From contig JACCQI010000004.1 of assembly GCA_015709315.1 (NCBI GenBank), forward strand, positions 62,001 through 126,000: DNA of 64,000 bases, in the 5' to 3' direction. Positions 1 to 64,000 of this stretch are shown in pieces. How positions within the stretch are numbered: position 1 is the first letter of the stretch; each line of letters opens with the position of its first letter. This DNA is from Desulfovibrionaceae bacterium. Lineage in GTDB: Bacteria > Desulfobacterota > Desulfovibrionia > Desulfovibrionales > Desulfovibrionaceae. The notes beneath the pieces were generated by a model. It was not told the origin of the DNA and ran no database searches. It was given only the letters and a program-made list of their open reading frames with translations. A program made the translations under genes and the position numbers.

Positions 1-249
1 AAACACGATGATGTCCGCGTCCGCGAAATGTTCGGGCCGGTGTTCGCCCGTGACCAGCTCCACCCTGTCCGCCAGCGCGCCGAGGGACGCCGGTGTGACG
101 GACTCGTCGCGGTCCGCCACGCGCACCCGCGCGCCCAGCACGTCCAGAAGCCGGGCGGCGGCCAGGCCGGACTTGCCGGTGCCCACCACCACGGCCTGCT
201 TGCCGTTCAGGATGGCTTGATCGATGAATTTGCGGACGATGCGGTTCAT
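1..249 (-). CDS. murD: UDP-N-acetylmuramoylalanine--D-glutamate ligase, N-terminal part
   Basis: Partial gene: the ATG lies at 247-249 and the frame runs off the left edge after 83 codons. The visible residues form the N-terminal Rossmann-like domain of Mur ligases, with the glycine-rich turn VVVGTGKSGLAAARLL followed by an acidic strand end (RVRVADRDES). MurD adds D-glutamate to UDP-MurNAc-L-alanine in the cytoplasm. It starts 4 bp after the mraY stop and is the last visible gene of the leftward dcw operon, in the usual mraY-murD order. The central ATPase and C-terminal domains lie outside the window. Confidence 0.93.
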   Translation of the reverse strand, partial: MNRIVRKFIDQAILNGKQAVVVGTGKSGLAAARLLDVLGARVRVADRDESVTPASLGALADRVELVTGEHRPEHFADADIIVF

Positions 250-253
250 GGGA

Positions 254-1330
254 TTACCTCAGCTTGAGCGTGGACAGGGCCATGAGCGCCATGAGTATGG
301 AGAGAATCCAGAACCGGACGATGATCTTGGATTCCGGGATACCCTTGAGTTCGAAGTGGTGGTGGAGCGGGGCCATCTTGAAGATGCGCTTGCCCCCGGT
401 GAGCTTGAAGTAGCCCACCTGGAGGATGACCGACAGGGTCTCGAACACGAACACGCCGCCCACGATGGCCAGCAGCAGCTCCTGCTTGGCCAGCACGGCC
501 ACGAAGCCGAGCGCGCCGCCCAGGCCCAGCGACCCCACGTCGCCCATGAATACCTGGGCCGGGTGGGCGTTGAACCACAGGAAGCCCAGCCCCGCGCCGA
601 CCATGGCCCCGCAAAAGATCGTGACCTCGCCGATGCCCTGGATGTTCTGCACCTGGAGATAGTCGGCCATGGTGGCGTGGCCGGATACGTAGATGAAGAT
701 GGCGAAGCAGGCCATGGCCACCACCATGGGGCCGATGGCCAGCCCATCCAGGCCGTCGGTCAGGTTGACCGCGTTGCTGGTGCCCACCATGACCACCAGG
801 GCGAAGGGCAGGTAGAACCAGCCGAGGTCCGGCTGGAAATTCTTGAAGAACGGCACGGACAGTTGGGTGGAGTACGCGGGCTGGTTGATGAGCAGGGCGA
901 TGGCCGCGCCCGCCACCAGGCATTGCAGCCCGAACTTGGCCTTGGCGGTCAGCCCCTCGTTGCGCCGCTTCACCACCTTGATGTAGTCGTCCGCGAACCC
1001 GATGGCCGAGAAGCCGCCGAACACCAGCAGGGTCAGCCAGACATAGACGTTGGCGAGATCCGCCCAGAGCAGGGTGGACCCGGCCACGGCGATGAAGATC
1101 ATGACCCCGCCCATGGTGGGGGTGCCTTCCTTGGCCTGGTGGTGCGGGCCGTCCGCCTGGATGTACTGGCCGCACTTGATGCGCTTGAGCCAGCGGATCA
1201 TGGCCGGGCCGAACAGGATGGAGATGATGAGCGCGGTCAGGAGCGCCCACACCGACCGGAAGGTGATGTAGCGGAAGACGTTGAGGACGCCGACGTCCGT
1301 GCTCAGCGGTACGAGCAGGTTGTAGATCAC
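254..1330 (-). CDS. mraY: Phospho-N-acetylmuramoyl-pentapeptide transferase
   Basis: 358 residues, a normal MraY length, with about ten hydrophobic segments. MraY moves phospho-MurNAc-pentapeptide from UDP onto undecaprenyl phosphate at the inner membrane, giving lipid I. Family marks are visible: the aspartate pair in [16 protein letters not shown], the loop [10 protein letters not shown], and the histidine cluster PLHHHFE near the C-terminus. The start is GTG (1328-1330), which overlaps the murF stop as GTGA, with an AAGGAGG ribosome site six bases upstream inside murF. The overlap points to translational coupling. Confidence 0.97.
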
Positions 1331-2727
1331 TTGGTGCCTCCTTGGGCTCCCGCGTTCAGTTCACGGCAGAGTGCGTTGGCGTACTCTTCCATTTTCAGGG
1401 AGCGCGATCCCTTGACCAGGACCACGCCCCGGTCGATCCCCGTTTCGCGCCATGCTTCGAGAAATTCGCCGGGCGACGCCAGCGGCGTGATTTCGCCGCC
1501 ATAGGCGCGGGCCACATCCCCCATGTGGTCGCCCTTGTAGAACACGGCCGCAGGATTCGCCTCGGCCACGGTCCGGCCCAGCGCCTCGTGGCGCATGACC
1601 GCCTCGCCGCCCAGCTCGCGCATGTCGCCGAGCACCAGGACCAGCGGTCCGCCGTCGGCCATGTTCCGGGCCGTGCGGATGGAGCGGGCCATGGACAGCG
1701 GATTGGCGTTGTAGGTGTCGTCGATGACCGTGACGTCCCCGCCGACCTTGCAGCAGAACCGCTGGGCGTCCACGGCCATGTCCTTGACGCCTTCGGCCAC
1801 GTCGTCGCGGGTCAGCCCCAACTGGCGGGCCACGGCGGCCACGCAGGCCAGGTTTTCGGCGTAGTGCTCGCCGCAAAACGGGGCCGTGATCTCGCCGTCG
1901 CCCTCGGGGGTCTTCAGCCGAAAGCGTCCCCAGCCTTCGGCTTCGGCGCCCCCGAGGAACGAGGCAACATAGGAGGTGTCAGGCTGTTCGGCCTGAAAAT
2001 GGGTGGAAAATCCTATGGGCGCGTCCACGATCTCGCGGGCCGCGTTCCAGAGCAGGGGGTAGTCCCGGCAGACAACGGCCGTGCCCGGCCGCCGCAGGTA
2101 GCGGAGCAGGGTCGTCTTGGCCGAGGCCACTCCCGCCTCGTCGCCCAGCCCTTCCAGATGGCCGGGGCCGACGTTGGTGATCACGGCCAGGTCGGGCGCG
2201 GCCACCGGGGCCAGCGCCTCCATGTCCCCCTTGTGGGAGATGCCCAGCTCCATGATCCAGACTTCCTGCTCGGCGTCGGCCTTGAGCATGGACAGGGGCA
2301 GCCCGATCTGGTTGTTGAGGTTGCGGTAGTTCCTGGCCGTCCGGTACTTGCGGGAAAGCACGGCGTGGAGCATCTCCTTGACCGTGGTCTTGCCCGCCGT
2401 GCCGGTCACGGCGATGAGCTTGGATCCGCACATGTCGCGCCAGCAGGCGGCCAACCGGCCCAGGGCGGACTCGGTGTCGCGGACCATGATCACCGGCGCG
2501 TCCGTCTCGCCGAGCATGCGCGAGGCAATGATGCCCGCCGCGCCGGATTTGGCGGCCTGGGCCGCGAACTCGTGCCCGTCGAAGTTTTCCCCGTTGATGC
2601 ACACGAACAGGTCGCCCGGCTCCACGGTGCGGGAGTCGGTCTTCACCGCGTGGATGCGGATATCCTGATGGCCCTCTTCGGCCACGCCGCCCAGGCAGCG
2701 TTCAACGTCGGCCAGCGTCATGTTCAC
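1327..2727 (-). CDS. murF: UDP-N-acetylmuramoyl-tripeptide--D-alanyl-D-alanine ligase
   Basis: 466 residues. MurF attaches the D-Ala-D-Ala dipeptide to the UDP-MurNAc-tripeptide, completing the cytoplasmic precursor. The ATP-binding loop [13 protein letters not shown] sits near residue 110, followed by the central Mur-ligase region ([11 protein letters not shown]) and a C-terminal domain. The chosen start is GTG at 2727, overlapping the murE stop (GTGA). An in-frame ATG two codons later (2721) is the alternative; the GAGG ribosome site lies 10 bases before the GTG. It sits in the strictly overlapping dcw operon. Confidence 0.96.
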
Positions 2728-4196
2728 GAGCGGGTTTCCTCGATGCCCCTGAGGGCGGCTTCCTTGTCCGAAAAATGGCGTTTCTTCCTGCCCACTATCT
2801 GGTAGTCCTCATGCCCCTTGCCCGCGATGAGCAGGGCGTCGCCGGGATTCATCTCGGCAATGGCCATGGTGATGGCCGTCTGCCGGTCCACGTGCTCCAT
2901 GACGCGGGCGGCCCCGGCCAGTCCGGGCCGGGCGTCGTCCATGATGGCGGCCGGGTCCTCGGTGCGCGGGTTGTCCGAGGTGAGCACGGCCACGTCGGCG
3001 TACCGGGCCACGGCCTCGGCCATGAGCGGGCGCTTGGTCCGGTCGCGGTCGCCGCCGCAGCCGAACACGGTTATCAACCGGTCGAAATCCAGTTCCTTGA
3101 GATTCTTCTGCACGTTTTCCAGGGCGTCCGGGGTGTGGGCGTAGTCCACGAAGATGTCGAGCCCCGCGTCGTTGACGACCCGCTCCAGGCGGCCGGGAAC
3201 GCCGGGGAAGTCGGCCAGACTCCGCATGTCGCGGCAGTTCAGGCCCAGTTGCAGGCCCACGGCCTGGGCGGCCAGCAGGTTCATGGCGTTGTACGCGCCC
3301 ACCAGCGGGGAGCGGACCACCCAGCTCTTGCCCTTGTAGGCGGTCTCCAGCTCGATGCCCTGGCCGGTCATGGACAGGATGCGTCCCCGGACCAGGGACT
3401 TTTTGCCCATTTCCCGTTCCATCAGGGAGGCGTCGCCGAGGCCGTAGCCCACGGCGTCCTCGCACTCCCTGAGCAGGCGGCGGCCCCAGGGGTCGTCGAA
3501 GTTGAGGACGTTGGCCTTGCGCGGCAGGGGATAATCCAGGAAAAGCATGGACTTGGCCCGGAAGTAGTCCTCCATGGTCCGGTGGTAGTCGAGATGGTCC
3601 TGGGTCAGGTTGGTGAAGACCCCGGCGTGGAAGTCCAGCCCGGCCACGCGGTATTGGTCCAGAGCGTGCGAGGAGACCTCCATGACGGCCACGTCCACGT
3701 CCGCCTTCTTCATGTTGAAGAGCAGCTCGTGGAGCATCCAGCAGTCCGGGGTGGTCAGGGGCGCGTCCATTTCGAAGCCGGGCCAGCGGTAGGTGATGGT
3801 GCCGAGCACGCCGACCTTGAGTCCGGCGGAGGCCAGCAGGTGCTCGATGACGTAGGCGGTGGTCGTCTTGCCGTTGGTGCCGGTGATGCCCACCAGCTTG
3901 ATGTCGCGCTGCTCCACGCCGAAGAAGGCGCGGGCCAGCTCGCCCAGGGCGGCGGCGGTGTTGGGAACGTACACGGCGGCGGCCTTTGCCTCGACCACCG
4001 GGCCGACCAGGTCGCGCGCGGATTCCGGGGCCACCACGTAGGCTGCGCCGTTGTCCAGGGCGGCCGGGATGTAGTCGATGCCGCGCACGGCCGTGCCGGG
4101 CATGGCCACGAAGCATTCGCCCTCCTGGACCTTGCGCGAGTCCGTGCGGACCATGAGGCCCTTTGCCGCTTTTTTCAGTAGGCTGGAAAATTCCAT
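2724..4196 (-). CDS. murE: UDP-MurNAc-tripeptide synthetase (meso-diaminopimelate type)
   Basis: About 490 residues. MurE adds the third stem-peptide residue to UDP-MurNAc-L-Ala-D-Glu. The ATP loop GITGTNGKTTTAYVIEHL is clear, and the motif DNPRTEDP matches the DNPR signature of enzymes that use meso-diaminopimelate, as expected for a Gram-negative cell. The frame stays open upstream to 4250, but ATG 4196 is preferred: it gives the usual N-terminus (MEFSSLLKKA) and has a purine-rich AAGGAAGAAGAGG stretch ending 11 bases before it. It starts 28 bp after the ftsI stop. Confidence 0.96.
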   Translation of the reverse strand: MEFSSLLKKAAKGLMVRTDSRKVQEGECFVAMPGTAVRGIDYIPAALDNGAAYVVAPESARDLVGPVVEAKAAAVYVPNTAAALGELARAFFGVEQRDIKLVGITGTNGKTTTAYVIEHLLASAGLKVGVLGTITYRWPGFEMDAPLTTPDCWMLHELLFNMKKADVDVAVMEVSSHALDQYRVAGLDFHAGVFTNLTQDHLDYHRTMEDYFRAKSMLFLDYPLPRKANVLNFDDPWGRRLLRECEDAVGYGLGDASLMEREMGKKSLVRGRILSMTGQGIELETAYKGKSWVVRSPLVGAYNAMNLLAAQAVGLQLGLNCRDMRSLADFPGVPGRLERVVNDAGLDIFVDYAHTPDALENVQKNLKELDFDRLITVFGCGGDRDRTKRPLMAEAVARYADVAVLTSDNPRTEDPAAIMDDARPGLAGAARVMEHVDRQTAITMAIAEMNPGDALLIAGKGHEDYQIVGRKKRHFSDKEAALRGIEETRS

Positions 4197-4224
4197 TGTG
4201 CCGATTACCTCTTCTTCCTTGCCG

Positions 4225-6189
4225 CTATGAGAGCCAGAGAACAAAAACATGTTCCGTTCCCTCCTTGGTTTGGCCGCCCGGCCATGGCTGCCCCGCCGCG
4301 GGCTCCTGGCGGTCGACCGTCATTCCCTGTCCCTTGAGGACCGGGACGATTCCCATTTTGGTCAGTGTTTCCAAGGCACGGCGCACCGTCATTCCCTGGA
4401 TGTCGGGCACGGCGTCGCCGGAAACCGTGCGTGTTCTGGGCGCGTCCACCGTCTTGTTCAGCGGCTCGGCGTCCCGGATGGCCTCGGGCGCGTCGCCGTC
4501 CGCGGCGGCGTGCAGGGTCTCGGACAGCTTGCCGTGGTAGGCCAGCGTCCGCACCGTGATGTCGCGGCAGACCGGGGCCGCGACCATGGACCCGTAATTG
4601 GACTTTTGCGGTTCGTCGATCATGGTGATGACCAGCAGTTCCGGCTCGTCCGCCGGGACCAGGGCCACGAAGGAGGAAAGATACTGGTCGCTGTACCCGC
4701 CCTGGGGCGAAGCCTTCTGGGCGGTTCCGGTCTTGCCCGCCATGGTGATGCCCTCGATGCGGGCGCTGCGGCCCGTGCCGTCCTCGTGGACCACTTCCTT
4801 CATCATATTGAGGACCTTGGCCGTGGTCTCCGGGCTGAAGACCTGGATGGAGGCGTTTTTGCGCTCGGAGCGGGGTTCCCGGACCAGGTTCAGCGGCTTG
4901 GTTGCGCCGTGGTTGGCCAGGCAGAGAAACGCCTGGCCCATCTGCACGGCCGTGGCGCCGATGCCCTGGCCGAAGCTGATGGCCGCCAAATCCACCGAGG
5001 TCCACCGGTCGGCCGGGCGCATGATGCCGGACGCCTCGCCGGGCAGGATGATGCCGGTCCGCCGGCCGAAGCCGAGCTTGGACAGGTAGCCGTGGTAGAC
5101 CTCCGCGCCCATGGCCGAGCCGATTTTGGCCGAGCCGATGTTGGAGGAGTAGCGGAGCACCTTGTGGGCGGGCAGCCACTTTTTCGGATGGGTGTCGTGG
5201 ATGGTCCTGCGGGCCACGCGCCAGCGTCCGTTCTCACAGTCTATGAGGGTGTCCGGCTCGATGACGCCTTCTTCCAGGGCGGCGGCGAACAGGAGGGGCT
5301 TCATGGTGGAGCCCGGCTCGTAGATGTCGGTGATGGCCCGCAGCCGCCGTATGGACGGCGAGGAATTGCGGACCGTGTTGGGGTTGAAGAACGGCTGGTT
5401 GGCCATGGCCAGGATGTCGCCGGACTTCACGTCCACCACCAGGACGATGCCCGCCCGGGCCTCGTACTTGGCGATGGACCGGGCCAGGGCCTGTTCGGCG
5501 GCGTGCTGGATGTGGGTGTCGATGGTAAGCCGCACGTCCCGGCCGTTGATGTCCACCTCGCGGCCGTCGGCGTCCAGGTAGAAGCGGCGGCCCTTGCGGT
5601 CGCGCTGGACCACGAACTTGGCCTTGCCGGGCTTGAGCCGGTCCTCGAACACGCGCTCGATGCCTTCGCGCCCCTTGCCGTCGATGTCCGTGAAGCCGAG
5701 GATCTGTCCGGCTAGGTGCCCGTTGGGGTAGATGCGGGAAAATTCACTGAGCAGATGGACGCCGGCCAGACCGGAGCGTTCCAGGCTGATGGCCTCGCGG
5801 TCCGTTATCTGCCGCTTGATCCAGACGAAGCGCTTGGACGAGGCGAGTTTGTTCCTGACGGACGCGGCGCGCAGGCCGAGGGTCTTGGCCAGCACGGCCG
5901 CCGCGTGGTCGGGGTGGGCGACTTCATAGGGATAGGCACAGACGGACTTGGCCTCCACCGAGGTGGCGAGCATCTCTCCGTTGCGGTCGAAGATGCGGCC
6001 GCGCTCGCCGTACTCGTACTCGGCGGCGTGCCCCTGGCGCGCGGCCCGGTCGGCTAGGGCATCGCCCTCGTAGAGCTGAACCCATGCTGTGCGGACCCAA
6101 AGGGCCGCGAGCGCGATGGCGAACAGGGCCGTGACGAACCCTATCTTGATCCCGCTGCGATCCTTGCGCCCATTTTTTCCACTCGTCAT
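4225..6189 (-). CDS. ftsI: Septal peptidoglycan transpeptidase (PBP3/FtsI family) with C-terminal PASTA domain
   Basis: About 654 residues. It cross-links peptidoglycan at the division septum, anchored by one N-terminal membrane helix (near residues 15-35) with the rest periplasmic. A PBP dimer domain comes first, then the transpeptidase with all three active-site motifs: STMKP (nucleophile Ser), YSSN and KTGT. The last ~60 residues form a PASTA-like repeat (VPDIQGMTVRRALETLTKMG), which is absent from E. coli FtsI but common in other bacteria. ATG 6189 is used rather than an upstream in-frame TTG at 6207. A GGGAG lies four bases before it. Confidence 0.95.
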   Translation of the reverse strand: MTSGKNGRKDRSGIKIGFVTALFAIALAALWVRTAWVQLYEGDALADRAARQGHAAEYEYGERGRIFDRNGEMLATSVEAKSVCAYPYEVAHPDHAAAVLAKTLGLRAASVRNKLASSKRFVWIKRQITDREAISLERSGLAGVHLLSEFSRIYPNGHLAGQILGFTDIDGKGREGIERVFEDRLKPGKAKFVVQRDRKGRRFYLDADGREVDINGRDVRLTIDTHIQHAAEQALARSIAKYEARAGIVLVVDVKSGDILAMANQPFFNPNTVRNSSPSIRRLRAITDIYEPGSTMKPLLFAAALEEGVIEPDTLIDCENGRWRVARRTIHDTHPKKWLPAHKVLRYSSNIGSAKIGSAMGAEVYHGYLSKLGFGRRTGIILPGEASGIMRPADRWTSVDLAAISFGQGIGATAVQMGQAFLCLANHGATKPLNLVREPRSERKNASIQVFSPETTAKVLNMMKEVVHEDGTGRSARIEGITMAGKTGTAQKASPQGGYSDQYLSSFVALVPADEPELLVITMIDEPQKSNYGSMVAAPVCRDITVRTLAYHGKLSETLHAAADGDAPEAIRDAEPLNKTVDAPRTRTVSGDAVPDIQGMTVRRALETLTKMGIVPVLKGQGMTVDRQEPAAGQPWPGGQTKEGTEHVFVLWLS

Positions 6190-6232
6190 CTGACTCCCAC
6201 TATCCAAAGGCGCGTTTATGATGAAACGCGCG

Positions 6233-6511
6233 TCAGTCGGCTATTCGCCTGATCTGTCCAGGCGCAGCCACCCCCAGGCCGAGTCGGCCCGCGAGTTTCT
6301 TCAGCTCGTATGGCGAAACCAGGTTGTTCCTCTCAACCGTCAGTTTCTCTGCCAGATCCTCTTTCTGGCGAAGGCTTTTCTCCATCTTCCGCAGGTCGTA
6401 GGCCATGTCCATGCGTTCGATGTTCAGCCAGACCGCTCCCAAACCGAGGGACAGCGCCATGCCCAGCAGGCAGAGCACCATCCAGAGGAGCGTTTTGTCG
6501 GTCTTGCTCAT
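6233..6511 (-). CDS. ftsL: Cell division protein FtsL-like (small bitopic membrane protein)
   Basis: 92 residues: a short cytoplasmic tail, one membrane helix (LLWMVLCLLGMALSLGLGAV) and a coiled-coil-like periplasmic stretch rich in Lys, Glu and Leu. Sequence conservation in FtsL is always weak; the call rests on this architecture and on position between rsmH and ftsI, which is where ftsL lies in dcw clusters. FtsL works with FtsB and FtsQ to activate FtsWI. ATG 6511 overlaps the rsmH stop by four bases. The frame is open further upstream, but only over rsmH. Confidence 0.85.
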   Translation of the reverse strand: MSKTDKTLLWMVLCLLGMALSLGLGAVWLNIERMDMAYDLRKMEKSLRQKEDLAEKLTVERNNLVSPYELKKLAGRLGLGVAAPGQIRRIAD

Positions 6512-7488
6512 GCGTCTTCTCCGTCGGGGGCGAGCCGTTCCGCCACGCGGAGCTTGGCGCTCCGGGCGCGGGGGTTCGCGTCCCTTTCGGTTTCCGAGGC
6601 GGTCATCGGTTTCTTGGTCAGCACTTTCATCTCGGGTCTGCCGCCGCAGGTGCAGTGGAGTTGATGCGGGGGGCATTTGCACCCTTTGGCGGCATCCCGA
6701 AATGCGTGCTTCACGGCCCTGTCCTCCAGGGAGTGAAACGAAATGATGGCCAGCCTGGCGCCCGGCTTCAGGCGTCCGACTATGGTTTTAAGGTAACGTT
6801 CAAGTTCCTCTGCTTCCCTGTTGACTGCCATTCGCAGTCCCTGGAAGGTACGGGTCGCCGGATGATTGCGGGCTGTGTGCCGCATCTTGGGCGGGTAGGC
6901 CAACCTCACTATCTCGGCCAGTTGGAGGGTCCTCGTGATCCGCTCCTTTTCCCGTGCCTTCAAAATTGCCGACGCGATTTTCCCGGCCAGGGGGTCTTCC
7001 CCGTAGGCCCTGATGATCCGCGCCAGATCACCATGCTTCAGCGTATTGACCAGTTCCTCCGCCGACTGTGCGGCGTCCTCGCCCATACGCATGTCCAGCG
7101 GTCCGTCGTGGACGAAGCTGAATCCCCGTTCGGCCACGTCGAGCTGCATCGACGAGACGCCGAGGTCCAGGACCGCGCCGTCCACCGTGTCCCAGCCGAG
7201 TTCGTCCAGGGCCTCCTCAAACCGGGAAAAGGGCAGGTGGAACAGGTGAACGCTGTCCGCGAATTCCACCAGGCGCTTTTGTGCCAGCGCCAATGCCTCC
7301 TGGTCCCGGTCAAGCCCTGCGAGCTCGGCCTTGCCGCCTGCCGCCCGAAGGATCGCCAGGCTGTGGCCGCCCATGCCCAGGGTGCCGTCCAGATAACGGC
7401 CTCCCGGTTCGGGGCGCAGCCACTCAACCACTTCGTGTAAAAGAACCGTCGTGTGCAGCGAGGCGGGGTCGACCATCTCCGGCTTCAT
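6508..7488 (-). CDS. rsmH: 16S rRNA (cytosine(1402)-N(4))-methyltransferase
   Basis: 326 residues, standard for RsmH (MraW). It methylates N4 of C1402 in the decoding centre of 16S rRNA using S-adenosylmethionine. Visible marks are the SAM-binding loop YLDGTLGMGGHS, the early TTVLLHEVVEWL segment and the late motif IISFHSLEDRAVKHAFRD. The start overlaps the mraZ stop (ATGA) and the stop overlaps the ftsL start, so the three genes are translated as a coupled string. Confidence 0.97.
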   Translation of the reverse strand: MKPEMVDPASLHTTVLLHEVVEWLRPEPGGRYLDGTLGMGGHSLAILRAAGGKAELAGLDRDQEALALAQKRLVEFADSVHLFHLPFSRFEEALDELGWDTVDGAVLDLGVSSMQLDVAERGFSFVHDGPLDMRMGEDAAQSAEELVNTLKHGDLARIIRAYGEDPLAGKIASAILKAREKERITRTLQLAEIVRLAYPPKMRHTARNHPATRTFQGLRMAVNREAEELERYLKTIVGRLKPGARLAIISFHSLEDRAVKHAFRDAAKGCKCPPHQLHCTCGGRPEMKVLTKKPMTASETERDANPRARSAKLRVAERLAPDGEDA

Positions 7489-7934
7489 CAGAAGGGCAGG
7501 GAGACGTTGTTTTCCGCCAGTTCGGAGGACACGTCGTAGTCCTCGTCAAGCAGTCGCTCGAAGGCTTCCGCGGACCAGATCTCGAACCGTTTGCCCGCGC
7601 CCACCACGACCACCTCGCCGTCCAGCCTGCCGGACTTGCGCAGGTGCGCGGGAATGGCTATGCGTCCCTGCTTGCCCACGAGCGTTTCCGTGTAGCCGGA
7701 GTTGAACAGGCGGATGGTGTTCTGGAGCGCGCGGCTGGGGGTCTTGACCTTCTCCAGCTCGGCTTCGAGGCGGGTCCACTGTTCCGGGGTGATGCCGATG
7801 ACGTGCTTGTCGTAGATGGTCAGCACGATGACCGCGTCCGGCAGACCGGATCGGATCATGTCCCGGAACTCGGGCGGCAGAATGAGCCGACCCTTGTCGT
7901 CCAGGCTTCTGTGTGCGTGACCTCTAAACTTCAT
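7488..7934 (-). CDS. mraZ: Transcriptional regulator MraZ
   Basis: 148 residues made of two SpoVT-AbrB-like repeats, each with the MraZ signature: DDKGRLILPPEFRD near the N-terminus and GKQGRIAIPAHLR in the second half. MraZ forms a ring that binds direct repeats in its own promoter and controls the dcw operon. This is the first gene of the cluster here, and a matching repeat array lies just upstream at 7959-8004. The ATG at 7932-7934 follows a GGGGG-rich stretch. Confidence 0.97.
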   Translation of the reverse strand: MKFRGHAHRSLDDKGRLILPPEFRDMIRSGLPDAVIVLTIYDKHVIGITPEQWTRLEAELEKVKTPSRALQNTIRLFNSGYTETLVGKQGRIAIPAHLRKSGRLDGEVVVVGAGKRFEIWSAEAFERLLDEDYDVSSELAENNVSLPF

Positions 7935-7958
7935 TTTTCCCCCGGAGCAATCGCTCGC

Positions 7959-8004
7959 CCCACTTCTTTACACCATTATTACACTAAATTCCACTTCTTC
8001 CCAC
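7959..8004 (-). promoter_or_regulatory. Candidate MraZ operator: five GTG-type direct repeats
   Basis: On the minus strand five pentamers follow each other in helical register: GTGGG (8004-8000), GTGGA (7994-7990), GTGTA (7984-7980), GTGTA (7973-7969) and GTGGG (7963-7959). Steps are 10, 10, 11 and 10 bp, with five- or six-base spacers. MraZ of other bacteria is known to bind TGGG-type direct repeats with 5-nt spacers upstream of its own gene, so autoregulation is the simplest reading. The array ends 25 bp before the mraZ start and would overlap or follow the promoter. Confidence 0.8.
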
Positions 8005-8005
8005 G

Positions 8006-8032
8006 TGTGTATGAAAATCAAGGGAAAGTCAA
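8006..8032 (-). promoter_or_regulatory. Candidate promoter of the dcw operon
   Basis: Reading leftward, a good -35 box TTGACT (8032-8027) is followed after 15 bp by a -10-like TACACA (8011-8006). The spacer is short and the -10 imperfect, so this is tentative. The -10 abuts the first MraZ repeat, so bound MraZ would block the polymerase. Confidence 0.45.
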
Positions 8033-8113
8033 CCGTCTAGCTGAAATAGATGGAGATAAAGAAATGGGGATTCATTGATTTTTTTCGGGGGTACGCCTAG
8101 ACTTGCCCTGCAT

Positions 8114-8130
8114 ATCCATATAGTATGGAT
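8114..8130. promoter_or_regulatory. Inverted repeat upstream of pyk
   Basis: ATCCATA (8114-8120), a three-base spacer and TATGGAT (8124-8130) form a perfect 7-bp dyad in the AT-rich region between the divergent mraZ and pyk genes, about 90 bp before pyk. It could be an operator; no regulator can be named from the sequence. Confidence 0.35.
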
Positions 8131-8216
8131 TAAAAAATACAGTAAATACAATATGTAAGATAAACAGGCCGCTGACCGGGACCCAAGGCGCGTCCGGGCG
8201 GCGGCAGGGAGTAGCC

Positions 8217-9659
8217 ATGGACAGGCATATCAAGATCATCGCCACGCTGGGGCCCGCCACCGAGTCGTACGAGGCGGTCAGGGAGCTGGTGGAGTCCGGG
8301 GCCAAGATATTTCGGCTCAATTTTTCCCACGGGGGACGGGAGTTCTTCGCCAAGATGGTGGACATCATCCGCAGGCTGGAGAGCGAAACGGGCCTGACCC
8401 TGACCGTGCTCCAGGACCTGTCCGGCCCCAAGATCCGCACCTGCGACGTGGGCCTTCCCTCCTTTGAGGTGAGCAAGGGCGAGGAGGTGCTGCTCGGCAC
8501 CTCGGACCAGTTCGCCAAGGTCGAGGAGCCGTTCATCTGCCTGGACATTCCGGAGATGTTCGAGGGCGTGAAGGTGGGCGATCCCGTGGCCCTGGGCGAC
8601 GGCGTCATCCGGTTCAAGGTGGTGGCCATCGAGGAAGAGCGCCTGATCCGGCTGGAGGCCACCAACTCGGGCATCTGCCCGCCGCGCAAGGGCATCACCT
8701 TTCCCGGCATGACCACGCCCCTGGCCCCGCTGACCGACAAGGACAAGGCGGATCTGGCCATCGGCATGGAGCTGGGCGTGGACGTGGTGGCCATGAGCTT
8801 TGTCCAGAAGCCCGAGGATATCTGCAACCTGCGCGCGGAGATGATCCAGTACGGGCGGAGAGTGCCCATCATCGCCAAGCTGGAGCGCACCGCCGCCCTG
8901 GACAGGCTGGACGAGATCCTGAACGAGGCGGACGGCATCATGGTGGCGCGCGGCGACCTGGGCCTGGAACTCGATCTGGCCGAGCTGCCCGTGGCCCAGA
9001 AGCGGATCATCAACGCCTGCAACGACGCGGGCAAGCCGGTCATCGTGGCCACCCAGATGCTGCTCTCCATGGTCAACTCGCCCATGGCCACCCGGGCCGA
9101 GACCACGGATGTGGCCAACGCCATCCTGGACGGCGCGGACTGCGTCATGCTGTCCGAGGAGACCGCCGTGGGCCGCTATCCGGGTGAGGCCGTCCGGTTC
9201 ATGCGGAAGATCGCCTACGAGATCGAAGCCTACATGTTCGAGCCGGGCCGGGACGAGATCGACCGGGGCGGGGAAAAGGACAACCCCTCCACCTTCCTGG
9301 CCTATGCCGCGGCCATGCTGGCGGGCAAGACCAATGCCAAGGCCATCGTCTGCCACTCCACGTCCGGGGCCACCACCCGGCTGCTGTCGTCCTGCCGTCC
9401 GCGCCAGTCCGTGTACGCCCTGTCCACGGACCACACGGTGCGCCATTTCACCAATCTTTCCTGGGGCGTGATCCCGGCCGAGCCGCTGGACGTCATCGAC
9501 GATCACCAGGAGCGGGCCGAGGTGTTCGTCCGCCAGTCCTCCGACTTCGTGGAAGGGGACATCGTCATCGTCACTGCCGGGCAGCCGGAAAAGGGCAAGT
9601 CCGTGACCCAGACCAACGTGGTCAAGCTGTATGAAAAACTGAGCAAAGAAGCGAGCTGA
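8217..9659 (+). CDS. pyk: Pyruvate kinase
   Basis: 480 residues, a normal length. It converts phosphoenolpyruvate and ADP to pyruvate and ATP in the last step of glycolysis. The N-terminus KIIATLGPAT, the substrate motif RLNFSHG, the signature GIMVARGDLGLELDLAELP, and the following TQMLLSM helix are all present, with a C-terminal domain (AKAIVCHSTSGATTRLL) that in relatives binds allosteric sugar phosphates. ATG 8217 is preceded by AGGGAG. The stop overlaps the start of the next gene (TGATG), implying that the two are expressed together. Confidence 0.97.
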   Translation: MDRHIKIIATLGPATESYEAVRELVESGAKIFRLNFSHGGREFFAKMVDIIRRLESETGLTLTVLQDLSGPKIRTCDVGLPSFEVSKGEEVLLGTSDQFAKVEEPFICLDIPEMFEGVKVGDPVALGDGVIRFKVVAIEEERLIRLEATNSGICPPRKGITFPGMTTPLAPLTDKDKADLAIGMELGVDVVAMSFVQKPEDICNLRAEMIQYGRRVPIIAKLERTAALDRLDEILNEADGIMVARGDLGLELDLAELPVAQKRIINACNDAGKPVIVATQMLLSMVNSPMATRAETTDVANAILDGADCVMLSEETAVGRYPGEAVRFMRKIAYEIEAYMFEPGRDEIDRGGEKDNPSTFLAYAAAMLAGKTNAKAIVCHSTSGATTRLLSSCRPRQSVYALSTDHTVRHFTNLSWGVIPAEPLDVIDDHQERAEVFVRQSSDFVEGDIVIVTAGQPEKGKSVTQTNVVKLYEKLSKEAS

Positions 9660-10669
9660 TGCAAGCCGAAAAGCACGATATCCCCGACGGCCTCAACGAG
9701 GAATACTACCAGGTCAGCAATGACATCCTCGGCAGCTTCAATAAGTACCGTCCGCCGCTGAACATCTTTCTGTTCAAGGAGGACGTGTCCCGCGTGGTTC
9801 CCTATTACAAGGTGGGCGGACGTCTTACCAACGAGCAGATCGAGGAGTTGCGGGCGCTGACCAACGATGGGCTGGTCTTCGTGTCCCGCGCGGACCATCC
9901 GGTGTACGTCAAGCACATCAGCTACCAACTGGACCTGGTGCTGGTGGACCGGCGTTTGACCGAACGGGAGATCGCGGACATCTTCACCCAGGCCCTGACC
10001 CGCCGCATGGCGGATTTTCTCGAACAGCCCGTGAAGCCGGTCCTGGAAAAGCTCCGGGTGGACGTCATGGTCCTGACCGAATACCTCTACACGGACATGG
10101 CCCGCGCCCGCGCCCTGGTCCGGCGGCTGCACACCGAGCATTCCCTGGAAAACCATTCGGTCAACACCGCGTTCACGGGCATCGCCCTGTGGGGCCGCCT
10201 CAAGGGCGACAACTTCCAGGATTCGGTCAAGCGCAAGGTCTTCGACCGCACCGTCCTCGGTCTGTTCCTGCACGACATGGGCATGACGCGGGTGCCGGAA
10301 TTCATCCGTTCCAAGACCAAGCCCCTGACCCTCGACGAACGCGGCAAGGTCAACGCCCACGTCAAGGCGGGCTTCGAGATGCTGCACAAGCTCGACCTGC
10401 GCTATCTTGAGATGGAGCAGTGCGCGGTCCAGCATCACGAGCGGCTGGGCGGCTCCGGCTACCCGCTGAAGTCCGTGACCCAGGATTTCGCCGGGCGGCT
10501 GTGCGCCGTGGCCGACTCGTTCAGCGCCATGGTCGCCAAGCGGCCCTATGCCGAGGCCATGGGCCCCGTCAAGGCGGCCGCGCTCCTGGCCCGGGACGGC
10601 AAGTACGACCGGGAGATCACCGGCGCGCTCCAGGCGCTGCTTCTGCTCGATCTCAAGATGAAGCCGTGA
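9659..10669 (+). CDS. HD-GYP-type phosphodiesterase domain protein
   Basis: 336 residues, cytoplasmic, with no membrane segments. The C-terminal half is an HD-GYP domain: LFLHDMGM carries the HD pair, then NAHVKAGFEML, then QHHERLGGSGYP, then AVADSFSAMVAKRPY. In the family these residues bind a di- or tri-iron centre that hydrolyses cyclic di-GMP. The usual DGxGYP reads GGSGYP here. The N-terminal ~140 residues are of a type often found in Desulfovibrio HD-GYP proteins, with no recognised sensor domain. The start overlaps the pyk stop, an unusual partner, so expression is probably coupled. Confidence 0.85.
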   Translation: MQAEKHDIPDGLNEEYYQVSNDILGSFNKYRPPLNIFLFKEDVSRVVPYYKVGGRLTNEQIEELRALTNDGLVFVSRADHPVYVKHISYQLDLVLVDRRLTEREIADIFTQALTRRMADFLEQPVKPVLEKLRVDVMVLTEYLYTDMARARALVRRLHTEHSLENHSVNTAFTGIALWGRLKGDNFQDSVKRKVFDRTVLGLFLHDMGMTRVPEFIRSKTKPLTLDERGKVNAHVKAGFEMLHKLDLRYLEMEQCAVQHHERLGGSGYPLKSVTQDFAGRLCAVADSFSAMVAKRPYAEAMGPVKAAALLARDGKYDREITGALQALLLLDLKMKP

Positions 10670-10755
10670 CCTCGGACAGGGGGTACGGGGTGAGCCGCCG
10701 GACTGTCTTCAAGTGGCTCAAGCGTTTCCGGCAGGAAGGCGAGGGGTTTTTGTCG
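10670..10755 (+). pseudogene. Transposase helix-turn-helix remnant
   Basis: Immediately after the HD-GYP stop, an open stretch in another frame reads GYGVSRRTVFKWLKRFRQEG. This is the classic second half of an HTH from IS-type transposases, where a helix ending in V-S-x-x-T-V is followed by W-L-x-R-F-R-x-E-G. Nothing transposase-like precedes or follows it, so it is a fragment of about 28 codons. The match is short but specific; chance cannot be excluded. Confidence 0.45.
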
Positions 10756-10773
10756 AGTTGCAGGATTGTGGTT

Positions 10774-10810
10774 CGCCCGCGGCCGGGGAAAACCGGCCGC
10801 GGGCGTTGTT
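10774..10810. terminator. Perfect 13-bp hairpin between convergent genes
   Basis: CGCCCGCGGCCGG (10774-10786), loop GGAAAA and its exact complement (10793-10805), followed by TTGTTGG. It lies between the rightward HD-GYP gene and the leftward CBS gene and could stop transcription from both sides. The T-run is weak. Confidence 0.65.
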
Positions 10811-10832
10811 GGCTTGGTGTGCCCGTGGGCGT

Positions 10833-11321
10833 CTATTTGAATATCTGGACCATGTCACGGGTCATTTCGCGGTACACGTCGGTGACGTAGACCACGCCCA
10901 TGACCTTGTCGCTCTCCATGACCAGGGCCCAGTCGCGGCGGGACTTGAGGAACACGTCCAGGACCACCAGGATGGGGTCGTTGGGCTTGAGGGTCGGCGG
11001 GTCCTTGATCAAGGAGTTCTCCAGCCGCTCCTGGGTGCAGATCAGGCAGGCGTTGGCGAACTGCTGGTCCCAGTCCACGTTGCCGTCGGCCTTGAGGTTC
11101 TCGTCCTTGAGGACCGACTGCTTGACCGCCTTGAACAGCTTCCAGAGGTTGATGGTCCCGACGAGCTTGCCGCCCTTGTTCTGGACCACCACCACCTGCG
11201 AGTCCGGCGCTTCCACCATGGCCTCGCGCATGACCCGGATCGCCTCGGCCAGGCTGGCGTCCTCCTGCACGGTGGGGAATTCGTCGCGCATCATGTCCCA
11301 GGCGCGTTTTCTGAGCATCAT
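10833..11321 (-). CDS. CBS-pair domain protein
   Basis: 162 residues that consist almost entirely of two CBS repeats. The first runs from about residue 10 to 65 (FPTVQEDASLAEAIRVM ... GTINLWKLFKAV), the second from about 105 to 158 (LKPNDPILVVLDVFLKS ... VVYVTDVYREMTRDM). Such pairs bind adenine nucleotides and act as energy or ligand sensors, here without an attached enzyme domain. The start at 11321 follows a GGAGG nine bases upstream; the in-frame extension further upstream has no ribosome site. A CLIC motif lies between the repeats. The partner is unknown. Confidence 0.85.
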   Translation of the reverse strand: MMLRKRAWDMMRDEFPTVQEDASLAEAIRVMREAMVEAPDSQVVVVQNKGGKLVGTINLWKLFKAVKQSVLKDENLKADGNVDWDQQFANACLICTQERLENSLIKDPPTLKPNDPILVVLDVFLKSRRDWALVMESDKVMGVVYVTDVYREMTRDMVQIFK

Positions 11322-11709
11322 ATGGATTATCCTCCGATGAATTGCGGTTTTCGGCAGGCCGCTTCCAAACGGCAACCGTTGCCTTCGCGAAAAAACCGGG
11401 CCGTCCATGCGCCGGACGCACCGTGCGTCCGGGGTTTTTCCGCTTTCCTGCATCGTGCCATTTCCAAACGGCCGGTGTCGTTTGAGCGTTCAACAGTCAG
11501 TGGACTCATTCTTGTGCAATAATCCGTATCGTTAGAGCACTATTTTGTCCATGTAAACAAGCGGTCCCGGGCCGGGAGGCGGGCATGCCCGCCGGATGGC
11601 GGCCGCAGCGGCCGGTCAACGCGTTGAAATGTTTTTCGATGTTTCGGGCGAAATCCGGCCGTGCGCGTTTCGACTTGACTCGGGCATGAATGATGCAAAT
11701 GTATCCTCT
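11322..11709. other. Gene-free interval between a CBS gene and a DUF3108 gene
   Basis: 388 bp between divergent genes. It holds a near-perfect hairpin, CCGGACGCAC (11412-11421) paired with GTGCGTCCGG (11423-11432), followed by GGTTTTT. It resembles a rightward terminator although no rightward gene precedes it; on the other strand a second T-run (TTTTTT near 11390-11395) follows a GC-rich stretch. A short leader RNA or an attenuator before the CBS gene is possible. No convincing reading frame is visible. Confidence 0.5.
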
Positions 11710-12480
11710 ATGAAGAAGATCCTATTGCTGACGGCCCTGGCCGTTTTCCTGCCCTTGGCCGCCCATGCCGACGGACTGCCTTTCGGCCCCGGCGAGCGCA
11801 TGGAGTACAAGATATACTGGACCGTGTTCCACGCGGCCGACGCCGTGCTGGAGGTCATGCCCCACACCGAGATGCGCGGGGAGCCCGCCCGGTATTTCAA
11901 GGCCACGGCCACCAGCGCCAAGTGGATCGAGAAACTCTACCCCGTGCGCGACACCCTCGAGGCGTGGACCGACATGGGTATGGGCTATTCCCTGCGCTAC
12001 AGCAAGGACCAGAACGAGGGGTCGTACCATAAAAAAGTCGACCTGATCTTCGACAAGAAGTCCAACCTGTCGCACCGCTACTCGCGGGGCAAGTATTCGA
12101 AAAGTCTGATCCAGCCGGTGGACGTGTTCGACCCCATGTCCATCCTGTTCCATTTCCGGGGCCAGAACCTCTTTGAGGGCATGCATTTCAAGGCCAATGT
12201 GTCCGACGGCAAGAAATCCGTGGTCGGCGAGGCGCTCGTGGGCAAGGTCGAGACCGTGAAGACCGACCTGGGCAAGTTTCGCTGTCACAGGGTGGTTATG
12301 GACGTCAAGCACCTGTCCGGCGTGTTCAACAAGTCCAGGGACGCCTCCCTGCACGTTTGGTTCACGGCCGACGACCGGCGCATTCCGGTCAAGGTTAAGT
12401 CCAAAGTGGCGGTGGGTCATTTCACCATGGAGTTGGTCCGGTACCGGCCGCCTTTCCCGGTCGAGATGTCCGTGCGCTGA
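11710..12480 (+). CDS. DUF3108 domain protein, exported
   Basis: 256 residues from ATG 11710. It begins with a clear signal peptide (MKKILLLTALAVFLPLAAHA, cut before DG) and continues with LPFGPGERMEYKIYWTVFHAADAVLEV, typical of the DUF3108 family of predicted periplasmic beta-barrel-like proteins of unknown role. There is no good ribosome site. An in-frame ATG at 11686 (MNDANVSS) is the alternative, but the later start gives an intact signal peptide. It stands alone between divergent and convergent neighbours. Confidence 0.8.
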   Translation: MKKILLLTALAVFLPLAAHADGLPFGPGERMEYKIYWTVFHAADAVLEVMPHTEMRGEPARYFKATATSAKWIEKLYPVRDTLEAWTDMGMGYSLRYSKDQNEGSYHKKVDLIFDKKSNLSHRYSRGKYSKSLIQPVDVFDPMSILFHFRGQNLFEGMHFKANVSDGKKSVVGEALVGKVETVKTDLGKFRCHRVVMDVKHLSGVFNKSRDASLHVWFTADDRRIPVKVKSKVAVGHFTMELVRYRPPFPVEMSVR

Positions 12481-12523
12481 TTTCCCGCAATTCCTTTTGG
12501 GCGGTTTCCCGGCCATGCGCGGC

Positions 12524-12799
12524 TTATTGTTCTTCGCCCAACGGACGGACGCGCACCTTGTTGGAGCGGGGGAATTCCCGTTTCAGCACGGTCTTGAGCA
12601 CGCGCTTCATGCCCTTCAGGTCGGCCCGGACCGTTTCGGCGCGAAAGCCGAATTCCGTGGCCGTGAACGCATCCTCCCCGGTTTTCACGACGCGCAGGCC
12701 CCGGTCCCGCTTGAAGGTGAGCAGTTCCAGGCCCCGGCCTGCCGGGAGTTTTTTCAAACGGCTGAGGATGGCGGGCACGGCCCCGGCAATGTCGATCAT
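12524..12799 (-). CDS. Small conserved protein, paralogue A of a tandem pair
   Basis: 91 residues, basic, no cysteine pattern and no membrane helix. It is clearly a paralogue of the gene directly upstream. Shared features in order are MID at the start, a KLP.G turn, a T.KR.R strand, a central F...E.GF.....R.D stretch, and the C-terminal block MKRVLKTVLKREFPRSNKVR. The start overlaps the stop of its partner by four bases. I recognise no named family; the conserved LKREFPRS block and alternating strands suggest a small alpha/beta fold. Confidence 0.75.
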   Translation of the reverse strand: MIDIAGAVPAILSRLKKLPAGRGLELLTFKRDRGLRVVKTGEDAFTATEFGFRAETVRADLKGMKRVLKTVLKREFPRSNKVRVRPLGEEQ

Positions 12800-13101
12800 A
12801 TCTTTTTCCGTTGGATGTCGGTGTCGGCTTCGGCCTGACCCAGGTCGTAGAGGCGGATCTTGGTGGAGCGCGGAAATTCCCTTTTGAGCAGGGTCTTGAG
12901 CAGTTTTTTCATCTTGGCCGCATCCACCCGGAAGCGTTCCTTGTGAAAGCCGTTTTCCACCACGTCGAAGTCGTCGTCCCCGGCCCGTCGGATGACCACG
13001 GACCGGTTGCGCTTGTAGGTGCGCAGGTCCACGGCATGGCCCACGGGGAGCTTTGCCAGCTTGCGGAGCACGGTTTCCACGGCGGTGGCTCGGTCGATCA
13101 T
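12796..13101 (-). CDS. Small conserved protein, paralogue B of a tandem pair
   Basis: 101 residues, the upstream member of the pair. The matching C-terminal block is MKKLLKTLLKREFPRSTKIR, followed by LYDLGQAEADTDIQRKKI, a charged tail that the other copy lacks. Like its partner it has a KRNR segment, a stretch of acidic residues (GDDDFDVVENGF) and no export signal. The two genes overlap and should be made from one transcript, perhaps as a heterodimer. The function is unknown. Confidence 0.78.
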   Translation of the reverse strand: MIDRATAVETVLRKLAKLPVGHAVDLRTYKRNRSVVIRRAGDDDFDVVENGFHKERFRVDAAKMKKLLKTLLKREFPRSTKIRLYDLGQAEADTDIQRKKI

Positions 13102-13170
13102 GGCTCAAAGGATAGACAGTGGGCGGGAATCGTGTCAAACCACGTTTCCCTCAACCAAGCGGAGTATCCC

Positions 13171-14553
13171 ATGGAAATGAAGAAAGACGATTTCATCGAG
13201 TGTGCCATAGAATCCCTGGCCTTCGGCGGCCGGGGCATCGCCCGCGTGGACGGCATGGCCGTGTTCGTGTCCGGCGGCCTGCCCGGCGACACGGTGCGCG
13301 CCCGCGTGGTTCGGGTGAAGAAGCGGTTCGCCGAGGCCGAGGCCGAGGAAGTGCTCACGCCCTCGTCCCACAGGGTGGAGCCCGCCTGTCCGCATTTCGG
13401 CGTGTGCGGCGGCTGCGCCGTGCAGGACCTGGCCTACCCGGAGCAGCTCAGGCAGAAGGCGGACCAGGTTCGGAGCGCGCTGAAGCGCATCGGCGGGGTG
13501 GAGGTGGTCATGGACGAACCCGTGGGTTCGCCCTCCATCTGGCGCTACCGCAACAAGATGGAGTTCGTCTTCGAGCAGGACGGGGGCGACCTGCGGCTCG
13601 GCCTGCGGCAGCGGCTGGCGGCAGGGGAGAAGGGACTGCCCCCGGTCATCGACATCGAGGAGTGCCGGTTGTGCGCCGAGCGGGATGCGGACATGCTGCG
13701 CGCGGTCCGCGAGTTCTGCCGCGCGTCCGGCCTGCGCGCCTACGACCCCAAGACCGGCAAGGGCTTCTGGCGGCATCTGGTCATCCGGCGCACCCTCCTC
13801 GGCGAGGTGCTGGCCCACGTCATCACCGCGCCCGACGCGCGCCGCTACAACCAGGTCAAGGCCCTGGGCGCGGCCCTGGTGGACCGGTTCCCCGAGCTGA
13901 CCTCCTTTGCCCATTCCTCCCGCGCCCGGCGGAGCCTGTCGGCCGAAGGCGAGATCGTGGAGTTCCGGCTGGGAACCAAGGTCGTGGAGGAGATGGTCGC
14001 CCATGGCGGCCGCGAGGCGCGCTACCACATTTCCCCCAACGGATTTTTCCAGACCAACACGGCCGGCGCGGCCGAGCTGTTCGGCGCGGTCCGCGAGTAC
14101 GCCGGGCTGACCGGCGGGGAGACCGTGCTCGACCTCTATTGCGGGTCCGGGGCCATCGGCATTTTTCTGGCGGACCGGGCCGCGCGCGTCATCGGCTACG
14201 AGTTCAGCGAGGAGTCCGTGGCCAAGGCGTGGAGTTCGGCCCGGCTCAACGACCTTTCCAACTGCGAGTTCGTGGCCGCCAACCTGGACCGGGGCATCGA
14301 GGACGTCAAGGCGTTGCCGAAACCGGACGTCCTGGTGGTGGACCCGCCGAGGTCCGGCATGCACGGGAACGCCATCGAGGCCATCCTGGCGCTCGCGCCG
14401 TCGCGGATCGTGGCCGTGTCCTGCGATCCCAACACCCTGGCCCGCGACGTGAAGCGGCTGTCCGAACACTACACCCTTGAACGGGCGCGGGCCGTGGACA
14501 TGTTCCCGCACACCCACCATGTGGAGACCGTGGCCCTGCTTCAGCGGCGTTGA
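13171..14553 (+). CDS. rlmD: 23S rRNA (uracil-C5)-methyltransferase, RlmD/TrmA family
   Basis: 460 residues. An N-terminal TRAM domain (SLAFGGRGIARVDGMAVFVSGGLPG) is followed by iron-sulfur ligands in CPHFGVCGGC, then the central domain and a Rossmann methyltransferase. The SAM motif VLDLYCGSGAIGIFLA, the DPPRSGMHG loop and the catalytic-cysteine motif VAVSCDPNTLARD are present. The reaction is m5U formation; RlmD targets U1939 of 23S rRNA, and the exact site is inferred from the Fe-S cysteines. ATG 13171 follows CGGAG. The frame is open far upstream over the antisense small genes, but that part is not family-like. Confidence 0.92.
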   Translation: MEMKKDDFIECAIESLAFGGRGIARVDGMAVFVSGGLPGDTVRARVVRVKKRFAEAEAEEVLTPSSHRVEPACPHFGVCGGCAVQDLAYPEQLRQKADQVRSALKRIGGVEVVMDEPVGSPSIWRYRNKMEFVFEQDGGDLRLGLRQRLAAGEKGLPPVIDIEECRLCAERDADMLRAVREFCRASGLRAYDPKTGKGFWRHLVIRRTLLGEVLAHVITAPDARRYNQVKALGAALVDRFPELTSFAHSSRARRSLSAEGEIVEFRLGTKVVEEMVAHGGREARYHISPNGFFQTNTAGAAELFGAVREYAGLTGGETVLDLYCGSGAIGIFLADRAARVIGYEFSEESVAKAWSSARLNDLSNCEFVAANLDRGIEDVKALPKPDVLVVDPPRSGMHGNAIEAILALAPSRIVAVSCDPNTLARDVKRLSEHYTLERARAVDMFPHTHHVETVALLQRR

Positions 14554-14630
14554 GCGCGTTTCCATTCCGGTTGCCTTCTCCCTGCGATTGCGGCACTCTT
14601 GGTGATCATCGAGCAACCATGGGGGCTGAT

Positions 14631-15878
14631 ATGTCCGTTGTCATTCGCAAGAGCTTGTTGGAACTGATCTTTTCCGGCGCATTCATGAAGCGTTGGAACG
14701 ACAAGCTGCGGCCCATGGAACTGGTGGAGGTGGACAAGCAGGGGCACAAGATGATCGTGGCCTGGTTGCTCTTTTTGCTGAACTCGCGGGACATGGACGT
14801 GGCCCGCAAACGGGCGCTGGGCGAGGCCATCATCGAGGGCGGCCTGTTCGACTACCTCTACCGGCTGGTCATCACGGACATCAAGCCGCCGGTCTTCTAC
14901 CGCATCAAGGAAAATCCCGAGGACTACAAGACCCTGTCCAACTGGGTCCTGAACACGCTCAAGCCGCGCATCATCCCGCTGGGCGAGGAGTTCATGCACC
15001 GCATGGAGGAGTACCTGAGCCAGCCCGAGGACGCGGGCCTGGCCCGGCGCATCCTCAAGGCCGCGCACCTGTACGCCAGCTATTCCGAGTTCAAGCTGCT
15101 CAAGTCCATCAACGCCATGGACCACGAACTGGCCGGGATCGAGGACAGCTTCGTGGACCGGCTCAAGGCCATGCGCGACCTTTCCGGCGTGACCGAACTG
15201 CTCGACGAGGACGCCACCGTGCTCGGCCGCTTCGCCCGCATGTGCGGCAGGCTCCGTTTTCAGAAGCGGTGGTCCCAGACCCCGCGCGTGCCCGAGACCT
15301 CGGTGCTCGGCCACATGTTCATCGTGGCCGCCTATTCCTGGTTCTTCTCCATGGAGGTGGGGGCGTGCCGCGCCCGCAGGCAGAACAATTTCTTCTCCGG
15401 CCTGTTCCACGACTTGCCCGAGCTGCTCACCCGGGACATCATCTCCCCGGTCAAGGGCGCGTCGCTGGAGATCGGCGAGCTGATCCACGAGTACGAGAAC
15501 CGGGAGCTGAACCGGGTGGTGCTGGAGCCGCTCAAGCAGGGCGGGTACGGGGACATCGCCGCCCGGCTCGAATATTTCCTGGGAGTGGAGGTGGGCAGCG
15601 AGTTCAAGGCCACGGTCTGCCGCGACGGCAAGGTGGCGGAGGCGTCGGACGAGCAACTGGCCGGGGAGTGCAACCACGACTCCCTGGACCCCAAGGACGG
15701 ACCGCTGCTCAAGGTGTCCGATTCGCTGGCCGCCTATATCGAGGCGCACACCGCGCTCAGAAACGGCATTTCCTCGGACCAGCTGCACCAGGCCCTGTAC
15801 CGCATACGGGAAAAATACAACAGCAGGCCCGTCATCGCGGGCGTCCAGATTTCCGCGCTTCTGGCCGATTTTGACTAG
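14631..15878 (+). CDS. HD-domain phosphohydrolase
   Basis: 415 residues, soluble. The C-terminal half carries an HD phosphohydrolase core: a metal-binding His in PETSVLGHMFIVA, then GLFHDLPELLTRDI with the HD pair, Glu and Asp, and a late aspartate in LLKVSDSLAAYIEAH. This layout resembles the YfbR/HD_3 group, which includes 5'-deoxynucleotidases. The N-terminal ~200 residues are helical and unassigned. ATG 14631 is preceded by GGGGG. It is the last gene before a change of gene set; no partner is evident. Confidence 0.8.
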   Translation: MSVVIRKSLLELIFSGAFMKRWNDKLRPMELVEVDKQGHKMIVAWLLFLLNSRDMDVARKRALGEAIIEGGLFDYLYRLVITDIKPPVFYRIKENPEDYKTLSNWVLNTLKPRIIPLGEEFMHRMEEYLSQPEDAGLARRILKAAHLYASYSEFKLLKSINAMDHELAGIEDSFVDRLKAMRDLSGVTELLDEDATVLGRFARMCGRLRFQKRWSQTPRVPETSVLGHMFIVAAYSWFFSMEVGACRARRQNNFFSGLFHDLPELLTRDIISPVKGASLEIGELIHEYENRELNRVVLEPLKQGGYGDIAARLEYFLGVEVGSEFKATVCRDGKVAEASDEQLAGECNHDSLDPKDGPLLKVSDSLAAYIEAHTALRNGISSDQLHQALYRIREKYNSRPVIAGVQISALLADFD

Positions 15879-16001
15879 CGGCACCTCTTGAAAAAATCTG
15901 ACACACCGGGTATACAAATTCCTGTTTGTTAACACGGTGCCGGAATCCGCCCGATTTTCAACGTGATTTTCGTGGCCCGGCGCAAGAGGGAAGAAACGCA
16001 C
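15879..16001 (+). promoter_or_regulatory. cbiM upstream region with a long-range stem and a NikR-like dyad
   Basis: CGGCACC (15879-15885) can pair with GGTGCCG (15936-15942) across 50 nt. Inside it GGGTATAC (15908-15915) and GTTAACAC (15928-15935) form a poor dyad resembling the GTGTTAC-N13/14-GTAACAC type described for deltaproteobacterial NikR. Only about five of eight positions agree. I see no cobalamin-riboswitch core. AAGAGGGAAG provides the ribosome site. Confidence 0.3.
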
Positions 16002-16598
16002 ATGCATATTTCTGAAGGGGTGCTCTCCGGCCCGGTCCTGCTCACGGGCGCGGCCTTGGCCGTCGTCGGCACCGCCATCGGCCTGAAGAAAATCGACTAC
16101 GACCGGATCATGCCGGTGGCCATCCTGTCCGCCGCCTTTTTCATCGCCTCGCTCATCCACGTGCCCATAGGCCCGTCGTCCGGGCACCTGATCCTGAACG
16201 GGCTGCTCGGCGTGGTGCTGGGCTGGGCCGCGTTCCCGTCCATCCTGGTGGCGCTGACCCTTCAGGCCGTGCTGTTCCAGTTCGGCGGGCTGACCGTGCT
16301 CGGCCTGAATACCTTCACCATGGCCACCCCGGCCGTGCTCTGCTTCTACGTGTTCAGGCCCATGCTCGCCAAGGGCGCGGGCACCCGGTTCACGGCCGCC
16401 TTCTGCTGCGGCTTCTTCGCCATCCTGCTTTCGGCCATGCTCACGGCCGGGGCGCTCGCCCTGTCCGGCGACGCCTTCCGCGAGGCGGCCTGGGTGCTGT
16501 TCTATGCCCATGTGCCCATCATGATCGCCGAGGGCATGATCACCGCGTTCGCGTATTCGTTCATCGCCAAAGTCAAGCCCGAGGTGCTTGCCGTATGA
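16002..16598 (+). CDS. cbiM: Cobalt/nickel ECF transporter substrate-binding membrane component CbiM/NikM
   Basis: 198 residues with about six hydrophobic segments. The mature N-terminus MHISEG is the CbiM/NikM hallmark: the amino group and His2 help bind the metal ion. HVPIGPSSGHLILNGLLG and the loop LTVLGLNTFTMATPAV are also conserved. In complete systems CbiM works with CbiQ and the ATPase CbiO, or NikQ/NikO. Here it is followed only by a CbiL-like gene; no Q or O genes follow. ATG 16002 is used because it yields the MHISEG end and follows AAGAGGGAAG. Confidence 0.92.
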   Translation: MHISEGVLSGPVLLTGAALAVVGTAIGLKKIDYDRIMPVAILSAAFFIASLIHVPIGPSSGHLILNGLLGVVLGWAAFPSILVALTLQAVLFQFGGLTVLGLNTFTMATPAVLCFYVFRPMLAKGAGTRFTAAFCCGFFAILLSAMLTAGALALSGDAFREAAWVLFYAHVPIMIAEGMITAFAYSFIAKVKPEVLAV

Positions 16599-17212
16599 CC
16601 AGATTATTGTTGATTGTTTGCGCGGCCCTGGCCGCCACCCTTTGCCTTGCCGCCGCATCCGACGCCCACCGGGTGAACATCTTCGCCTATGTGGACGGCG
16701 ACAGCGTGGTCACCGAATCCGGCTACAGCCGGTCCAGCCGCGTCAACAAGGGCACGGTTGAAGTCTACGACGCGGCCTCCGGGGAGCTGCTGCTCTCCGG
16801 CGTCACGGACGAGGAGGGCCGGTACGCCTTCCCGATCCCGGAAAAGGCCCGCCGGGAAGGGCTTGACCTGCGGTTGCTGCTCAAGGCGGGCGTGGGGCAT
16901 CAGGCCGAATGGGTGGTCAAGGCCGAGGAGTTCGGGGACGCCCCCGCGCAGGCGGCTTCCGCCCCGGCCCCCGAGCAGGCTCAAGCGCCTGCGGCGGCCG
17001 TTCCTGCGCCTGTGGCGGCTCCTGCCCCCGCGTCGGTCGCGGCCGTGGACGCGGCGGCTGTGGAGGCTGTGGTCAAGCGCGAGCTGGAGCCGGTGAAGCG
17101 GATGCTGGCGGACATGAGCGAGCCCGGCCCGTCCGTGACCGAAATCCTCGGCGGAATCGGCTATATTTTCGGGCTGTTCGGCGTGGCCGCCTATGTGAAG
17201 AGCCGAAAATAG
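16595..17212 (+). CDS. CbiL/NikL-like accessory protein of the metal transporter
   Basis: 205 residues, overlapping the cbiM stop by four bases. A signal peptide (LLLIVCAALAATLCLAAASDAH) leads into HRVNIFAYVDGDSVVTESGYSRSS, the pattern of periplasmic CbiL/NikL proteins, with a transthyretin-like beta domain (VEVYDAASGELLLSGVTDEEGRYAF). An Ala/Pro linker (about residues 110-150), a short helix and a C-terminal membrane helix (GIGYIFGLFGVAAYV) follow. So it is tethered at both ends or anchored at its C-terminus. A role in delivering Ni or Co to CbiM is inferred from pairing. Confidence 0.82.
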   Translation: MTRLLLIVCAALAATLCLAAASDAHRVNIFAYVDGDSVVTESGYSRSSRVNKGTVEVYDAASGELLLSGVTDEEGRYAFPIPEKARREGLDLRLLLKAGVGHQAEWVVKAEEFGDAPAQAASAPAPEQAQAPAAAVPAPVAAPAPASVAAVDAAAVEAVVKRELEPVKRMLADMSEPGPSVTEILGGIGYIFGLFGVAAYVKSRK

Positions 17213-17240
17213 CGTTTATTTCAAAAAAACATACTATAAA

Positions 17241-17272
17241 GGTCGCGATTCGATTGTCGCGGCCTTTTTTTT
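17241..17272 (+). terminator. Intrinsic terminator after cbiM-cbiL
   Basis: GGTCGCGA (17241-17248), an eight-base loop, TCGCGGCC (17257-17264) and eight T residues. One G-U pair. Typical rho-independent form. Confidence 0.88.
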
Positions 17273-17319
17273 GTGTTAATTCCCCTATAAAACGAATCTA
17301 AATAGGCAGGGGAGGAGAG

Positions 17320-17634
17320 ATGGAACTGTTCAAGCGTCTATGGAGAGGGGAAATCGGCCTGGCGCGGACGTTCTGGATTTACGGCTTTGCCGTCGGCTTT
17401 TGCCTCAGGTTGATACCGCTGCTGCTGGTCGGGCTGTTGGGCCCAAATCCGGCTTTTGTCCTTGCGCTCATGGTGTACGCGCTCTTCCTGATCGCATACC
17501 AGGTGTTCATCGCCGTGGCCATCTGGCGGAGCGCCGGCCGCTACCAGGGGAATCGGGCCTGGGCCTTCCTGGCCAAGGCCATGGTCGTGCTCGGCATCCT
17601 GCAGACGGTTCTCAGCCTTGTCGGGGTCGGGTGA
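17320..17634 (+). CDS. Small membrane protein of unknown function
   Basis: 104 residues with three predicted membrane helices (FWIYGFAVGFCLRLIPLLLVG, AFVLALMVYALFLIAYQVFIAVAIW and the C-terminal AKAMVVLGILQTVLSLVGV). The ribosome site GGAGGAGAG directly before the ATG is very strong. The pattern LFKRLWRGEIGLARTFWIYG is seen in small DUF805-like membrane proteins, but I cannot assign it firmly. It stands between a terminator and the Rrf2 gene. Confidence 0.75.
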   Translation: MELFKRLWRGEIGLARTFWIYGFAVGFCLRLIPLLLVGLLGPNPAFVLALMVYALFLIAYQVFIAVAIWRSAGRYQGNRAWAFLAKAMVVLGILQTVLSLVGVG

Positions 17635-17690
17635 TCCCGGGCGTGACGATTCGTTTGACCGCACTACATGCCAGTTAGAAGGAAGCTCTA

Positions 17691-18137
17691 ATGAAATTGA
17701 CTACACGCAGCCGCTACGGAACGCGAATGATGCTCGACATCGCCCAACATTGCCAGGACGGACCCGTCCGCATCCAGGACATAGCCTCCCGCCAGGGGGT
17801 TTCCGCCAAGTACCTTGAAAAGCTCATCCGCAAGCTCAAGGACGCCGGATTCATCAAGTCCAAGCGCGGCCCCAAGGGTGGGCACACCCTGGCCGTTCCG
17901 GCGTCGGAAATTCTCATCGGCCAGGTGGTCCACGCCCTGGAGGGCGACGCCTCCCTGGTGGAATGCCGCTCCGGCAAGGACGGGTGCGAGCGCATGGACA
18001 TCTGCCTGACCAGGCGGCTGTGGAAGGAGGCGGCCGAAGCCATGTACTCCCGGCTCAACACCTTTACCCTGGCCGACCTGCTGGAAGACGCCGAAGCCTG
18101 CGCCAACCCGGATTCACTGCCCATGGAATTGCTATAG
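17691..18137 (+). CDS. Rrf2-family transcriptional regulator
   Basis: 148 residues. Winged-helix DNA-binding domain at the N-terminus (TTRSRYGTRMMLDIA ... ASRQGVSAKYLEKLIRKLKDAGFIKSKRGPKGG), then a dimerisation helix. Three cysteines spaced C-X6-C-X5-C around residues 92-105 (ECRSGKDGCERMDIC) match the iron-sulfur ligands of IscR/RsrR-type members, so a redox or Fe-S sensing role is likely. There is no isc or suf operon nearby; its targets cannot be read from this window. Confidence 0.9.
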   Translation: MKLTTRSRYGTRMMLDIAQHCQDGPVRIQDIASRQGVSAKYLEKLIRKLKDAGFIKSKRGPKGGHTLAVPASEILIGQVVHALEGDASLVECRSGKDGCERMDICLTRRLWKEAAEAMYSRLNTFTLADLLEDAEACANPDSLPMELL

Positions 18138-18246
18138 TCCCGGCGGCGGCCTGCGAGCATCGCGCACAAGGGTCATTCAAACACTTGTTTACTTCCTCCC
18201 GGTCGTGTACGGGAAACCATAGAGTGACCTTCAACAGGGAGTAATC

Positions 18247-18888
18247 GTGGAACTTCCCTTACGTGATCCCGTCAGCGGCCTGACCCATTGCATCGCGGCC
18301 GGGCTGGCCGTGCTCGGCACGGTTCTGCTCATCCTGCGCTCGGTCAGCCCGGCCATGCCGTGGCATATCGTGACCTTTTCCGTTTTCGGCGGTGGTATGA
18401 TCCTCTTGTACACGGCCAGCACCCTGTACCACTGGCTGCCGGTCTCCGAGGACTGGGTGCGCTTTTTGCGGCGCGTGGACCACTCCATGATCTTCTTCTA
18501 CATCGCGGCCACGTACACGCCCATCTGCCTCATCCCCCTGCGCGGCGGCTGGGGATGGTCCCTGTTCGGGGTCATCTGGGGGCTGGCCCTGTTCGGCATC
18601 GCCATGAAGATTTTTTGGATCACGGCCCCGCGCCGGCTTTCGACCTCCATCTATCTGGCCATGGGCTGGATGGTGCTGGTCGGCATCTATCCCCTGTACA
18701 AGTCGCTGCCGGGCGCGGCCCTGGCCTGGCTGGTGGGCGGCGGCCTGGTCTATTCCCTGGGCGCGGTGATCTATGCCGTGAAGTGGCCCGATCCCGTGCC
18801 CCGGGTCTTCGGGTTCCACGAGATATTCCATCTGTTCGTCATCGGCGGCAGCTTCTGCCACTTCGTGGTCATGTACTGGTACGTGTAG
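18247..18888 (+). CDS. Haemolysin III / PAQR-family membrane protein
   Basis: 213 residues with seven predicted membrane helices. Family metal-binding positions are visible: SxxYH (TASTLYHWL), an aspartate in RRVDHSMIFFYIA, and the C-terminal FHEIFHLFVIGGSFCHF. The fold is that of zinc-dependent PAQR hydrolases; the cellular role in bacteria is uncertain despite the name. Start is GTG 18247, five bases after a good GGGAG. Confidence 0.9.
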   Translation: MELPLRDPVSGLTHCIAAGLAVLGTVLLILRSVSPAMPWHIVTFSVFGGGMILLYTASTLYHWLPVSEDWVRFLRRVDHSMIFFYIAATYTPICLIPLRGGWGWSLFGVIWGLALFGIAMKIFWITAPRRLSTSIYLAMGWMVLVGIYPLYKSLPGAALAWLVGGGLVYSLGAVIYAVKWPDPVPRVFGFHEIFHLFVIGGSFCHFVVMYWYV

Positions 18889-18956
18889 CGAGGGATCCGG
18901 CCCGGCATGGGCAGGCCCCTGCAACCTGACCGGAAGCGGCGTCGGAAAGAAAAAAA

Positions 18957-18985
18957 GCCTTCGGGGAAATCCCCGAAGGCCTTTC
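18957..18985. terminator. Bidirectional intrinsic terminator
   Basis: GCCTTCGGGG (18957-18966), AAAT, CCCCGAAGGC (18971-18980). A-run AAAAAAA precedes it and CTTTC follows, so it serves the rightward haemolysin III gene weakly and the leftward symporter operon strongly. Confidence 0.85.
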
Positions 18986-19004
18986 AAGTCGATGCGTTCA
19001 GCCG

Positions 19005-19106
19005 CTAGCGGCTCCGGCGGCAGATAGCGGTGCGGATGCAGTATGCCGCGCCGCCCCAGGTCACGCCCAGGCCGAGGATCATCATTATGATTGCGGAAGT
19101 GGACAT
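19005..19106 (-). CDS. MetS-like small subunit of an NSS transporter
   Basis: 33 residues: MSTSAIIMMILGLGVTWGGA followed by AYCIRTAICRRSR. One membrane helix and a basic tail. ATG 19106 follows a GGGAGG ribosome site, 10 bp after the symporter stop. This matches the MetS class of tiny proteins encoded after NSS symporters; in Corynebacterium MetP needs MetS to take up methionine. The reading frame, ribosome site and position all fit, although the gene is too short for most callers. Confidence 0.85.
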   Translation of the reverse strand: MSTSAIIMMILGLGVTWGGAAYCIRTAICRRSR

Positions 19107-19116
19107 TCGAACCTCC

Positions 19117-20601
19117 CTAGTTTTTGCGGACGAAGCTGCACACGGGCTGCTTCTTGTTCAGGGCCAGGGACAGGACAAAGGACACGGGCAGCAGGGACCA
19201 GCCGAGCATGACCAGGTCCGAGGTGGCGTACCCGCCGTAGGGGGTGCCCAGGTCGGTGACCAGGTTCATGACGAAGGAGTAGCCGAGCACGCCCACGGTG
19301 ACCAGTTTCAGGCAGAGCTTCCACGCCTTGCCCACCCGGAAGTCCGAGGTGGCGTTCACGTGGCTTTCGATGCCGTCCAGGCCCACGATGTAGCTCATCA
19401 GGCATATTTCGGCCAGGGCCAGGCCCAGGATGCACATGTTGTTGATGAAGTGGTCGACGATGTCCAGGATGAGCAGGCCGCCGCCGGTGGTGAAGATGAT
19501 GGTGGCCGCGTAGCCCAGGCCGCAGACCACGCTGGCGGTGGCCTTCCGGCTCCAGCCGAACTTGTCGATGAACGAGGAGCTGACCGCTTCCACGATGGAG
19601 ATGTGGGAGCTGACGCCCGCCATGGTCAGGCAGAGGAAGAACAGGGTGCCGAAGAAGACCGGGGCGGGCATGGTGTTGATGGCCGCCGGAATGGTGATGA
19701 AGGCCAGGCCCACGCCGGAACCGGCCACGTCGGCCACGGATTGGCCCGTGGCTTGGGCCATGTTGCCGAGCATGGAGAAGATCATGACGCCCGCCAGCAT
19801 GGAGAAGCCGCAGTTGATGAACACGGTCATGGCCGCGTTGTTGCTGATGTCGGATTCCTTGGGCAGGTAGCTGGAGTAGGCCAGCATGATGGAGAAGCCG
19901 ATGGACAGGGAGAAGAATATCTGCCCGTAGGCGTCGGCCCAGACCGAGAAGTCGGCCAGCTTGGAGAAATCGGGGGTGAACAGGTAGTCAAGGCCGGTCA
20001 TGGCCCCGTCCAGGCTGACCACGCGGACGATGATCAGCAGCACCAGGAAGAAGAGCAGGGGGATGAGCACCTTGCAGGCGCGCTCGATGCCCTTGCGGAC
20101 GCCCGAGGTGATGGCCAGCCAGGTCACGCCCCAGGCCAGGGTGCATGCCGCGAGGATGGGCCAGCGGATCGAACCCAGATCAAGGGGAGAGCCGGTCAGC
20201 CCGAGGTATTCGCCGAAGAAGAACGCCTTGGGATCGACGCCCCACGCCTGGTTGAAGGCAAAGCCGGTGTAGTTGATGGTCCAGCCGACCACCGCTACAT
20301 AGTATATGGAGATGACAAGGGCCACGATGACCTGCATCCAGCCGAGCGGTTCCCAGTGGGAGCCGAGGGCGCGGAACACCTTGGGCGCGGAGCCTCGGTG
20401 CTTGTGGCCCATGCCGAATTCGAGGATCATGAAGGGGATGCCCGCGGTCAGCAGGGCGAAGATGTAGGGGATGAGGAAGGCGCCGCCGCCGTTCTCATAG
20501 GCCATGTAGGGGAAACGCCAGATGTTTCCCAAGCCGATTGCGGAGCCGACCGCCGCCAGGACGAATCCTGCGCGAGAGCCCCATTGTTCACGTTGAGCCA
20601 T
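19117..20601 (-). CDS. Sodium-dependent amino-acid symporter, NSS family (MetP-like)
   Basis: 494 residues with about eleven to twelve membrane helices. The NSS signature is plain in the first helix (AAVGSAIGLGNIWRFPYMAYENGGGAFLIPY), where LeuT-type proteins bind Na+ and substrate. Other family pieces are GVRKGIERACKVLIPLLF and SLSIGFSIMLAYSSYLPKESD. The adjacent MetS-like gene suggests methionine or small neutral amino acids as substrate; this is an inference. ATG 20601 follows AGGTGA. Expression probably starts at the promoter at 20780-20808, giving a leader of about 170 nt. Confidence 0.92.
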   Translation of the reverse strand: MAQREQWGSRAGFVLAAVGSAIGLGNIWRFPYMAYENGGGAFLIPYIFALLTAGIPFMILEFGMGHKHRGSAPKVFRALGSHWEPLGWMQVIVALVISIYYVAVVGWTINYTGFAFNQAWGVDPKAFFFGEYLGLTGSPLDLGSIRWPILAACTLAWGVTWLAITSGVRKGIERACKVLIPLLFFLVLLIIVRVVSLDGAMTGLDYLFTPDFSKLADFSVWADAYGQIFFSLSIGFSIMLAYSSYLPKESDISNNAAMTVFINCGFSMLAGVMIFSMLGNMAQATGQSVADVAGSGVGLAFITIPAAINTMPAPVFFGTLFFLCLTMAGVSSHISIVEAVSSSFIDKFGWSRKATASVVCGLGYAATIIFTTGGGLLILDIVDHFINNMCILGLALAEICLMSYIVGLDGIESHVNATSDFRVGKAWKLCLKLVTVGVLGYSFVMNLVTDLGTPYGGYATSDLVMLGWSLLPVSFVLSLALNKKQPVCSFVRKN

Positions 20602-20759
20602 GTCGTGTCACCTGTGTTTGAAAGTCTGCCCCGCCCCGGCAGGCGGGAAAAATCGACGGGGGAGAAAGCGAACATGCCCGTCTCCCCCGGTGTCGGACGC
20701 AATAACGGGGTACCGCTTTCGGTAACCCCGTTGTCGTATCCGCCATTGGACCCGATCTA
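20602..20759 (-). promoter_or_regulatory. Structured mRNA leader of the NSS symporter
   Basis: Reading leftward, three hairpins lie between the likely promoter and the start codon. The first pairs AACGGGGTTACCG with CGGTACCCCGTT (20732-20704) around an AAAG loop with one bulge. The second pairs GGGGGAGA with TCTCCCCC. The third is CCCGCC..GGCGGG-like. No T-run follows the first. It could be an attenuator or ligand-sensing leader; I cannot match it to a known riboswitch class. Confidence 0.35.
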
Positions 20760-20779
20760 AATTATGAATTTCTCATATG

Positions 20780-20808
20780 TGCTTAATTAGAGGCGCTCCA
20801 CTTGTCAA
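20780..20808 (-). promoter_or_regulatory. Candidate sigma-70 promoter of the NSS symporter
   Basis: Leftward TTGACA (20808-20803), a 17-bp spacer, then TAAGCA (20785-20780). The -35 is perfect and the -10 weak, within an AT-rich island that contrasts with the GC-rich surroundings. Confidence 0.6.
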
Positions 20809-20818
20809 TAGCGAAAAA

Positions 20819-20876
20819 TAACGAATAATAGTTCGATTTCTCTATCTAAAAATGAACATTGTTCGTTTATTCGTTA
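20819..20876. repeat. Nested dyad upstream of the NSS promoter
   Basis: TAACGAATAA (20819-20828) and TTATTCGTTA (20867-20876) are a perfect 10-bp inverted repeat. Inside lies the perfect palindrome GAACATTGTTC (20854-20864), with a related TAGTTCGA nearby. It sits 11 bp upstream of the predicted -35 and could be an activator or repressor site for the symporter operon. Confidence 0.5.
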
Positions 20877-20956
20877 CGCACGAGTTCATGGAGGCTCGAC
20901 GCGGCGGGCCCCGGGAACCAGGGGACCCCCGGGGTCCGGCTTTTGGTCCGCCGCGG

Positions 20957-21298
20957 CTAGAAGGTGATGATCGTGTAACCGCGCTCAATATAAGAGGACA
21001 TGGACGGGTGGCCGGACATGTCGTCGAGCAGATCCAGGCCGGACGCCTCGACCGCTTCGAGCACGCCCATCTTGGATGAGCACGCCCGGCACGCGCCGTC
21101 GATGAGACCCGCTTCCCTGGCCTTGGCGTACAGGGGGGAGAACGGGCTTTCGCCGCTTTCCAACTCGGGGATCAGCTTGACCGATGCGCCTTCGAAAACG
21201 ATGGTGCATTCGGTCCCCTTCGCATGCATGTCCAGCGCGTTCAGGAGCACATGGGCGAAGCACGTCATCTCGCCGTTGAAGGCATACAGGCAGTACAT
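20957..21298 (-). CDS. DsrE-like cytoplasmic protein
   Basis: 113 residues, DsrE/DsrF-like alpha/beta fold inferred from the opening MYCLYAFNGEMTCFAHVLLNALDMH, a strand at CTIVFEGASVKLI, and a mid-protein Cys pair in GACRACSSKMGVLEAVEASG. Members take part in sulfur relay or are of unknown function; a cysteine at the family's active position would carry persulfide. ATG 21298 follows GGAG. A GGACCCC/GGGGTCC hairpin (20923-20937) sits downstream. It is followed, in a separate unit, by the NSS operon. Confidence 0.8.
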   Translation of the reverse strand: MYCLYAFNGEMTCFAHVLLNALDMHAKGTECTIVFEGASVKLIPELESGESPFSPLYAKAREAGLIDGACRACSSKMGVLEAVEASGLDLLDDMSGHPSMSSYIERGYTIITF

Positions 21299-21330
21299 GG
21301 TAGCTCCGTTGGTTGGAGTGTCGGCACGAT

Positions 21331-21360
21331 AAAGGCCCCCTGAGCATAACAGAGGGCCTT
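21331..21360 (-). terminator. Terminator downstream of the peroxiredoxin gene
   Basis: On the minus strand AAGGCCCTCTG, loop TTATGCT, CAGGGGGCCTTT then ATCG. The stem has one mismatch. It separates the peroxiredoxin from the DsrE-like gene. Confidence 0.7.
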
Positions 21361-21412
21361 GGTTGTCGTCACGCGGTTGCCGAAACCGGCGATCCGCATC
21401 CGGCGCGGGAGC

Positions 21413-22024
21413 CTAGTCGAAGGCCTGCTGGACCTTCCATTCCTCCCAGACCCTGCCCACCAGGCCGGGGCCGGGGTTGAGCACGGGCTTGCCGGGCTTC
21501 CAGCCGGACGGGGTGGCCTGCGCGCCCTTGGACTCGCGCACCAACTGGAACGCCTGGATCTGGCGGATGCTCTCGGACACGTTGCGGCCCACGGGCGGGG
21601 CCAGGACCTCGAAGCCCTGGATCACGCCGTCGGGGTCGATGATGAACCGGCCGCGCACGTCCACGCCCGCGGTCTCGTCGTAGACGCCGTAGGCGGACCC
21701 CACGGCACCGCCGCCGTCGCTGAGCATGGGAAAGGGCATCTTGCCCTTGGTGATCATCTTGGAAAGTTCGTGTTCCTCCCACATCTTGTGGATGAACATG
21801 GAGTCCGTGGACATGGACAGCACCTGGACGCCGAGCTTGTCGAATTCGTCATGCTTCTCTGCGACCGCAGAGATTTCGGTGGCTCAGACAAAGGTGAAGT
21901 CGCCGGGGTAGAAGCAGAGCACGACCCATTTGCCCAGGTATTCGGACAGGGTGACGGAACCGAACCCGCCGTCGACGTACGCCGCTACGGTGAAATCAGG
22001 GGCTTTTTGGCCAACGCGTATCAT
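21413..22024 (-). CDS. Selenocysteine-containing peroxiredoxin (UGA at the peroxidatic position)
   Basis: About 203 residues if the in-frame TGA at 21884-21886 is read as selenocysteine (residue 47). The N-terminal part [11 protein letters not shown] ... [13 protein letters not shown] continues in the same frame as [30 protein letters not shown], exactly where Prx1/AhpC enzymes have FTFVCPTEI. The UGA therefore replaces the peroxidatic cysteine. A hairpin with a GGTC loop follows it (21856-21873). The resolving-cysteine motif, normally near EVCPxxWKPG, reads [10 protein letters not shown], so no resolving cysteine is present. ATG 22024 has GGAGG four bases upstream; the frame is open to 22147 as a Gln/Pro-rich extension. 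The role is peroxide reduction in the cytoplasm. Confidence 0.88.
21856..21873 (-). ncRNA. Bacterial SECIS hairpin inside the peroxiredoxin gene
   Basis: Transcript order is TGA, ten bases, TCTCTGC, loop GGTC, GCAGAGA: a perfect 7-bp stem. The first loop G lies 18 nt after the TGA, within the 16-37 nt window known for bacterial SECIS elements, and a G in the apical loop is the base SelB recognises. The codons here (TCT, GCA, GAG) depart from the usual GC-ending preference of the gene, as expected if RNA structure is selected. Confidence 0.82.
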
Positions 22025-22147
22025 GGGGCCTCCTTGCGGGGTTTGCGCCTGGGACTGGGCTTCCTCTTCGGGCTGCGCCGCTTTCTCGATTTTGGGAGCC
22101 GGGCGTTCGCAACCGGGGTTCTGCTGTGAAGGCATGGCAGTCTCCAT

Positions 22148-22609
22148 CGGGTTAAAGGTGAAACGATCTGGATGGGCCTACCGATGAAAATGATAATACT
22201 TACCATTTTGGCCGATGCAACAATTATTTTAAATATAGATGGAATCGAGAGTAGTCGATTATAAAAATAAATACAATGTGGAAGCGGTCTTGGGCTGCCG
22301 GTGGCGCATGGCGGGCGGAACTTCCGGTTTGCCCGGAAGGCCCCGTCTGGCGCGTCCGTTTTTTCAAGACATTGTCAGGATTATTTCAATATCTTGTTTT
22401 TATTGAATGTTGCTGGGTGGCGACCAACGGGTCGCCGGTGGGTTCGGGCGGGCGTCGGCCAGGGTAATTGTCCGGGAATCCTGGAACAGTGACGCTGTAT
22501 AGTCACAATCACTTTGAATTACAGGAAAAAATTAATGGAATGGAAATTGCTAAATATTATAGTTTTGTAATATTCGTCAATAAATTCGAGTGACAGCGAG
22601 GAGTGCAGC
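22148..22609. other. AT-rich intergenic region before the VPLPA-CTERM gene
   Basis: About 460 bp without a credible gene (585 bp counting from the preferred peroxiredoxin start). It contains two small hairpins, CTTCCGG-TTTG-CCCGGAAG near 22328-22345 and GGCGACC-AACG-GGTCGCC (22419-22436). AT-rich stretches near 22200-22275 and 22500-22590 could hold the divergent promoters. No clear -35/-10 pair stands out. Confidence 0.5.
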
Positions 22610-23449
22610 GTGCGGTTGATGAAAGTGACGATGATGACGGTGGTTGTGGTATGTTTGCTGGCAGTGAATGGATTCGCCTACTCCCTGCCCGGCGGCATGA
22701 CGGGATACAATTCCATGGGCAAGTCGTTTGTCTGGGAGACTTGGACCGATATCGAGCCGGAGCCGACTGCTCCGGCGGACGCCGATTTTCTGAAGTTCGA
22801 CGGCAACCAGAACGTCACGGGCTTCAAGCCGGTGCCCGGTTTCGGCGGCAACCTGTCGTTTTTGGCGGGCGGGTCCTCCAACCCTCTGTCGAGCTTCCAG
22901 GCAACTGTTGGTTATTCCAATTACTCGCCCAGCGCTTCGGCTGGCGTTGCCAGCTTCGGCCTGGAGTTCTCCTGGCATGCCGGGCAGGACTCCTACGGCG
23001 ACGACATGTACTCCGGCATCGGCGTGTACCGGGGCACCGTGGCTGCCGGGGCCGAGTCCGGCGTGACGCAAGACCTGGACGGCTTTGCGGTTTCCTTCTG
23101 GTCCGATGACGAGGACAATTATCCGGAACAGCTTGAGTTTTCGCCCACACCGGGCGGCCCGAACGGCTCCCTGTCGCTGTCGCTTTCCGGCGGGCAGTTG
23201 GAGGCCAAGTTCCTGCTCGGCGACGGGACCTGGGAATCCTTTGCCCTTATCGACCTGACCGCCCTGGGCTGGAGCTCCACGGCCATGGATCAGGTCCTGG
23301 GCCTCTCCGGCCAGGAAGCGGACGTGGATTTCGCCAACTTCCAATCCTCCCCCGAGGCACCGGCCGCCACGCCCATTCCGGGCGCGGTCTGGCTGCTCGG
23401 CTCCGGCCTGGTCGGCCTGGCCGGCTTCCGCAAGCGCTTCCGGCGCTGA
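22610..23449 (+). CDS. VPLPA-CTERM sorting-domain surface protein
   Basis: 279 residues. An N-terminal signal peptide (VTMMTVVVVCLLAVNGFA) is followed by about 220 polar, Gly/Ser-rich, beta-sheet-like residues almost without cysteine. The C-terminal sorting signal has the motif TPIPGAVWLLGSGLVGL and a basic tail (RKRFRR), the VPLPA variant of PEP-CTERM. Such proteins are cut and attached or exported by exosortases, often with exopolysaccharide. No exosortase gene is in this window. GTG 22610 is chosen because GAGGAG lies six bases upstream; ATG 22619 is possible. Confidence 0.88.
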   Translation: MRLMKVTMMTVVVVCLLAVNGFAYSLPGGMTGYNSMGKSFVWETWTDIEPEPTAPADADFLKFDGNQNVTGFKPVPGFGGNLSFLAGGSSNPLSSFQATVGYSNYSPSASAGVASFGLEFSWHAGQDSYGDDMYSGIGVYRGTVAAGAESGVTQDLDGFAVSFWSDDEDNYPEQLEFSPTPGGPNGSLSLSLSGGQLEAKFLLGDGTWESFALIDLTALGWSSTAMDQVLGLSGQEADVDFANFQSSPEAPAATPIPGAVWLLGSGLVGLAGFRKRFRR

Positions 23450-23474
23450 CGCGCGGACGAATCACGCATGCAAA

Positions 23475-23510
23475 GAGGCTCCCCGGCAGTGCGCCGGGGA
23501 GCCTCTTTTT
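23475..23510 (+). terminator. Strong intrinsic terminator
   Basis: GAGGCTCCCCGGC (23475-23487), five-base loop, exact complement (23493-23505) and TTTTT. It ends the VPLPA-CTERM transcript and lies before the convergent YeeE gene. Confidence 0.93.
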
Positions 23511-23529
23511 CGTGTGCCGTTGTCCGGGT

Positions 23530-24054
23530 CTACAATCCCTTTCGTTCGATGAAACGCAGGATCAGGACGTAGAGGGCCGCCAGGACCGCGAGGACGATCC
23601 AGTGGTTCACGCCCAACGCGTCCGGCAGGGTGATCTTGCCGAAGTTGCCCCAGGTGTAGACGGTTTCCTTGAGGGCCGGGTAGGTGTGGGCGAACAGGGA
23701 AGCCCCGCCCAGCATGCCGAGGATGGCCCACAGCGCGTCCAGGCGTCCCTCGCCCAGTGCTCCGGCCGAGGTGCCGGGGCAGTAGCCCACGATGCCCCAG
23801 CCCAGGCCGAACAGGAGACCGCCGATGATGTTCGGGCCAAGGGCGGTGGCCTTCAGGGAGAGCTTCACCAGCCCGAGGTCGCGCAGCAGGTAGATGCCCA
23901 CCATGGCCACGATGATGTTGGACAGCATGAACTTCACGATGGTCATGTCCATCAGGCGCAGCGCGCCCAGTTGCTTGTCGTAGCGCAGGACCCGTCCCTT
24001 CTGGAGCAGGAAGCCGAAGACGATGCCGGTAATGAGTCCGTATACGAGTGTCAT
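23530..24054 (-). CDS. YeeE/YedE-family transporter subunit, second half
   Basis: 174 residues, about four to five membrane helices. The family cysteine motif is in GIVGYCPGTSAGALGEG, followed by the small-residue helix AILGMLGGASLFA. YeeE/YedE proteins move thiosulfate or other sulfur species across the inner membrane; E. coli YeeE uses such cysteines. Here the protein is split in two genes that overlap by four bases, each with one cysteine motif, so they probably assemble together. ATG 24054 is inside the overlap. Confidence 0.85.
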   Translation of the reverse strand: MTLVYGLITGIVFGFLLQKGRVLRYDKQLGALRLMDMTIVKFMLSNIIVAMVGIYLLRDLGLVKLSLKATALGPNIIGGLLFGLGWGIVGYCPGTSAGALGEGRLDALWAILGMLGGASLFAHTYPALKETVYTWGNFGKITLPDALGVNHWIVLAVLAALYVLILRFIERKGL

Positions 24055-24566
24055 CGCGTTGCCCTCCCGTACATCAGCCGCGCCGAGACGATGCCGCCGA
24101 TGAAGAAGCAGGCCGCGGCCACGAAGCCGCTGACCGACATCTGCGCCAGGCCCGACAGGCCGTGCCCGCTGGGGCAACCTCCGGCCAGGCGCGCGCCGTA
24201 CACGCCGATGATGCCGCCCGCAAAGGCGGCCAGGGCGCGCGGCAGGGGAGATGCGCCGAACCGGGCGGTCCACATGTCCGGCACCATCTGCACGCGGAAG
24301 GAGCCGTCCGTGCGCGAGGCGATGAAGGCCCCGATGACGATGCCGACCACGAACAGGAACTGCCAGTCCACGGCCAGGTTGTATTTGAGGTAGTAGGCCG
24401 TATCCACCAGGGCGGGGGAAAGGGTGTTTTCAATCATCCCCGCCGAACGAACAAAGGTGGTGGAGGCCCCGAGGTATTTGCCCGCCACCAGGACCGAGGC
24501 CACGGCCAGTACGCCGCTCAAGGCTCCGGCCACATAGGGGCTCCAGGGTCTTTCCGATCCGCTCAT
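24051..24566 (-). CDS. YeeE/YedE-family transporter subunit, first half
   Basis: About 171 residues with four or five membrane helices. The motif GGCPSGHGLSGLAQMSVSGFVA, typical of the family, lies near the C-terminus. The start at 24566 is decided by the ribosome site: GGAGG is nine bases upstream of this ATG but directly abuts the earlier in-frame ATG at 24575. It is first in the two-gene operon. A Fur-box-like sequence lies 110 bp upstream. Confidence 0.87.
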   Translation of the reverse strand: MSGSERPWSPYVAGALSGVLAVASVLVAGKYLGASTTFVRSAGMIENTLSPALVDTAYYLKYNLAVDWQFLFVVGIVIGAFIASRTDGSFRVQMVPDMWTARFGASPLPRALAAFAGGIIGVYGARLAGGCPSGHGLSGLAQMSVSGFVAAACFFIGGIVSARLMYGRATR

Positions 24567-24675
24567 GAGATGCATCCTCCGTAAAACGGTTGAGGTGTCC
24601 CGTGCCGTTCCCCGCGGCCGCCGAAGGCGGCGGCCCTGCGAAGAGCGCGACGGGTCCGCTGACGTATGAATATTT

Positions 24676-24694
24676 GAGTATAGTTATCATTTTC
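24676..24694 (-). promoter_or_regulatory. Fur-box-like sequence upstream of the YeeE/YedE pair
   Basis: On the minus strand GAAAATGATAACTATACTC agrees with the 19-bp Fur consensus at 14 of 19 positions. It also contains a -10-like TATACT. Iron or related metal control of the sulfur transporter is a hypothesis only. Confidence 0.4.
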
Positions 24695-24761
24695 AACGAA
24701 AAGGCAAGGGTGGAATCGAAAAAAGTGGCGTTTCCGGTCGGCAGCCAATGGCTTTTCGTTT

Positions 24762-24794
24762 GTAAAAAAGGCCCCGGATTCGTTTCGGGGCCTT
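24762..24794 (-). terminator. Leftward terminator-like hairpin
   Basis: Minus strand AAGGCCCCG, nine-base loop, CGGGGCCTTTTTT. It sits about 120 bp beyond the tRNA terminator. The 24795-24911 stretch between them shows no gene; the hairpin may be a back-up stop for the tRNA or the end of a small transcript. The whole 24567-24949 interval is otherwise gene-free. Confidence 0.6.
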
Positions 24795-24911
24795 GGCGAT
24801 GCGGTAAAGGTGCGGCTCTCGTTGCGGAAACGCCGCTTGTCCGCGCCCGACGGCCCGGCTGTGGCGGGGCGTGGATGTTTCGGATGCCGGACGGCTGGGC
24901 GGAAAAAGGAA

Positions 24912-24940
24912 AGCGGGCCGGGCGAATTGCCCGGCCCGCT
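24912..24940 (-). terminator. Terminator after tRNA-Pro
   Basis: AGCGGGCCGGGC (24912-24923), GAATT loop, exact 12-bp complement (24929-24940), with TTCCTTTTTCC following on the minus strand. Ten bases past the tRNA 3' end. Confidence 0.9.
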
Positions 24941-24949
24941 GCTTTTCAC

Positions 24950-25026
24950 TGGTCGGAGTGGAGGGATTTGAACCCCCGACATCCTGCTCCCAAAGCAGGC
25001 GCGCTACCGGTCTGCGCCACACTCCG
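24950..25026 (-). tRNA. tRNA-Pro (anticodon TGG)
   Basis: 77 nt including an encoded CCA. The acceptor stem pairs CGGAGTG at the 5' end with CACTCCG before ACCA. The anticodon arm is CCTGC-TTTGGGA-GCAGG with anticodon TGG, reading CCA and, by wobble, other proline codons. The T arm shows the standard GGTTCAAATCC loop. It is a single gene with its own terminator. Confidence 0.96.
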
Positions 25027-25071
25027 AAGGCATGAATACCTACTGGAAACGGGAGCGGTTGGCAAGGGCGG

Positions 25072-26091
25072 TCAGCCCATGCCCACGCCGGGGATGGGTT
25101 CGCCGCAATGGGCGCAGCGGCCGTCCCGGATGCCCGAGGTGTGCAGGGCGAAACCGGTACGGTCCACCAGTTCGGCGCCGCAGTCGGGGCAAAACGTGTT
25201 CTGCCGGTTCAGGCCGGGCATGTTGCCGATGTAGACGAACTTGAGGCCCTTGGCCCGGCCCATGACAAGGGCGCGCTCCAGGGAATCGCCCGTGGTCGGC
25301 CCGGTATCGGCCATGCGGTAGTCCGGGTGGAAGCGGGAGATGTGCCACGGCGTGTCCGTGCCGATCTCGTTCACCAGAAAGTCCGTGAGCCGGTCGAGTT
25401 CCTCCTCGGAGTCGTTGCGGCCGGGAATGAGCAGGGTGGTCACTTCCAGCCACCAGCCGAGCGAGTGCTTGATGGTCCTGAGGTTGTCGAGCACGGGAGC
25501 AAGGCCCGCCCCGGTGAGGTCATGGTAGAAATCCTCGGTGAACGCCTTGAGGTCCACGTTGACGGCGTCGATGTGCGGGCCGAGCTCGTCGAGACATTCA
25601 CGGCTCATGTAGCCGTTGGAGACCATGATGTTCTTGAGTCCCTTGTCGTGGGCGAGCCGGGCCGTGTCCTGCATCAGTTCGAAGAAGATGGTCGGCTCGG
25701 AGTAGGTGTAGGAGATGGACGCGGCCTTGAGCCGCAGCGCGTCGGCCACCAGTTCGCCGGGCGTCGTGTCCCGGCCGAGGATTTCGCCGCTCTCGCGCGG
25801 GGGCTGGGACAGCGACCAGTTCTGGCAAAACCGGCAGTTCAGGTTGCAGCCCATGGTGGCGAAGGAAAAGGTCATGGAGCCGGGCTGGAAATGGTAGAGC
25901 GGCTTCTTCTCCACCGGGTCGAGGTTGCGGGCCGCGATCTTGCCGTAGTTCAGGGCGTAGAGCGTGCCGCCGCGGTTTTCGCGCACGCCGCATGCGCCGC
26001 GTTCGTCCGCGTCGATGATGCAGTAGTGGCTGCACAGCCTGCATTGGACGCGGCCGTCCTTGAGTCCCTTCCAGAGCCGCGCTTCAATCAT
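25072..26091 (-). CDS. amrS: AmmeMemoRadiSam-type radical SAM enzyme
   Basis: 339 residues. The radical SAM cluster motif is CNLNCRFC in FATMGCNLNCRFCQNWSLSQ. The N-terminus has an extra four-cysteine zinc-like region (CRLCSHYC ... GACGVREN) and the C-terminus a CPDC ... CAHC ribbon, both usual in this AmrS group. Partners MEMO1-like and AMMECR1-like are not adjacent here. The substrate is unknown. ATG 26091 overlaps the stop of the small upstream gene (ATGA). Its stop is close to the tRNA-Pro 5' end. Confidence 0.88.
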   Translation of the reverse strand: MIEARLWKGLKDGRVQCRLCSHYCIIDADERGACGVRENRGGTLYALNYGKIAARNLDPVEKKPLYHFQPGSMTFSFATMGCNLNCRFCQNWSLSQPPRESGEILGRDTTPGELVADALRLKAASISYTYSEPTIFFELMQDTARLAHDKGLKNIMVSNGYMSRECLDELGPHIDAVNVDLKAFTEDFYHDLTGAGLAPVLDNLRTIKHSLGWWLEVTTLLIPGRNDSEEELDRLTDFLVNEIGTDTPWHISRFHPDYRMADTGPTTGDSLERALVMGRAKGLKFVYIGNMPGLNRQNTFCPDCGAELVDRTGFALHTSGIRDGRCAHCGEPIPGVGMG

Positions 26092-26468
26092 GGCGTTTCC
26101 TTTTTGGTCTCGGAGGTGGTCGTGGTGGTTGTCGTGTCGCCCGACGGGTCCACCGTTTCTTCCGTGGTGGTCGTGGTTGTGGTGGATTCCTTGGGCCAGT
26201 CAACCTGCGGCTCGACCTTGATGCGGACCTTGTCGTACCAGTCCTTTTCCTCGGCCGGGACGGGGCGGCTTCGGATGACCGTGTTCCCGCGCTCGTCCTT
26301 GCCCACGGAGATGTCCGTGTTGCCGGAGGCCGGGTCCGTGCCGAACACGTTGTCCTGCCGGTCCTTGGCCGTGTCCTCGTTCTTGAATTTGTTCCCGGCC
26401 TGGGCGGCCGGGGCCGTCAAAAAGAGAACGGCCAGGAAGATTAGGGCTATAATGCTGAAATGACGCAT
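26088..26468 (-). CDS. Exported threonine-rich protein of unknown function
   Basis: 126 residues: signal peptide (MRHFSIIALIFLAVLFLTAPAAQA), a charged middle with FGTDPASGNTDISVGKDERGN, and a tail with two runs of six to seven threonines separated by EETVDPSGD. At DNA level the runs are ACC/ACA/ACG mixtures giving GGT/GTC-type imperfect repeats (26113-26190). ATG 26468 follows GGAGG five bases upstream. It precedes amrS with an overlap, so the two are expressed together, although a functional link is unclear. Confidence 0.7.
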   Translation of the reverse strand: MRHFSIIALIFLAVLFLTAPAAQAGNKFKNEDTAKDRQDNVFGTDPASGNTDISVGKDERGNTVIRSRPVPAEEKDWYDKVRIKVEPQVDWPKESTTTTTTTEETVDPSGDTTTTTTTSETKKETP

Positions 26469-26622
26469 GGTTTCCTCCATGGGACACGGGGTTTCCCCCT
26501 ATGTTCAACATAGACACTCACAGGGGAAAAGGCAATGCAATTGGTGGGCCGCGCATTTTGTTCCTTGAACTTGGTCCGGCAACAATCTATAACCCGTACC
26601 AACCGAATCCGAGGAGACTTCA

Positions 26623-27684
26623 ATGAGCGAAAGCGCCAACCGTTCCAAGGCATATACCGCAGCCGGCGTGGACATCGAGGCGGGCAACCGTTTCGTTAGC
26701 CGGATCAAGAACATGGTCAAATCCACCTTCACCCCCGGCGTGGCCACGGACATCGGCGGCTTCGGCGGCCTGTTCAAGCCCGAGATCACGGGTATGGAGG
26801 CCCCCATGCTGGTGGCCGGGACCGACGGCGTGGGCACCAAGCTGAAGGTCGCCTTCATGTTCGACCGCCACGACACCGTGGGCATCGACCTTGTGGCCAT
26901 GTCGGTCAACGACGTGCTGGTCCAGGGCGCGGCTCCGCTGTTTTTTCTCGATTATTTCGCCACGGGCAAGCTGGAGTCCGGCGTGGCCGAGCAGGTCGTG
27001 TCCGGCGTGTGCGAGGGCTGCAAGCAGTCCGCCTGCGCGCTGCTGGGCGGCGAGACCGCCGAGATGCCCGGCTTCTACCCGGACGGCGAGTACGACCTGT
27101 CCGGGTTCGCCGTGGGCCTGGTGGACACTCCGAAGCTGGTCACGGGCAAGGACATCGCGCCCGGCGACGTGCTCATCGGGCTGGCGTCCTCGGGCGCGCA
27201 TTCCAACGGCTGGTCGCTGATCCGCAAGATCTACGACGCCTCCGGGCTGTCGGGGAGCGACACCTTTCCGGGCACGGAAAAGACCGTGGCCGACGTACTC
27301 ATCGAACCCACCAAGATCTACGTCAAGCCCGTGCTGGAACTCCTGGAGTCCGTGTCCGTCAAGGGCATGGTCCACGTCACGGGCGGCGGCTTCTACGACA
27401 ACGTGCCGCGCGTCCTGCCCGAGGCGGTCACCGCGCGCATCGAGTTCGGCTCCTGGCCCATGCTGCCCATCTTCGACTGGATCAAGGCCCAGGGCGACCT
27501 GTCCTGGCCCGAGATGCTCCAGATATTCAACTGCTCCATCGGCTACATCCTGATCCTGGACGCGGACAGCGCGGAAAAGGCACTGGAAACGCTCGACGCC
27601 CGCGACGACGTGGACGCCTACCGCATCGGCGAGATCGTCCGGCGCGAGGGCGCGTCCGAGCAGGTCGAGGTCGTTTTCCCGTAG
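26623..27684 (+). CDS. purM: Phosphoribosylformylglycinamidine cyclo-ligase
   Basis: 353 residues, normal length. PurM closes the imidazole ring, turning FGAM into AIR with ATP in purine synthesis. Visible landmarks are AAGVDIEAGN near the start, DGVGTKLKVAF, GIDLVAMSVNDVLVQGAAPLFFLDYFA, LLGGETAEMPGFY, GLASSGAHSNGWSL and the C-terminal GGGFYDNVPRVLP. The ribosome site GAGGAG lies seven bases before the ATG. It is monocistronic with its own terminator. Confidence 0.97.
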   Translation: MSESANRSKAYTAAGVDIEAGNRFVSRIKNMVKSTFTPGVATDIGGFGGLFKPEITGMEAPMLVAGTDGVGTKLKVAFMFDRHDTVGIDLVAMSVNDVLVQGAAPLFFLDYFATGKLESGVAEQVVSGVCEGCKQSACALLGGETAEMPGFYPDGEYDLSGFAVGLVDTPKLVTGKDIAPGDVLIGLASSGAHSNGWSLIRKIYDASGLSGSDTFPGTEKTVADVLIEPTKIYVKPVLELLESVSVKGMVHVTGGGFYDNVPRVLPEAVTARIEFGSWPMLPIFDWIKAQGDLSWPEMLQIFNCSIGYILILDADSAEKALETLDARDDVDAYRIGEIVRREGASEQVEVVFP

Positions 27685-27706
27685 GCTTTGCGCCACACGA
27701 AAGAAC

Positions 27707-27740
27707 GGGCCGCCTTCCCTTTCGGGATGGCGGCCCTTTT
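27707..27740 (+). terminator. Intrinsic terminator after purM
   Basis: GGGCCGCC (27707-27714), loop containing TTCCCTTTCGGGA, GGCGGCCC (27729-27736), then TTTT. Also A-rich on its left side, so it may help stop the convergent radical SAM gene. Confidence 0.88.
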
Positions 27741-27758
27741 CGTTTCGGTTGCGCGGGG

Positions 27759-29021
27759 CTAGCCCAGGTACGGGTTGAAGTACCCGTAGCGGACCCAGGG
27801 CAGGGCCTTGCCGAGCCTTTTTTTGAAATTGACGAACCCCATGCACGGGGAGTGGCCGAACGGGGCCATGAGCTTGAGGTACAGCTCCGGGTCCAGGTTC
27901 AGGTTCCTGAGTTGGATGAAGTCGTACCGGCAGGTCTCGCCCAGCTCCGCCAAGGCGTCGTATTCCTCTTCCGTGTCCGTGATGCCGGGGAAATAGAGCA
28001 GGTTGAGCGACACGAACAATCCCACCTCGTGCGCCTTGGCGATGGTCGCGCGCACGTCCTCGAAGGCGTAGCCCTTGGGCCGGTAGTACGCCTCGTAGGG
28101 GCCTTTACGCGCGGAGTTCAGGCTGACCCGGATGGAGTTGACCCCGGCGATCTTGAGCGCGGGCAGGACCTGGGTGCGCGAACCGTTGGTGTTGATGTTG
28201 ACCGTGCCCGTGCCGCCGTCGGAGCGGTACTGCCTGACCGCCTCGCAGATGAGTTCGGCCTCGGTCAGCGGTTCGCCCTCGCACCCCTGTCCGAAGGAGA
28301 AGATGGGCCGCCGCTCGCGCGACTCGTGGCGGCGCATGATGTCCACGATCTCCTGGGCCGTGGGCGTGAAGGAGATGCGGCACTGGGGCGAGGGGAACCC
28401 GGAATCCTCGGGCTGTTCCGAGATGCAGCCCACGCACCGGGCGTTGCAGTTGCGGGCCGTGGGCAGGGGGCACTCGAAGCGCCCCAGGGCCAGGTTCTTG
28501 GCGGCCGGGCAGCCGCTGGTCAGGGCGCAGCCCGCCAGATGGTTGACCAGCCTGTTGCCCGGCATTTCCTTTATCAGTTCGTGGGCGCCGGCCTCGATGC
28601 GGTCCGGCGGGATGTGCTTGAACACCTGCCGGTCGTCCTCGTCCACTTTTTTGGCGCAGACCCAGAACTTGCCGTCCGCGTATCCGATGGCCGCGTAGGA
28701 AAGCAGGGGCAGGACGGGCGCGTCCTCGTCGGACTCGTAGGCTGCGATGCCCGTGACCGTGTTGCCGGGACAGGCAAAGGCGGCCACGGCCAGTTCCTCC
28801 ATGACCTCGACCTGGCCGGACTCGGCGTCGTAGCCCATGGCGTGGCGGCCGGGAAGCATGAAGAATTCGGATTCGTCCGGGAGCACGGTGATCTCGTCCG
28901 GCCTGGGCAGGCCGAATTCGTCGCCGCGCCGGACCATGAGCAGGAGGTCCGGGTGGTCGTAGATTTCGCCGTCCGGCGCGGCGAACAGCATCCTCGGTTG
29001 GGGGCGTTTTTTCGATGACAT
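27759..29021 (-). CDS. Radical SAM domain protein of unknown substrate
   Basis: 420 residues. A non-radical N-terminal region of ~150 residues (MLFAAPDGEIYDHPDLLLMVRRGDEF) precedes the radical SAM core. The cluster motif is CNARCVGC in RNCNARCVGCISEQPE, with GQGCEGEPLTEAELI, INTNGS and IRVSLNSARKGPYEAYYRP as core strands and loops. Two other cysteine groups (AGCALTSGCPA, ECPLP) flank it and may bind a further cluster. I do not recognise a named subfamily; it resembles uncharacterised Desulfovibrio radical SAM proteins. Convergent with purM. Confidence 0.85.
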   Translation of the reverse strand: MSSKKRPQPRMLFAAPDGEIYDHPDLLLMVRRGDEFGLPRPDEITVLPDESEFFMLPGRHAMGYDAESGQVEVMEELAVAAFACPGNTVTGIAAYESDEDAPVLPLLSYAAIGYADGKFWVCAKKVDEDDRQVFKHIPPDRIEAGAHELIKEMPGNRLVNHLAGCALTSGCPAAKNLALGRFECPLPTARNCNARCVGCISEQPEDSGFPSPQCRISFTPTAQEIVDIMRRHESRERRPIFSFGQGCEGEPLTEAELICEAVRQYRSDGGTGTVNINTNGSRTQVLPALKIAGVNSIRVSLNSARKGPYEAYYRPKGYAFEDVRATIAKAHEVGLFVSLNLLYFPGITDTEEEYDALAELGETCRYDFIQLRNLNLDPELYLKLMAPFGHSPCMGFVNFKKRLGKALPWVRYGYFNPYLG

Positions 29022-29198
29022 GATGCGTATATCATAATTGAATGCGGCGAATTCGCAAGATTTTAATATTCGTGTGAACGGCGCGGACCGGCCCGGCCGG
29101 GCGGAGCGGATGAGAAATGGGCATTATGGTTTGCCAAAAACTTCTGGCTGTGAGAGGCTTGGGAAGCAGCGCGATTACTGTGCACTCAGGAGGATTAT

Positions 29199-29909
29199 AT
29201 GGAACAGAGGCATTCCGCCTGGACTGTCGTGGCGGCGGTCATTCTGGCTCTGGGTTTGTCCGGCGGCTGCTGGATTCTCGGCAAGGCCGTGGTCGGCTTC
29301 AAAGCCCTGGACAGGTACGTCACCGTCAAGGGGCTGGCCGAGCGCGAAGTCCCCGCCGATCTGGCCATGTGGCCCGTCAGCTACGGCGCGGGCGGCGATT
29401 CCCTGGAAAACGTGGACGCGGCCCTGAAGCGGTCCCGCGCCGAGATCGTGGCCTTTCTCAAGGAGCACGACCTGGGTGAAGCCGAAATTCTGGACACGGT
29501 CCCGCGCATCCAGGACAACCAGGCCCACAACCCCAACCGGGCCTTGGCCGAGCGGTATTCGGCAACGGCCATTCTCACTGTCCGGTCCAAGGACATCACA
29601 ACCGTGAAGAAGGCCATGTCCTTGGCGGGTGATCTGGTGTCGCGCGGCGTTCTGCTTGTGCAAAACTGGGAGTATCAGCCCACGTTCGCCTTCACCGGGT
29701 TGAACGATATCAAGCCCGACATGATCGCCGAGGCCACGCGCAACGCCCGCGCGGCGGCCCGCCAGTTCGCCGAGGATTCCGGCTCCAGAGTGGGCACCAT
29801 CCGTCGCGCCACGCAGGGGTATTTCAGCCTGCAGGACCGCGACCGCTACACCCCGGAGATCAAGAAGGTCCGCGTGGTGACATCAGTGGACTATTTCCTG
29901 GAGGATTAG
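29199..29909 (+). CDS. SIMPL-domain (DUF541) periplasmic protein
   Basis: 236 residues: one N-terminal membrane helix (VVAAVILALGLSGGCWILGKAVVG), then YVTVKGLAEREVPADLAMWPVSY, the SIMPL/DUF541 opening. Family members are periplasmic, linked to oxidative-stress or signalling phenotypes, with no agreed activity. The AGGAGG ribosome site is ideally placed. Followed by a terminator and then the large repeat island. Confidence 0.85.
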   Translation: MEQRHSAWTVVAAVILALGLSGGCWILGKAVVGFKALDRYVTVKGLAEREVPADLAMWPVSYGAGGDSLENVDAALKRSRAEIVAFLKEHDLGEAEILDTVPRIQDNQAHNPNRALAERYSATAILTVRSKDITTVKKAMSLAGDLVSRGVLLVQNWEYQPTFAFTGLNDIKPDMIAEATRNARAAARQFAEDSGSRVGTIRRATQGYFSLQDRDRYTPEIKKVRVVTSVDYFLED

Positions 29910-29956
29910 CCTCCGGCGGGTTCGCTTCGAGCCGCGGGCCTGAAGAAGGTAAGGAT

Positions 29957-29981
29957 GGCCGCCCGAAAGGGCGGCCTTTTT
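29957..29981 (+). terminator. Intrinsic terminator after the SIMPL gene
   Basis: GGCCGCCC (29957-29964), GAAA, GGGCGGCC (29969-29976) and TTTTT: a tetraloop hairpin of textbook form. Confidence 0.95.
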
Positions 29982-30181
29982 GTCGGAATGGGGTGAGTGT
30001 GCTTTGTAAAGAGGCGCATTGCCCGCCATATGTCTGGGTGGGGCGGGTGGACGTTAAACCGGCCGCGCTCCGCGTTGGACGCCCTCTGTCATCGAAACGT
30101 CGTTTTCCGCCCTTACGGCGGCCCTGTTTTTGGCCGGCGCCCCAAAAATAGGGGAAAAAGGGCGCTTTTGTGCTGCCGCGT

Positions 30182-30296
30182 GATGCCGGGCCCAAGAGCC
30201 TGTAGGCGACTCTCGCTCGCCCGATGGAAAGCCTGCTGACACAGGCGCAATCGGGCTGAGCTTCGTCGCCTGCGACAGGCTCTAAGGCCCGGCATC
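30182..30296. repeat. Foldback element in repeat copy A
   Basis: GATGCCGGGCC (30182-30192) pairs with GGCCCGGCATC (30286-30296). Further in, GAGCCTGT pairs with ACAGGCTC, GGCGAC with GTCGCC, GCTC with GAGC, GCCCGAT with ATCGGGC, and GCCTG with CAGGC round a CTGACA loop. The result is one long rod with small internal loops, in either DNA or RNA. Confidence 0.85.
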
Positions 30297-30545
30297 AACT
30301 ACCGCTCTTCGGGCGGGAATGGTGGAGTGCCGCGATGCGGCGGGTTGGGAAAGGCAAGTGCGGACGCTGTATTCGGTGCGCCGCGCTTTGATGAGCTTGA
30401 GGTGGGCGCGAAGGTATTACACCGGCCGCGCTCCGCGTTGGACGCCCCCTGTCATCGAAACGTCGTTTTCCGCCCTTACGGCGGCCCTGTTTTTGGCTGG
30501 CGCCCCAAAAATAGGGGAAAAAGGGCGCTTGCGTTGCTGCCGCGT

Positions 30546-30660
30546 GATGCCGGACCCAAGAGCCTGTAGGCGACTTCCGCTCGCCCGATGGAAAGCCTGC
30601 TGACACAGGCGCAATCGGGCTGCGCTTCGTCGCCTGCGACAGGCTCTAAGGCCCGGCATC
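30546..30660. repeat. Foldback element in repeat copy B
   Basis: Same 115-nt rod. Substitutions relative to copies A and C (GGACC for GGGCC in the outer stem and GCGC for GAGC in the inner stem) are not compensated on the opposite arm, so two pairs are lost. This copy may be drifting. Confidence 0.83.
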
Positions 30661-30908
30661 AACTACCGCTCTTCGGGCGGGAATGGTGGAGTGCCGCGAT
30701 GCGGCGGGTTGGGAAAGGCAAGTGCGGACGCTGTATTCGGTGCGCCGCGCTTTGATGAGCTTGAGGTGGGCGCGAAGGTATTACACCGGCCGCGCTCCGC
30801 GTTGGACGCCCCCTGTCATCGAAACGTCGTTTTCCGCCCTTACGGCGGCCCTGTTTTTGGCTGGCGCCCCAAAAATAGGGGAAAAAGGGCGCTTTTGTGC
30901 TGCCGCGT

Positions 30909-31023
30909 GATGCCGGGCCCAAGAGCCTGTAGGCGACTCTCGCTCGCCCGATGGAAAGCCTGCTGACACAGGCGCAATCGGGCTGAGCTTCGTCGCCTGC
31001 GACAGGCTCTAAGGCCCGGCATC
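30909..31023. repeat. Foldback element in repeat copy C
   Basis: Identical in pairing to copy A. The array ends 65 bp past this element, after a two-base deletion in GCCGCGAGCGGCGG compared with copies A and B (GCCGCGATGCGGCGG). Confidence 0.85.
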
Positions 31024-31088
31024 AACTACCGCTCTTCGGGCGGGAATGGTGGAGTGCCGCGAGCGGCGGGTTGGGAAAGGCAAGTGCG

Positions 31089-31564
31089 AACTCCCACGGC
31101 ACCTCCTGAAAAACGGATCTGTTTTCGCCCATTGCCTCCCCTAAAGACAATTGCGAACTCCATGCCCGCCACCCCTCCAAGCCCCCGATCAACGGCCCCA
31201 ACCATTGGAGCGATTCGGGTGCTTCAGCACCCGACAGCGGCTCTCACGTCCGCACCTAGCCCCGCGTCAAGGTCCTCTTCATAACTCGTAAATCCGATGC
31301 CCTCCGAACCTTTGAGTGGCAGGTCGCTCCCGCACAGCCATCCGTCCGCAACACCTCGAACAGAAAATCGCAGGTCCGCACCCGCCCTTGACCGGCGGTT
31401 AGAAGCTGACCACGAGGGGCGGCGGCTCTTGTACGGAAACATAGGCGAATAGCCTTGGACCACGGATTGCCGAAAAGGCAGAACATTCCGACCCCCAAGA
31501 GCCGGGAGCCGCCCCGAGCGGATCAGCTTCTTCCGCCGGTCTTGGGGGCGGCCGCGTTACTCCC
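31089..31564. other. Gene-free stretch between the tandem array and its inverted remnant
   Basis: About 475 bp. It shows a small hairpin GGGTGC-TTCA-GCACCC (31217-31232) and GC-rich low-coding sequence on both strands. Leftward frames read short hypothetical-like peptides with no ribosome site. No RNA gene or mobile-element end is recognisable. Confidence 0.5.
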
Positions 31565-31672
31565 AAGCGCCCTTTTTCCCCTGTTTTTGGGGCGCTAGCC
31601 AAAAACAGGGCCGCCGTAAGGGCGGAAAACAATGTATCGATGACAGGGGGCGTCAAACGCGGAGCGCGGACG
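31565..31672 (-). repeat. Inverted, diverged partial copy of the tandem unit
   Basis: On the minus strand this reads GTCCGCGCTCCGCGTTTGAC, then the block up to CCCCAAAAACAGGGGAAAAAGGGCGC, corresponding to the first ~110 bp of the tandem unit. Changes include TTGGAC to TTTGAC, GAAACGTCG to GATACATTG, GGCTGGCG to GGCTAGCG and AAAAATAGGGG to AAAAACAGGGG. The last keeps the CCCC/GGGG hairpin, so structure may matter. The foldback part is missing. Confidence 0.85.
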
Positions 31673-31763
31673 GTTCTCTTCACCGCCGCCGTTCCGCGAA
31701 CAAACCCCCATCAGGCCCGAAGGCCCCCCTTCTCTTCTCATTCGCGGGAATCACGCCACACGC

Positions 31764-31796
31764 AAAAAGGCCGATACCCAACGGGTACCGGCCTTT
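31764..31796 (-). terminator. Terminator after rpsI
   Basis: Minus strand GGCCGGTACCC, loop GTT, GGGTATCGGCC, then TTTTTG. One G-T pair in an 11-bp stem. It ends the rplM-rpsI transcript. Confidence 0.92.
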
Positions 31797-31823
31797 CGAG
31801 TGTCGTGATTTCCAGTCGTCGGC

Positions 31824-32213
31824 TTAACGCTTGGAGAACTGGAAGCTGGCGCGGGCGCCGCGGAGACCGTACTTCTTGCGCTCCTTCTTGCGGGCGTCGC
31901 GGGTCAGCAGACCGGCGGGCTTCAGGATGGCGCGCAGTTCGGGATCGAGCTCGCACAGGGCGCGGGAGATGCCGTGGCGCAGGGCCTCGGCCTGCCCGGA
32001 CACGCCGCCGCCGGTGCAGTTGGCCTTGATGTCGAACTTGTCGATCATCTTGGCCAGCTTGAGCGGCTGCTGCACGATCATCTGCAGGGTCTTGCGGGGG
32101 AAGTATTCGTCGAAAGGACGACCGTTGACGGTGATCTGGCCGGTACCGGCGTACAGGCGGGTACGGGAGATCGCATTCTTGCGTTTGCCAGTGGCGTAAG
32201 TGAAATCGCTCAT
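31824..32213 (-). CDS. rpsI: 30S ribosomal protein S9
   Basis: 129 residues, the usual size. The N-terminal [17 protein letters not shown] and the C-terminal basic tail ending [16 protein letters not shown] are S9 signatures; the last residues (SKR) reach the P-site tRNA in the 30S subunit. It follows rplM by 12 bp in the universal L13-S9 pair and ends at its own terminator. Confidence 0.98.
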
Positions 32214-32225
32214 AGTAATCCCCGA

Positions 32226-32654
32226 TTAAATATCCAGAGGTTTGGGGGCCTGGGCGGCGTGCGGATGCTCGCTGCCGGCGTAGACCTTCAGCTTCTTGAT
32301 CTGCTTGGCGGCCAGGCGGTTCTTGGGCAGCATGCCCTTGACCGCGGCGGTGATGACGTTCTCGGGCTTGAGAGCCAGCATTTCGCGCAGGCTCTTCTGC
32401 TTGAGGCCGCCGGGATGATTGGTGTGCTTGTAGTACATCTTGGCATCCAGCTTCTGGCCGGTGACCCGGATCTTCTCGGCGTTGATCACGATCACGAAGT
32501 CGCCCATGTCCATATGGGGGGCGAATTCGGGCTTGTGCTTGCCGCGCAGACGGGTGGTGATCTCGCTGGCCAGGCGGCCCAGGACCTTGTCCGTAGCGTC
32601 GACGATGAACCACTCGTGGTTCGCGTCTTCCGGCTTCGGGCTATATGTCTTCAT
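32226..32654 (-). CDS. rplM: 50S ribosomal protein L13
   Basis: 142 residues. The opening [19 protein letters not shown], the centre [20 protein letters not shown], and [16 protein letters not shown] are L13 hallmarks. L13 is an early 50S assembly protein. AAGGAG lies before the ATG. The leader contains an 11-bp stem-loop (32678-32721), which may serve autogenous control. Confidence 0.98.
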
Positions 32655-32677
32655 AATGTTCGCTCCTTAAAGCAACA

Positions 32678-32721
32678 GGGAAGGCACCGCGCAACCTGTG
32701 AAAATCAACTGGTGCCGTCCC
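32678..32721 (-). promoter_or_regulatory. Stem-loop in the rplM leader
   Basis: On the minus strand GGGACGGCACC (32721-32711) pairs with GGTGCCTTCCC (32688-32678) except for one position, with a 22-nt loop. It lies 24 bp before the rplM start codon. Ribosomal protein operons often bind their own product in such leaders; L13 leaders are known in other phyla, but I cannot match this to a known motif. Confidence 0.5.
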
Positions 32722-32959
32722 TTCGGATTCATTTTATTTCGATCGATATTCCAGCAACTTAACGCGCCCATGCAAATGTAACGGGGGTAGCCCAGGCAAC
32801 GCCGGTGGTCACGACCGGGAACAGGTACTTACATGAAAACCCGTTGGTGCTCAAGCCTTTTGTTGACGAAAAAGCGCGGCCCGGCATGGCGAAAATCCCG
32901 CTTGATCAACCGGCCGGATGGGCCTAGGTTTTCTGACCGCCCCGCGCGAGTTTTCCGAC

Positions 32960-34141
32960 ATGAAGAATACTGCCGCCACCCTGCTCACCCTGTCCGTTTC
33001 CGTCTGCTCCGTCATGGTCGGGCTGGGCATCGTCTGGCCGCTGCTGCCGGTTTTGGCCGTGCAGTACGGGGCGGGCGGCCTGATCGTGGGGCTGATCATC
33101 GCCAGCTACAACATTTCCCGCACCGCGTTGTCGCCGTTCGTGGGCCGGTTTTCGGACCGGTTCGGGCGCAAGAATTTCATTCTCCTCGGGCTTGTCGCCT
33201 ATTCCGCCGTGTCGTTCGCCTATCTTTCGGCCCACAGCTCCGGGGCGCTGATCGCGGTCCGCCTGGCGCACGGCTTCGCCTCGCTTCTGGTTGTGCCCAT
33301 CGCCATGGCCCTGACCGGGGACATCGCGCCCAGGGGCAAGCTCGGCTCCTACATGGGCACCCTGAACATGGCGGCCATGGCCGGGCTCGGCCTCGGCCCG
33401 TTCATGGGCGGCATCCTGTTCGAACACGCGGGCATGACCGCCGCCTTTTCCAGCATGGGCGCGCTCTCCCTGTTCGCCTGCGTGCTGGTGGCGGCCTTCC
33501 TGCCCCCGGACCGGGAGAGCGGGGCAGTGGTCCGGCGGGAAGGGACGGCCACGCTCAAGGATATTTTTACCAACCGCACCGCCCTGGCGCTGGTGTTCAT
33601 GCGCTTCTTCACGGCCACGGGCCAGGGCGCGGTCTACACCTTCCTGCCCATCTACGCCATGCGGGCGGACATGCCCTCCTCGCAGGTGGGCGTGCTCCTG
33701 TCCGTGAACATCTTTCTCATGGCCGTGGTGCAGCGGCCCGTGGGCCGGTGGACGGACCGGCACAATCCCAAGTACCCGGTCATGGCCGGCATGTTCGTCG
33801 CGGCCCTGTCCATCTTCCCCATGCCGTTCGCCGGGGGCTTCATCCCGCTGCTGGGCCTGAACCTGGTCATGGGCCTTGCCAGCGGTGCGGTCTACCCCGG
33901 CAGCCTGGTCGTTTCCGGCCACCTGGGGCGCGTCATGGGCATGGCTTCGCTCATGAGCGTGACCGACGCGGCCTGGACCTTCGGCCTGATCGTGTCGCCC
34001 ATCCTGTCCGGCCTGATCCTGGACGTCTGGGGCATCGTTCCGGTGTTCGCCCTGGGGGCGGGCCTGCTCTTCCTGGGCAGCGTCCTGGTCACGGCGCTGC
34101 TGCGCGGCTACCGGCCGCCTGCGGAAGAGAACGCCGGATAA
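32960..34141 (+). CDS. Major facilitator superfamily transporter
   Basis: 393 residues, twelve predicted membrane helices. The MFS loop between helices 2 and 3 is GRFSDRFGRKNFILLG, and the second half has the related GRWTDRHNPKYPVMAG. The substrate cannot be inferred; drug or small-molecule efflux is the commonest role of this type. ATG 32960 is used because it begins the first helix naturally, although the GAG upstream is a weak site. An in-frame ATG at 32918 would add 14 non-family residues. Single gene, ends at a bidirectional terminator. Confidence 0.88.
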   Translation: MKNTAATLLTLSVSVCSVMVGLGIVWPLLPVLAVQYGAGGLIVGLIIASYNISRTALSPFVGRFSDRFGRKNFILLGLVAYSAVSFAYLSAHSSGALIAVRLAHGFASLLVVPIAMALTGDIAPRGKLGSYMGTLNMAAMAGLGLGPFMGGILFEHAGMTAAFSSMGALSLFACVLVAAFLPPDRESGAVVRREGTATLKDIFTNRTALALVFMRFFTATGQGAVYTFLPIYAMRADMPSSQVGVLLSVNIFLMAVVQRPVGRWTDRHNPKYPVMAGMFVAALSIFPMPFAGGFIPLLGLNLVMGLASGAVYPGSLVVSGHLGRVMGMASLMSVTDAAWTFGLIVSPILSGLILDVWGIVPVFALGAGLLFLGSVLVTALLRGYRPPAEENAG

Positions 34142-34154
34142 TACATATATAGAT

Positions 34155-34192
34155 AAAGCCCCCGCACCATTCGGCGCGGGGGCTTTCTTTCA
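34155..34192. terminator. Bidirectional terminator between MFS gene and alaS
   Basis: AAAGCCCCCGC (34155-34165), ten-base loop and GCGGGGGCTTT (34176-34186) followed by CTTTC. Both flanks give T-rich 3' ends for converging transcripts. Confidence 0.92.
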
Positions 34193-34213
34193 AAGTACTG
34201 CCGGGAGCCGAAG

Positions 34214-36853
34214 CTATCCGGCCACCAGCTCCTTCAATTTGGCGATGGCATTGGGAATGCCCGCGGCGTTGGAACCGCCTGCGCGGGCCAGGTCCGGGCG
34301 GCCTCCGCCGCCTCCGCCGACCTCACCGGCCACGGGCTTGATGAGGTCGCCCGCCTTGAACCTGTCGTGCAGGTCCTTGGTCACGGCGAGCGCCACGGAG
34401 ACCTTGCCGTCCGGGTGACCGGCCAGCAGGCAGATGATGCCGGAGTCGATCTTGGAGCGCAGGGCGTCCATCTGCTTGAGCATGACGCCCATGTCCGGGG
34501 CCTCCAGCTCGGCGGCCAGGACCTTTACGCCGCCGATCTCCTCCATGTCCGAGAGGATGTCGCGGCCGGCGCCGGAAGCGAGCTTTTCCTGCAGGGTCTT
34601 CATTTTCCTGGCCATGTCCTTGACCTGCTGCTGGAGGTCGTGGACCTTTTTCGGCAGGTCGGCGGGCTGCGCCTTGAGCATGGCCCCGGCCTCGGCGGCG
34701 GCTTGGCGGCGCTCGTCGAGCCAGGCCACGGCGTTGTGCCCGGTGGCCGCCTCGATGCGGCGGATGCCCGCGGCCACGCCCGATTCGCTCGTGATGATGA
34801 ATGCCCCGGCGATGCCGGTGTTGTCCAGGTGCGTGCCGCCGCAGAATTCCATGGACACGCCCGGCACCTCGATGACGGACACCGTGTCGCCGTACTTTTC
34901 GCCGAACAGGGCGGTGGCGCCCTTGGCCTGGGCGTCCTTGATGGCCATCACCTCGCGGGTCACGGGCATGGCGTCGTAAATATCCTGGTTGACGATGGCC
35001 TCGACCTCGGCGATCTCCTCGGGAGACATGGCCTTGATGTGGGTGAAGTCGAAGCGCAGCCGGTCCGGCCCCACCAGGGACCCGGCCTGCTTGGCGTGGT
35101 CGCCCAGCACCTTCTGCAGGGCGGCGTGGAGCAGGTGGGTGGTGGTGTGGTTGCGCATGGTGGCCAGCCGCCGGGTCCGGTCCACGTTCAGGAACGCGGA
35201 ATCCCCGGTCTTGAGCGCGCCCTCGGTGACCACGACCTTGTGGGCGGTCAGGTTGGTGGACGGCTTGACCGTGTCGAGCACGTCCGCCTTGCCGCTTGCC
35301 GCGGCAATGGACCCGGTGTCGCCCACCTGGCCGCCGGACTCGCCGTAGAAGGGCGTGGTCCTGGCCACCACCCAGCCGGGCGCGCCCTCGGGCAGCTCGT
35401 CCACGACCTCGCCCTTGGGGGTCAGCACATAGGCGATCTCGGACTGGTCGGCCATGGTCTCGTAGCCGGAGAACCCGCTGGTCACGTCCTGCTCGAGCAG
35501 GGTCTGGAAGATGGAGGCCACGTCCTTTTCGCCGGAGCCTTTCCAGGCGGCCTTGGAGCGGTCCTTCTGCTGCTGCATGAATTTGTCGAATTCGTCCTCG
35601 TCCACGCCCAGGCCCTGCTGCTCGGCCACGTCGCGCACGATGTCGATGGGGAAGCCGTAGGTGTCGTAGAGCTTGAAGGTGGTCTCGCCGGGCACGACCG
35701 CGGCGTCGGCCTTCTTCAGCTCGGCCAGCTCGCCTTCGAGCATTTCGAGGCCCTTGTCGAGCGTCTTGGCAAAGGATTCCTCCTCGCCCCTGACCACCTC
35801 GACCATGAAGTCGCGGGTTTCCTCCAGCTCCTTGTAGTGGCCGCCCATGTCGTCGATGACCTTGGAGGCGGTCTTCCACAGGAAGGACCCCTCAAGGCCC
35901 ATGAGCTTGCCGAAGCGGTAGGCGCGGCGGATCAGGCGGCGCAGGATGTAGCCGCGTCCCTCGTTGGACGGGAGCACCTGGTCCGGGATGAGGAAGGCGA
36001 TGGCCCGCGAGTGGTCGGCGATGACCTGCAGCGCGGTGTCGATCTCCTCGTTGTCGCGGTATGTAACGCCCGCCAGGTCGGCGGTGTACTGGATGATGGA
36101 CTGGAACAGGTCGGTCTCGTAGTTGGAGTGCACGCCCTGGACCACGGCGGCGACGCGCTCCAGCCCCATGCCGGTGTCGATGGACGGGCGGGGCAGGTCG
36201 GTGCGGGTGCCGTTCTCGTCCTGGTCGTACTGCATGAACACCAGGTTCCAGATTTCCAGGAACCGGTCGCAGTCGCACTTGCCGATGCCGCAGTTCGGGC
36301 CGCAGCCCACTTCCTCGCCCTGGTCGTAGTGGACCTCGGAGCAGGGGCCGCAGGGGCCGGTGTCGCCCATGGACCAGAAGTTGTCCTTTTCGCCCAGGCG
36401 GTAGATGCGGTCCTCGGAGACCCCGGCCACCTTCTGCCACAGCTCGTTCGCCTCGTCATCGTCCTTGTATATGGTGATGTAGAGGCGGTCCTTGTCGAGC
36501 TTCAGTTCCTCGGTCAAAAACTCCCAGCAGAACCGGATGGCGTCTTCCTTGAAGTAGTCGCCGAAGGAGAAGTTGCCGAGCATCTCGAAAAAGGTGTGGT
36601 GGCGGGCCGTGCGGCCCACGTTTTCCAGGTCGTTGTGCTTGCCGCCCACGCGCAGGCATTTCTGGGAGGTGGTGGCGCGGTTGTAGTCGCGCCTTTCCTG
36701 GCCCAGGAAGAGCTTCTTGAACTGGACCATGCCCGCGTTGGTGAAAAGCAGGGTCGGGTCGTCCTTGGGAGTGAGCGGCGAGGACTCCACCTGGGCGTGG
36801 CCGTTCCTTTCAAAGTATTCCAGGAACCGCTGTCTGATTTCGTTGGCTTTCAT
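34214..36853 (-). CDS. alaS: Alanyl-tRNA synthetase
   Basis: 879 residues, typical. It charges tRNA-Ala. The class II core is at the N-terminus ([27 protein letters not shown], then [23 protein letters not shown]). The editing domain carries [12 protein letters not shown] and [10 protein letters not shown], which bind zinc and clear Ser/Gly-tRNA-Ala. The C-terminal domain ends in the [15 protein letters not shown] loop. ATG 36853 is preferred to an upstream TTG (36871), giving the usual MKANEIR start. It lies downstream of recA on the same strand. Confidence 0.98.
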
Positions 36854-36891
36854 CGGTAAAAAAATCTCCAAGACTGGTTGATCTCCGACAG

Positions 36892-36924
36892 AAAAACGCC
36901 CCGGGCGGATTCCCCGAGGCGTTT
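36892..36924 (-). terminator. Terminator between recA and alaS
   Basis: Minus strand AAACGCC, TCGGGG..CCCGG inner stem, GGCGTTTTTC. It probably ends most recA transcripts while letting some continue into alaS. Confidence 0.8.
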
Positions 36925-36943
36925 GTGTCGGGCTGAAAATACG

Positions 36944-37990
<1,047 letters not shown>

Positions 37991-38146
37991 GCAGGTATCC
38001 TCCGGGATTTACAGGCGGCAACAAACGAGCAACACGTTTGGATACCAGATACCTTCGCGGTGGGCAACAAGCACATACGGTACGGGCCTGGACGGTTTGC
38101 CGGTAACACTTGCCCTTGGCCGCGATCTCACATAAAGGTGCCACCC

Positions 38147-39244
38147 ATGATGGCGAAAAATCCGACATACGACGCTCTGGCGCTCCTGTCCGGCGGCCTG
38201 GATTCCATCCTGGCCATGCGGACGGTCATGGACCAGGGGCTCAGGGTGCTGGGCCTGCACTTCGTCACGCCCTTTTTCGGCAAGCCCGCGGAACTGCCCC
38301 GGTGGAAGAAGCTCTACGGCGTGGACGGCGTGGCCGTGGACATCGGCCAGGACTACGTGGACATGCTGCTCGCCCCCTCCCAGGGGTACGGCAAATGGCT
38401 CAACCCGTGCATCGACTGCAAGATCACCATGCTCACCCACGCCGTGCGGCTGCTGCCGGAGTACGGGGCCAAGTTCCTCATCTCCGGCGAGGTGGTGGGC
38501 CAGCGGCCCATGAGCCAGCGCGAGGACACCCTCAACCTGATCACCAAGCGGGCGTGCGTGCGCGACCTGCTCCTGCGGCCCCTGTGCGCCGAGCGCCGGC
38601 CGGTCACGCCCATGGAGGCGTCCGGGCTGGTGGACCGTGAGCGGCTGCACGGCTGGTCCGGGCGCGGCCGCAAGCCGCAACTGGCCATGGCCGAGCGCTA
38701 CGGGTTCTCCGAGGTGCCCACCCCGGGGGGCGGCTGCTGCCTGACCGAGGTGCAGGGCGCGGCCCGGTTCGCAACCCTGCTTTCCCATCGCCCGATTCCG
38801 TCGCCCAACGATTTTTCCCTGGCCCGCGCCGGGCGGCAGTACTGGGCCGGTCCCCACTGGCTGACCTTCGGCCGGACAGCGGCGGACAACGACCAGATTG
38901 CGGCCCTGGTCGAACCCTCGGATCACGTGTTCAAGCTCAAGGATTTTCCCGGCCCCCTGGCCGTGGGCCGTCCGGTGGACGGCCGTTGGCCGAACGAGGC
39001 CGTGGCCGATGCCGCCGCTCTGGTCGCCTCCTATTCGGGCAAGGCCCGCAACCACTTCGAGTCCACGGGCGAAAAGGTCCGGGTGGCGGTCCGCACCGGC
39101 GACGCCGTGGACGTCGTGGAGGTGGCTCCGGTCCGCGACGCCGCGCTCCCCTGGGCCGAGCCCAGGCCGGAAACCGTGGCCGAGTGGAAAAAGGCGCGCG
39201 CCGAAGCGGACGCGCAGGTTGTGCCCCGCCCGCCGCTCAAGTAA
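38147..39244 (+). CDS. PP-loop ATPase with thiouridylase-like fold (MnmA/ThiI-like)
   Basis: About 365 residues. The ATP-pyrophosphatase loop ALLSGGLDSILAMR opens the protein, followed by LHFVTPFFGKP and a conserved NPCIDCKITML that carries a CxxC pair, and later TPGGGCCLTE. These are shared with MnmA/TtuA-type tRNA thiolation enzymes. The C-terminal ~110 residues contain LTFGRTAADNDQIAALV, reminiscent of the NFACT-R RNA-binding domain (DUF814). A tRNA-sulfur role is likely but the target base is not readable. Two adjacent ATGs (38147, 38150) follow AAAGGTG. Confidence 0.78.
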   Translation: MMAKNPTYDALALLSGGLDSILAMRTVMDQGLRVLGLHFVTPFFGKPAELPRWKKLYGVDGVAVDIGQDYVDMLLAPSQGYGKWLNPCIDCKITMLTHAVRLLPEYGAKFLISGEVVGQRPMSQREDTLNLITKRACVRDLLLRPLCAERRPVTPMEASGLVDRERLHGWSGRGRKPQLAMAERYGFSEVPTPGGGCCLTEVQGAARFATLLSHRPIPSPNDFSLARAGRQYWAGPHWLTFGRTAADNDQIAALVEPSDHVFKLKDFPGPLAVGRPVDGRWPNEAVADAAALVASYSGKARNHFESTGEKVRVAVRTGDAVDVVEVAPVRDAALPWAEPRPETVAEWKKARAEADAQVVPRPPLK

Positions 39245-39253
39245 GGAGAAGAG

Positions 39254-40183
39254 ATGGTCCTCAACATCCTGACATTCTGCGCCGCAGCAGCCCTGCTGTG
39301 GTTCGGCGCCAATTGGATCGTGACCTCGGCCGCGCTGATCGCCCGCAAGTTCAACGTGTCCGAGCTGATCATCGGCCTGACCATCGTGGCGCTGGGCACC
39401 AGCGCGCCGGAATTCCTGGTCACCGTGAACGCGGCCTTCAGGGGGCACAACGACATTTCGCTGTCCAACGTGGTCGGCTCCAATATCTTCAACCTCGGCT
39501 TCATCCTCGGCCTCATGGCCCTGATCAAGCCGCTCAAGTCCACCCCGACCATCGTGTACCGCGACGGGCTGCTGCTGTTCCTGACCACGGCGGCCATCCT
39601 GGCCATGTCCTACACGGGCGAACTGGGCCGCGTGTTCGGCGGGTGCCTGCTGGCCCTGCTTATCGGGTATCTCGTCTACCTGGGCATGAAGCGGGAGAAC
39701 GTGGGCGACGACGAACTGGAGGAGATCAAGGGGCGGTCCGCCTCCTGGCGGGATGCGGGCCTGCTGTTGGGCGGGTTCGCGGCCATCGCCGCGGGCGGGC
39801 ACCTGATGGTCTCCGCCGCCACGGCCATCGCCTCGGCGCTCGGCGTGTCCTCCTGGGTCATCGGCGTGACCATCGTGGCCGCGGGCACCTCCCTGCCCGA
39901 GCTGGTCACCTGCCTGGCCGCCTCCATCAAGGGCAAGAACGAGATGCTGCTCGGCAATCTCATCGGTTCGGATTTCTTCAACTTCGCGGGCGTGCTCGGC
40001 CTGACCTGCCTGCTCAAGCCACTGCCGGTTTCGGACGCGGCCTCGTCGGGCCTGGTCGTGCTCGTGTCCATGGTCGGGCTGGTGCTCATCCTCCTGCGCA
40101 CGGGCTGGAAGATCCGCCGCTGGGAGGGCGGGCTGCTCATCGCCATCAACCTCATCCGCTGGGCGCGCGACTTCATGGGCTGA
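39254..40183 (+). CDS. Calcium/sodium antiporter, CaCA family (YrbG-like)
   Basis: 309 residues, ten predicted membrane helices in two inverted halves. Each half has the alpha repeat: LIIGLTIVALGTSAPEFLVTV in the first and WVIGVTIVAAGTSLPELVTCL in the second, whose acidic residues bind Ca2+ and Na+. An acidic loop (GDDELEEIKG) lies between. A good AAGGAGAAGAG site precedes the ATG, nine bases after the previous gene, so the two form an operon of no obvious shared theme. Confidence 0.93.
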   Translation: MVLNILTFCAAAALLWFGANWIVTSAALIARKFNVSELIIGLTIVALGTSAPEFLVTVNAAFRGHNDISLSNVVGSNIFNLGFILGLMALIKPLKSTPTIVYRDGLLLFLTTAAILAMSYTGELGRVFGGCLLALLIGYLVYLGMKRENVGDDELEEIKGRSASWRDAGLLLGGFAAIAAGGHLMVSAATAIASALGVSSWVIGVTIVAAGTSLPELVTCLAASIKGKNEMLLGNLIGSDFFNFAGVLGLTCLLKPLPVSDAASSGLVVLVSMVGLVLILLRTGWKIRRWEGGLLIAINLIRWARDFMG

Positions 40184-40229
40184 TTCCGGCTTGCGGCAGT
40201 CCATTCCACCAAGTCTCATATTGAAATAA

Positions 40230-40248
40230 GGGGAGCCTGAGGCTCCCC
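40230..40248. terminator. Short perfect hairpin after the antiporter gene
   Basis: GGGGAGCC, TGA, GGCTCCCC: an 8-bp stem with a three-base loop between convergent genes. A T-run is lacking on the right, while the left side gives TTATTT for leftward reading. Confidence 0.55.
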
Positions 40249-40290
40249 ATGCGGTCCGCGTTATTTTAATGACCGGGTCTGCCGTCGCGG

Positions 40291-41076
40291 CTATTCCCCG
40301 TCCGGCCTGTCCCAGATCAACAGTTCTATCTTGTAGTCCGTCCGTTCCACGAACACGCCGGGTTTTTCCTCGTACCGGGCCATGAATCGCTTCAGGTCGG
40401 CCGGGTCCGGGTCCACGCCGTACTGCTTGAGGAAGAGGGAGGCCCCGTCCACGCGCGCCTCCAGGGTCTTGGGGACCACCCAGGTGCCCTCGATGGGGTG
40501 CATGCGGTACGGGACGTCGTGCTCGTCGAGCCACAGGCGCATGTCCGTGCCGTTGGTGAAGACCTTGGGGGTGACGCCGTAGCGGGCGTACAGGGGGGTC
40601 ATGATGTTGGAGTCCATGAGCCCGGCAAAGCCCATGAACACGGTGACGCCGCCGGCGTGGCGCAACAGCTTGAGCCGGGAGGCGTCGTCCCGGATGGCCG
40701 GGGTCATGGAGCAGAACACGATGTCGAAGGTGGCGTCGGAATCGAACTCCATCCACTCGGAGCGTACGCAGTCGATGTTGGAAAGCCCTTGCGCCCCGGC
40801 GTCCTCGCGCAGGATGTCCAGCATTCCCTGCGAGATGTCCACGGCCGTGACCCGCTCGGCCTCACGGGCGATGCGGATGGTGTACATGCCGCTGCCGCTG
40901 CCCACGTCCAGCACGGTCTTGCCGTTAAAATCCACGCCGTGGCGGCGGATTCTGTCCAATACGCCCGCCTCGTAATTGTCCTCGCCTTCCTCGAAACGGG
41001 GAAAGGTCCTGGCCTTGTTGTCCCAGAATTCCCTGGTCTTGGGGTCGTTGGGCTTCACCCCTTCCATATGCGTCAT
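40291..41076 (-). CDS. Class I SAM-dependent methyltransferase
   Basis: 261 residues. The SAM motif I is TVLDVGSGSGMYTIRIA, the acidic loop AVDISQGMLDIL follows, and the post-I strand is DIVFCSMTPAI. The N-terminus (NDPKTREFWDNKARTFPRFEE) is like small-molecule or protein methyltransferases found in Desulfovibrio next to metal-related genes, but no substrate can be assigned. ATG 41076 has GGGAG six bases upstream. The open frame further upstream lacks homology. Confidence 0.85.
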   Translation of the reverse strand: MTHMEGVKPNDPKTREFWDNKARTFPRFEEGEDNYEAGVLDRIRRHGVDFNGKTVLDVGSGSGMYTIRIAREAERVTAVDISQGMLDILREDAGAQGLSNIDCVRSEWMEFDSDATFDIVFCSMTPAIRDDASRLKLLRHAGGVTVFMGFAGLMDSNIMTPLYARYGVTPKVFTNGTDMRLWLDEHDVPYRMHPIEGTWVVPKTLEARVDGASLFLKQYGVDPDPADLKRFMARYEEKPGVFVERTDYKIELLIWDRPDGE

Positions 41077-41349
41077 GGATCGCTCCCGAATGCGTGTTCG
41101 CCGCCGTGCGCCTGGCTGCGGCGGCTGGATAACAAAAGTGAAATAGTGACATGAAACAGGTTTGATTTTAAAACCTTTGCGCAATGAGGACAAGCCTTTT
41201 CCGGTGCCGGGGCATCGCGCTTTGGCGAAATTTTCACGGCGGGCGGATTTCAGGCGGGCCGAAGGCATGGGGGCAGGCGTCGGGGCATTGACGAAATCGG
41301 GCGGATGAGCGAACACCGTGCTAGACGTTTCAACCGCAAGGAGTCGTTC

Positions 41350-41781
41350 ATGCTGTCACTCATAGGAAACCTGATCTGGTGGATCATCGGCGGCCTGCTC
41401 ATGGCGCTCGGCTGGTTCCTGTCCGGCTGTCTGCTGATCATTTCCATCATCGGCATTCCCTGGGCGCGCAGCGCCTTCGTCATCGCGGGCTTCGCCCTGA
41501 TGCCGTTCGGGCGCACCCTGGTGAAGCGCGACCTGGTCACCGGGCAGAAGGACCTGGGCACCTCGGATTGGGGCATTCTCGGCAACATCCTCTGGTTCCT
41601 GTTCGCGGGCTGGTGGCTCTGCCTGGGGCATCTCGCGTCCTCGCTCGGCTGCTTCATCACCATCATCGGCATCCCCTGGGGCTGGCAGCACCTCAAGCTG
41701 GCGGCCGTCACCCTGGCCCCCATCGGCCTGACCGTGGTCTCCGCCGAGGAGGCCGAGTGGCTGCACGGGGTCCGAAGATAG
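41350..41781 (+). CDS. YccF-family inner-membrane protein
   Basis: 143 residues with two similar halves. GNLIWWIIGGLLMALGWFLSGCLLIISIIGIPWAR is echoed by GNILWFLFAGWWLCLGHLASSLGCFITIIGIPWGW, the duplicated YccF/DUF307 domain (consensus GN.LW....G...). The function of YccF proteins is not known. ATG 41350 follows AAGGAG. It stands 128 bp before the Bax-inhibitor gene. Confidence 0.92.
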   Translation: MLSLIGNLIWWIIGGLLMALGWFLSGCLLIISIIGIPWARSAFVIAGFALMPFGRTLVKRDLVTGQKDLGTSDWGILGNILWFLFAGWWLCLGHLASSLGCFITIIGIPWGWQHLKLAAVTLAPIGLTVVSAEEAEWLHGVRR

Positions 41782-41908
41782 CGATCCCCCGCATTTGCAT
41801 GATGTTGTGCAAACGCATGCACGGTCTTGCCAGTCCGTGAAAGACTGATTATCTATGGCGTTGACGCCGGGGAAACCGGCCTGAAAAAGAAAACAACCGG
41901 AGGATAAT

Positions 41909-42643
41909 ATGTCCCAGTATTCCAGCATGCCCCAGGCCGGCGCGGCCAAAGCGGAACTCGTCAATGCCTTCATGCGCGGCGTGTACGGCTGGATGAGCGC
42001 GGGCCTCGGCCTGACCGCCCTGGTGGCCTACGCGACCCTGACCGTCCCGGCCCTGTCCCGGCTCGCCTTCTCCATCAACCCGGAGACCGGCGCGCTGCAG
42101 CCGACCATGCTGCCCATGATCGCGCTTCTGGCCGGATTCGGCATGGTCTTCTACCTGAGCTTCAAGATCGCCACCATGAATCCGTCCACGGCCACGACCC
42201 TGTTCATGGTCTTCAGCGCCTTGACCGGGTTCTCCCTGGCCCCGATTCTCATGGTCTACACTTCGGCCTCGGTCTTCTCGACCTTCCTGACCACGGCCGG
42301 GATGTTCGGTGCCATGTCCATTTACGGCATGATCACCAAAAAGGACCTGACCAGTTGGGGAAGCCTGCTGATGATGGGGTTGATCGGCATCATCATCGCC
42401 ATGGTCGTGAACATCTTCATCATGAGCCAGGCCATGTCGTTCGCCATTTCGGTCATCGGCGTGATCATCTTCCTGGGCCTCACCGCCTACGACACCCAGA
42501 AGCTCAAGACCATGGGCGAGAACGTCCCCATGGGCGACGCGGCGGCCGTCCGGCGCGGCACCATCCTGGGCGCGCTGACCCTGTATCTCGACTTCTACAA
42601 CCTGTTCCTTCTGTTGCTCAGGTTCATGGGCGACCGCCGGTAA
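41909..42643 (+). CDS. Bax inhibitor-1/YccA-family membrane protein
   Basis: 244 residues, seven predicted membrane helices. Characteristic pieces are FMRGVYGWMSAGLGLTALVAY, the middle AMSIYGMITKKDLTSWGSLLMMGLIG, and the late GLTAYDTQKLKTMGENV with its aspartate, followed by ALTLYLDFYNLFLLLLRFMG. The family includes the calcium-leak channel BsYetJ. The ribosome site CGGAGG is good. The C-terminal half is the usual family signature. Confidence 0.94.
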   Translation: MSQYSSMPQAGAAKAELVNAFMRGVYGWMSAGLGLTALVAYATLTVPALSRLAFSINPETGALQPTMLPMIALLAGFGMVFYLSFKIATMNPSTATTLFMVFSALTGFSLAPILMVYTSASVFSTFLTTAGMFGAMSIYGMITKKDLTSWGSLLMMGLIGIIIAMVVNIFIMSQAMSFAISVIGVIIFLGLTAYDTQKLKTMGENVPMGDAAAVRRGTILGALTLYLDFYNLFLLLLRFMGDRR

Positions 42644-42667
42644 TCCCGGCCGATATTGCAGAAAAAC

Positions 42668-42698
42668 GGCCGCATCCGGTTTTCGGGTGCGGCCTTTT
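42668..42698 (+). terminator. Intrinsic terminator after the Bax-inhibitor gene
   Basis: GGCCGCA (42668-42674) with TGCGGCC (42688-42694), inner CCGG..CGGG pairs, then TTTTCC. A-run on the left. Confidence 0.85.
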
Positions 42699-42783
42699 CC
42701 GTTCCGGCGGCATGCGGCCGCGCGCCTTGCCACGCGACCTCGGGCCGCGTATGTTTTCCCCATGTCGCACTCCCTGGAGCATT

Positions 42784-43873
42784 ATGTCTGATACCGTGAC
42801 CGATGTGCAGCGTTCGCTTTCCGCCGTGCTCAAGCCGTGCGGATGGCTTTACGGCCGCGCCATGCGGCTGCGCGGGAAGCTGTACAAGAAAGGGCTTGCG
42901 CGTAGTTGGACGCCGTCCGCGCCCACGGTTTCCGTGGGCAATATCGGCTGGGGCGGCACGGGCAAGACCCCGGTGGCCGACTGGCTGCTCGGCTGGGCCG
43001 GGAGCCGGGGGCTGCGGACGGTCCTGCTCACGCGCGGGTATCGGGCCAAGCCCACGACGCTGCCCTACGTGGTCCGGCCGGGGGCCCTGGCCGAAGAGGC
43101 CGGGGACGAACCCCTGATGCTGGCCCGGAACCACGAGCGCGCGCACGTGGTCGTCGATCCCGACCGGGTGCGCGCCGGGAAGATGGCGGAGCGCGAATTC
43201 GATCCGGGGCTGATCGTCCTGGACGACGGGTTCCAGCACATGGCGGTCAGGCGGCACGTGAACCTCGTCCTGCTCAGGCCCGACGACCTGGGGGACGGGT
43301 GGGACAAGGTGCTTCCGGCCGGTTCGTGGCGCGAGCCCAAGGACGCCCTCAAACGGGCCGACGCCTTCATGATCAAGACCTCCCCCGAGGGCTTCGAAGA
43401 ACTCCGGTCGGTTATCGACAAGCGCCTGGGCCTGCTGTTCAAGCCGGTATTTTCCTTTTCCATCGCGCCCACGGGCGTGAGGCACGTGGTTTCCGGGCGC
43501 GCGGCCCCCGACCTGGAGCAGGCGGACTATCTGCTGGTTTCGGGCGTGGGCGAGCCGGGCCAGGTGGCGGCCACGGCCGAGCGGTATCTCGGTTACGGGC
43601 CGAAGGACCACCTGGTTTTCAGGGATCACCACGCCTACACCAAGAAGGACGTCCTGCGCATCGCCGGGGCGGCCGAGCGGACGGGCTGCGGGGCGGTGCT
43701 GTGTACCCCCAAGGACGCGGTCAAGCTCGGGCCTTTGTGTACCGAGGCGTTTTGGCAATTCGACCTGCGCGTGGAGTTCGGCCCCTCCACCCTGGGCAGG
43801 GACATCACCTTCGAGTCGTGGTGGGAAGCCCGGTTCGAGGAAACCCGGGGCCGGAAAGCGGGACACGGCGGCA

Positions 43874-43881
<8 letters not shown>
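42784..43881 (+). CDS. lpxK: Tetraacyldisaccharide 4'-kinase
   Basis: 365 residues. LpxK phosphorylates the lipid A disaccharide on the inner face of the membrane, so the cell makes lipid A. The P-loop SVGNIGWGGTGKTPVADWLL, the following TRGYRAK, the aspartates in LIVLDDGFQHMAVRRHVNLVLL, and the late FRDHHAYTKKDV are LpxK motifs. ATG 42784 follows TGGAGC. The stop overlaps the start of rnr by eight bases. Confidence 0.96.
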
Positions 43882-46075
<2,194 letters not shown>

Positions 46076-46230
46076 CCCGGTGCCCGACAGCGGGGCGTCC
46101 GCATCCTTCCGGTCGGGCTTCGATTCCCGCGCGGGCGGTGCGTTGCGCTCGAATTCCAGGCGGGAAAACGCACGGCCTCCGGCACCCGGATACCTTTTCA
46201 TCACAGCGGCAAAGAAAACTGAAAATATAA

Positions 46231-46259
46231 TTGACGTCAAAGTTAATTATTGTTAAACA
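46231..46259 (+). promoter_or_regulatory. Candidate promoter with a palindromic operator
   Basis: TTGACGTCAA (46231-46240) is a perfect 10-bp palindrome that also provides a -35 box TTGACG. A TAAACA -10 box follows after exactly 17 bp (46254-46259). The repressor gene starts 42 bp later. A repressor on the palindrome would hide the -35, which suggests self-control by the downstream CI-like protein. Confidence 0.55.
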
Positions 46260-46301
46260 CCGTGGCCATAGAGCAACACATTCATCAACCAAGGCGCAAC
46301 A

Positions 46302-46961
46302 ATGAGTAACGGATTCGAGGACTTTTTTCGGAGGTTGTGTTCCGAGACCGAGATCAAAAATCAGTCCCAGCTCGCGCGCGAGCTGAACGTAGGCCGGGCC
46401 GCGGTGTCTTTGGCCAAGAAAAAGAACGCCGTCCCGGCCCGCTGGCTGCTGGACCTGTCCGCCCGGTTCGGGCTGAACCCGCTGTGGTTGGAGCAGGGCA
46501 AGGGGCTGCCCCGGCCCGAGGCCGCCGCGGCCGCTTCCGACAATGGCCCGTACTACGAGCAGATTCCCAAGGTGCGCGCCCGGCTGTGCGCGGGCGGCGG
46601 CTCATTCGAGACCGACGGACAGGTGGAAGGGTATTATTCCTTTCGCTCGGAATGGCTGCATGGCCGGGGCAATCCGACCAACATGGTGCTCATGGAGGTC
46701 GTCGGCAATTCCATGGAGCCCGAGATCAGGGAAGGGGACATGGTGCTTATCGACCAGTCCCGTTCCGATGTGCTCTCCGGCGGCATCTACGCCGTGGGCG
46801 TGGAGGACACGGTCATGGTCAAGCGCGTGGAGCGGCTGCCCGGCACACTGGTGCTGCGCAGCGACAACGTGGACTATTCGCCCATCCACCTGTCCGGCGA
46901 CGAGTTGGAGAACGTCCGCGTCATCGGCCGGGTCCTGTGGTCGTCGCGGGAATATCGGTAG
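46302..46961 (+). CDS. CI/LexA-like repressor with S24 self-cleavage domain
   Basis: 219 residues. The N-terminal HTH (SQLARELNVGRAAVSLAKKKNAVPARWLLDLSARFGL) is of the CI-repressor type. The C-terminal S24 domain has the catalytic serine in VVGNSMEPEIREGDMVLI and the lysine in TVMVKRVERLPG. A possible cleavage loop (RLCAGGGSFETDG) lies near residue 97. Such proteins repress until RecA filaments promote cleavage. No phage structural genes lie nearby, so it is either a solitary regulator or a remnant of a prophage control region. It ends in a strong terminator. Confidence 0.88.
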   Translation: MSNGFEDFFRRLCSETEIKNQSQLARELNVGRAAVSLAKKKNAVPARWLLDLSARFGLNPLWLEQGKGLPRPEAAAAASDNGPYYEQIPKVRARLCAGGGSFETDGQVEGYYSFRSEWLHGRGNPTNMVLMEVVGNSMEPEIREGDMVLIDQSRSDVLSGGIYAVGVEDTVMVKRVERLPGTLVLRSDNVDYSPIHLSGDELENVRVIGRVLWSSREYR

Positions 46962-46988
46962 CGGTTATTATTTCACATGAACCCGTCG

Positions 46989-47021
46989 GCCCCGGCAGCG
47001 CACGCGCTGCCGGGGCTTTTT
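46989..47021 (+). terminator. Intrinsic terminator after the CI-like repressor
   Basis: GCCCCGGCAGCG (46989-47000), CACG loop, CGCTGCCGGGGC (47005-47016) and TTTTT. Perfect 12-bp stem. Confidence 0.95.
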
Positions 47022-47095
47022 ATGCTTGAAATAATAGGTTTTATCGGGGCAAAAATGAAATGTAGAAAAAAACAAAACAAAGTGTAAAAAATTAG

Positions 47096-47124
47096 TTGAC
47101 AAAAAATGTCGGGGGCGTTTATTA
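47096..47124 (+). promoter_or_regulatory. Sigma-70 promoter for the zinc-ribbon gene
   Basis: TTGACA (47096-47101), 17-bp spacer, TTATTA (47119-47124), about 65 bp before the start codon, in an AT-rich stretch. Confidence 0.65.
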
Positions 47125-47189
47125 AAGAGTCACGTTGAGTCCAAAACAACATCAGAGGCACTTCGGTGCGGCATATAAAGGAGAGCGTC

Positions 47190-47354
47190 ATGCAGGAGAG
47201 GTTTTGCAAGTGCGGTCACAGGCTGATGGTCCAGTATACCCTGGACGGTTTTCTCCCCTGGGAGGCGGTCATCGTGGATGACGCGGAGACGGTGTCCCCG
47301 GTCAAGGTCTGCCCCTGCTGCGGGTCCTATCTTTCCATTCATTTCCTGAGATAG
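47190..47354 (+). CDS. Small zinc-ribbon protein
   Basis: 54 residues: MQERFCKCGHRLMVQYTLDG, then a short insert and VKVCPCCGSYLSIHFLR. Two CxC/CPxCG knuckles 32 residues apart form a single zinc ribbon. AAAGGAG precedes ATG 47190 and a good promoter lies upstream, so this tiny gene is probably real. The function is unknown; ribbons of this size often bind nucleic acid or partner proteins. Confidence 0.78.
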   Translation: MQERFCKCGHRLMVQYTLDGFLPWEAVIVDDAETVSPVKVCPCCGSYLSIHFLR

Positions 47355-47521
47355 ATTTTCATTGTTCGAGTTGGGGGTCCGAACCTTGCGGATCCCTGCT
47401 TGCCCATCCCTGTTTGATGAGGGCCGCGCGCAACCCCCCGGAGCGTGCGGCCCTCGTCCCTTTATATGGGGAGCGGGGGCGCGGCCGGTGCGCGATATTG
47501 CAAGAGGGACGGCATGGTCCG

Positions 47522-48502
47522 TTATTGGCGGGCTGCTTCCGGCTCGGGGAGGGCGATGCCTTCGGTCCGGTTCCGGCCGGACTGCTTGGCCTGGTACAGG
47601 GCGCGGTCCGCGGCGTTCAGCAGGTGCTCGGGCGTGGTGCCGCAGGAGGGAACGCCCGAGGCCACGCCGATGGACACGGTCACTGCGTTGCCGATTTGCG
47701 AATTGGGGTGGTCGAGGTGAACCTCGGCCAGGTTGGCGTGGATGTTGTCCGCCACGGCCTTCGCGCCCGCGAAATCGGTGCTCGGCAGGATGATGGCGAA
47801 CTCCTCGCCGCCATACCGGGCCACCAGGTCGGCGGGTCGGCGGGTTGCCCGGCTGATGGCTTCGGCAACGGTGCGCAGGCAGGCGTCGCCGTCCACGTGG
47901 CCGAGGGCGTCGTTGTACTGCTTGAAATAGTCGATGTCGATCATCAGCAGTCCCAGGGGCAGGTCCTCGCGTCCGTTGCGGACCCATTCCCGCACCAGGG
48001 TGTCGTCGAAGCACCGCCGGTTGGCCAGGCTGGTCAGCCCGTCCAGGTTGGACATCCTTTCCAGCTGTCGGGCCAGCCGTTCCAGTTCCTGCTCGCGGAG
48101 CATCCTTTTTATCATTTCCCGTCGCAGCTGCAGGGCGGACCGAACCCGGGCGCGCAACTCGGTCTTGCCCACGGGCTTGACCAGATAGTCCGAGGCCCCG
48201 GCGGCAAAGGCGCGGTCCAGGACGCGGGCGCTGTCGTCGGCCGTTATGGATATGATGGGCACGTCCTCGAATTCGCGGTGCGACTTGATGGTCAGGGTGG
48301 CGACCAGCCCGTCGGCGGCGGAATTGTCGAGGTCGATGAGGACCAGGTCAACGGGTTCGCCTCGGCTCGAGGCGCGCTTCATGAAGGTCATGGCCTCGTC
48401 CAGGGTGACGACGGCGCTGACGTCCATATAGTTGGCCCCGTTGAGGATCACCGTCAGTTGGGCGATCGTTGAACCGGAATCGGTGACGATGAGAATTTTC
48501 AT
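47522..48502 (-). CDS. Response-regulator diguanylate cyclase (REC-GGDEF)
   Basis: 326 residues. An N-terminal receiver domain (phosphoacceptor Asp in VDLVLIDLDNSAADG, Thr/Lys helpers in SITADD and LVKPVGKTELRARV) is linked by a coiled helix (REMIKRMLREQELERLARQLERM) to a GGDEF domain with RYGGEEF. The RxxD inhibitory site is five residues before it (RPADLVARY), so c-di-GMP feedback is likely. It would make c-di-GMP on phosphorylation. No cognate kinase is adjacent. Confidence 0.93.
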   Translation of the reverse strand: MKILIVTDSGSTIAQLTVILNGANYMDVSAVVTLDEAMTFMKRASSRGEPVDLVLIDLDNSAADGLVATLTIKSHREFEDVPIISITADDSARVLDRAFAAGASDYLVKPVGKTELRARVRSALQLRREMIKRMLREQELERLARQLERMSNLDGLTSLANRRCFDDTLVREWVRNGREDLPLGLLMIDIDYFKQYNDALGHVDGDACLRTVAEAISRATRRPADLVARYGGEEFAIILPSTDFAGAKAVADNIHANLAEVHLDHPNSQIGNAVTVSIGVASGVPSCGTTPEHLLNAADRALYQAKQSGRNRTEGIALPEPEAARQ

Positions 48503-48752
48503 TGCTGAGGGTTTTTAGCAGGAATCATTCTTTTTGGCGAGAGGGTAATGCCCGGTGCGGCCCATGGGAAGTGCGGCCCTCGATCAGTGCCAAAGGCCGA
48601 GGCCGGCACGGCCAACGGTTCCGGGACGCCGTTTTGTGCGCGGTTTTTTTATTGTTATTTTTTTGCAAAAACAATCGGGGGAGTGTATCTTCAAAAACAA
48701 TGTCCGGTAAGGTCCACCCGTCCACCAGTCACTCTCTTTATACGGAGGCATG

Positions 48753-50159
48753 ATGATCCGTTCACCCCTCGCTCCCGTCGCCGTCCTGTTGCTCTTCTTT
48801 CTCCTCGCCCCCGCCGTTTCACAGGCCGGGGGAAACAACGCCTTTGTCGCCGTGTACAATTCCGGCCGCGCCCAGGTCCGCGAGATGCGTACCGTCACCC
48901 TTCCCCAGGGGCCTGCGGCCGTCATCTTTTCCGACGTGCCCGCCACCCTGGACCCCTCGTCCATCCGGGCGGCCGCGCCGGGCATGGCCGTGCAGGACAT
49001 ACAGTACACCTACCGGCCCATCACGCCCGCGAACCTGCTCGATATGTACGTGGGCAAGGAGTTGAGCGTCATCCTGCCCGACCCGGCCGACGCCAACGCG
49101 CGCATCCTGCGAAAGGCCACGCTGCTCTCCAATGTTGACCGGCCCGTGTTCGCCATGGGCAAGGAGGTCTACGTGGGCTCCTACGAGGCCCTTGTCCTGC
49201 CCGAGCTGCCCAAGGGGTTCGACACGAAGCCCACCCTGACCCTGACCACGGACAACGAGACCGAGGGGCGGCGGAACGTGGCCCTGCACTACCTGATGGG
49301 CGGCCTGTCCTGGCGGGCCGACTACACCATGATGGTCGGGGCCGACGGCAATGCCGCCGATCTGGAGGCGTGGGCCACGGTGACCAACACATCGGGCTAC
49401 GGGTTCACCGGGGCCGACCTCCGACTGGTGGCCGGCGACGTGCGGCGCGCCCCGGAGAATTACAAGATGGCGCGCATGGCCCAGCCCGTGCTGGCCATGG
49501 AGGCGTCCCCGGACGCGGCCGGCGGCGCAGCGGAGGAGGCGTTCTCGGAATACCATGTCTATTCACTGGACCGGGTCGTGACCCTGCCGTCGCAGGGCGC
49601 GCGGCAAATCAGCCTGTTCTCTGCCTCCGCCATTCCGGTGGAGCAGAAGCTGGTCAGCCGCTACCACGCGGGCACGGGCCAGCGCAGCGGCGGGATCAGT
49701 CAGGGCGTCGAGTCGGTGCTGACCTTCCGCAACCTGGCGGAAAACCATCTCGGACGTCCCCTTCCCGCAGGCAAGGTGCGGGTCTTCATGCCCACCACGG
49801 ATGGCCACCATCTTCTGGCGGGCGAGGCCGAATTGGGCCACGTGGCCGAGGGCGGCGAGGTCAGGCTCGCGCTGGGCCGGTCCTTTGACGTGAACGTGGA
49901 GCGCAGGCAGACCGCCTACAAGAAGGTCGGGAAGAACGCCTTCGAGATCGGCTGGGCCGTGACCGTGAGCAACGGAAAGAAGGTTCCCCAGGACCTGACC
50001 CTCAGGGAAACCTTCCCCGGCCAGTGGAAGGTGGTGTCCGCCGACGCCAGCTACACCGAAACGGATGCCTCCACCATCGCGTTTCATCTCAAGGGACTGC
50101 CGCCTTCCGCCGGGAAGGAAGGCACGGTCGTCAACTACACGGTGCGCATAGAGTATTGA
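48753..50159 (+). CDS. DUF4139 domain protein, exported
   Basis: 468 residues. A signal peptide (LAPVAVLLLFFLLAPAVSQA) is followed by AFVAVYNSGRAQVREMRTVTLPQGPAAVIFSDVPATLDPSSI. A long beta-rich region ends with the DUF4139 segment (YHVYSLDRVVTLPSQGARQISLFSASAIPVEQ). The family is secreted or envelope-bound with unknown role. Two ATG codons are adjacent; 48753 has GGAGG four bases upstream. It ends 11 bp before the HAD-like gene, so the two may be co-transcribed. Confidence 0.8.
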   Translation: MIRSPLAPVAVLLLFFLLAPAVSQAGGNNAFVAVYNSGRAQVREMRTVTLPQGPAAVIFSDVPATLDPSSIRAAAPGMAVQDIQYTYRPITPANLLDMYVGKELSVILPDPADANARILRKATLLSNVDRPVFAMGKEVYVGSYEALVLPELPKGFDTKPTLTLTTDNETEGRRNVALHYLMGGLSWRADYTMMVGADGNAADLEAWATVTNTSGYGFTGADLRLVAGDVRRAPENYKMARMAQPVLAMEASPDAAGGAAEEAFSEYHVYSLDRVVTLPSQGARQISLFSASAIPVEQKLVSRYHAGTGQRSGGISQGVESVLTFRNLAENHLGRPLPAGKVRVFMPTTDGHHLLAGEAELGHVAEGGEVRLALGRSFDVNVERRQTAYKKVGKNAFEIGWAVTVSNGKKVPQDLTLRETFPGQWKVVSADASYTETDASTIAFHLKGLPPSAGKEGTVVNYTVRIEY

Positions 50160-50170
50160 GGAGGAAGACC

Positions 50171-51364
50171 ATGCCGGAAATCGAACGCAGCGAGTTGATG
50201 ACCCTCAAGGATTTCTATGCGCTCATGGGCGAGACCCGCCGGGTGCGCTATCGGGCCGTGGGCGAGATCCTGGCCGGGAAGTCCGGTGCGGAGGCCGTTC
50301 CTTCCCTGGACAACGCCCTTGCCGCGCTCGAGGCCGTGCCCGGCAAGGAGGGCCGGAAGGAACTCGTCCTTTCCGGGGATCGGACCATTTCCCTGGACAT
50401 GGACTACGAGATCAACGAGCTGAGAAAGGACCTGTATTATCTCGAAAAGGGCGAGGACGCCTTTCTGGAGCTTCTCGCCGACCTGCATCCCGGATTCGCG
50501 GAGCATGTGGCGGCCGGGCGCGATCTCCTGGCCGGACTGGACATCAACACCTTCATCACCGACCGGGACGGGACGGTGAACAACTACTGCGCCCGCTACC
50601 TTACCTCCATCCAGTCCGCGTACAACGCGGTCTTTCTCTCGCGGTTCGCCCGCGACAAGGCGGCCGTCCCGGTTGTCCTGACCTCGGCCCCGCTGGAGGG
50701 GCTGATCGAAATCAGCGTCAACCCGGAAGGAGAGATCTACTACGCCGCGTCCAAGGGGCGTGAGTGCCTGGACCTGGAAGGGCGGGTCAGGCGGCTGCCC
50801 ATTTCCCCGGAAAAACAGGCGGCCATCGACGTCCTGAACGGGCGGCTCACGGAACTGACCTCGCGGCCCGAGTACGAGAAGTTCACCCTCATCGGGTCCG
50901 GGCTTCAGTTCAAGTTCGGCCAAACCACCGTGGCCCGGCAGGACCTCGGCCGGTCCGTGGACGAGGCCGAATCCGACGCCTTCATAGCCACCCTGCGGGC
51001 CCTGGTGGCTGAACTCGACCCGGAGGACCTGAACTTCCGCATCGAGGACACGGGCCTGGACGTGGAAATCATCCTCACCGTGGAGACCGAGGGCGACGGG
51101 CTCAAGGATTTCGACAAGGGCGACGGGGTCCGTTTTCTCAACGCGGAATTGGATTTTCAGATGTTCCGGGGACCGCACCTGATCTGCGGGGACACCGGAT
51201 CGGACGTGCCCATGCTGGAGGCCGCCCTGGAGCTGGCCCCGGACACGCGGGCCATTTACGTCACCCGGAACCGGGATCTGGCGAAACGGGTCGCCGGGCT
51301 GACGGCCAACGCGGTCATCGTCCCGGAACCCGACATGCTGGTGGCCATACTGGGCACGCTGTAG
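50171..51364 (+). CDS. HAD-superfamily phosphatase, possibly for a sugar phosphate
   Basis: 397 residues. The DxDGT motif is in NTFITDRDGTVNNYCARY and the distal acidic motif in ICGDTGSDVPMLEAAL; PVVLTSAPLEG supplies motif II. The insertion domain between them is large. The cap-containing architecture is like trehalose-6-phosphate phosphatase, and the next gene is a disaccharide phosphorylase, so trehalose or a related sugar phosphate is the suggested substrate. This is context inference; the N-terminal ~120 residues are unassigned. Confidence 0.65.
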   Translation: MPEIERSELMTLKDFYALMGETRRVRYRAVGEILAGKSGAEAVPSLDNALAALEAVPGKEGRKELVLSGDRTISLDMDYEINELRKDLYYLEKGEDAFLELLADLHPGFAEHVAAGRDLLAGLDINTFITDRDGTVNNYCARYLTSIQSAYNAVFLSRFARDKAAVPVVLTSAPLEGLIEISVNPEGEIYYAASKGRECLDLEGRVRRLPISPEKQAAIDVLNGRLTELTSRPEYEKFTLIGSGLQFKFGQTTVARQDLGRSVDEAESDAFIATLRALVAELDPEDLNFRIEDTGLDVEIILTVETEGDGLKDFDKGDGVRFLNAELDFQMFRGPHLICGDTGSDVPMLEAALELAPDTRAIYVTRNRDLAKRVAGLTANAVIVPEPDMLVAILGTL

Positions 51365-51400
51365 TGCCGTCGGAGTATCCCAGGCAACAAGGAGCGTTCT

Positions 51401-54400
51401 GTGCCGAACATTACCCTCAAAGGCGTCATATTCGACCTTGACGGCGTCATCACCCGAACCGCCCGCGTCCACGCGCAGGCGTGGGAAACCTCGTTCAACG
51501 AATTTCTTAAGCACCATGCGGAGGAAACGGGCACCCCGTTCGAACCGTTTGACCGGCGGGCGGAGTATCAGCAGTACGTTGACGGCAAGCCCCGGTTCGA
51601 GGGCGTCCTGAGCTTCCTCAAGTCGCGGAACATCCGGCTGGACCCCGGTACCCCGGAAGATCCGCCCGGGTTCGAGACCATCTGCGCCGTGGGCAACAGG
51701 AAGAACGAGCTGTTCAAGGAGATACTCAGGGAGGAGGGACCGGAGGTTTTCCAGTCGTCCGTGGAGCTGATAAAGACACTCAGGTCCCAGGATGTGCGGA
51801 TCGGCCTGGCCACGTCCAGCCGCAACTGCTCCCTGGTCATCGACCTGGCGGGCCTGGGCGGTCTGTTCGACACCCAGGTGGACGGCGTGGTTTCCGCCGA
51901 TTTGGAGCTCAAGGGCAAGCCCGAGCCGGACATCTTCGTCACCGCCGCCGAGCGCATGGGGCTGCGGCCCGGTGAATGCGTGGTGGTGGAGGACGCCATT
52001 TCCGGTGTCCAGGCCGGTTGCGCGGGCAACTTCGGCATGACGCTCGGCGTGGCCCGCAACGTGCCCGGCGAGTTGCTCATGCGCTTCGGGGCGGACCGGG
52101 TAATCTCCGACCTCGGCGAGATCACCGTGGACGAACTCAACGAGTGGTTCGAGTCGGGCATGGCCACGGACGAGTGGTCTCTCACCTACCACGGGTTCGA
52201 GCCGGGCGACGAGAAGCTGCGCGAGACCATGACCACCGTGGGCAACGGCTACCTGGGCACGCGCGGGGCCTACGAGTGCGAATGCTCCTCCTATTATTTC
52301 TACCCCGGCACCTACATTTCCGGCGTGTTCAACAAGACGCCGAGCCAGGTCCAGGGCCGTGAGATATGGAACAATGATTTCGTCAACTGCCCCAACTGGC
52401 TGCCCGTGGAATACAAGATCGGGTCCGGCGACTACACCAGCCCGCTGTCCCAGGAAATCCTGAGCTACTGCCACAGCCTGAACATGCACGAAGGCGTCAT
52501 GGAGCGGCACATGGTGGTCAAGGACAAGGTGGGCCGCATCACCCGCGTTTCGTCGCGCCGCGTGGCCTCCATGGCCGATCCCCACCTGCTGGCGCTCAAG
52601 TTCGACTTCACGCCGCTCAACTACTCGGCCAAGCTGACCATCCGTTCCTCGCTGGACGGCAACGTCGGGAACGACGGCGTGGCCCGGTATTCGAGCCTCA
52701 ACACCCAGCACCTGAACAGGGTGTCCAGCGGCAAGGCCGGGGACGGCGTCTATCTGCACGTGGAGACCTCCCATTCGCGCTACCAGATACTCATGGTCTC
52801 CAAGTCGCGGGCTTTGGAGGACGGCAAGGAGATTACCCTGCGAAAGGAAGTGACCCGCGACAGGTCCAAGGTCTCGGAGGTGATGCAGGTCGGGGCCAAG
52901 GAGAACCACCGCTACTCCATCGAGAAGTTCGTCTATGTGCGGACCTCGCTCGACCGGCGGCCCGGCAATCTCAAGGATCTCTGCCTGGACGGCCTCAAGG
53001 GGGTCAAAACCTACAAGGGCGTGCATGGTCCCCACGCCAAGAACTGGAAGGGGCTGTGGCAGAAGGCGGACATCCGCATCACCGGAGACCGGTTCGTTCA
53101 GCGCATCGTCCGGCTGCACATCTATCACCTGCTGGTCACGGCCAGCCCCCACAACGCCAACCGGGACGCGGGCATGCCCGCGCGCGGCCTGTCGGGCGAG
53201 GCGTACCGGGGCCACATCTTCTGGGACGAGGTCTACATCCAGCCGTTCTTCGATTCCAATTTCCCGGAGATTTCCAAGGCCCTGCTCATGTACCGCTACA
53301 ACCGGCTGGATGCGGCCCGGGAGTACGCCCGCGAGAACGGTTATTCCGGGGCCATGTACCCGTGGCAGACCGCCGACGACGGCGGCGAGGAAACCCAGGA
53401 GGTCCACTACAACCCCGATGCCGACAACTGGGGGCCGGACCTGTCCCGCCGCCAGCGGCACGTGTCCATCGCCGTGTTCGTCAACGCCTGGCGCTACGTG
53501 TCGTGGACCGGCGACCAGACCTTCCTGCGCGACTACGGCGCGGAGATGATGCTCGACATAGCCCGGTTCTGGGGTTCCATCGCCACCTATGACGAGTCCA
53601 CGGGCAAGTATCACATCGACGGCGTCATGGGGCCGGACGAGTTCCACGAGAAGATGCCGGGCACCGACGAGCCGGGCGTCAGGGACAACGCCTACACCAA
53701 CATCATGGTCGTCTGGCTCATGGAGCGCTCCCTGGAAATCCTGGAGGATCTGCCTTCCAAGTCCCGGCACCGGGTGGCCGCCCGGATCGGCCTGTCCGAT
53801 GCGGAAATCGACAAGTGGCGCGACATGACCACCAAGCTCAACGTGATCATGACCGAAGACGGCATCGTCAGCCAGTTCGACGGGTACATGGACCTGGCGG
53901 AACTGGACTGGGACGGCTACCGCAAGCGGTTCTATTCCATCCACCGCATGGACCGCATCCTCAAGGCCGAGGGCGACAGCCCGGACAGGTACAAGGTGGC
54001 CAAGCAGGCCGACACGTTGATGACCTGGTATATTCTGGAGCCGGAGGAGGTGGCCCGCATCCTGAACCAACTCGGCTACAAGGTGGACGATCCTCTCAAG
54101 CTGCTCAAGGACAACTACGATTTCTACGAGCAACGGACCAGCCACGGCTCCACCCTTTCCAAGGTGGTGCATGCGGTCGTTGCCAAGTACATCTACCCGT
54201 CCAACATCTCCTGGGACTGGTTTATGGAGGCCATGACCTCGGACATCCGGGACACCCAGGGCGGAACCACCATCGAGGGCATTCATACCGGCGTCATGGC
54301 CGGGACCATCGAGGTGGTCAAGCAGGACTTCGCGGGTCTGAACATGTCCTCCTCTCCCATGCGCGTGGACCCGGACCTGCCCGAGCACTGGGGCGAGATG

Positions 54401-54562
54401 CATCTCTCGTTCATCCGCCGGTCCATCTGGTTCGATCTGAGCATCGAGGCGGACCGCGTGAACATGACCGCCTACCACAAGGGCGACAAGGTCGTGCCCG
54501 TCGAAATCTTCGGCAAGCTCTACGAGCTTAAGCCCGGCATGACTGTTGAAGCGCGGCGTTAG
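51401..54562 (+). CDS. Fusion of beta-phosphoglucomutase-like HAD domain and GH65 disaccharide phosphorylase
   Basis: 1053 residues. Residues ~1-245 are a HAD-IA mutase (VIFDLDGVITRTA with Asp12/Asp14, TSSRNCSLVI, GKPEPDIF, VVVEDAISGVQAGC). Residues ~250-1053 are a full GH65 enzyme; the general acid is about Glu747 in GVMGPDEFHEK, and SGEAYRGHIFWDEVYIQPF and YRYNRLDAAREYA surround the active site. GH65 phosphorolyses an alpha-linked glucose disaccharide (maltose, trehalose or kojibiose) to beta-glucose-1-phosphate, and the mutase converts this to glucose-6-phosphate. Fusion couples both steps. GTG 51401 follows AAGGAG. Confidence 0.92.
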   Translation: MPNITLKGVIFDLDGVITRTARVHAQAWETSFNEFLKHHAEETGTPFEPFDRRAEYQQYVDGKPRFEGVLSFLKSRNIRLDPGTPEDPPGFETICAVGNRKNELFKEILREEGPEVFQSSVELIKTLRSQDVRIGLATSSRNCSLVIDLAGLGGLFDTQVDGVVSADLELKGKPEPDIFVTAAERMGLRPGECVVVEDAISGVQAGCAGNFGMTLGVARNVPGELLMRFGADRVISDLGEITVDELNEWFESGMATDEWSLTYHGFEPGDEKLRETMTTVGNGYLGTRGAYECECSSYYFYPGTYISGVFNKTPSQVQGREIWNNDFVNCPNWLPVEYKIGSGDYTSPLSQEILSYCHSLNMHEGVMERHMVVKDKVGRITRVSSRRVASMADPHLLALKFDFTPLNYSAKLTIRSSLDGNVGNDGVARYSSLNTQHLNRVSSGKAGDGVYLHVETSHSRYQILMVSKSRALEDGKEITLRKEVTRDRSKVSEVMQVGAKENHRYSIEKFVYVRTSLDRRPGNLKDLCLDGLKGVKTYKGVHGPHAKNWKGLWQKADIRITGDRFVQRIVRLHIYHLLVTASPHNANRDAGMPARGLSGEAYRGHIFWDEVYIQPFFDSNFPEISKALLMYRYNRLDAAREYARENGYSGAMYPWQTADDGGEETQEVHYNPDADNWGPDLSRRQRHVSIAVFVNAWRYVSWTGDQTFLRDYGAEMMLDIARFWGSIATYDESTGKYHIDGVMGPDEFHEKMPGTDEPGVRDNAYTNIMVVWLMERSLEILEDLPSKSRHRVAARIGLSDAEIDKWRDMTTKLNVIMTEDGIVSQFDGYMDLAELDWDGYRKRFYSIHRMDRILKAEGDSPDRYKVAKQADTLMTWYILEPEEVARILNQLGYKVDDPLKLLKDNYDFYEQRTSHGSTLSKVVHAVVAKYIYPSNISWDWFMEAMTSDIRDTQGGTTIEGIHTGVMAGTIEVVKQDFAGLNMSSSPMRVDPDLPEHWGEMHLSFIRRSIWFDLSIEADRVNMTAYHKGDKVVPVEIFGKLYELKPGMTVEARR

Positions 54563-54567
54563 CGCCC

Positions 54568-54602
54568 AAAAAAGGGCCGCCCAGAAAGGGCGGCCCTTTT
54601 TT
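54568..54602. terminator. Bidirectional terminator after the GH65 gene
   Basis: AAAAGGGCCGCCC (54570-54582), AGAAA loop and GGGCGGCCCTTTT (54588-54600), T-rich on both outer sides. It separates the sugar genes from the repeat island. Confidence 0.95.
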
Positions 54603-54615
54603 GGACGCTCGCCGA

Positions 54616-54746
54616 CCCGGCTTGCGATAGCGGGCCGCCTGCACATTTTTCGGAGGGGGCTTTCACCCTCACGTACGGGGTGTACGCTGCGGTGAAAGCC
54701 CCCTCCGAGAAAATGCACATTCGACCCACTCTCCCAAGCCTCACTG
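54616..54746 (-). repeat. Hairpin repeat element, left copy (inverted)
   Basis: Outer end CCCGGCTTGCGATAGCGG (54616-54633), then TGCACATTTTTCGG. A 17-bp perfect stem CGGAGGGGGCTTTCACC (54651-54667) pairs with 54691-54707 around a 23-nt loop containing GTAC. It ends in GAAAATGCACA and CCACTCTCCCAAGCCTCACTG (54726-54746). The outer and inner borders match the right copy in opposite orientation, while the loops differ. Confidence 0.75.
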
Positions 54747-54800
54747 CGGCGGGGGGAAAAGAGGGCCTTCGTGCGAGGCGCTTTCCGAACGCGGTCGCTG

Positions 54801-54836
54801 AAAAGCCCCTGCCGGATGAATCCGGCAGGGGCTTTT
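54801..54836. terminator. Bidirectional terminator-like hairpin inside the repeat island
   Basis: AAAAGCCCCTGCCGGA (54801-54816), TGAA, and its exact complement (54821-54836) ending TTTT. A 16-bp perfect stem. It sits between the two inverted elements and could isolate them. Confidence 0.85.
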
Positions 54837-54913
54837 GGCGCTTGGTGGTGGCTTTTTTTTGGGGGGGAAGGACTGTGTAATGACGGGGTTAGTTCTATCA
54901 ACCGATCACACCA

Positions 54914-55043
54914 CAGTGAGGCTTGAGAGAGTGGTGCAGAGGTGCATTTTCTCGGACGCAGCCGACCCGCAGCCGTATTCCAATACGGCGAGAACTCGGC
55001 AAGGCCGAAAAATGTGCAGATGCGCCGCTATCGCAAGCCGGGG
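54914..55043 (+). repeat. Hairpin repeat element, right copy
   Basis: Border CAGTGAGGCTTGAGAGAGTGG (54914-54934) is the reverse complement of 54726-54746 with one mismatch. GTGCATTTTCTCGG (54942-54955) pairs with CCGAAAAATGTGCA (55005-55018). Inside, GCCGTATT-CC-AATACGGC forms a separate hairpin. The outer border CCGCTATCGCAAGCCGGGG (55025-55043) matches the left copy inverted. Confidence 0.75.
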
Positions 55044-55087
55044 CATCCGTCACAAGCCTGAGCAACGAACAGCCATCGGCATACGCC

Positions 55088-55106
55088 CCGCTATCGCAAG
55101 CCGGGG
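55088..55106 (-). repeat. Third copy of the 19-bp border, at the aldolase stop
   Basis: CCGCTATCGCAAGCCGGGG repeats directly 63 bp after the first right-hand copy, touching the fba stop codon (TTA at 55107-55109). On the minus strand CCCCG..CGGGG can pair, so it may also serve as part of a 3' hairpin. Confidence 0.7.
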
Positions 55107-56372
55107 TTAATCGTCAAAGTCGCCGTGCGGACCCTTGTCCGTGTCTATCTGCGCGGCGCGGGCCTTGATCTTTTCCTCGGTCCATTCGGCCGGGTCCTCG
55201 AACGTTTCGGCCTTGGGGCCGAGGTCGTAGGAACCCGCCTGGAGGATCAGGTCGTAGGCGATAGGAGCGGTGTCTTTGGCGTTGAACACGTTGACCAGCA
55301 GGTCGTGGACAAAGTCCTCGACGCTTTGGACCATGCGCTCGCGGGCGGCCTCGTCCTGGCCCTGCCAGCGGCGCTCGAACACGAGGTTGAGCTTCTTGTA
55401 GTTGCCGCCCTTGATGGAGTTGGCGTCGGCATAGGCGACCATCTCTTCCCAGATGGACTCGTTCACGCCCTGGCCCGGGATCTTGTCGAACCGATCGCCG
55501 TCCATGATGGCGTTGCCGAACTCGTTGACCTTGACGCCCCAGCTGATCATCTGCAGGGCGGTGGCCACGTTGGCCTTGGTGGTGGCGGTTTTGGCGGCGA
55601 TGGCGCGCAGCCGGTCGGAGTCGTTGCCCGAGGTGCCGTGCTGTGCGCCGGAGGTGCCGTACGGCTCGAGCGCCTTGTGGATGTCGGCGGTCAGGTCCAC
55701 CTGGATGCCCTGGCCCGAAGCCTCGATGCCGTGGGTGGTGCCGTTGTTGAGCGCGATCCAGTCGGGACACAGGCCGTGGGCGTTGAGGCCCTGCATCAGG
55801 AACTTGGCCTCCACCGGGCTGGACAGGCCGAATTCGCCCTTGATCTCGCCGATTTCGGTCTCGTATCCGGCCCAGGAGGGGATCACCGGGGCCATGGCCA
55901 GGTTGGCCAGCAGGTTGAGGTCGTCGGTCATGTGCGAGGCGTCGATGGCGATGGAGGTGACGCCCGTGGCGAACAGGGACGGGATTTCCGCCCTGGCTTC
56001 CTCGACGCCGTCCCAGGACTTGATGAAATAATGGTCCGCATGCACGGCCACCGGAATGGTGATGCCGAATTTGTTGCAGATGTAATCAACCCGGCGGGCG
56101 ACGTTCCACAGGGTGGTCGGGCAGTAGGTGGCTTCGCTGCGCGCGATTTCGATGATGATGGCGGCGTTGGCTTTTTGCGCGGCCTTGAGGGCGCCTTCGA
56201 TGACGAAGAGATTGCGGCCGTTGGCGGCGATGGTCATGGCGCCGCCCTTGGCGCGCATGGCCCGGTCGATGACCTTGCCGCTGACGATCAGGGCGCGGGA
56301 ACCGGGGAAGTTCTGCACGACGTTCGGCGGACGTCCCACCGCCAGCGCCTTGTTGAATGTATCCTGGGACAT
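55107..56372 (-). CDS. Class II fructose-bisphosphate aldolase-like protein
   Basis: 421 residues, longer than E. coli FbaA (359). The zinc-ligand histidines are visible in PVAVHADHYFIKSWDGVEEA, followed by SIAIDASHMTDDLNLLANL, and NNGTTHGIEASGQGIQVDL and GTSGAQHGTSGNDSDRLRAI carry the substrate phosphate loop. It would cleave fructose-1,6-bisphosphate reversibly. ATG 56372 follows AAGGAGG seven bases upstream. The Gly/Asp-rich C-terminus (TDKGPHGDFDD) is an extension. Its 3' end abuts the repeat island. Confidence 0.82.
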   Translation of the reverse strand: MSQDTFNKALAVGRPPNVVQNFPGSRALIVSGKVIDRAMRAKGGAMTIAANGRNLFVIEGALKAAQKANAAIIIEIARSEATYCPTTLWNVARRVDYICNKFGITIPVAVHADHYFIKSWDGVEEARAEIPSLFATGVTSIAIDASHMTDDLNLLANLAMAPVIPSWAGYETEIGEIKGEFGLSSPVEAKFLMQGLNAHGLCPDWIALNNGTTHGIEASGQGIQVDLTADIHKALEPYGTSGAQHGTSGNDSDRLRAIAAKTATTKANVATALQMISWGVKVNEFGNAIMDGDRFDKIPGQGVNESIWEEMVAYADANSIKGGNYKKLNLVFERRWQGQDEAARERMVQSVEDFVHDLLVNVFNAKDTAPIAYDLILQAGSYDLGPKAETFEDPAEWTEEKIKARAAQIDTDKGPHGDFDD

Positions 56373-56532
56373 GCCCTTCCTCCTTGGAAATAAGTACTTG
56401 CTCCGGGTAGTAGAAACCAATCACTGCCGGAAGTCAAAATGAAACGGCAAGTTGTCCGCAGGCCGCGTGCGGACAGGGTGCCGGAGCGCTGGCGCGGCCC
56501 GGAGCCTTGACGAAAAACGGGTTGCGGGCGGG

Positions 56533-56838
56533 TTACATCGTGATCGTCCCGCCGCGCTCCGTCCGGGATGCGCGGCGCTTTTCCGTCTTCGTGTCCCGGG
56601 CGGGCATGAGGGTGTACCCCAGCTCGCTGGCCATGAATTCAAGGACCGTGACGTTGTGCGTGGCCTTGACGATCTCGAACATGGTTTCGGCCCCGAGCTT
56701 GGCGTGCGAATCGAACGGATTCAGCTCGCGAAGAAGCGTTGAATAGGGCTTCCTGATGACGCGGGACACCTCCTTGGCGGGGATGCGTCCCTCAAGGACA
56801 ACGTCCTGCATTTTCTTGGTCAGATTTTTCTCGAACAT
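56533..56838 (-). CDS. CII-like small DNA-binding regulator, paralogue 1
   Basis: 101 residues. The N-terminus MFEKNLTKKMQDVVLEGRIPAK leads into an HTH-like stretch (EVSRVIRKPYSTLLRELNPFDSHAKLGAETMFEIVKATHN) of the phage-regulatory CII/CP76-like type. The C-terminal tail (DTKTEKRRASRTERGG) is basic. A strong paralogue is encoded at 59623-59871. ATG 56838 follows a GGGGGG run; an in-frame start at 56898 is possible. No phage genes adjoin. Confidence 0.75.
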   Translation of the reverse strand: MFEKNLTKKMQDVVLEGRIPAKEVSRVIRKPYSTLLRELNPFDSHAKLGAETMFEIVKATHNVTVLEFMASELGYTLMPARDTKTEKRRASRTERGGTITM

Positions 56839-57057
56839 GCTTACCCCCCACATGTTGGATTTTTCTGCCATGTACACCGAAGTTAGCGTCATTTTCATTT
56901 TTGCGTCAACGATAATCGGTTTTCTTCGGGTATTTTTTCAGGGTTGGACGCATTGTTTTTACCAAAATGTCATACCATGAAAATGGTTGAGCGCTGATTC
57001 CCTTTAAAGAAAAGGGAATTGCGGGCGACGGCGCGGGGCGGGCACCCCTCCGTCGGA

Positions 57058-57386
57058 TCAGACGTGGACCACGGTCACAGCGGTCGGCAGGCCGGTAAAG
57101 ACATGCACGGCGTAGCCGGGGAAGGGAAGGCCGGGGCCGGCAGGAAGAGTCCGCGCACGTTAAAGCGCGCGGCAACGGCAGCGGCCACGTATCCGCCCAT
57201 GCTCGAACCGGCCAGGATTGCGGGCCGGTCCGATGTCTCCAGCAGGGCGGCCAGCATCTCCGCCCGGCGGTCCGGGGCCTCCATGGCCAGGCCCAGCTCG
57301 GACGCGGTTTCGGCCAGGGCCGTGCTCTTGGACCCCCAGGGCAGCCCCAAGGAACCGTGGCACCAGATGAGACGATGATCGGGCAT
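57058..57386 (-). pseudogene. Alpha/beta hydrolase, frameshifted and truncated
   Basis: From ATG 57386 the frame reads HRLIWCHGSLGLPWGSKSTAL and AILAGSSMGGYVAAAVAARFNVRGLFLPAPA, a nucleophile-elbow GSSMGG hydrolase. It then runs into LPACRPL and stops at 57075. In the neighbouring frame from about 57125 the expected continuation FPGYAVHVFTGLPTAVTVVH appears and stops at 57058. The aspartate and histidine of the triad are missing. Either one indel has broken it, or it is a short decayed copy. It follows the kinase gene (57402) by 15 bp. Confidence 0.65.
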
Positions 57387-57401
57387 GGCCTTCCGGTGCG
57401 G

Positions 57402-59399
57402 TTATGCCTGTTTTTCGGCCGCCAGCCGGCGGATGGCCTCGAAAAGCGCGCTTTTCTTGACCGGCTTGGGCAGGTGGTGGTCGGCTCCGGCCTCCAGGCA
57501 GCGCTCGGCGTCCTCGTTCAGGGCGTAGGCTGTCATGGCGATGATGGTTGCGGGCTTGAGTCCGCTTTCCCGCTCCCACTGCCGGATGGCGGCCGTGGCC
57601 TGGTAGCCGTCCATGACGGGCATCTGGATGTCCATGAGCACCAAATCCCAACTGCCTTCCTTGAACTTCTCGATTCCGTCCCGGCCGTTGGCGCACACGG
57701 TCAGGGAGCAGGGCGTGCCCTTCAGGTAGGTCTGGATGACGAAGGCGTTGTACTTGGAGTCCTCGAACATGAGAATGTTGGCGGCGGGCAGGTCCGCGCC
57801 GTCCTGGGAGGCGTCCCGGTCAGTGATGAGCCGTACCTCGGCGCTGGGCGAGATGTCGAAGGCGGCCGTGAAATGGAAGGTGCTTCCCTGGCCCGGCGTG
57901 CTTTCCGCCCAGATGCGGCCGCCCATCATCTGGACCAGCTCGCGGCTGATGGTCAGGCCCAGGCCCGTGCCGCCGAACTGCCGGGTGGTGGAGCTGTCAG
58001 CCTGGGTGAACGCCTCGAAGATGGAGGAAAGCTTGTCGCCCGGCACGCCCACGCCGGTGTCCCGGACGGAGAACTGGAGGAGCAGCCTGTCGTGGGCGGT
58101 CTGCATGGTTTCCACGGTCAGGTTGATGGATCCCTTTTCCGTGAATTTGACCGCATTGCCGAGCAGGTTGATGAGGATCTGCCTGAGCCGCGTTGGATCG
58201 CCCTTCAACTGGTCCGGGATCTCAGGGGATATGTTGCAGGTGAGTTCGAGCTTCCGCTGCTCCGCCTTGGGCTGGATGATGGAGCAGAGTTTGTCCATGC
58301 ACTCGTTGAGCGAGAACCAGCGGTTGTTCAGTTCCATGTGCCCGGCCTCGATTTTGGACAGGTCCAGGATGTCGTCGAGAATTTCCAGCAGGTTTTCGCC
58401 CGCGGTGCGGAACACCTCCACGTACTTGGCCTGTTCCTTGGTGAGCTGCGTCTCCCACAGGATGTCGGCCATGCCGAGGATGGCGTTCATGGGCGTGCGG
58501 ATTTCATGGCTCATGCTGGCCAGGAAGCTCGACTTGGCGATATTGGCGACTTCCGCCTCGCGCTTGGCGTTCCGCAACTCCTCGATGGCCTCGTTCAGGG
58601 AGGCGTTCTTGCTGTTGAGTTCCTCGGTTCGCTCCCTGACCATGGTTTCGAGCATCTCATGCTGGTTCTTCAGCTTCTCGTTGGCGTCGCTCAGGTCGCG
58701 GATGAGCAACAGGACCGATTCGCGCATGTCGTCGATGGCCCGAGCCAGGTTGCCCAGTTCCCCCGGTGCGGAGGTGTCGATGTGGCCGTTGAGGTCCCCG
58801 TCGGCGATGATGATGGCCGATTCCTCCAGTTTTTTGAGCGGGGCGAAGATGTTTTTCCGGGTGAAGTGCGTTGAGGTCAGGAATATGGCCGCGATGAGCA
58901 GCAGGGCAAGCCCGATGATGCCGCCCGCGTAGAGGAGCAGGTCGCTGCGGTATCCGGCCGTGGACACCACCAGGTTGAAGGAGCCGATCCAATCTCCGTA
59001 TTTGCGGATTTCCACGGTGCTTGAAAGATATTCGTCCTTGTTGCGGAAGAAATTGAATTCCTTGCCCGCGAACCTCGGCCGGGTCTTGAGGGCCATGATC
59101 TCCTTGCCCGTGACCACCTCGGCGAAGACCACGTCGTTGTTTTGCAGCACGGCCTCGATGAAGTCGCGGGCCGAGGAGTGGTCCACCTGCCAGACGGCGG
59201 ACGCCAGGCTGGTCTTGGCCAGGTGCGAGATGCTTTCGGCCTCTTCGGCCAGGCGTTTCTTGAGCAGGTAGCCGGTGAAGAAGACGATGGCCGCGGTGAA
59301 GCACAGGACGATGGCGCCGATGATGGCCATCTGGGCAATGGCGGCGCGACGGCTGAGCGAGTGGGCTCTGACCAGTTTTGTGTTTGAATCTGGCAGCAT
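57402..59399 (-). CDS. Hybrid sensor histidine kinase with receiver domain
   Basis: 665 residues. Two membrane helices (AIIGAIVLCFTAAIVFFTGYLL and LLLYAGGIIGLALLLIAAIFL) bracket a ~130-residue periplasmic sensor. A HAMP linker (FAPLKKLEESAIIIADGDL) and coiled coil follow, then the HisKA box FLASMSHEIRTPMNAILG with the phospho-His. The ATPase has NLLGNAVKFTEKG, DTGVGV and GGTGLGLTISRELVQMMGG. The C-terminal receiver has its Asp in DLVLMDIQMPVMDG and Lys in HHLPKPVKKSA. The cognate regulator is not adjacent. The signal is unknown. Confidence 0.95.
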   Translation of the reverse strand: MLPDSNTKLVRAHSLSRRAAIAQMAIIGAIVLCFTAAIVFFTGYLLKKRLAEEAESISHLAKTSLASAVWQVDHSSARDFIEAVLQNNDVVFAEVVTGKEIMALKTRPRFAGKEFNFFRNKDEYLSSTVEIRKYGDWIGSFNLVVSTAGYRSDLLLYAGGIIGLALLLIAAIFLTSTHFTRKNIFAPLKKLEESAIIIADGDLNGHIDTSAPGELGNLARAIDDMRESVLLLIRDLSDANEKLKNQHEMLETMVRERTEELNSKNASLNEAIEELRNAKREAEVANIAKSSFLASMSHEIRTPMNAILGMADILWETQLTKEQAKYVEVFRTAGENLLEILDDILDLSKIEAGHMELNNRWFSLNECMDKLCSIIQPKAEQRKLELTCNISPEIPDQLKGDPTRLRQILINLLGNAVKFTEKGSINLTVETMQTAHDRLLLQFSVRDTGVGVPGDKLSSIFEAFTQADSSTTRQFGGTGLGLTISRELVQMMGGRIWAESTPGQGSTFHFTAAFDISPSAEVRLITDRDASQDGADLPAANILMFEDSKYNAFVIQTYLKGTPCSLTVCANGRDGIEKFKEGSWDLVLMDIQMPVMDGYQATAAIRQWERESGLKPATIIAMTAYALNEDAERCLEAGADHHLPKPVKKSALFEAIRRLAAEKQA

Positions 59400-59537
59400 C
59401 GGTCTGTGGTCCTCGGTGCCGGTAAACGGTTCGGCACTCTGATCACACTACGTTTCCCTCCCGTATTTGGCAAGGGCATGCCGGTCGATCGCGTTGCGGT
59501 TTTCGCATTGAATCGGTGCCGGGCGGGAGGGCGCGAA

Positions 59538-59582
59538 AAAGCCGGGCCGACTCGTGGTTGCGATGCGAGACGGCCCGGCTTT
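59538..59582 (-). terminator. Terminator after CII-like paralogue 2
   Basis: Arms AAAGCCGGGCCG (59538-59549) and CGGCCCGGCTTT (59571-59582), 21-nt loop, T-rich on the minus strand. Perfect 12-bp stem. Confidence 0.85.
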
Positions 59583-59622
59583 CCTGCAATGCTTCCGCTG
59601 CCGGGGTGAGGAGTGCCCGGAA

Positions 59623-59871
59623 CTAGGCGCTGCCCTTGTTCAGGGTCAGGCCCATTTCGGTCGCCATGAACTGCAGGGGCCGGATGTCATGCGTCACCTT
59701 CATGATTTCCAGCAAGGTTTCGGCGCCCAGCTTCGCGCTGACGTCGAACGGGTTGATTTCGCGCATGAGAGTGGAGTACGGCTTCTGGATCTTTTCGGCC
59801 ACGTCCTTGGCCTGGATGCCGCTGTCGAGAATGCAGTCCTGAACTACCTTGGTTACATTCTTTTCAAACAT
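59623..59871 (-). CDS. CII-like small DNA-binding regulator, paralogue 2
   Basis: 82 residues, without the basic tail of paralogue 1. MFEKNVTKVVQDCILDSGIQAK and KPYSTLMREINPFDVSAKLGAETLLEIMKVTHD align closely with the other copy, where the same core reads KPYSTLLRELNPFDSHAKLGAETMFEIVKATHN. The HTH region is fully conserved. ATG 59871 follows GGGAGGGC. Three TGTCGC palindromes lie 145-220 bp upstream. Neither phage structural nor integrase genes are near, so it may control a chromosomal function. Confidence 0.8.
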   Translation of the reverse strand: MFEKNVTKVVQDCILDSGIQAKDVAEKIQKPYSTLMREINPFDVSAKLGAETLLEIMKVTHDIRPLQFMATEMGLTLNKGSA

Positions 59872-60015
59872 TTTGCCCTCCCGCACATGTTTGTGGTGAT
59901 GTACTGCGGCGCAGCACTGCGAGGGATTCAGCAACTGGCGTGCCAGGATGGAATTAGGGGCGTGATTAGGTGTAATTTCTAAGACTTATAATTGGTTTTC
60001 GTATTTGGGAATACC

Positions 60016-60091
60016 TGTCGCGCATGCGACAGAGCATGTCGCATGCGACATTTTTGTGCAACGGATGCTACATAAGTGTCGCAATGCGACA
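60016..60091. promoter_or_regulatory. Three copies of a TGTCGC..GCGACA palindrome
   Basis: TGTCGCGCATGCGACA (60016-60031), TGTCGCATGCGACA (60037-60050) and TGTCGCAATGCGACA (60077-60091) share the arms TGTCGC and GCGACA with spacers of four, two and three bases. They lie in an otherwise gene-free 375-bp interval (59872-60246) upstream of the CII-like gene. Triple operators of this kind suit a cooperative repressor. Confidence 0.7.
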
Positions 60092-60118
60092 GGAGTGGCG
60101 GGGGAGTAAAAGAAGGAA

Positions 60119-60142
60119 GGGGAGCCGCCTTGGCGGCTCCCC
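60119..60142 (-). terminator. Hairpin downstream of the 40-aa frame
   Basis: GGGGAGCCGCC (60119-60129), TT, GGCGGCTCCCC (60132-60142). On the minus strand TTCCTTCTTTTAC follows, fair for a terminator. Confidence 0.7.
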
Positions 60143-60246
60143 GTATTCCCGGCATAGCCGGGGAGGTCTGTCCGAATCGTATCTGTCAGGCGTTCAGGTG
60201 TGGGTTGCGGTCCATTCCGATGCCTTTAGGAGGTGATCCGATCGGG

Positions 60247-60369
60247 CTAAGAGTTTTGGTTGCGGGTCCAATCCTGGGACCAGGTCTTGAATGAGTCGAT
60301 ATAGTTCAGCCATGTCCGGCTGCCCAGGATGATCTCCAGTATGCGGGATGCCGTAAGGTTGGTAAACAT
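60247..60369 (-). CDS. Possible 40-residue protein
   Basis: ATG 60369 to TAG 60247 reads MFTNLTASRILEIILGSRTW then LNYIDSFKTWSQDWTRNQNS. AGAGGA lies nine bases upstream. It is downstream of the TetR gene by 75 bp, upstream of a hairpin, and has an amphipathic helical first half rich in Ile/Leu, then Trp-rich. No family is recognised. Size makes chance a real possibility, but the ribosome site and position suit a short operon with the regulator. Confidence 0.45.
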   Translation of the reverse strand: MFTNLTASRILEIILGSRTWLNYIDSFKTWSQDWTRNQNS

Positions 60370-60444
60370 GTCTGTGTCCTCTTCTGTGTAAACTTTGTGT
60401 CGGTCAGTCTGCGAGTTCCTGCCGTCGACGTGCCAGGTGTTTTA

Positions 60445-61035
60445 TCAACAGCCGTCCTGGCCGGGGCTGTTTTTGAGGCTGCGGACAACGTGCTTGATGG
60501 TCTCCTCGAATATCCTCCCGGTTTCATAGGGAGTGAGAAGATTGGTTCGGACGGAACCCACGATGTTGCCGTAGATGATCAACGCGGTCTCCTTCACGGG
60601 AAGGGGGCGGATCGATCCGTCCTGCATGCCGTTGGTCACGCAGCGTTTCAGCTCGTCGATGAAGACGGTGAACTTGTCGGCCACCTTGGCCGCGTCCACG
60701 CTTGCCTCGACGTGGCTGAACGGAGAACACCGGAGCAGAATCGGAAACCGCAGCCTGTGTTCCTCCGTAAATTGAAAGTACGCGGTCATGTACCGCTCCA
60801 CGGCCTCCAGCCCTGTATAGTCGCCGGAAGTCGCCTGTGTAAGGCAGGAGACAAGCTTGTCCGCCATGTCGAAACCGGCGGCCAGGTAAAGCTCCTGCTT
60901 GCTGCCGAAGTAGTGCGAGACCAGGCCGAAGGAAACCTGCGCCCTGCCCGCCACGTCCTTGACGGTGGCGGCGGTGAATCCCAGTTCGCCGAAGGCTTCC
61001 TGGGCGGCTCGGAGTATGGCTTCCTTCTTGGTCAT
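60445..61035 (-). CDS. TetR-family transcriptional repressor
   Basis: About 196 residues. The N-terminal TetR HTH is plain: AILRAAQEAFGELGFTAATVKDVAGRAQVSFGLVSHYFGSKQELYLAAG. The C-terminal domain is of the CerR/YbiH-like dimer type (VERYMTAYFQFTEEHRLRFPILL) and would bind an unknown ligand. ATG 61035 follows GAGG; an in-frame start at 61053 is the alternative. Two palindromes lie just upstream (61060-61073 and 61094-61111), so it very likely represses itself and perhaps neighbouring genes. Confidence 0.93.
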   Translation of the reverse strand: MTKKEAILRAAQEAFGELGFTAATVKDVAGRAQVSFGLVSHYFGSKQELYLAAGFDMADKLVSCLTQATSGDYTGLEAVERYMTAYFQFTEEHRLRFPILLRCSPFSHVEASVDAAKVADKFTVFIDELKRCVTNGMQDGSIRPLPVKETALIIYGNIVGSVRTNLLTPYETGRIFEETIKHVVRSLKNSPGQDGC

Positions 61036-61059
61036 GGTACCTCGGTTTTTCATATCGAT

Positions 61060-61073
61060 TGATTGTACAATCA
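61060..61073. promoter_or_regulatory. TetR operator candidate 1
   Basis: TGATTGTACAATCA, a perfect 14-bp palindrome 25 bp upstream of the tetR start. Confidence 0.75.
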
Positions 61074-61093
61074 GCCTGTTGATTCAGCTATAG

Positions 61094-61111
61094 ATTGATT
61101 GAACAATCAAT
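61094..61111. promoter_or_regulatory. TetR operator candidate 2
   Basis: ATTGATTGAACAATCAAT, palindromic except at its central two bases. It shares the TGATTG..CAATCA half-sites with operator 1; centres lie about 36 bp apart, roughly three and a half helical turns. Confidence 0.75.
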
Positions 61112-61157
61112 GTCAAGCGGCGATGTGAAAAAAAGCGCATTAATTTTATGGCCGCCA

Positions 61158-61187
61158 CAAGTAAAGCCCCTTGCGGGGCTTTACTTG
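61158..61187 (-). terminator. Hairpin after glnS
   Basis: CAAGTAAAGCCCC (61158-61170), TTGC, and its exact complement (61175-61187). A 13-bp stem; T-run is short, TTTACTTG on both sides. Probably ends glnS transcription. Confidence 0.8.
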
Positions 61188-61228
61188 TTTCAGAAAAACA
61201 CGTCCGGCATGCGCGCCGGGACCGGCGG

Positions 61229-63004
61229 CTATTTGCCTATCTGCTTCTGGATCTTGGCCCAGGAATCGCGCAGGGTGGCCGTGCGGTTGAAGACCAGGTT
61301 TTCGCCGGGCCGGTGGTCGCGCAGGTCGGCGCAGAAGTAGCCGGTGCGCTCGAACTGGAAGTTGGTCCCCGCGGGCATGTCCCTGATGGCGGGTTCCACC
61401 CGGCATTCGGGCAGCACTTCCAGGGAGTCCGGGTTGACCAAGTCGATGAAGGTCTTGCCCTCGCCCGGCGCGTTGGGGTTGTCCGTGGTGAACAGGTTCC
61501 CGTAGTTGCGGATCTCGGCCTTGAGGCCGTGCCGGGCCGACACCCAGTGCAGGGTGCCCTTGACCTTGCGGCCGTCATCGGACCAGCCGCCCTTGGTGGC
61601 GGGGTCGTAGGTGGCGCGGATTTCCGTGATCCGGCCTTCCGCGTCCTTTTCATAGCCCGTGCAGGTGACGTAGTAGGCGGCGCGCAGGCGCACCTCGCGG
61701 CCCGGTCCCAGGCGGAAGAATTTCTTGGGCGGCTCCTCCATGAAGTCGGCGCGTTCGATCCACAGCTCACGGGAGAACGGGACCGTGCGGGCGCCGAAGG
61801 ATTCGTCCTCGGGATGGAGCGGAATCGTGAACTCGTCCACCTGGTCCTCGGGATAGTTCTCGATGACCAGTTTGACCGGGTCCAGCACGCCCATGTAGCG
61901 CGGGGCGCGTTCGTTCAGGTCCTGGCGCAGGCAGTGCTCGAGCAGGGCGTATTCAACGGTGGAGTCCGCCTTGGCCACGCCGATGCGGTCGCAGAAGTCG
62001 CGGATGGACTCCGGGGTGAAGCCCCGGCGGCGAAAGCCGCAGATGGTGGGCATGCGCGGGTCGTCCCAGCCCGAGACGTGGCCCTCCCGCACCAGTTGGA
62101 TGAGCTTGCGCTTGGAGAGCACGGTGCCGGTGATGTTCAGGCGGGCGAACTCGAACTGGTAGGGGCGCTGGTTGAAGCCGGGCAGTGCGGCCAATTCATT
62201 ATATATATCCGCGTGTCTGCCGAAGAGTTCCGGGTGCTTCAGCCCGGCCATGAGCGTGTCCACGCACCAGTCGTAGAGCGGGCGGTTGTTTTCGAACTCC
62301 AGGGTGCAGACGGAGTGGGTGATGCCCTCGATGGCGTCGGACAGCCCGTGGGTGAAATCGTACATGGGGTAGATGCACCAGGCGTCGCCCGTGCGGTGGT
62401 GGTCGGCGTGCTTGATGCGGTACAGGGCCGGGTCGCGCAGCATGACGTTGGGGGCGCTCATGTCGATCCGGGCGCGCAGGATGCACTCGCCGTCCTTCAT
62501 CTCGCCCGCCCGCATGCGGCGGAACTGGTCGAGGTTCTCCGAGGGGGTCCGGTCGCGGTAGGGCGAGTCGATGCCCGGCTCGGTGAGGGTGCCGCGCGTG
62601 GCGCGGATCTCGTCGGCGCTCTGGTGGTCCACGTAGGCTTTGCCCATCTTGATGAACAGCTCGGCGATGCAGTAGAGCTTTTCGAAGTAGTCCGAGGCAA
62701 AGGGGTTGGCGTCCCAGTCGAAGCCGAGCCAGCGCACGTCCTCGCGGATGGAGTCCACGTACTCGATCTCTTCCTTGACCGGGTTGGTGTCGTCGAAGCG
62801 CAGGTTGCATTTGCCCTGGTAGTCGCGGGCGATGCCGAAGTTCAGGCAGATGGACTTGGCGTGCCCGATGTGCAGGTAGCCGTTGGGTTCGGGCGGGAAG
62901 CGCGTATGCACGCGGCCGCCGTACTTGCCGTCCTCCAGGTCCCTGTCGATGATCTGGCGGATGAAATCCTTGCCTTTTTCCGGGGTGTCACCTTTGGCGC
63001 TCAT
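61229..63004 (-). CDS. glnS: Glutaminyl-tRNA synthetase
   Basis: 591 residues. The class I HIGH motif is in [23 protein letters not shown] and the KMSKS loop is the variant [11 protein letters not shown], both normal for GlnRS. The catalytic domain is followed by the two beta-barrel anticodon-binding domains ([20 protein letters not shown]). Having GlnRS means that this organism need not rely on the Glu-tRNA-Gln amidotransferase route for glutamine. No ribosome site stands out before ATG 63004. Confidence 0.98.
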
Positions 63005-63229
63005 GAAAAACCTCGTTTATATTTCCGTGCCCGATGCGGGCCGTGACGTCGAAAGAGGGCCGTGCCGCGTTCGGCACCGCCGACGGATTCAGGAAATACG
63101 GGAATTCGGCATGGCGGTCAACGCCCCCGTGCGCCGCCGGGCGGCGGCCGGGGAATCATTGACCCGGATGGCGTCCGGGCGTAGTTTTCGGCATGGCCGA
63201 AATCGTAAACCGTCATCAGGGAGTGAATC

Positions 63230-64000
63230 ATGCCCCTTTTTACTGTTGACCCGGACAAATGCAACGGCGACGGGCGCTGCGCCGCGGAATGCCCTGCGGG
63301 GTGCATCGAGTTCACCAAGGGAACGCTCCCCGTGCCGCATGAGAAGAAGCAGGCGTATTGCCTGTCCTGCGGCCATTGCGTGGCCGTCTGCCCCTCGGGT
63401 GCCCTGCGCCTGGCGCGGTTCCCGGTCAAGAGCGTGCCCCTGGAGCGGTCCATGGCCGTTAGCCTGGAGCAGGCGGAACAGTTTCTCAAGGGACGGCGTT
63501 CCGTGCGCTTCTTCAAGGACCGGGCCGTGGACGAGGCGTTGCTGGCGCGCCTTTTGTCCGTCGTCGAATACTGCCCGTCGGGCCACAACGCCCGGTCCGC
63601 CCGGTGGCTGGTGGCGTCCACCCGGGAGAAGGTGGCCGAGTTGGCGGGTGTGGTGGTGGAGTGGATGCGCGGCGAGGTCGAGGCGGACAGCCCCATGGCC
63701 GGGCATCTGCATCTGTCGGGCATCGTGCGCGCCTTTGACGACGGCCTGGACCTGGTCTGCCGCCATGCCCCGGCCCTGGCCGTGGCCTATGGCCCGGTGG
63801 CGGGCATCACTCCCCGCGAAGACGCGGTCATTGCGATCACCTACCTGGACCTGGCCGCTCATGCCGCCGGGCTGGGCGGGTGCTGGTGCGGATACCTGAT
63901 GGCCGCCGCGGCGCACGACCCGCGCGTCGGCAAGGCCCTGGGCGTGCCCGACGGCTCGACCGTGTACGGGGCGCTCATGCTCGGGGAACCGGCGCACCGA
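63230..64000 (+). CDS. Nitroreductase-family protein with N-terminal ferredoxin domain (5' part)
   Basis: 257 codons to the right edge with no stop. The N-terminal ~75 residues carry two 4Fe-4S motifs: CNGDGRCAAECPAGC and CLSCGHCVAVCPSGA. The nitroreductase fold follows, opening with RRSVRFFKDRAVDEALL and EYCPSGHNARSARWLV, with a later AITYLDLAAHAAGLGGCWCG that binds FMN in the family. It would move electrons from the clusters to flavin. The substrate is unknown. ATG 63230 follows AGGGAG. Confidence 0.93.
   Translation, partial: MPLFTVDPDKCNGDGRCAAECPAGCIEFTKGTLPVPHEKKQAYCLSCGHCVAVCPSGALRLARFPVKSVPLERSMAVSLEQAEQFLKGRRSVRFFKDRAVDEALLARLLSVVEYCPSGHNARSARWLVASTREKVAELAGVVVEWMRGEVEADSPMAGHLHLSGIVRAFDDGLDLVCRHAPALAVAYGPVAGITPREDAVIAITYLDLAAHAAGLGGCWCGYLMAAAAHDPRVGKALGVPDGSTVYGALMLGEPAHR

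Follow-up and report, generated by a model that had tools for sequence, protein, structure and literature searches.

Peroxiredoxins that carry selenocysteine (Sec) are an established selenoprotein family (PMC1794560; PMC13188914). The passages of these selenoproteome surveys that deal with them describe a common TxxU motif within PF00578 and list Sec-peroxiredoxins in Deltaproteobacteria, for example in Syntrophobacter and Geobacter metallireducens; the same passages make no mention of an N-terminal tail, a tail Cys or an internal start (PMC1794560, PMC13188914). In a sulfate reducer, Desulfococcus multivorans, a gene split into dmul_C20060 and dmul_C20070 is likewise annotated as a Sec-peroxiredoxin across a UGA (PMC5109826), and we liken it to the present gene by that annotation.

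The gene described here lies in a window of 64,000 nucleotides, the whole stretch of DNA that was analyzed, and its product is 63% identical over all 240 residues to the annotated PrxU of Peptoclostridium (Eubacterium) acidaminophilum (NZ_CP007453.1, WP_084481301.1). This bacterium is recorded as Bacillota, which we infer to be another phylum than that of the window's genome. The two proteins have Sec at the same site and share the absence of the C-terminal resolving Cys (VAPSGW in P. acidaminophilum), the P. acidaminophilum tail contains GCARP, and an AAGGAGG-type site precedes the internal ATG there as well. In contrast, the prxU hairpin of P. acidaminophilum differs from ours by compensating changes, and its neighbor genes are different. 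The first member of the PrxU family is said to have been published by Sohling et al. in 2001.

Gene structure and family membership

The core of the gene, 203 residues counted from the ATG at 22024, is an open frame but for a single TGA (21886-21884). This codon is residue 47 of the core and occupies the peroxidatic position, in the pattern P40-x3-T44-x2-U47. When the TGA is read as Sec, the match to Pfam AhpC-TSA spans it (residues 4-136, 130.5 bits). Gene calling that is unaware of selenoproteins would cut prxU in two, and the mechanical list of open reading frames indeed breaks it into 21884-22147 and 21413-21823. A reading of the bare sequence (the sequence-only reading) had proposed Sec at the peroxidatic site of a peroxiredoxin, on the grounds that the frame was broken only by a TGA at the catalytic position and continued in phase with family residues, and had predicted that callers would split the gene. 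These observations hold on the minus strand (22024-21413), and the proposal itself is supported, the gene being an ortholog of annotated prxU. The span given there, 21413..22024, covers the core but misses an N-terminal tail of 37 codons, which moves the start to 22135. We set the start at this position because relatives keep an in-frame upstream ATG together with a Shine-Dalgarno (SD)-like site; the resulting length also matches that of the annotated prxU of P. acidaminophilum (240 aa). The features of the locus are collected in Table 1.

Table 1. Features of the prxU locus, in positions of the window
Feature	Position	Strand	Remark
Long form of prxU (240 aa)	21413..22135	minus	stop TAG 21413-21415
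N-terminal tail, 37 residues, ends QGGP	22025..22135	minus	CxxP tail in relatives
Cys9 codon of tail, candidate resolving thiol	22109..22111	minus	putative role
SD-like AAGGAGG 5′ of internal ATG	22029..22035	minus	4-nt spacing in window
Internal ATG, start of possible 203-aa short form	22022..22024	minus	ATG at core start in 79/83 tailed loci
TGA codon, predicted Sec	21884..21886	minus	U84 in long form, U47 in core
SECIS hairpin of bacterial type (stem 7 bp, loop GGUC)	21856..21873	minus	covariation; fits quoted bSECIS model
Thr codon in place of C-terminal resolving Cys	21512..21514	minus	ATPSGW instead of VCPxxW
DsrE/DsrF-like protein, 113 aa, GACRACSSK	20957..21298	minus	Pfam DsrE 19.7 bits, under cut-off of 22.7

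The NCBIfam model for PrxU (NF040737) matches the protein at 388.6 bits (cut-off, 270), and the model for AhpC (TIGR03137) stays below its cut-off (173.5 bits; cut-off, 272). Given the match to the PrxU model and the identity to annotated prxU, the predicted protein is a further member of the already known, curated PrxU family, and its Sec codon stands at core residue 47, as in P. acidaminophilum prxU. Typical 2-Cys peroxiredoxins of the AhpC/Prx1 type have the fold family and a PxxxTxx(C/U) site in common with the window's protein (PDB relatives, up to 153 bits), and the PxxxT/SxxC active site is present as P40, T44 and U47, with Sec for Cys. Such enzymes resolve with a C-terminal Cys (VCPxxW). 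Unlike them, the window's protein has Sec in place of the peroxidatic Cys, Thr at the C-terminal resolving site, and an N-terminal tail. Pfam 1-cysPrx_C also matches above its cut-off (25.2 bits; cut-off, 21.1); the conserved Cys of the tail is nevertheless present.

Sec machinery and conservation of the TGA

The source genome (3.28 Mb, 87 contigs) contains all of the components sought for Sec insertion: tRNA-Sec(UCA) (80.7 bits, detected by ARAGORN too, with anticodon TCA), SelA (601.3 bits), SelB (383.6 bits), and SelD (328.2 bits). Because the selD gene has an in-frame TGA of its own (L188, G000:C16:29208-30137), SelD of this genome is probably itself a selenoprotein. The presence of SelB is weak evidence when taken alone, since almost every genome of the phylum sample has it (353 of 395), and co-occurrence of PrxU and SelB was set aside as uninformative for the same reason. 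Six genomes with a TGA-containing PrxU (G359, G427, G457, G512, G531, and G623), each an assembly of ~170 or more contigs, gave no SelB match at E 1e-60.

The TGA itself is strongly conserved. When 60 related genomes were searched with the core, 28 close orthologues were recovered, a number that counts the window's gene itself. Identity is 72-100% for 24 of them and 58-65% for the other four, and all 28 have a TGA at the same codon. Across the class, the PrxU model matched in 70 of 348 genomes at E 1e-60, and the TGA is present in 71 of the 73 matches listed; the other two are an ordinary Cys AhpC (L220) and a match whose TGA lies just before a masked stretch (L221). No relative among the readable rows has a residue other than Sec or Cys at the site, a reading that leaves out L221, L222, and the prxU relics as incomplete at or before the site. 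Neither of the two observations that would have spoken against the sequence-only reading was thus made: selB and tRNA-Sec are present, and close relatives show no sense codon for a third amino acid.

Covariation in the SECIS hairpin

The SECIS-like hairpin that the sequence-only reading had placed at a suitable distance from the TGA is borne out both by its position and by very strong covariation. Counted from the T of the TGA, the stem starts 13 bases downstream, and 17 nt separate the TGA from the loop. The bSECIS model, as quoted in PMC13188914, has a loop of 3-9 nt with a G in the first two loop positions, a stem of 4-16 bp, and a distance of 16-37 nt from the UGA. Energy criterion aside, the prxU hairpin has this geometry (4-nt GGUC loop, 7 bp, 17 nt). 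A search of Rfam gave no match, a result whose weight depends on whether that database includes a bacterial SECIS model. We relied on covariation in place of folding energy, which by itself does not reach significance (−10.7 kcal/mol, z −1.68, a value matched by 13 of 200 shuffles).

In an alignment of 111 unique Sec-peroxiredoxin DNA rows, we compared third codon positions two at a time, 581 pairs in all. Ranked by the excess of Watson-Crick combinations over expectation, the top three of the 581 are two stem pairs (99/111 and 104/111) and the loop pair (105/111). In the 63 rows with the identical peptide ISAVAE, the three pairs, which are synonymous there, are Watson-Crick in 61, 62, and 63 rows, whereas none of 2000 shuffles gave more than 47, 36, and 47, respectively, and one stem pair occurs in all four Watson-Crick types. 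Shuffling leaves relatedness in the data, but setting the three pairs against the remaining 578 goes a long way toward allowing for it. The covariation is not explicable by protein constraint. The first and last bases of the 4-nt loop covary with each other (G..C in 56 and A..T in 49 of the 111 rows), as if paired across GU.

Taken with the conserved TGA, these data lead us to regard the codon as almost certainly the Sec codon of an intact selenoprotein gene, prxU, encoding a Sec-containing peroxiredoxin of the PrxU family. SelB would bring Sec-tRNA to this TGA, an insertion that the sequence strongly supports. Decoding of the TGA as a different amino acid (Trp or Cys), through suppression or a changed code, is very improbable in a genome with SelA, SelB, SelD, and a tRNA-Sec with a UCA anticodon, and with a covarying SECIS directly 3′ of the codon. 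Relics of prxU in other genomes (L231 and L235) lend some color to the idea of a pseudogene or a pair of fragments, in which the TGA would be a genuine stop or the result of mutation, but with the same TGA in every close orthologue, the remaining frame intact, synonymous-site covariation in the SECIS, and the Sec machinery in the genome, this idea is scarcely credible.

Neighborhood and loss of prxU

PrxU is absent from 19 of the 36 same-genus genomes searched, some of which are incomplete assemblies and one of which has a relic, and prxU is therefore dispensable. Repeated loss is indicated by decayed prxU remnants in the same genus or order (L231 [G025], L235 [G055], L232, L233, and L234).

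Downstream of prxU, the window encodes a DsrE/DsrF-like protein. Its homologues flank 12 of the first 28 PrxU loci, to which a weak, decayed match in L030 is added, and, of the 72 further loci examined, five have one as well (L048, L049, L073, L161, and L079; refetched rows counted once). A DsrE-like open reading frame with a conserved C-x-ACS, scoring under the Pfam cut-off, adjoins prxU in L018-L027, L029, L048, L049, L073, L161, and L079. A DsrE-like selenoprotein family with UxxC appears in the list given in PMC9312934; the window's downstream protein differs from it in having CxxC. Judging from this context, the DsrE-like protein is a possible redox partner or electron donor of PrxU.

Upstream of prxU, an imperfect inverted repeat, TGATAATACTTACCA, lies at 22191-22205. 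It could be an operator of the Fur/PerR type, a candidate that we rejected because the repeat is not clearly conserved in relatives. Farther upstream, positions 22610-23449 (plus strand) encode a secreted-looking protein whose C-terminal end we take to resemble a PEP-CTERM sorting signal, and positions 23530-24575 (minus strand) hold two overlapping open reading frames of the YeeE/YedE sulfur-transport type, which are under the NCBIfam cut-offs for thiosulfate or selenium transporters.

The N-terminal tail and the lost C-terminal Cys

In relatives, the tail is some 37 residues long, and its Cys, at around position 8-9, is part of a motif that resembles GC-A/E-RP-TGG. A CxxP in the upstream stretch is found in 80 of 83 unique Sec-PrxU loci versus 1 of 70 lower-scoring Cys peroxiredoxins; the loci behind the tail and start counts are the best-scoring search matches plus chosen loci, not a random sample. 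One Sec locus without a tail and with Thr at the C-terminal site (L083) was missed by the site motif and stands outside the CxxP, C-terminal-Cys, tree, and covariation counts; its addition brings the CxxP count to 80/84. A locus with a tail and an in-frame TAG before the Sec site (L181/L246) was scored as untailed in the CxxP count and is absent from the 130-row table and the tree described below. The TAG of L246 (G528) lies between the prxU tail and the Sec site, and in L267 (G708:C18) and L268 (G425:C23) a prxU tail is followed by a truncated core; L267, L268, and L246 may be gene remnants, assembly edges, or sequence errors. L059 has a second, different peroxiredoxin.

The codons of the tail motif vary synonymously. 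Six different codons serve for its Arg, which is conserved in 69 of 82 rows, and its Cys is encoded by TGC in 52 and by TGT in 30 of these 82 rows, in which C and P were part of the row selection. The pN/pS is 0.50 for the tail motif versus 0.35 for the core (533 pairs, with synonymous sites near saturation), which places the tail under weaker constraint than the core. A scan of 395 genomes with one exact tail pattern, which does not take in variants such as the tail of the window's protein, yielded 36 matches in 35 genomes. Thirty-four fall within prxU rows, and the remaining two adjoin truncated prxU copies on the 5′ side; the idea that other proteins use the tail motif as a module was thus rejected, no other carrier of this exact pattern being found in the 395 genomes. 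A Cys at U-10 was likewise rejected as a Sec-specific feature, as it also occurs in 5 of the 70 lower-scoring Cys peroxiredoxins.

To act as a peroxidase, U47 would, by analogy with the family, attack H2O2 or an organic peroxide as a selenolate (with P40 and T44) and become a selenenic acid. Because the C-terminal resolving Cys is replaced by Thr here, another thiol would resolve this acid, most likely either the tail Cys, which would yield a selenenylsulfide, or an external thiol. From family and context, thioredoxin, a similar donor, or the DsrE-like protein would carry out the last reduction.

The distribution of the C-terminal Cys bears on the choice between these thiols. In a table of 130 PrxU-like proteins above 240 bits (lower-scoring rows left out), this Cys is absent in 78 of 83 tailed proteins; among untailed ones it is kept in 22 of 47 (22 of 48 with L083) and absent in 25, four of which (L201, L205, L236, and L239) have a Cys that adjoins the site (PCGW). 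Both a tail and the C-terminal Cys occur in L060/062/064/066 and L041. In the tree, where L212 was scored as untailed since its tail-like residues lie upstream of its start, the tail changes 5 times, the C-terminal Cys 6 times, and Sec/Cys 7 times, and L229/L230 are nested in the tailed group without a tail and with a C-terminal Cys. Once relatedness is allowed for, the tail shows no significant link to loss of the C-terminal Cys (independent-pairs test, in which only 2 pairs lie on starred branches). In a Sec-peroxiredoxin clade with the site GGDYTFVU (L197, L224, and L225), the core has zero Cys, and resolution there would have to be external. Other untailed Sec-peroxiredoxins without the C-terminal Cys (L191-L196, L198, L200, L206, L207, and L209) have Cys elsewhere, in an RQxxAC helix and GxVCxIW or in QCT/KCT, which are perhaps other resolving positions.

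We suggest, tentatively, the tail Cys as a candidate for the resolving thiol. The tail pattern fits a resolving Cys that moved from the C terminus to the tail, an idea that we put forward as a hypothesis because of the nonsignificant pairs test and the Cys-free cores of L197, L224, and L225. The probability is not far from even that PrxU is instead a 1-Sec enzyme resolved by an external thiol or partner, such as thioredoxin or the downstream DsrE-like CxxC protein, and that the tail Cys serves docking, an inter-subunit bond, or something else. Relatives with neither tail nor C-terminal Cys, including the three with Cys-free cores, the pairs test, and the DsrE-like gene with CxACS 3′ of prxU in several loci are consistent with such an enzyme, whereas the uneven distribution of the C-terminal Cys between tailed and untailed proteins, and L229/L230 in particular, argue for the tail Cys.

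Two conserved starts

Both starts of prxU are conserved. By a broad list of motifs, 70 of 82 tailed loci have an SD-like sequence 5′ of the tail start. The first codon of the core is ATG in 79 of the 83 loci with a tail, that of P. acidaminophilum among them, and 70 of these 79 have AGGAG, GGAGG, or AAGGA (a narrower list) at about −16 to −4 of it; in P. acidaminophilum the sequence 5′ of the internal ATG is AAAAAGGAGGAGATGTCTATG. When the preceding codons were redrawn from the gene's own usage, with amino acids fixed and relatedness ignored, the motif was found in a mean of 24.1 loci (sd 3.4; maximum of 35 in 300 draws). Away from the site (codons −48 to −45), it is present in at most 20 of 79 loci at every codon position examined. 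Because the observed count far exceeds this synonymous null, the internal start appears to be maintained.

We raise the possibility, doubtful as yet, that prxU genes make two forms from the two conserved starts, a long form with the relocated resolving thiol on a flexible N-terminal tail and a tail-less 1-Sec short form. That one form alone is made, short (from 22024) or long (from 22135), with the other conserved start silent, has slightly less than an even chance of being correct. In the window the internal SD stands only 4 nt from its ATG. In the published PrxU of P. acidaminophilum, Sec is reportedly residue 47, a numbering that would correspond to the short form and would likewise suit a single product. 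Conservation of an SD-like motif at both starts and of tail motif residues through varied codons argues, on the other hand, for the use of both.

Significance for the PrxU family

The window's gene is one more Sec-peroxiredoxin; the tail Cys and the internal start are general to the family. The literature consulted was open access, and we make no claim that the tail Cys or the second start is unpublished. The useful family-wide part is a tail Cys that possibly replaces the lost resolving Cys, together with an internal start that possibly gives two forms. If two forms are indeed made, mixed oligomers of long and short PrxU would set how the selenenic acid is resolved.
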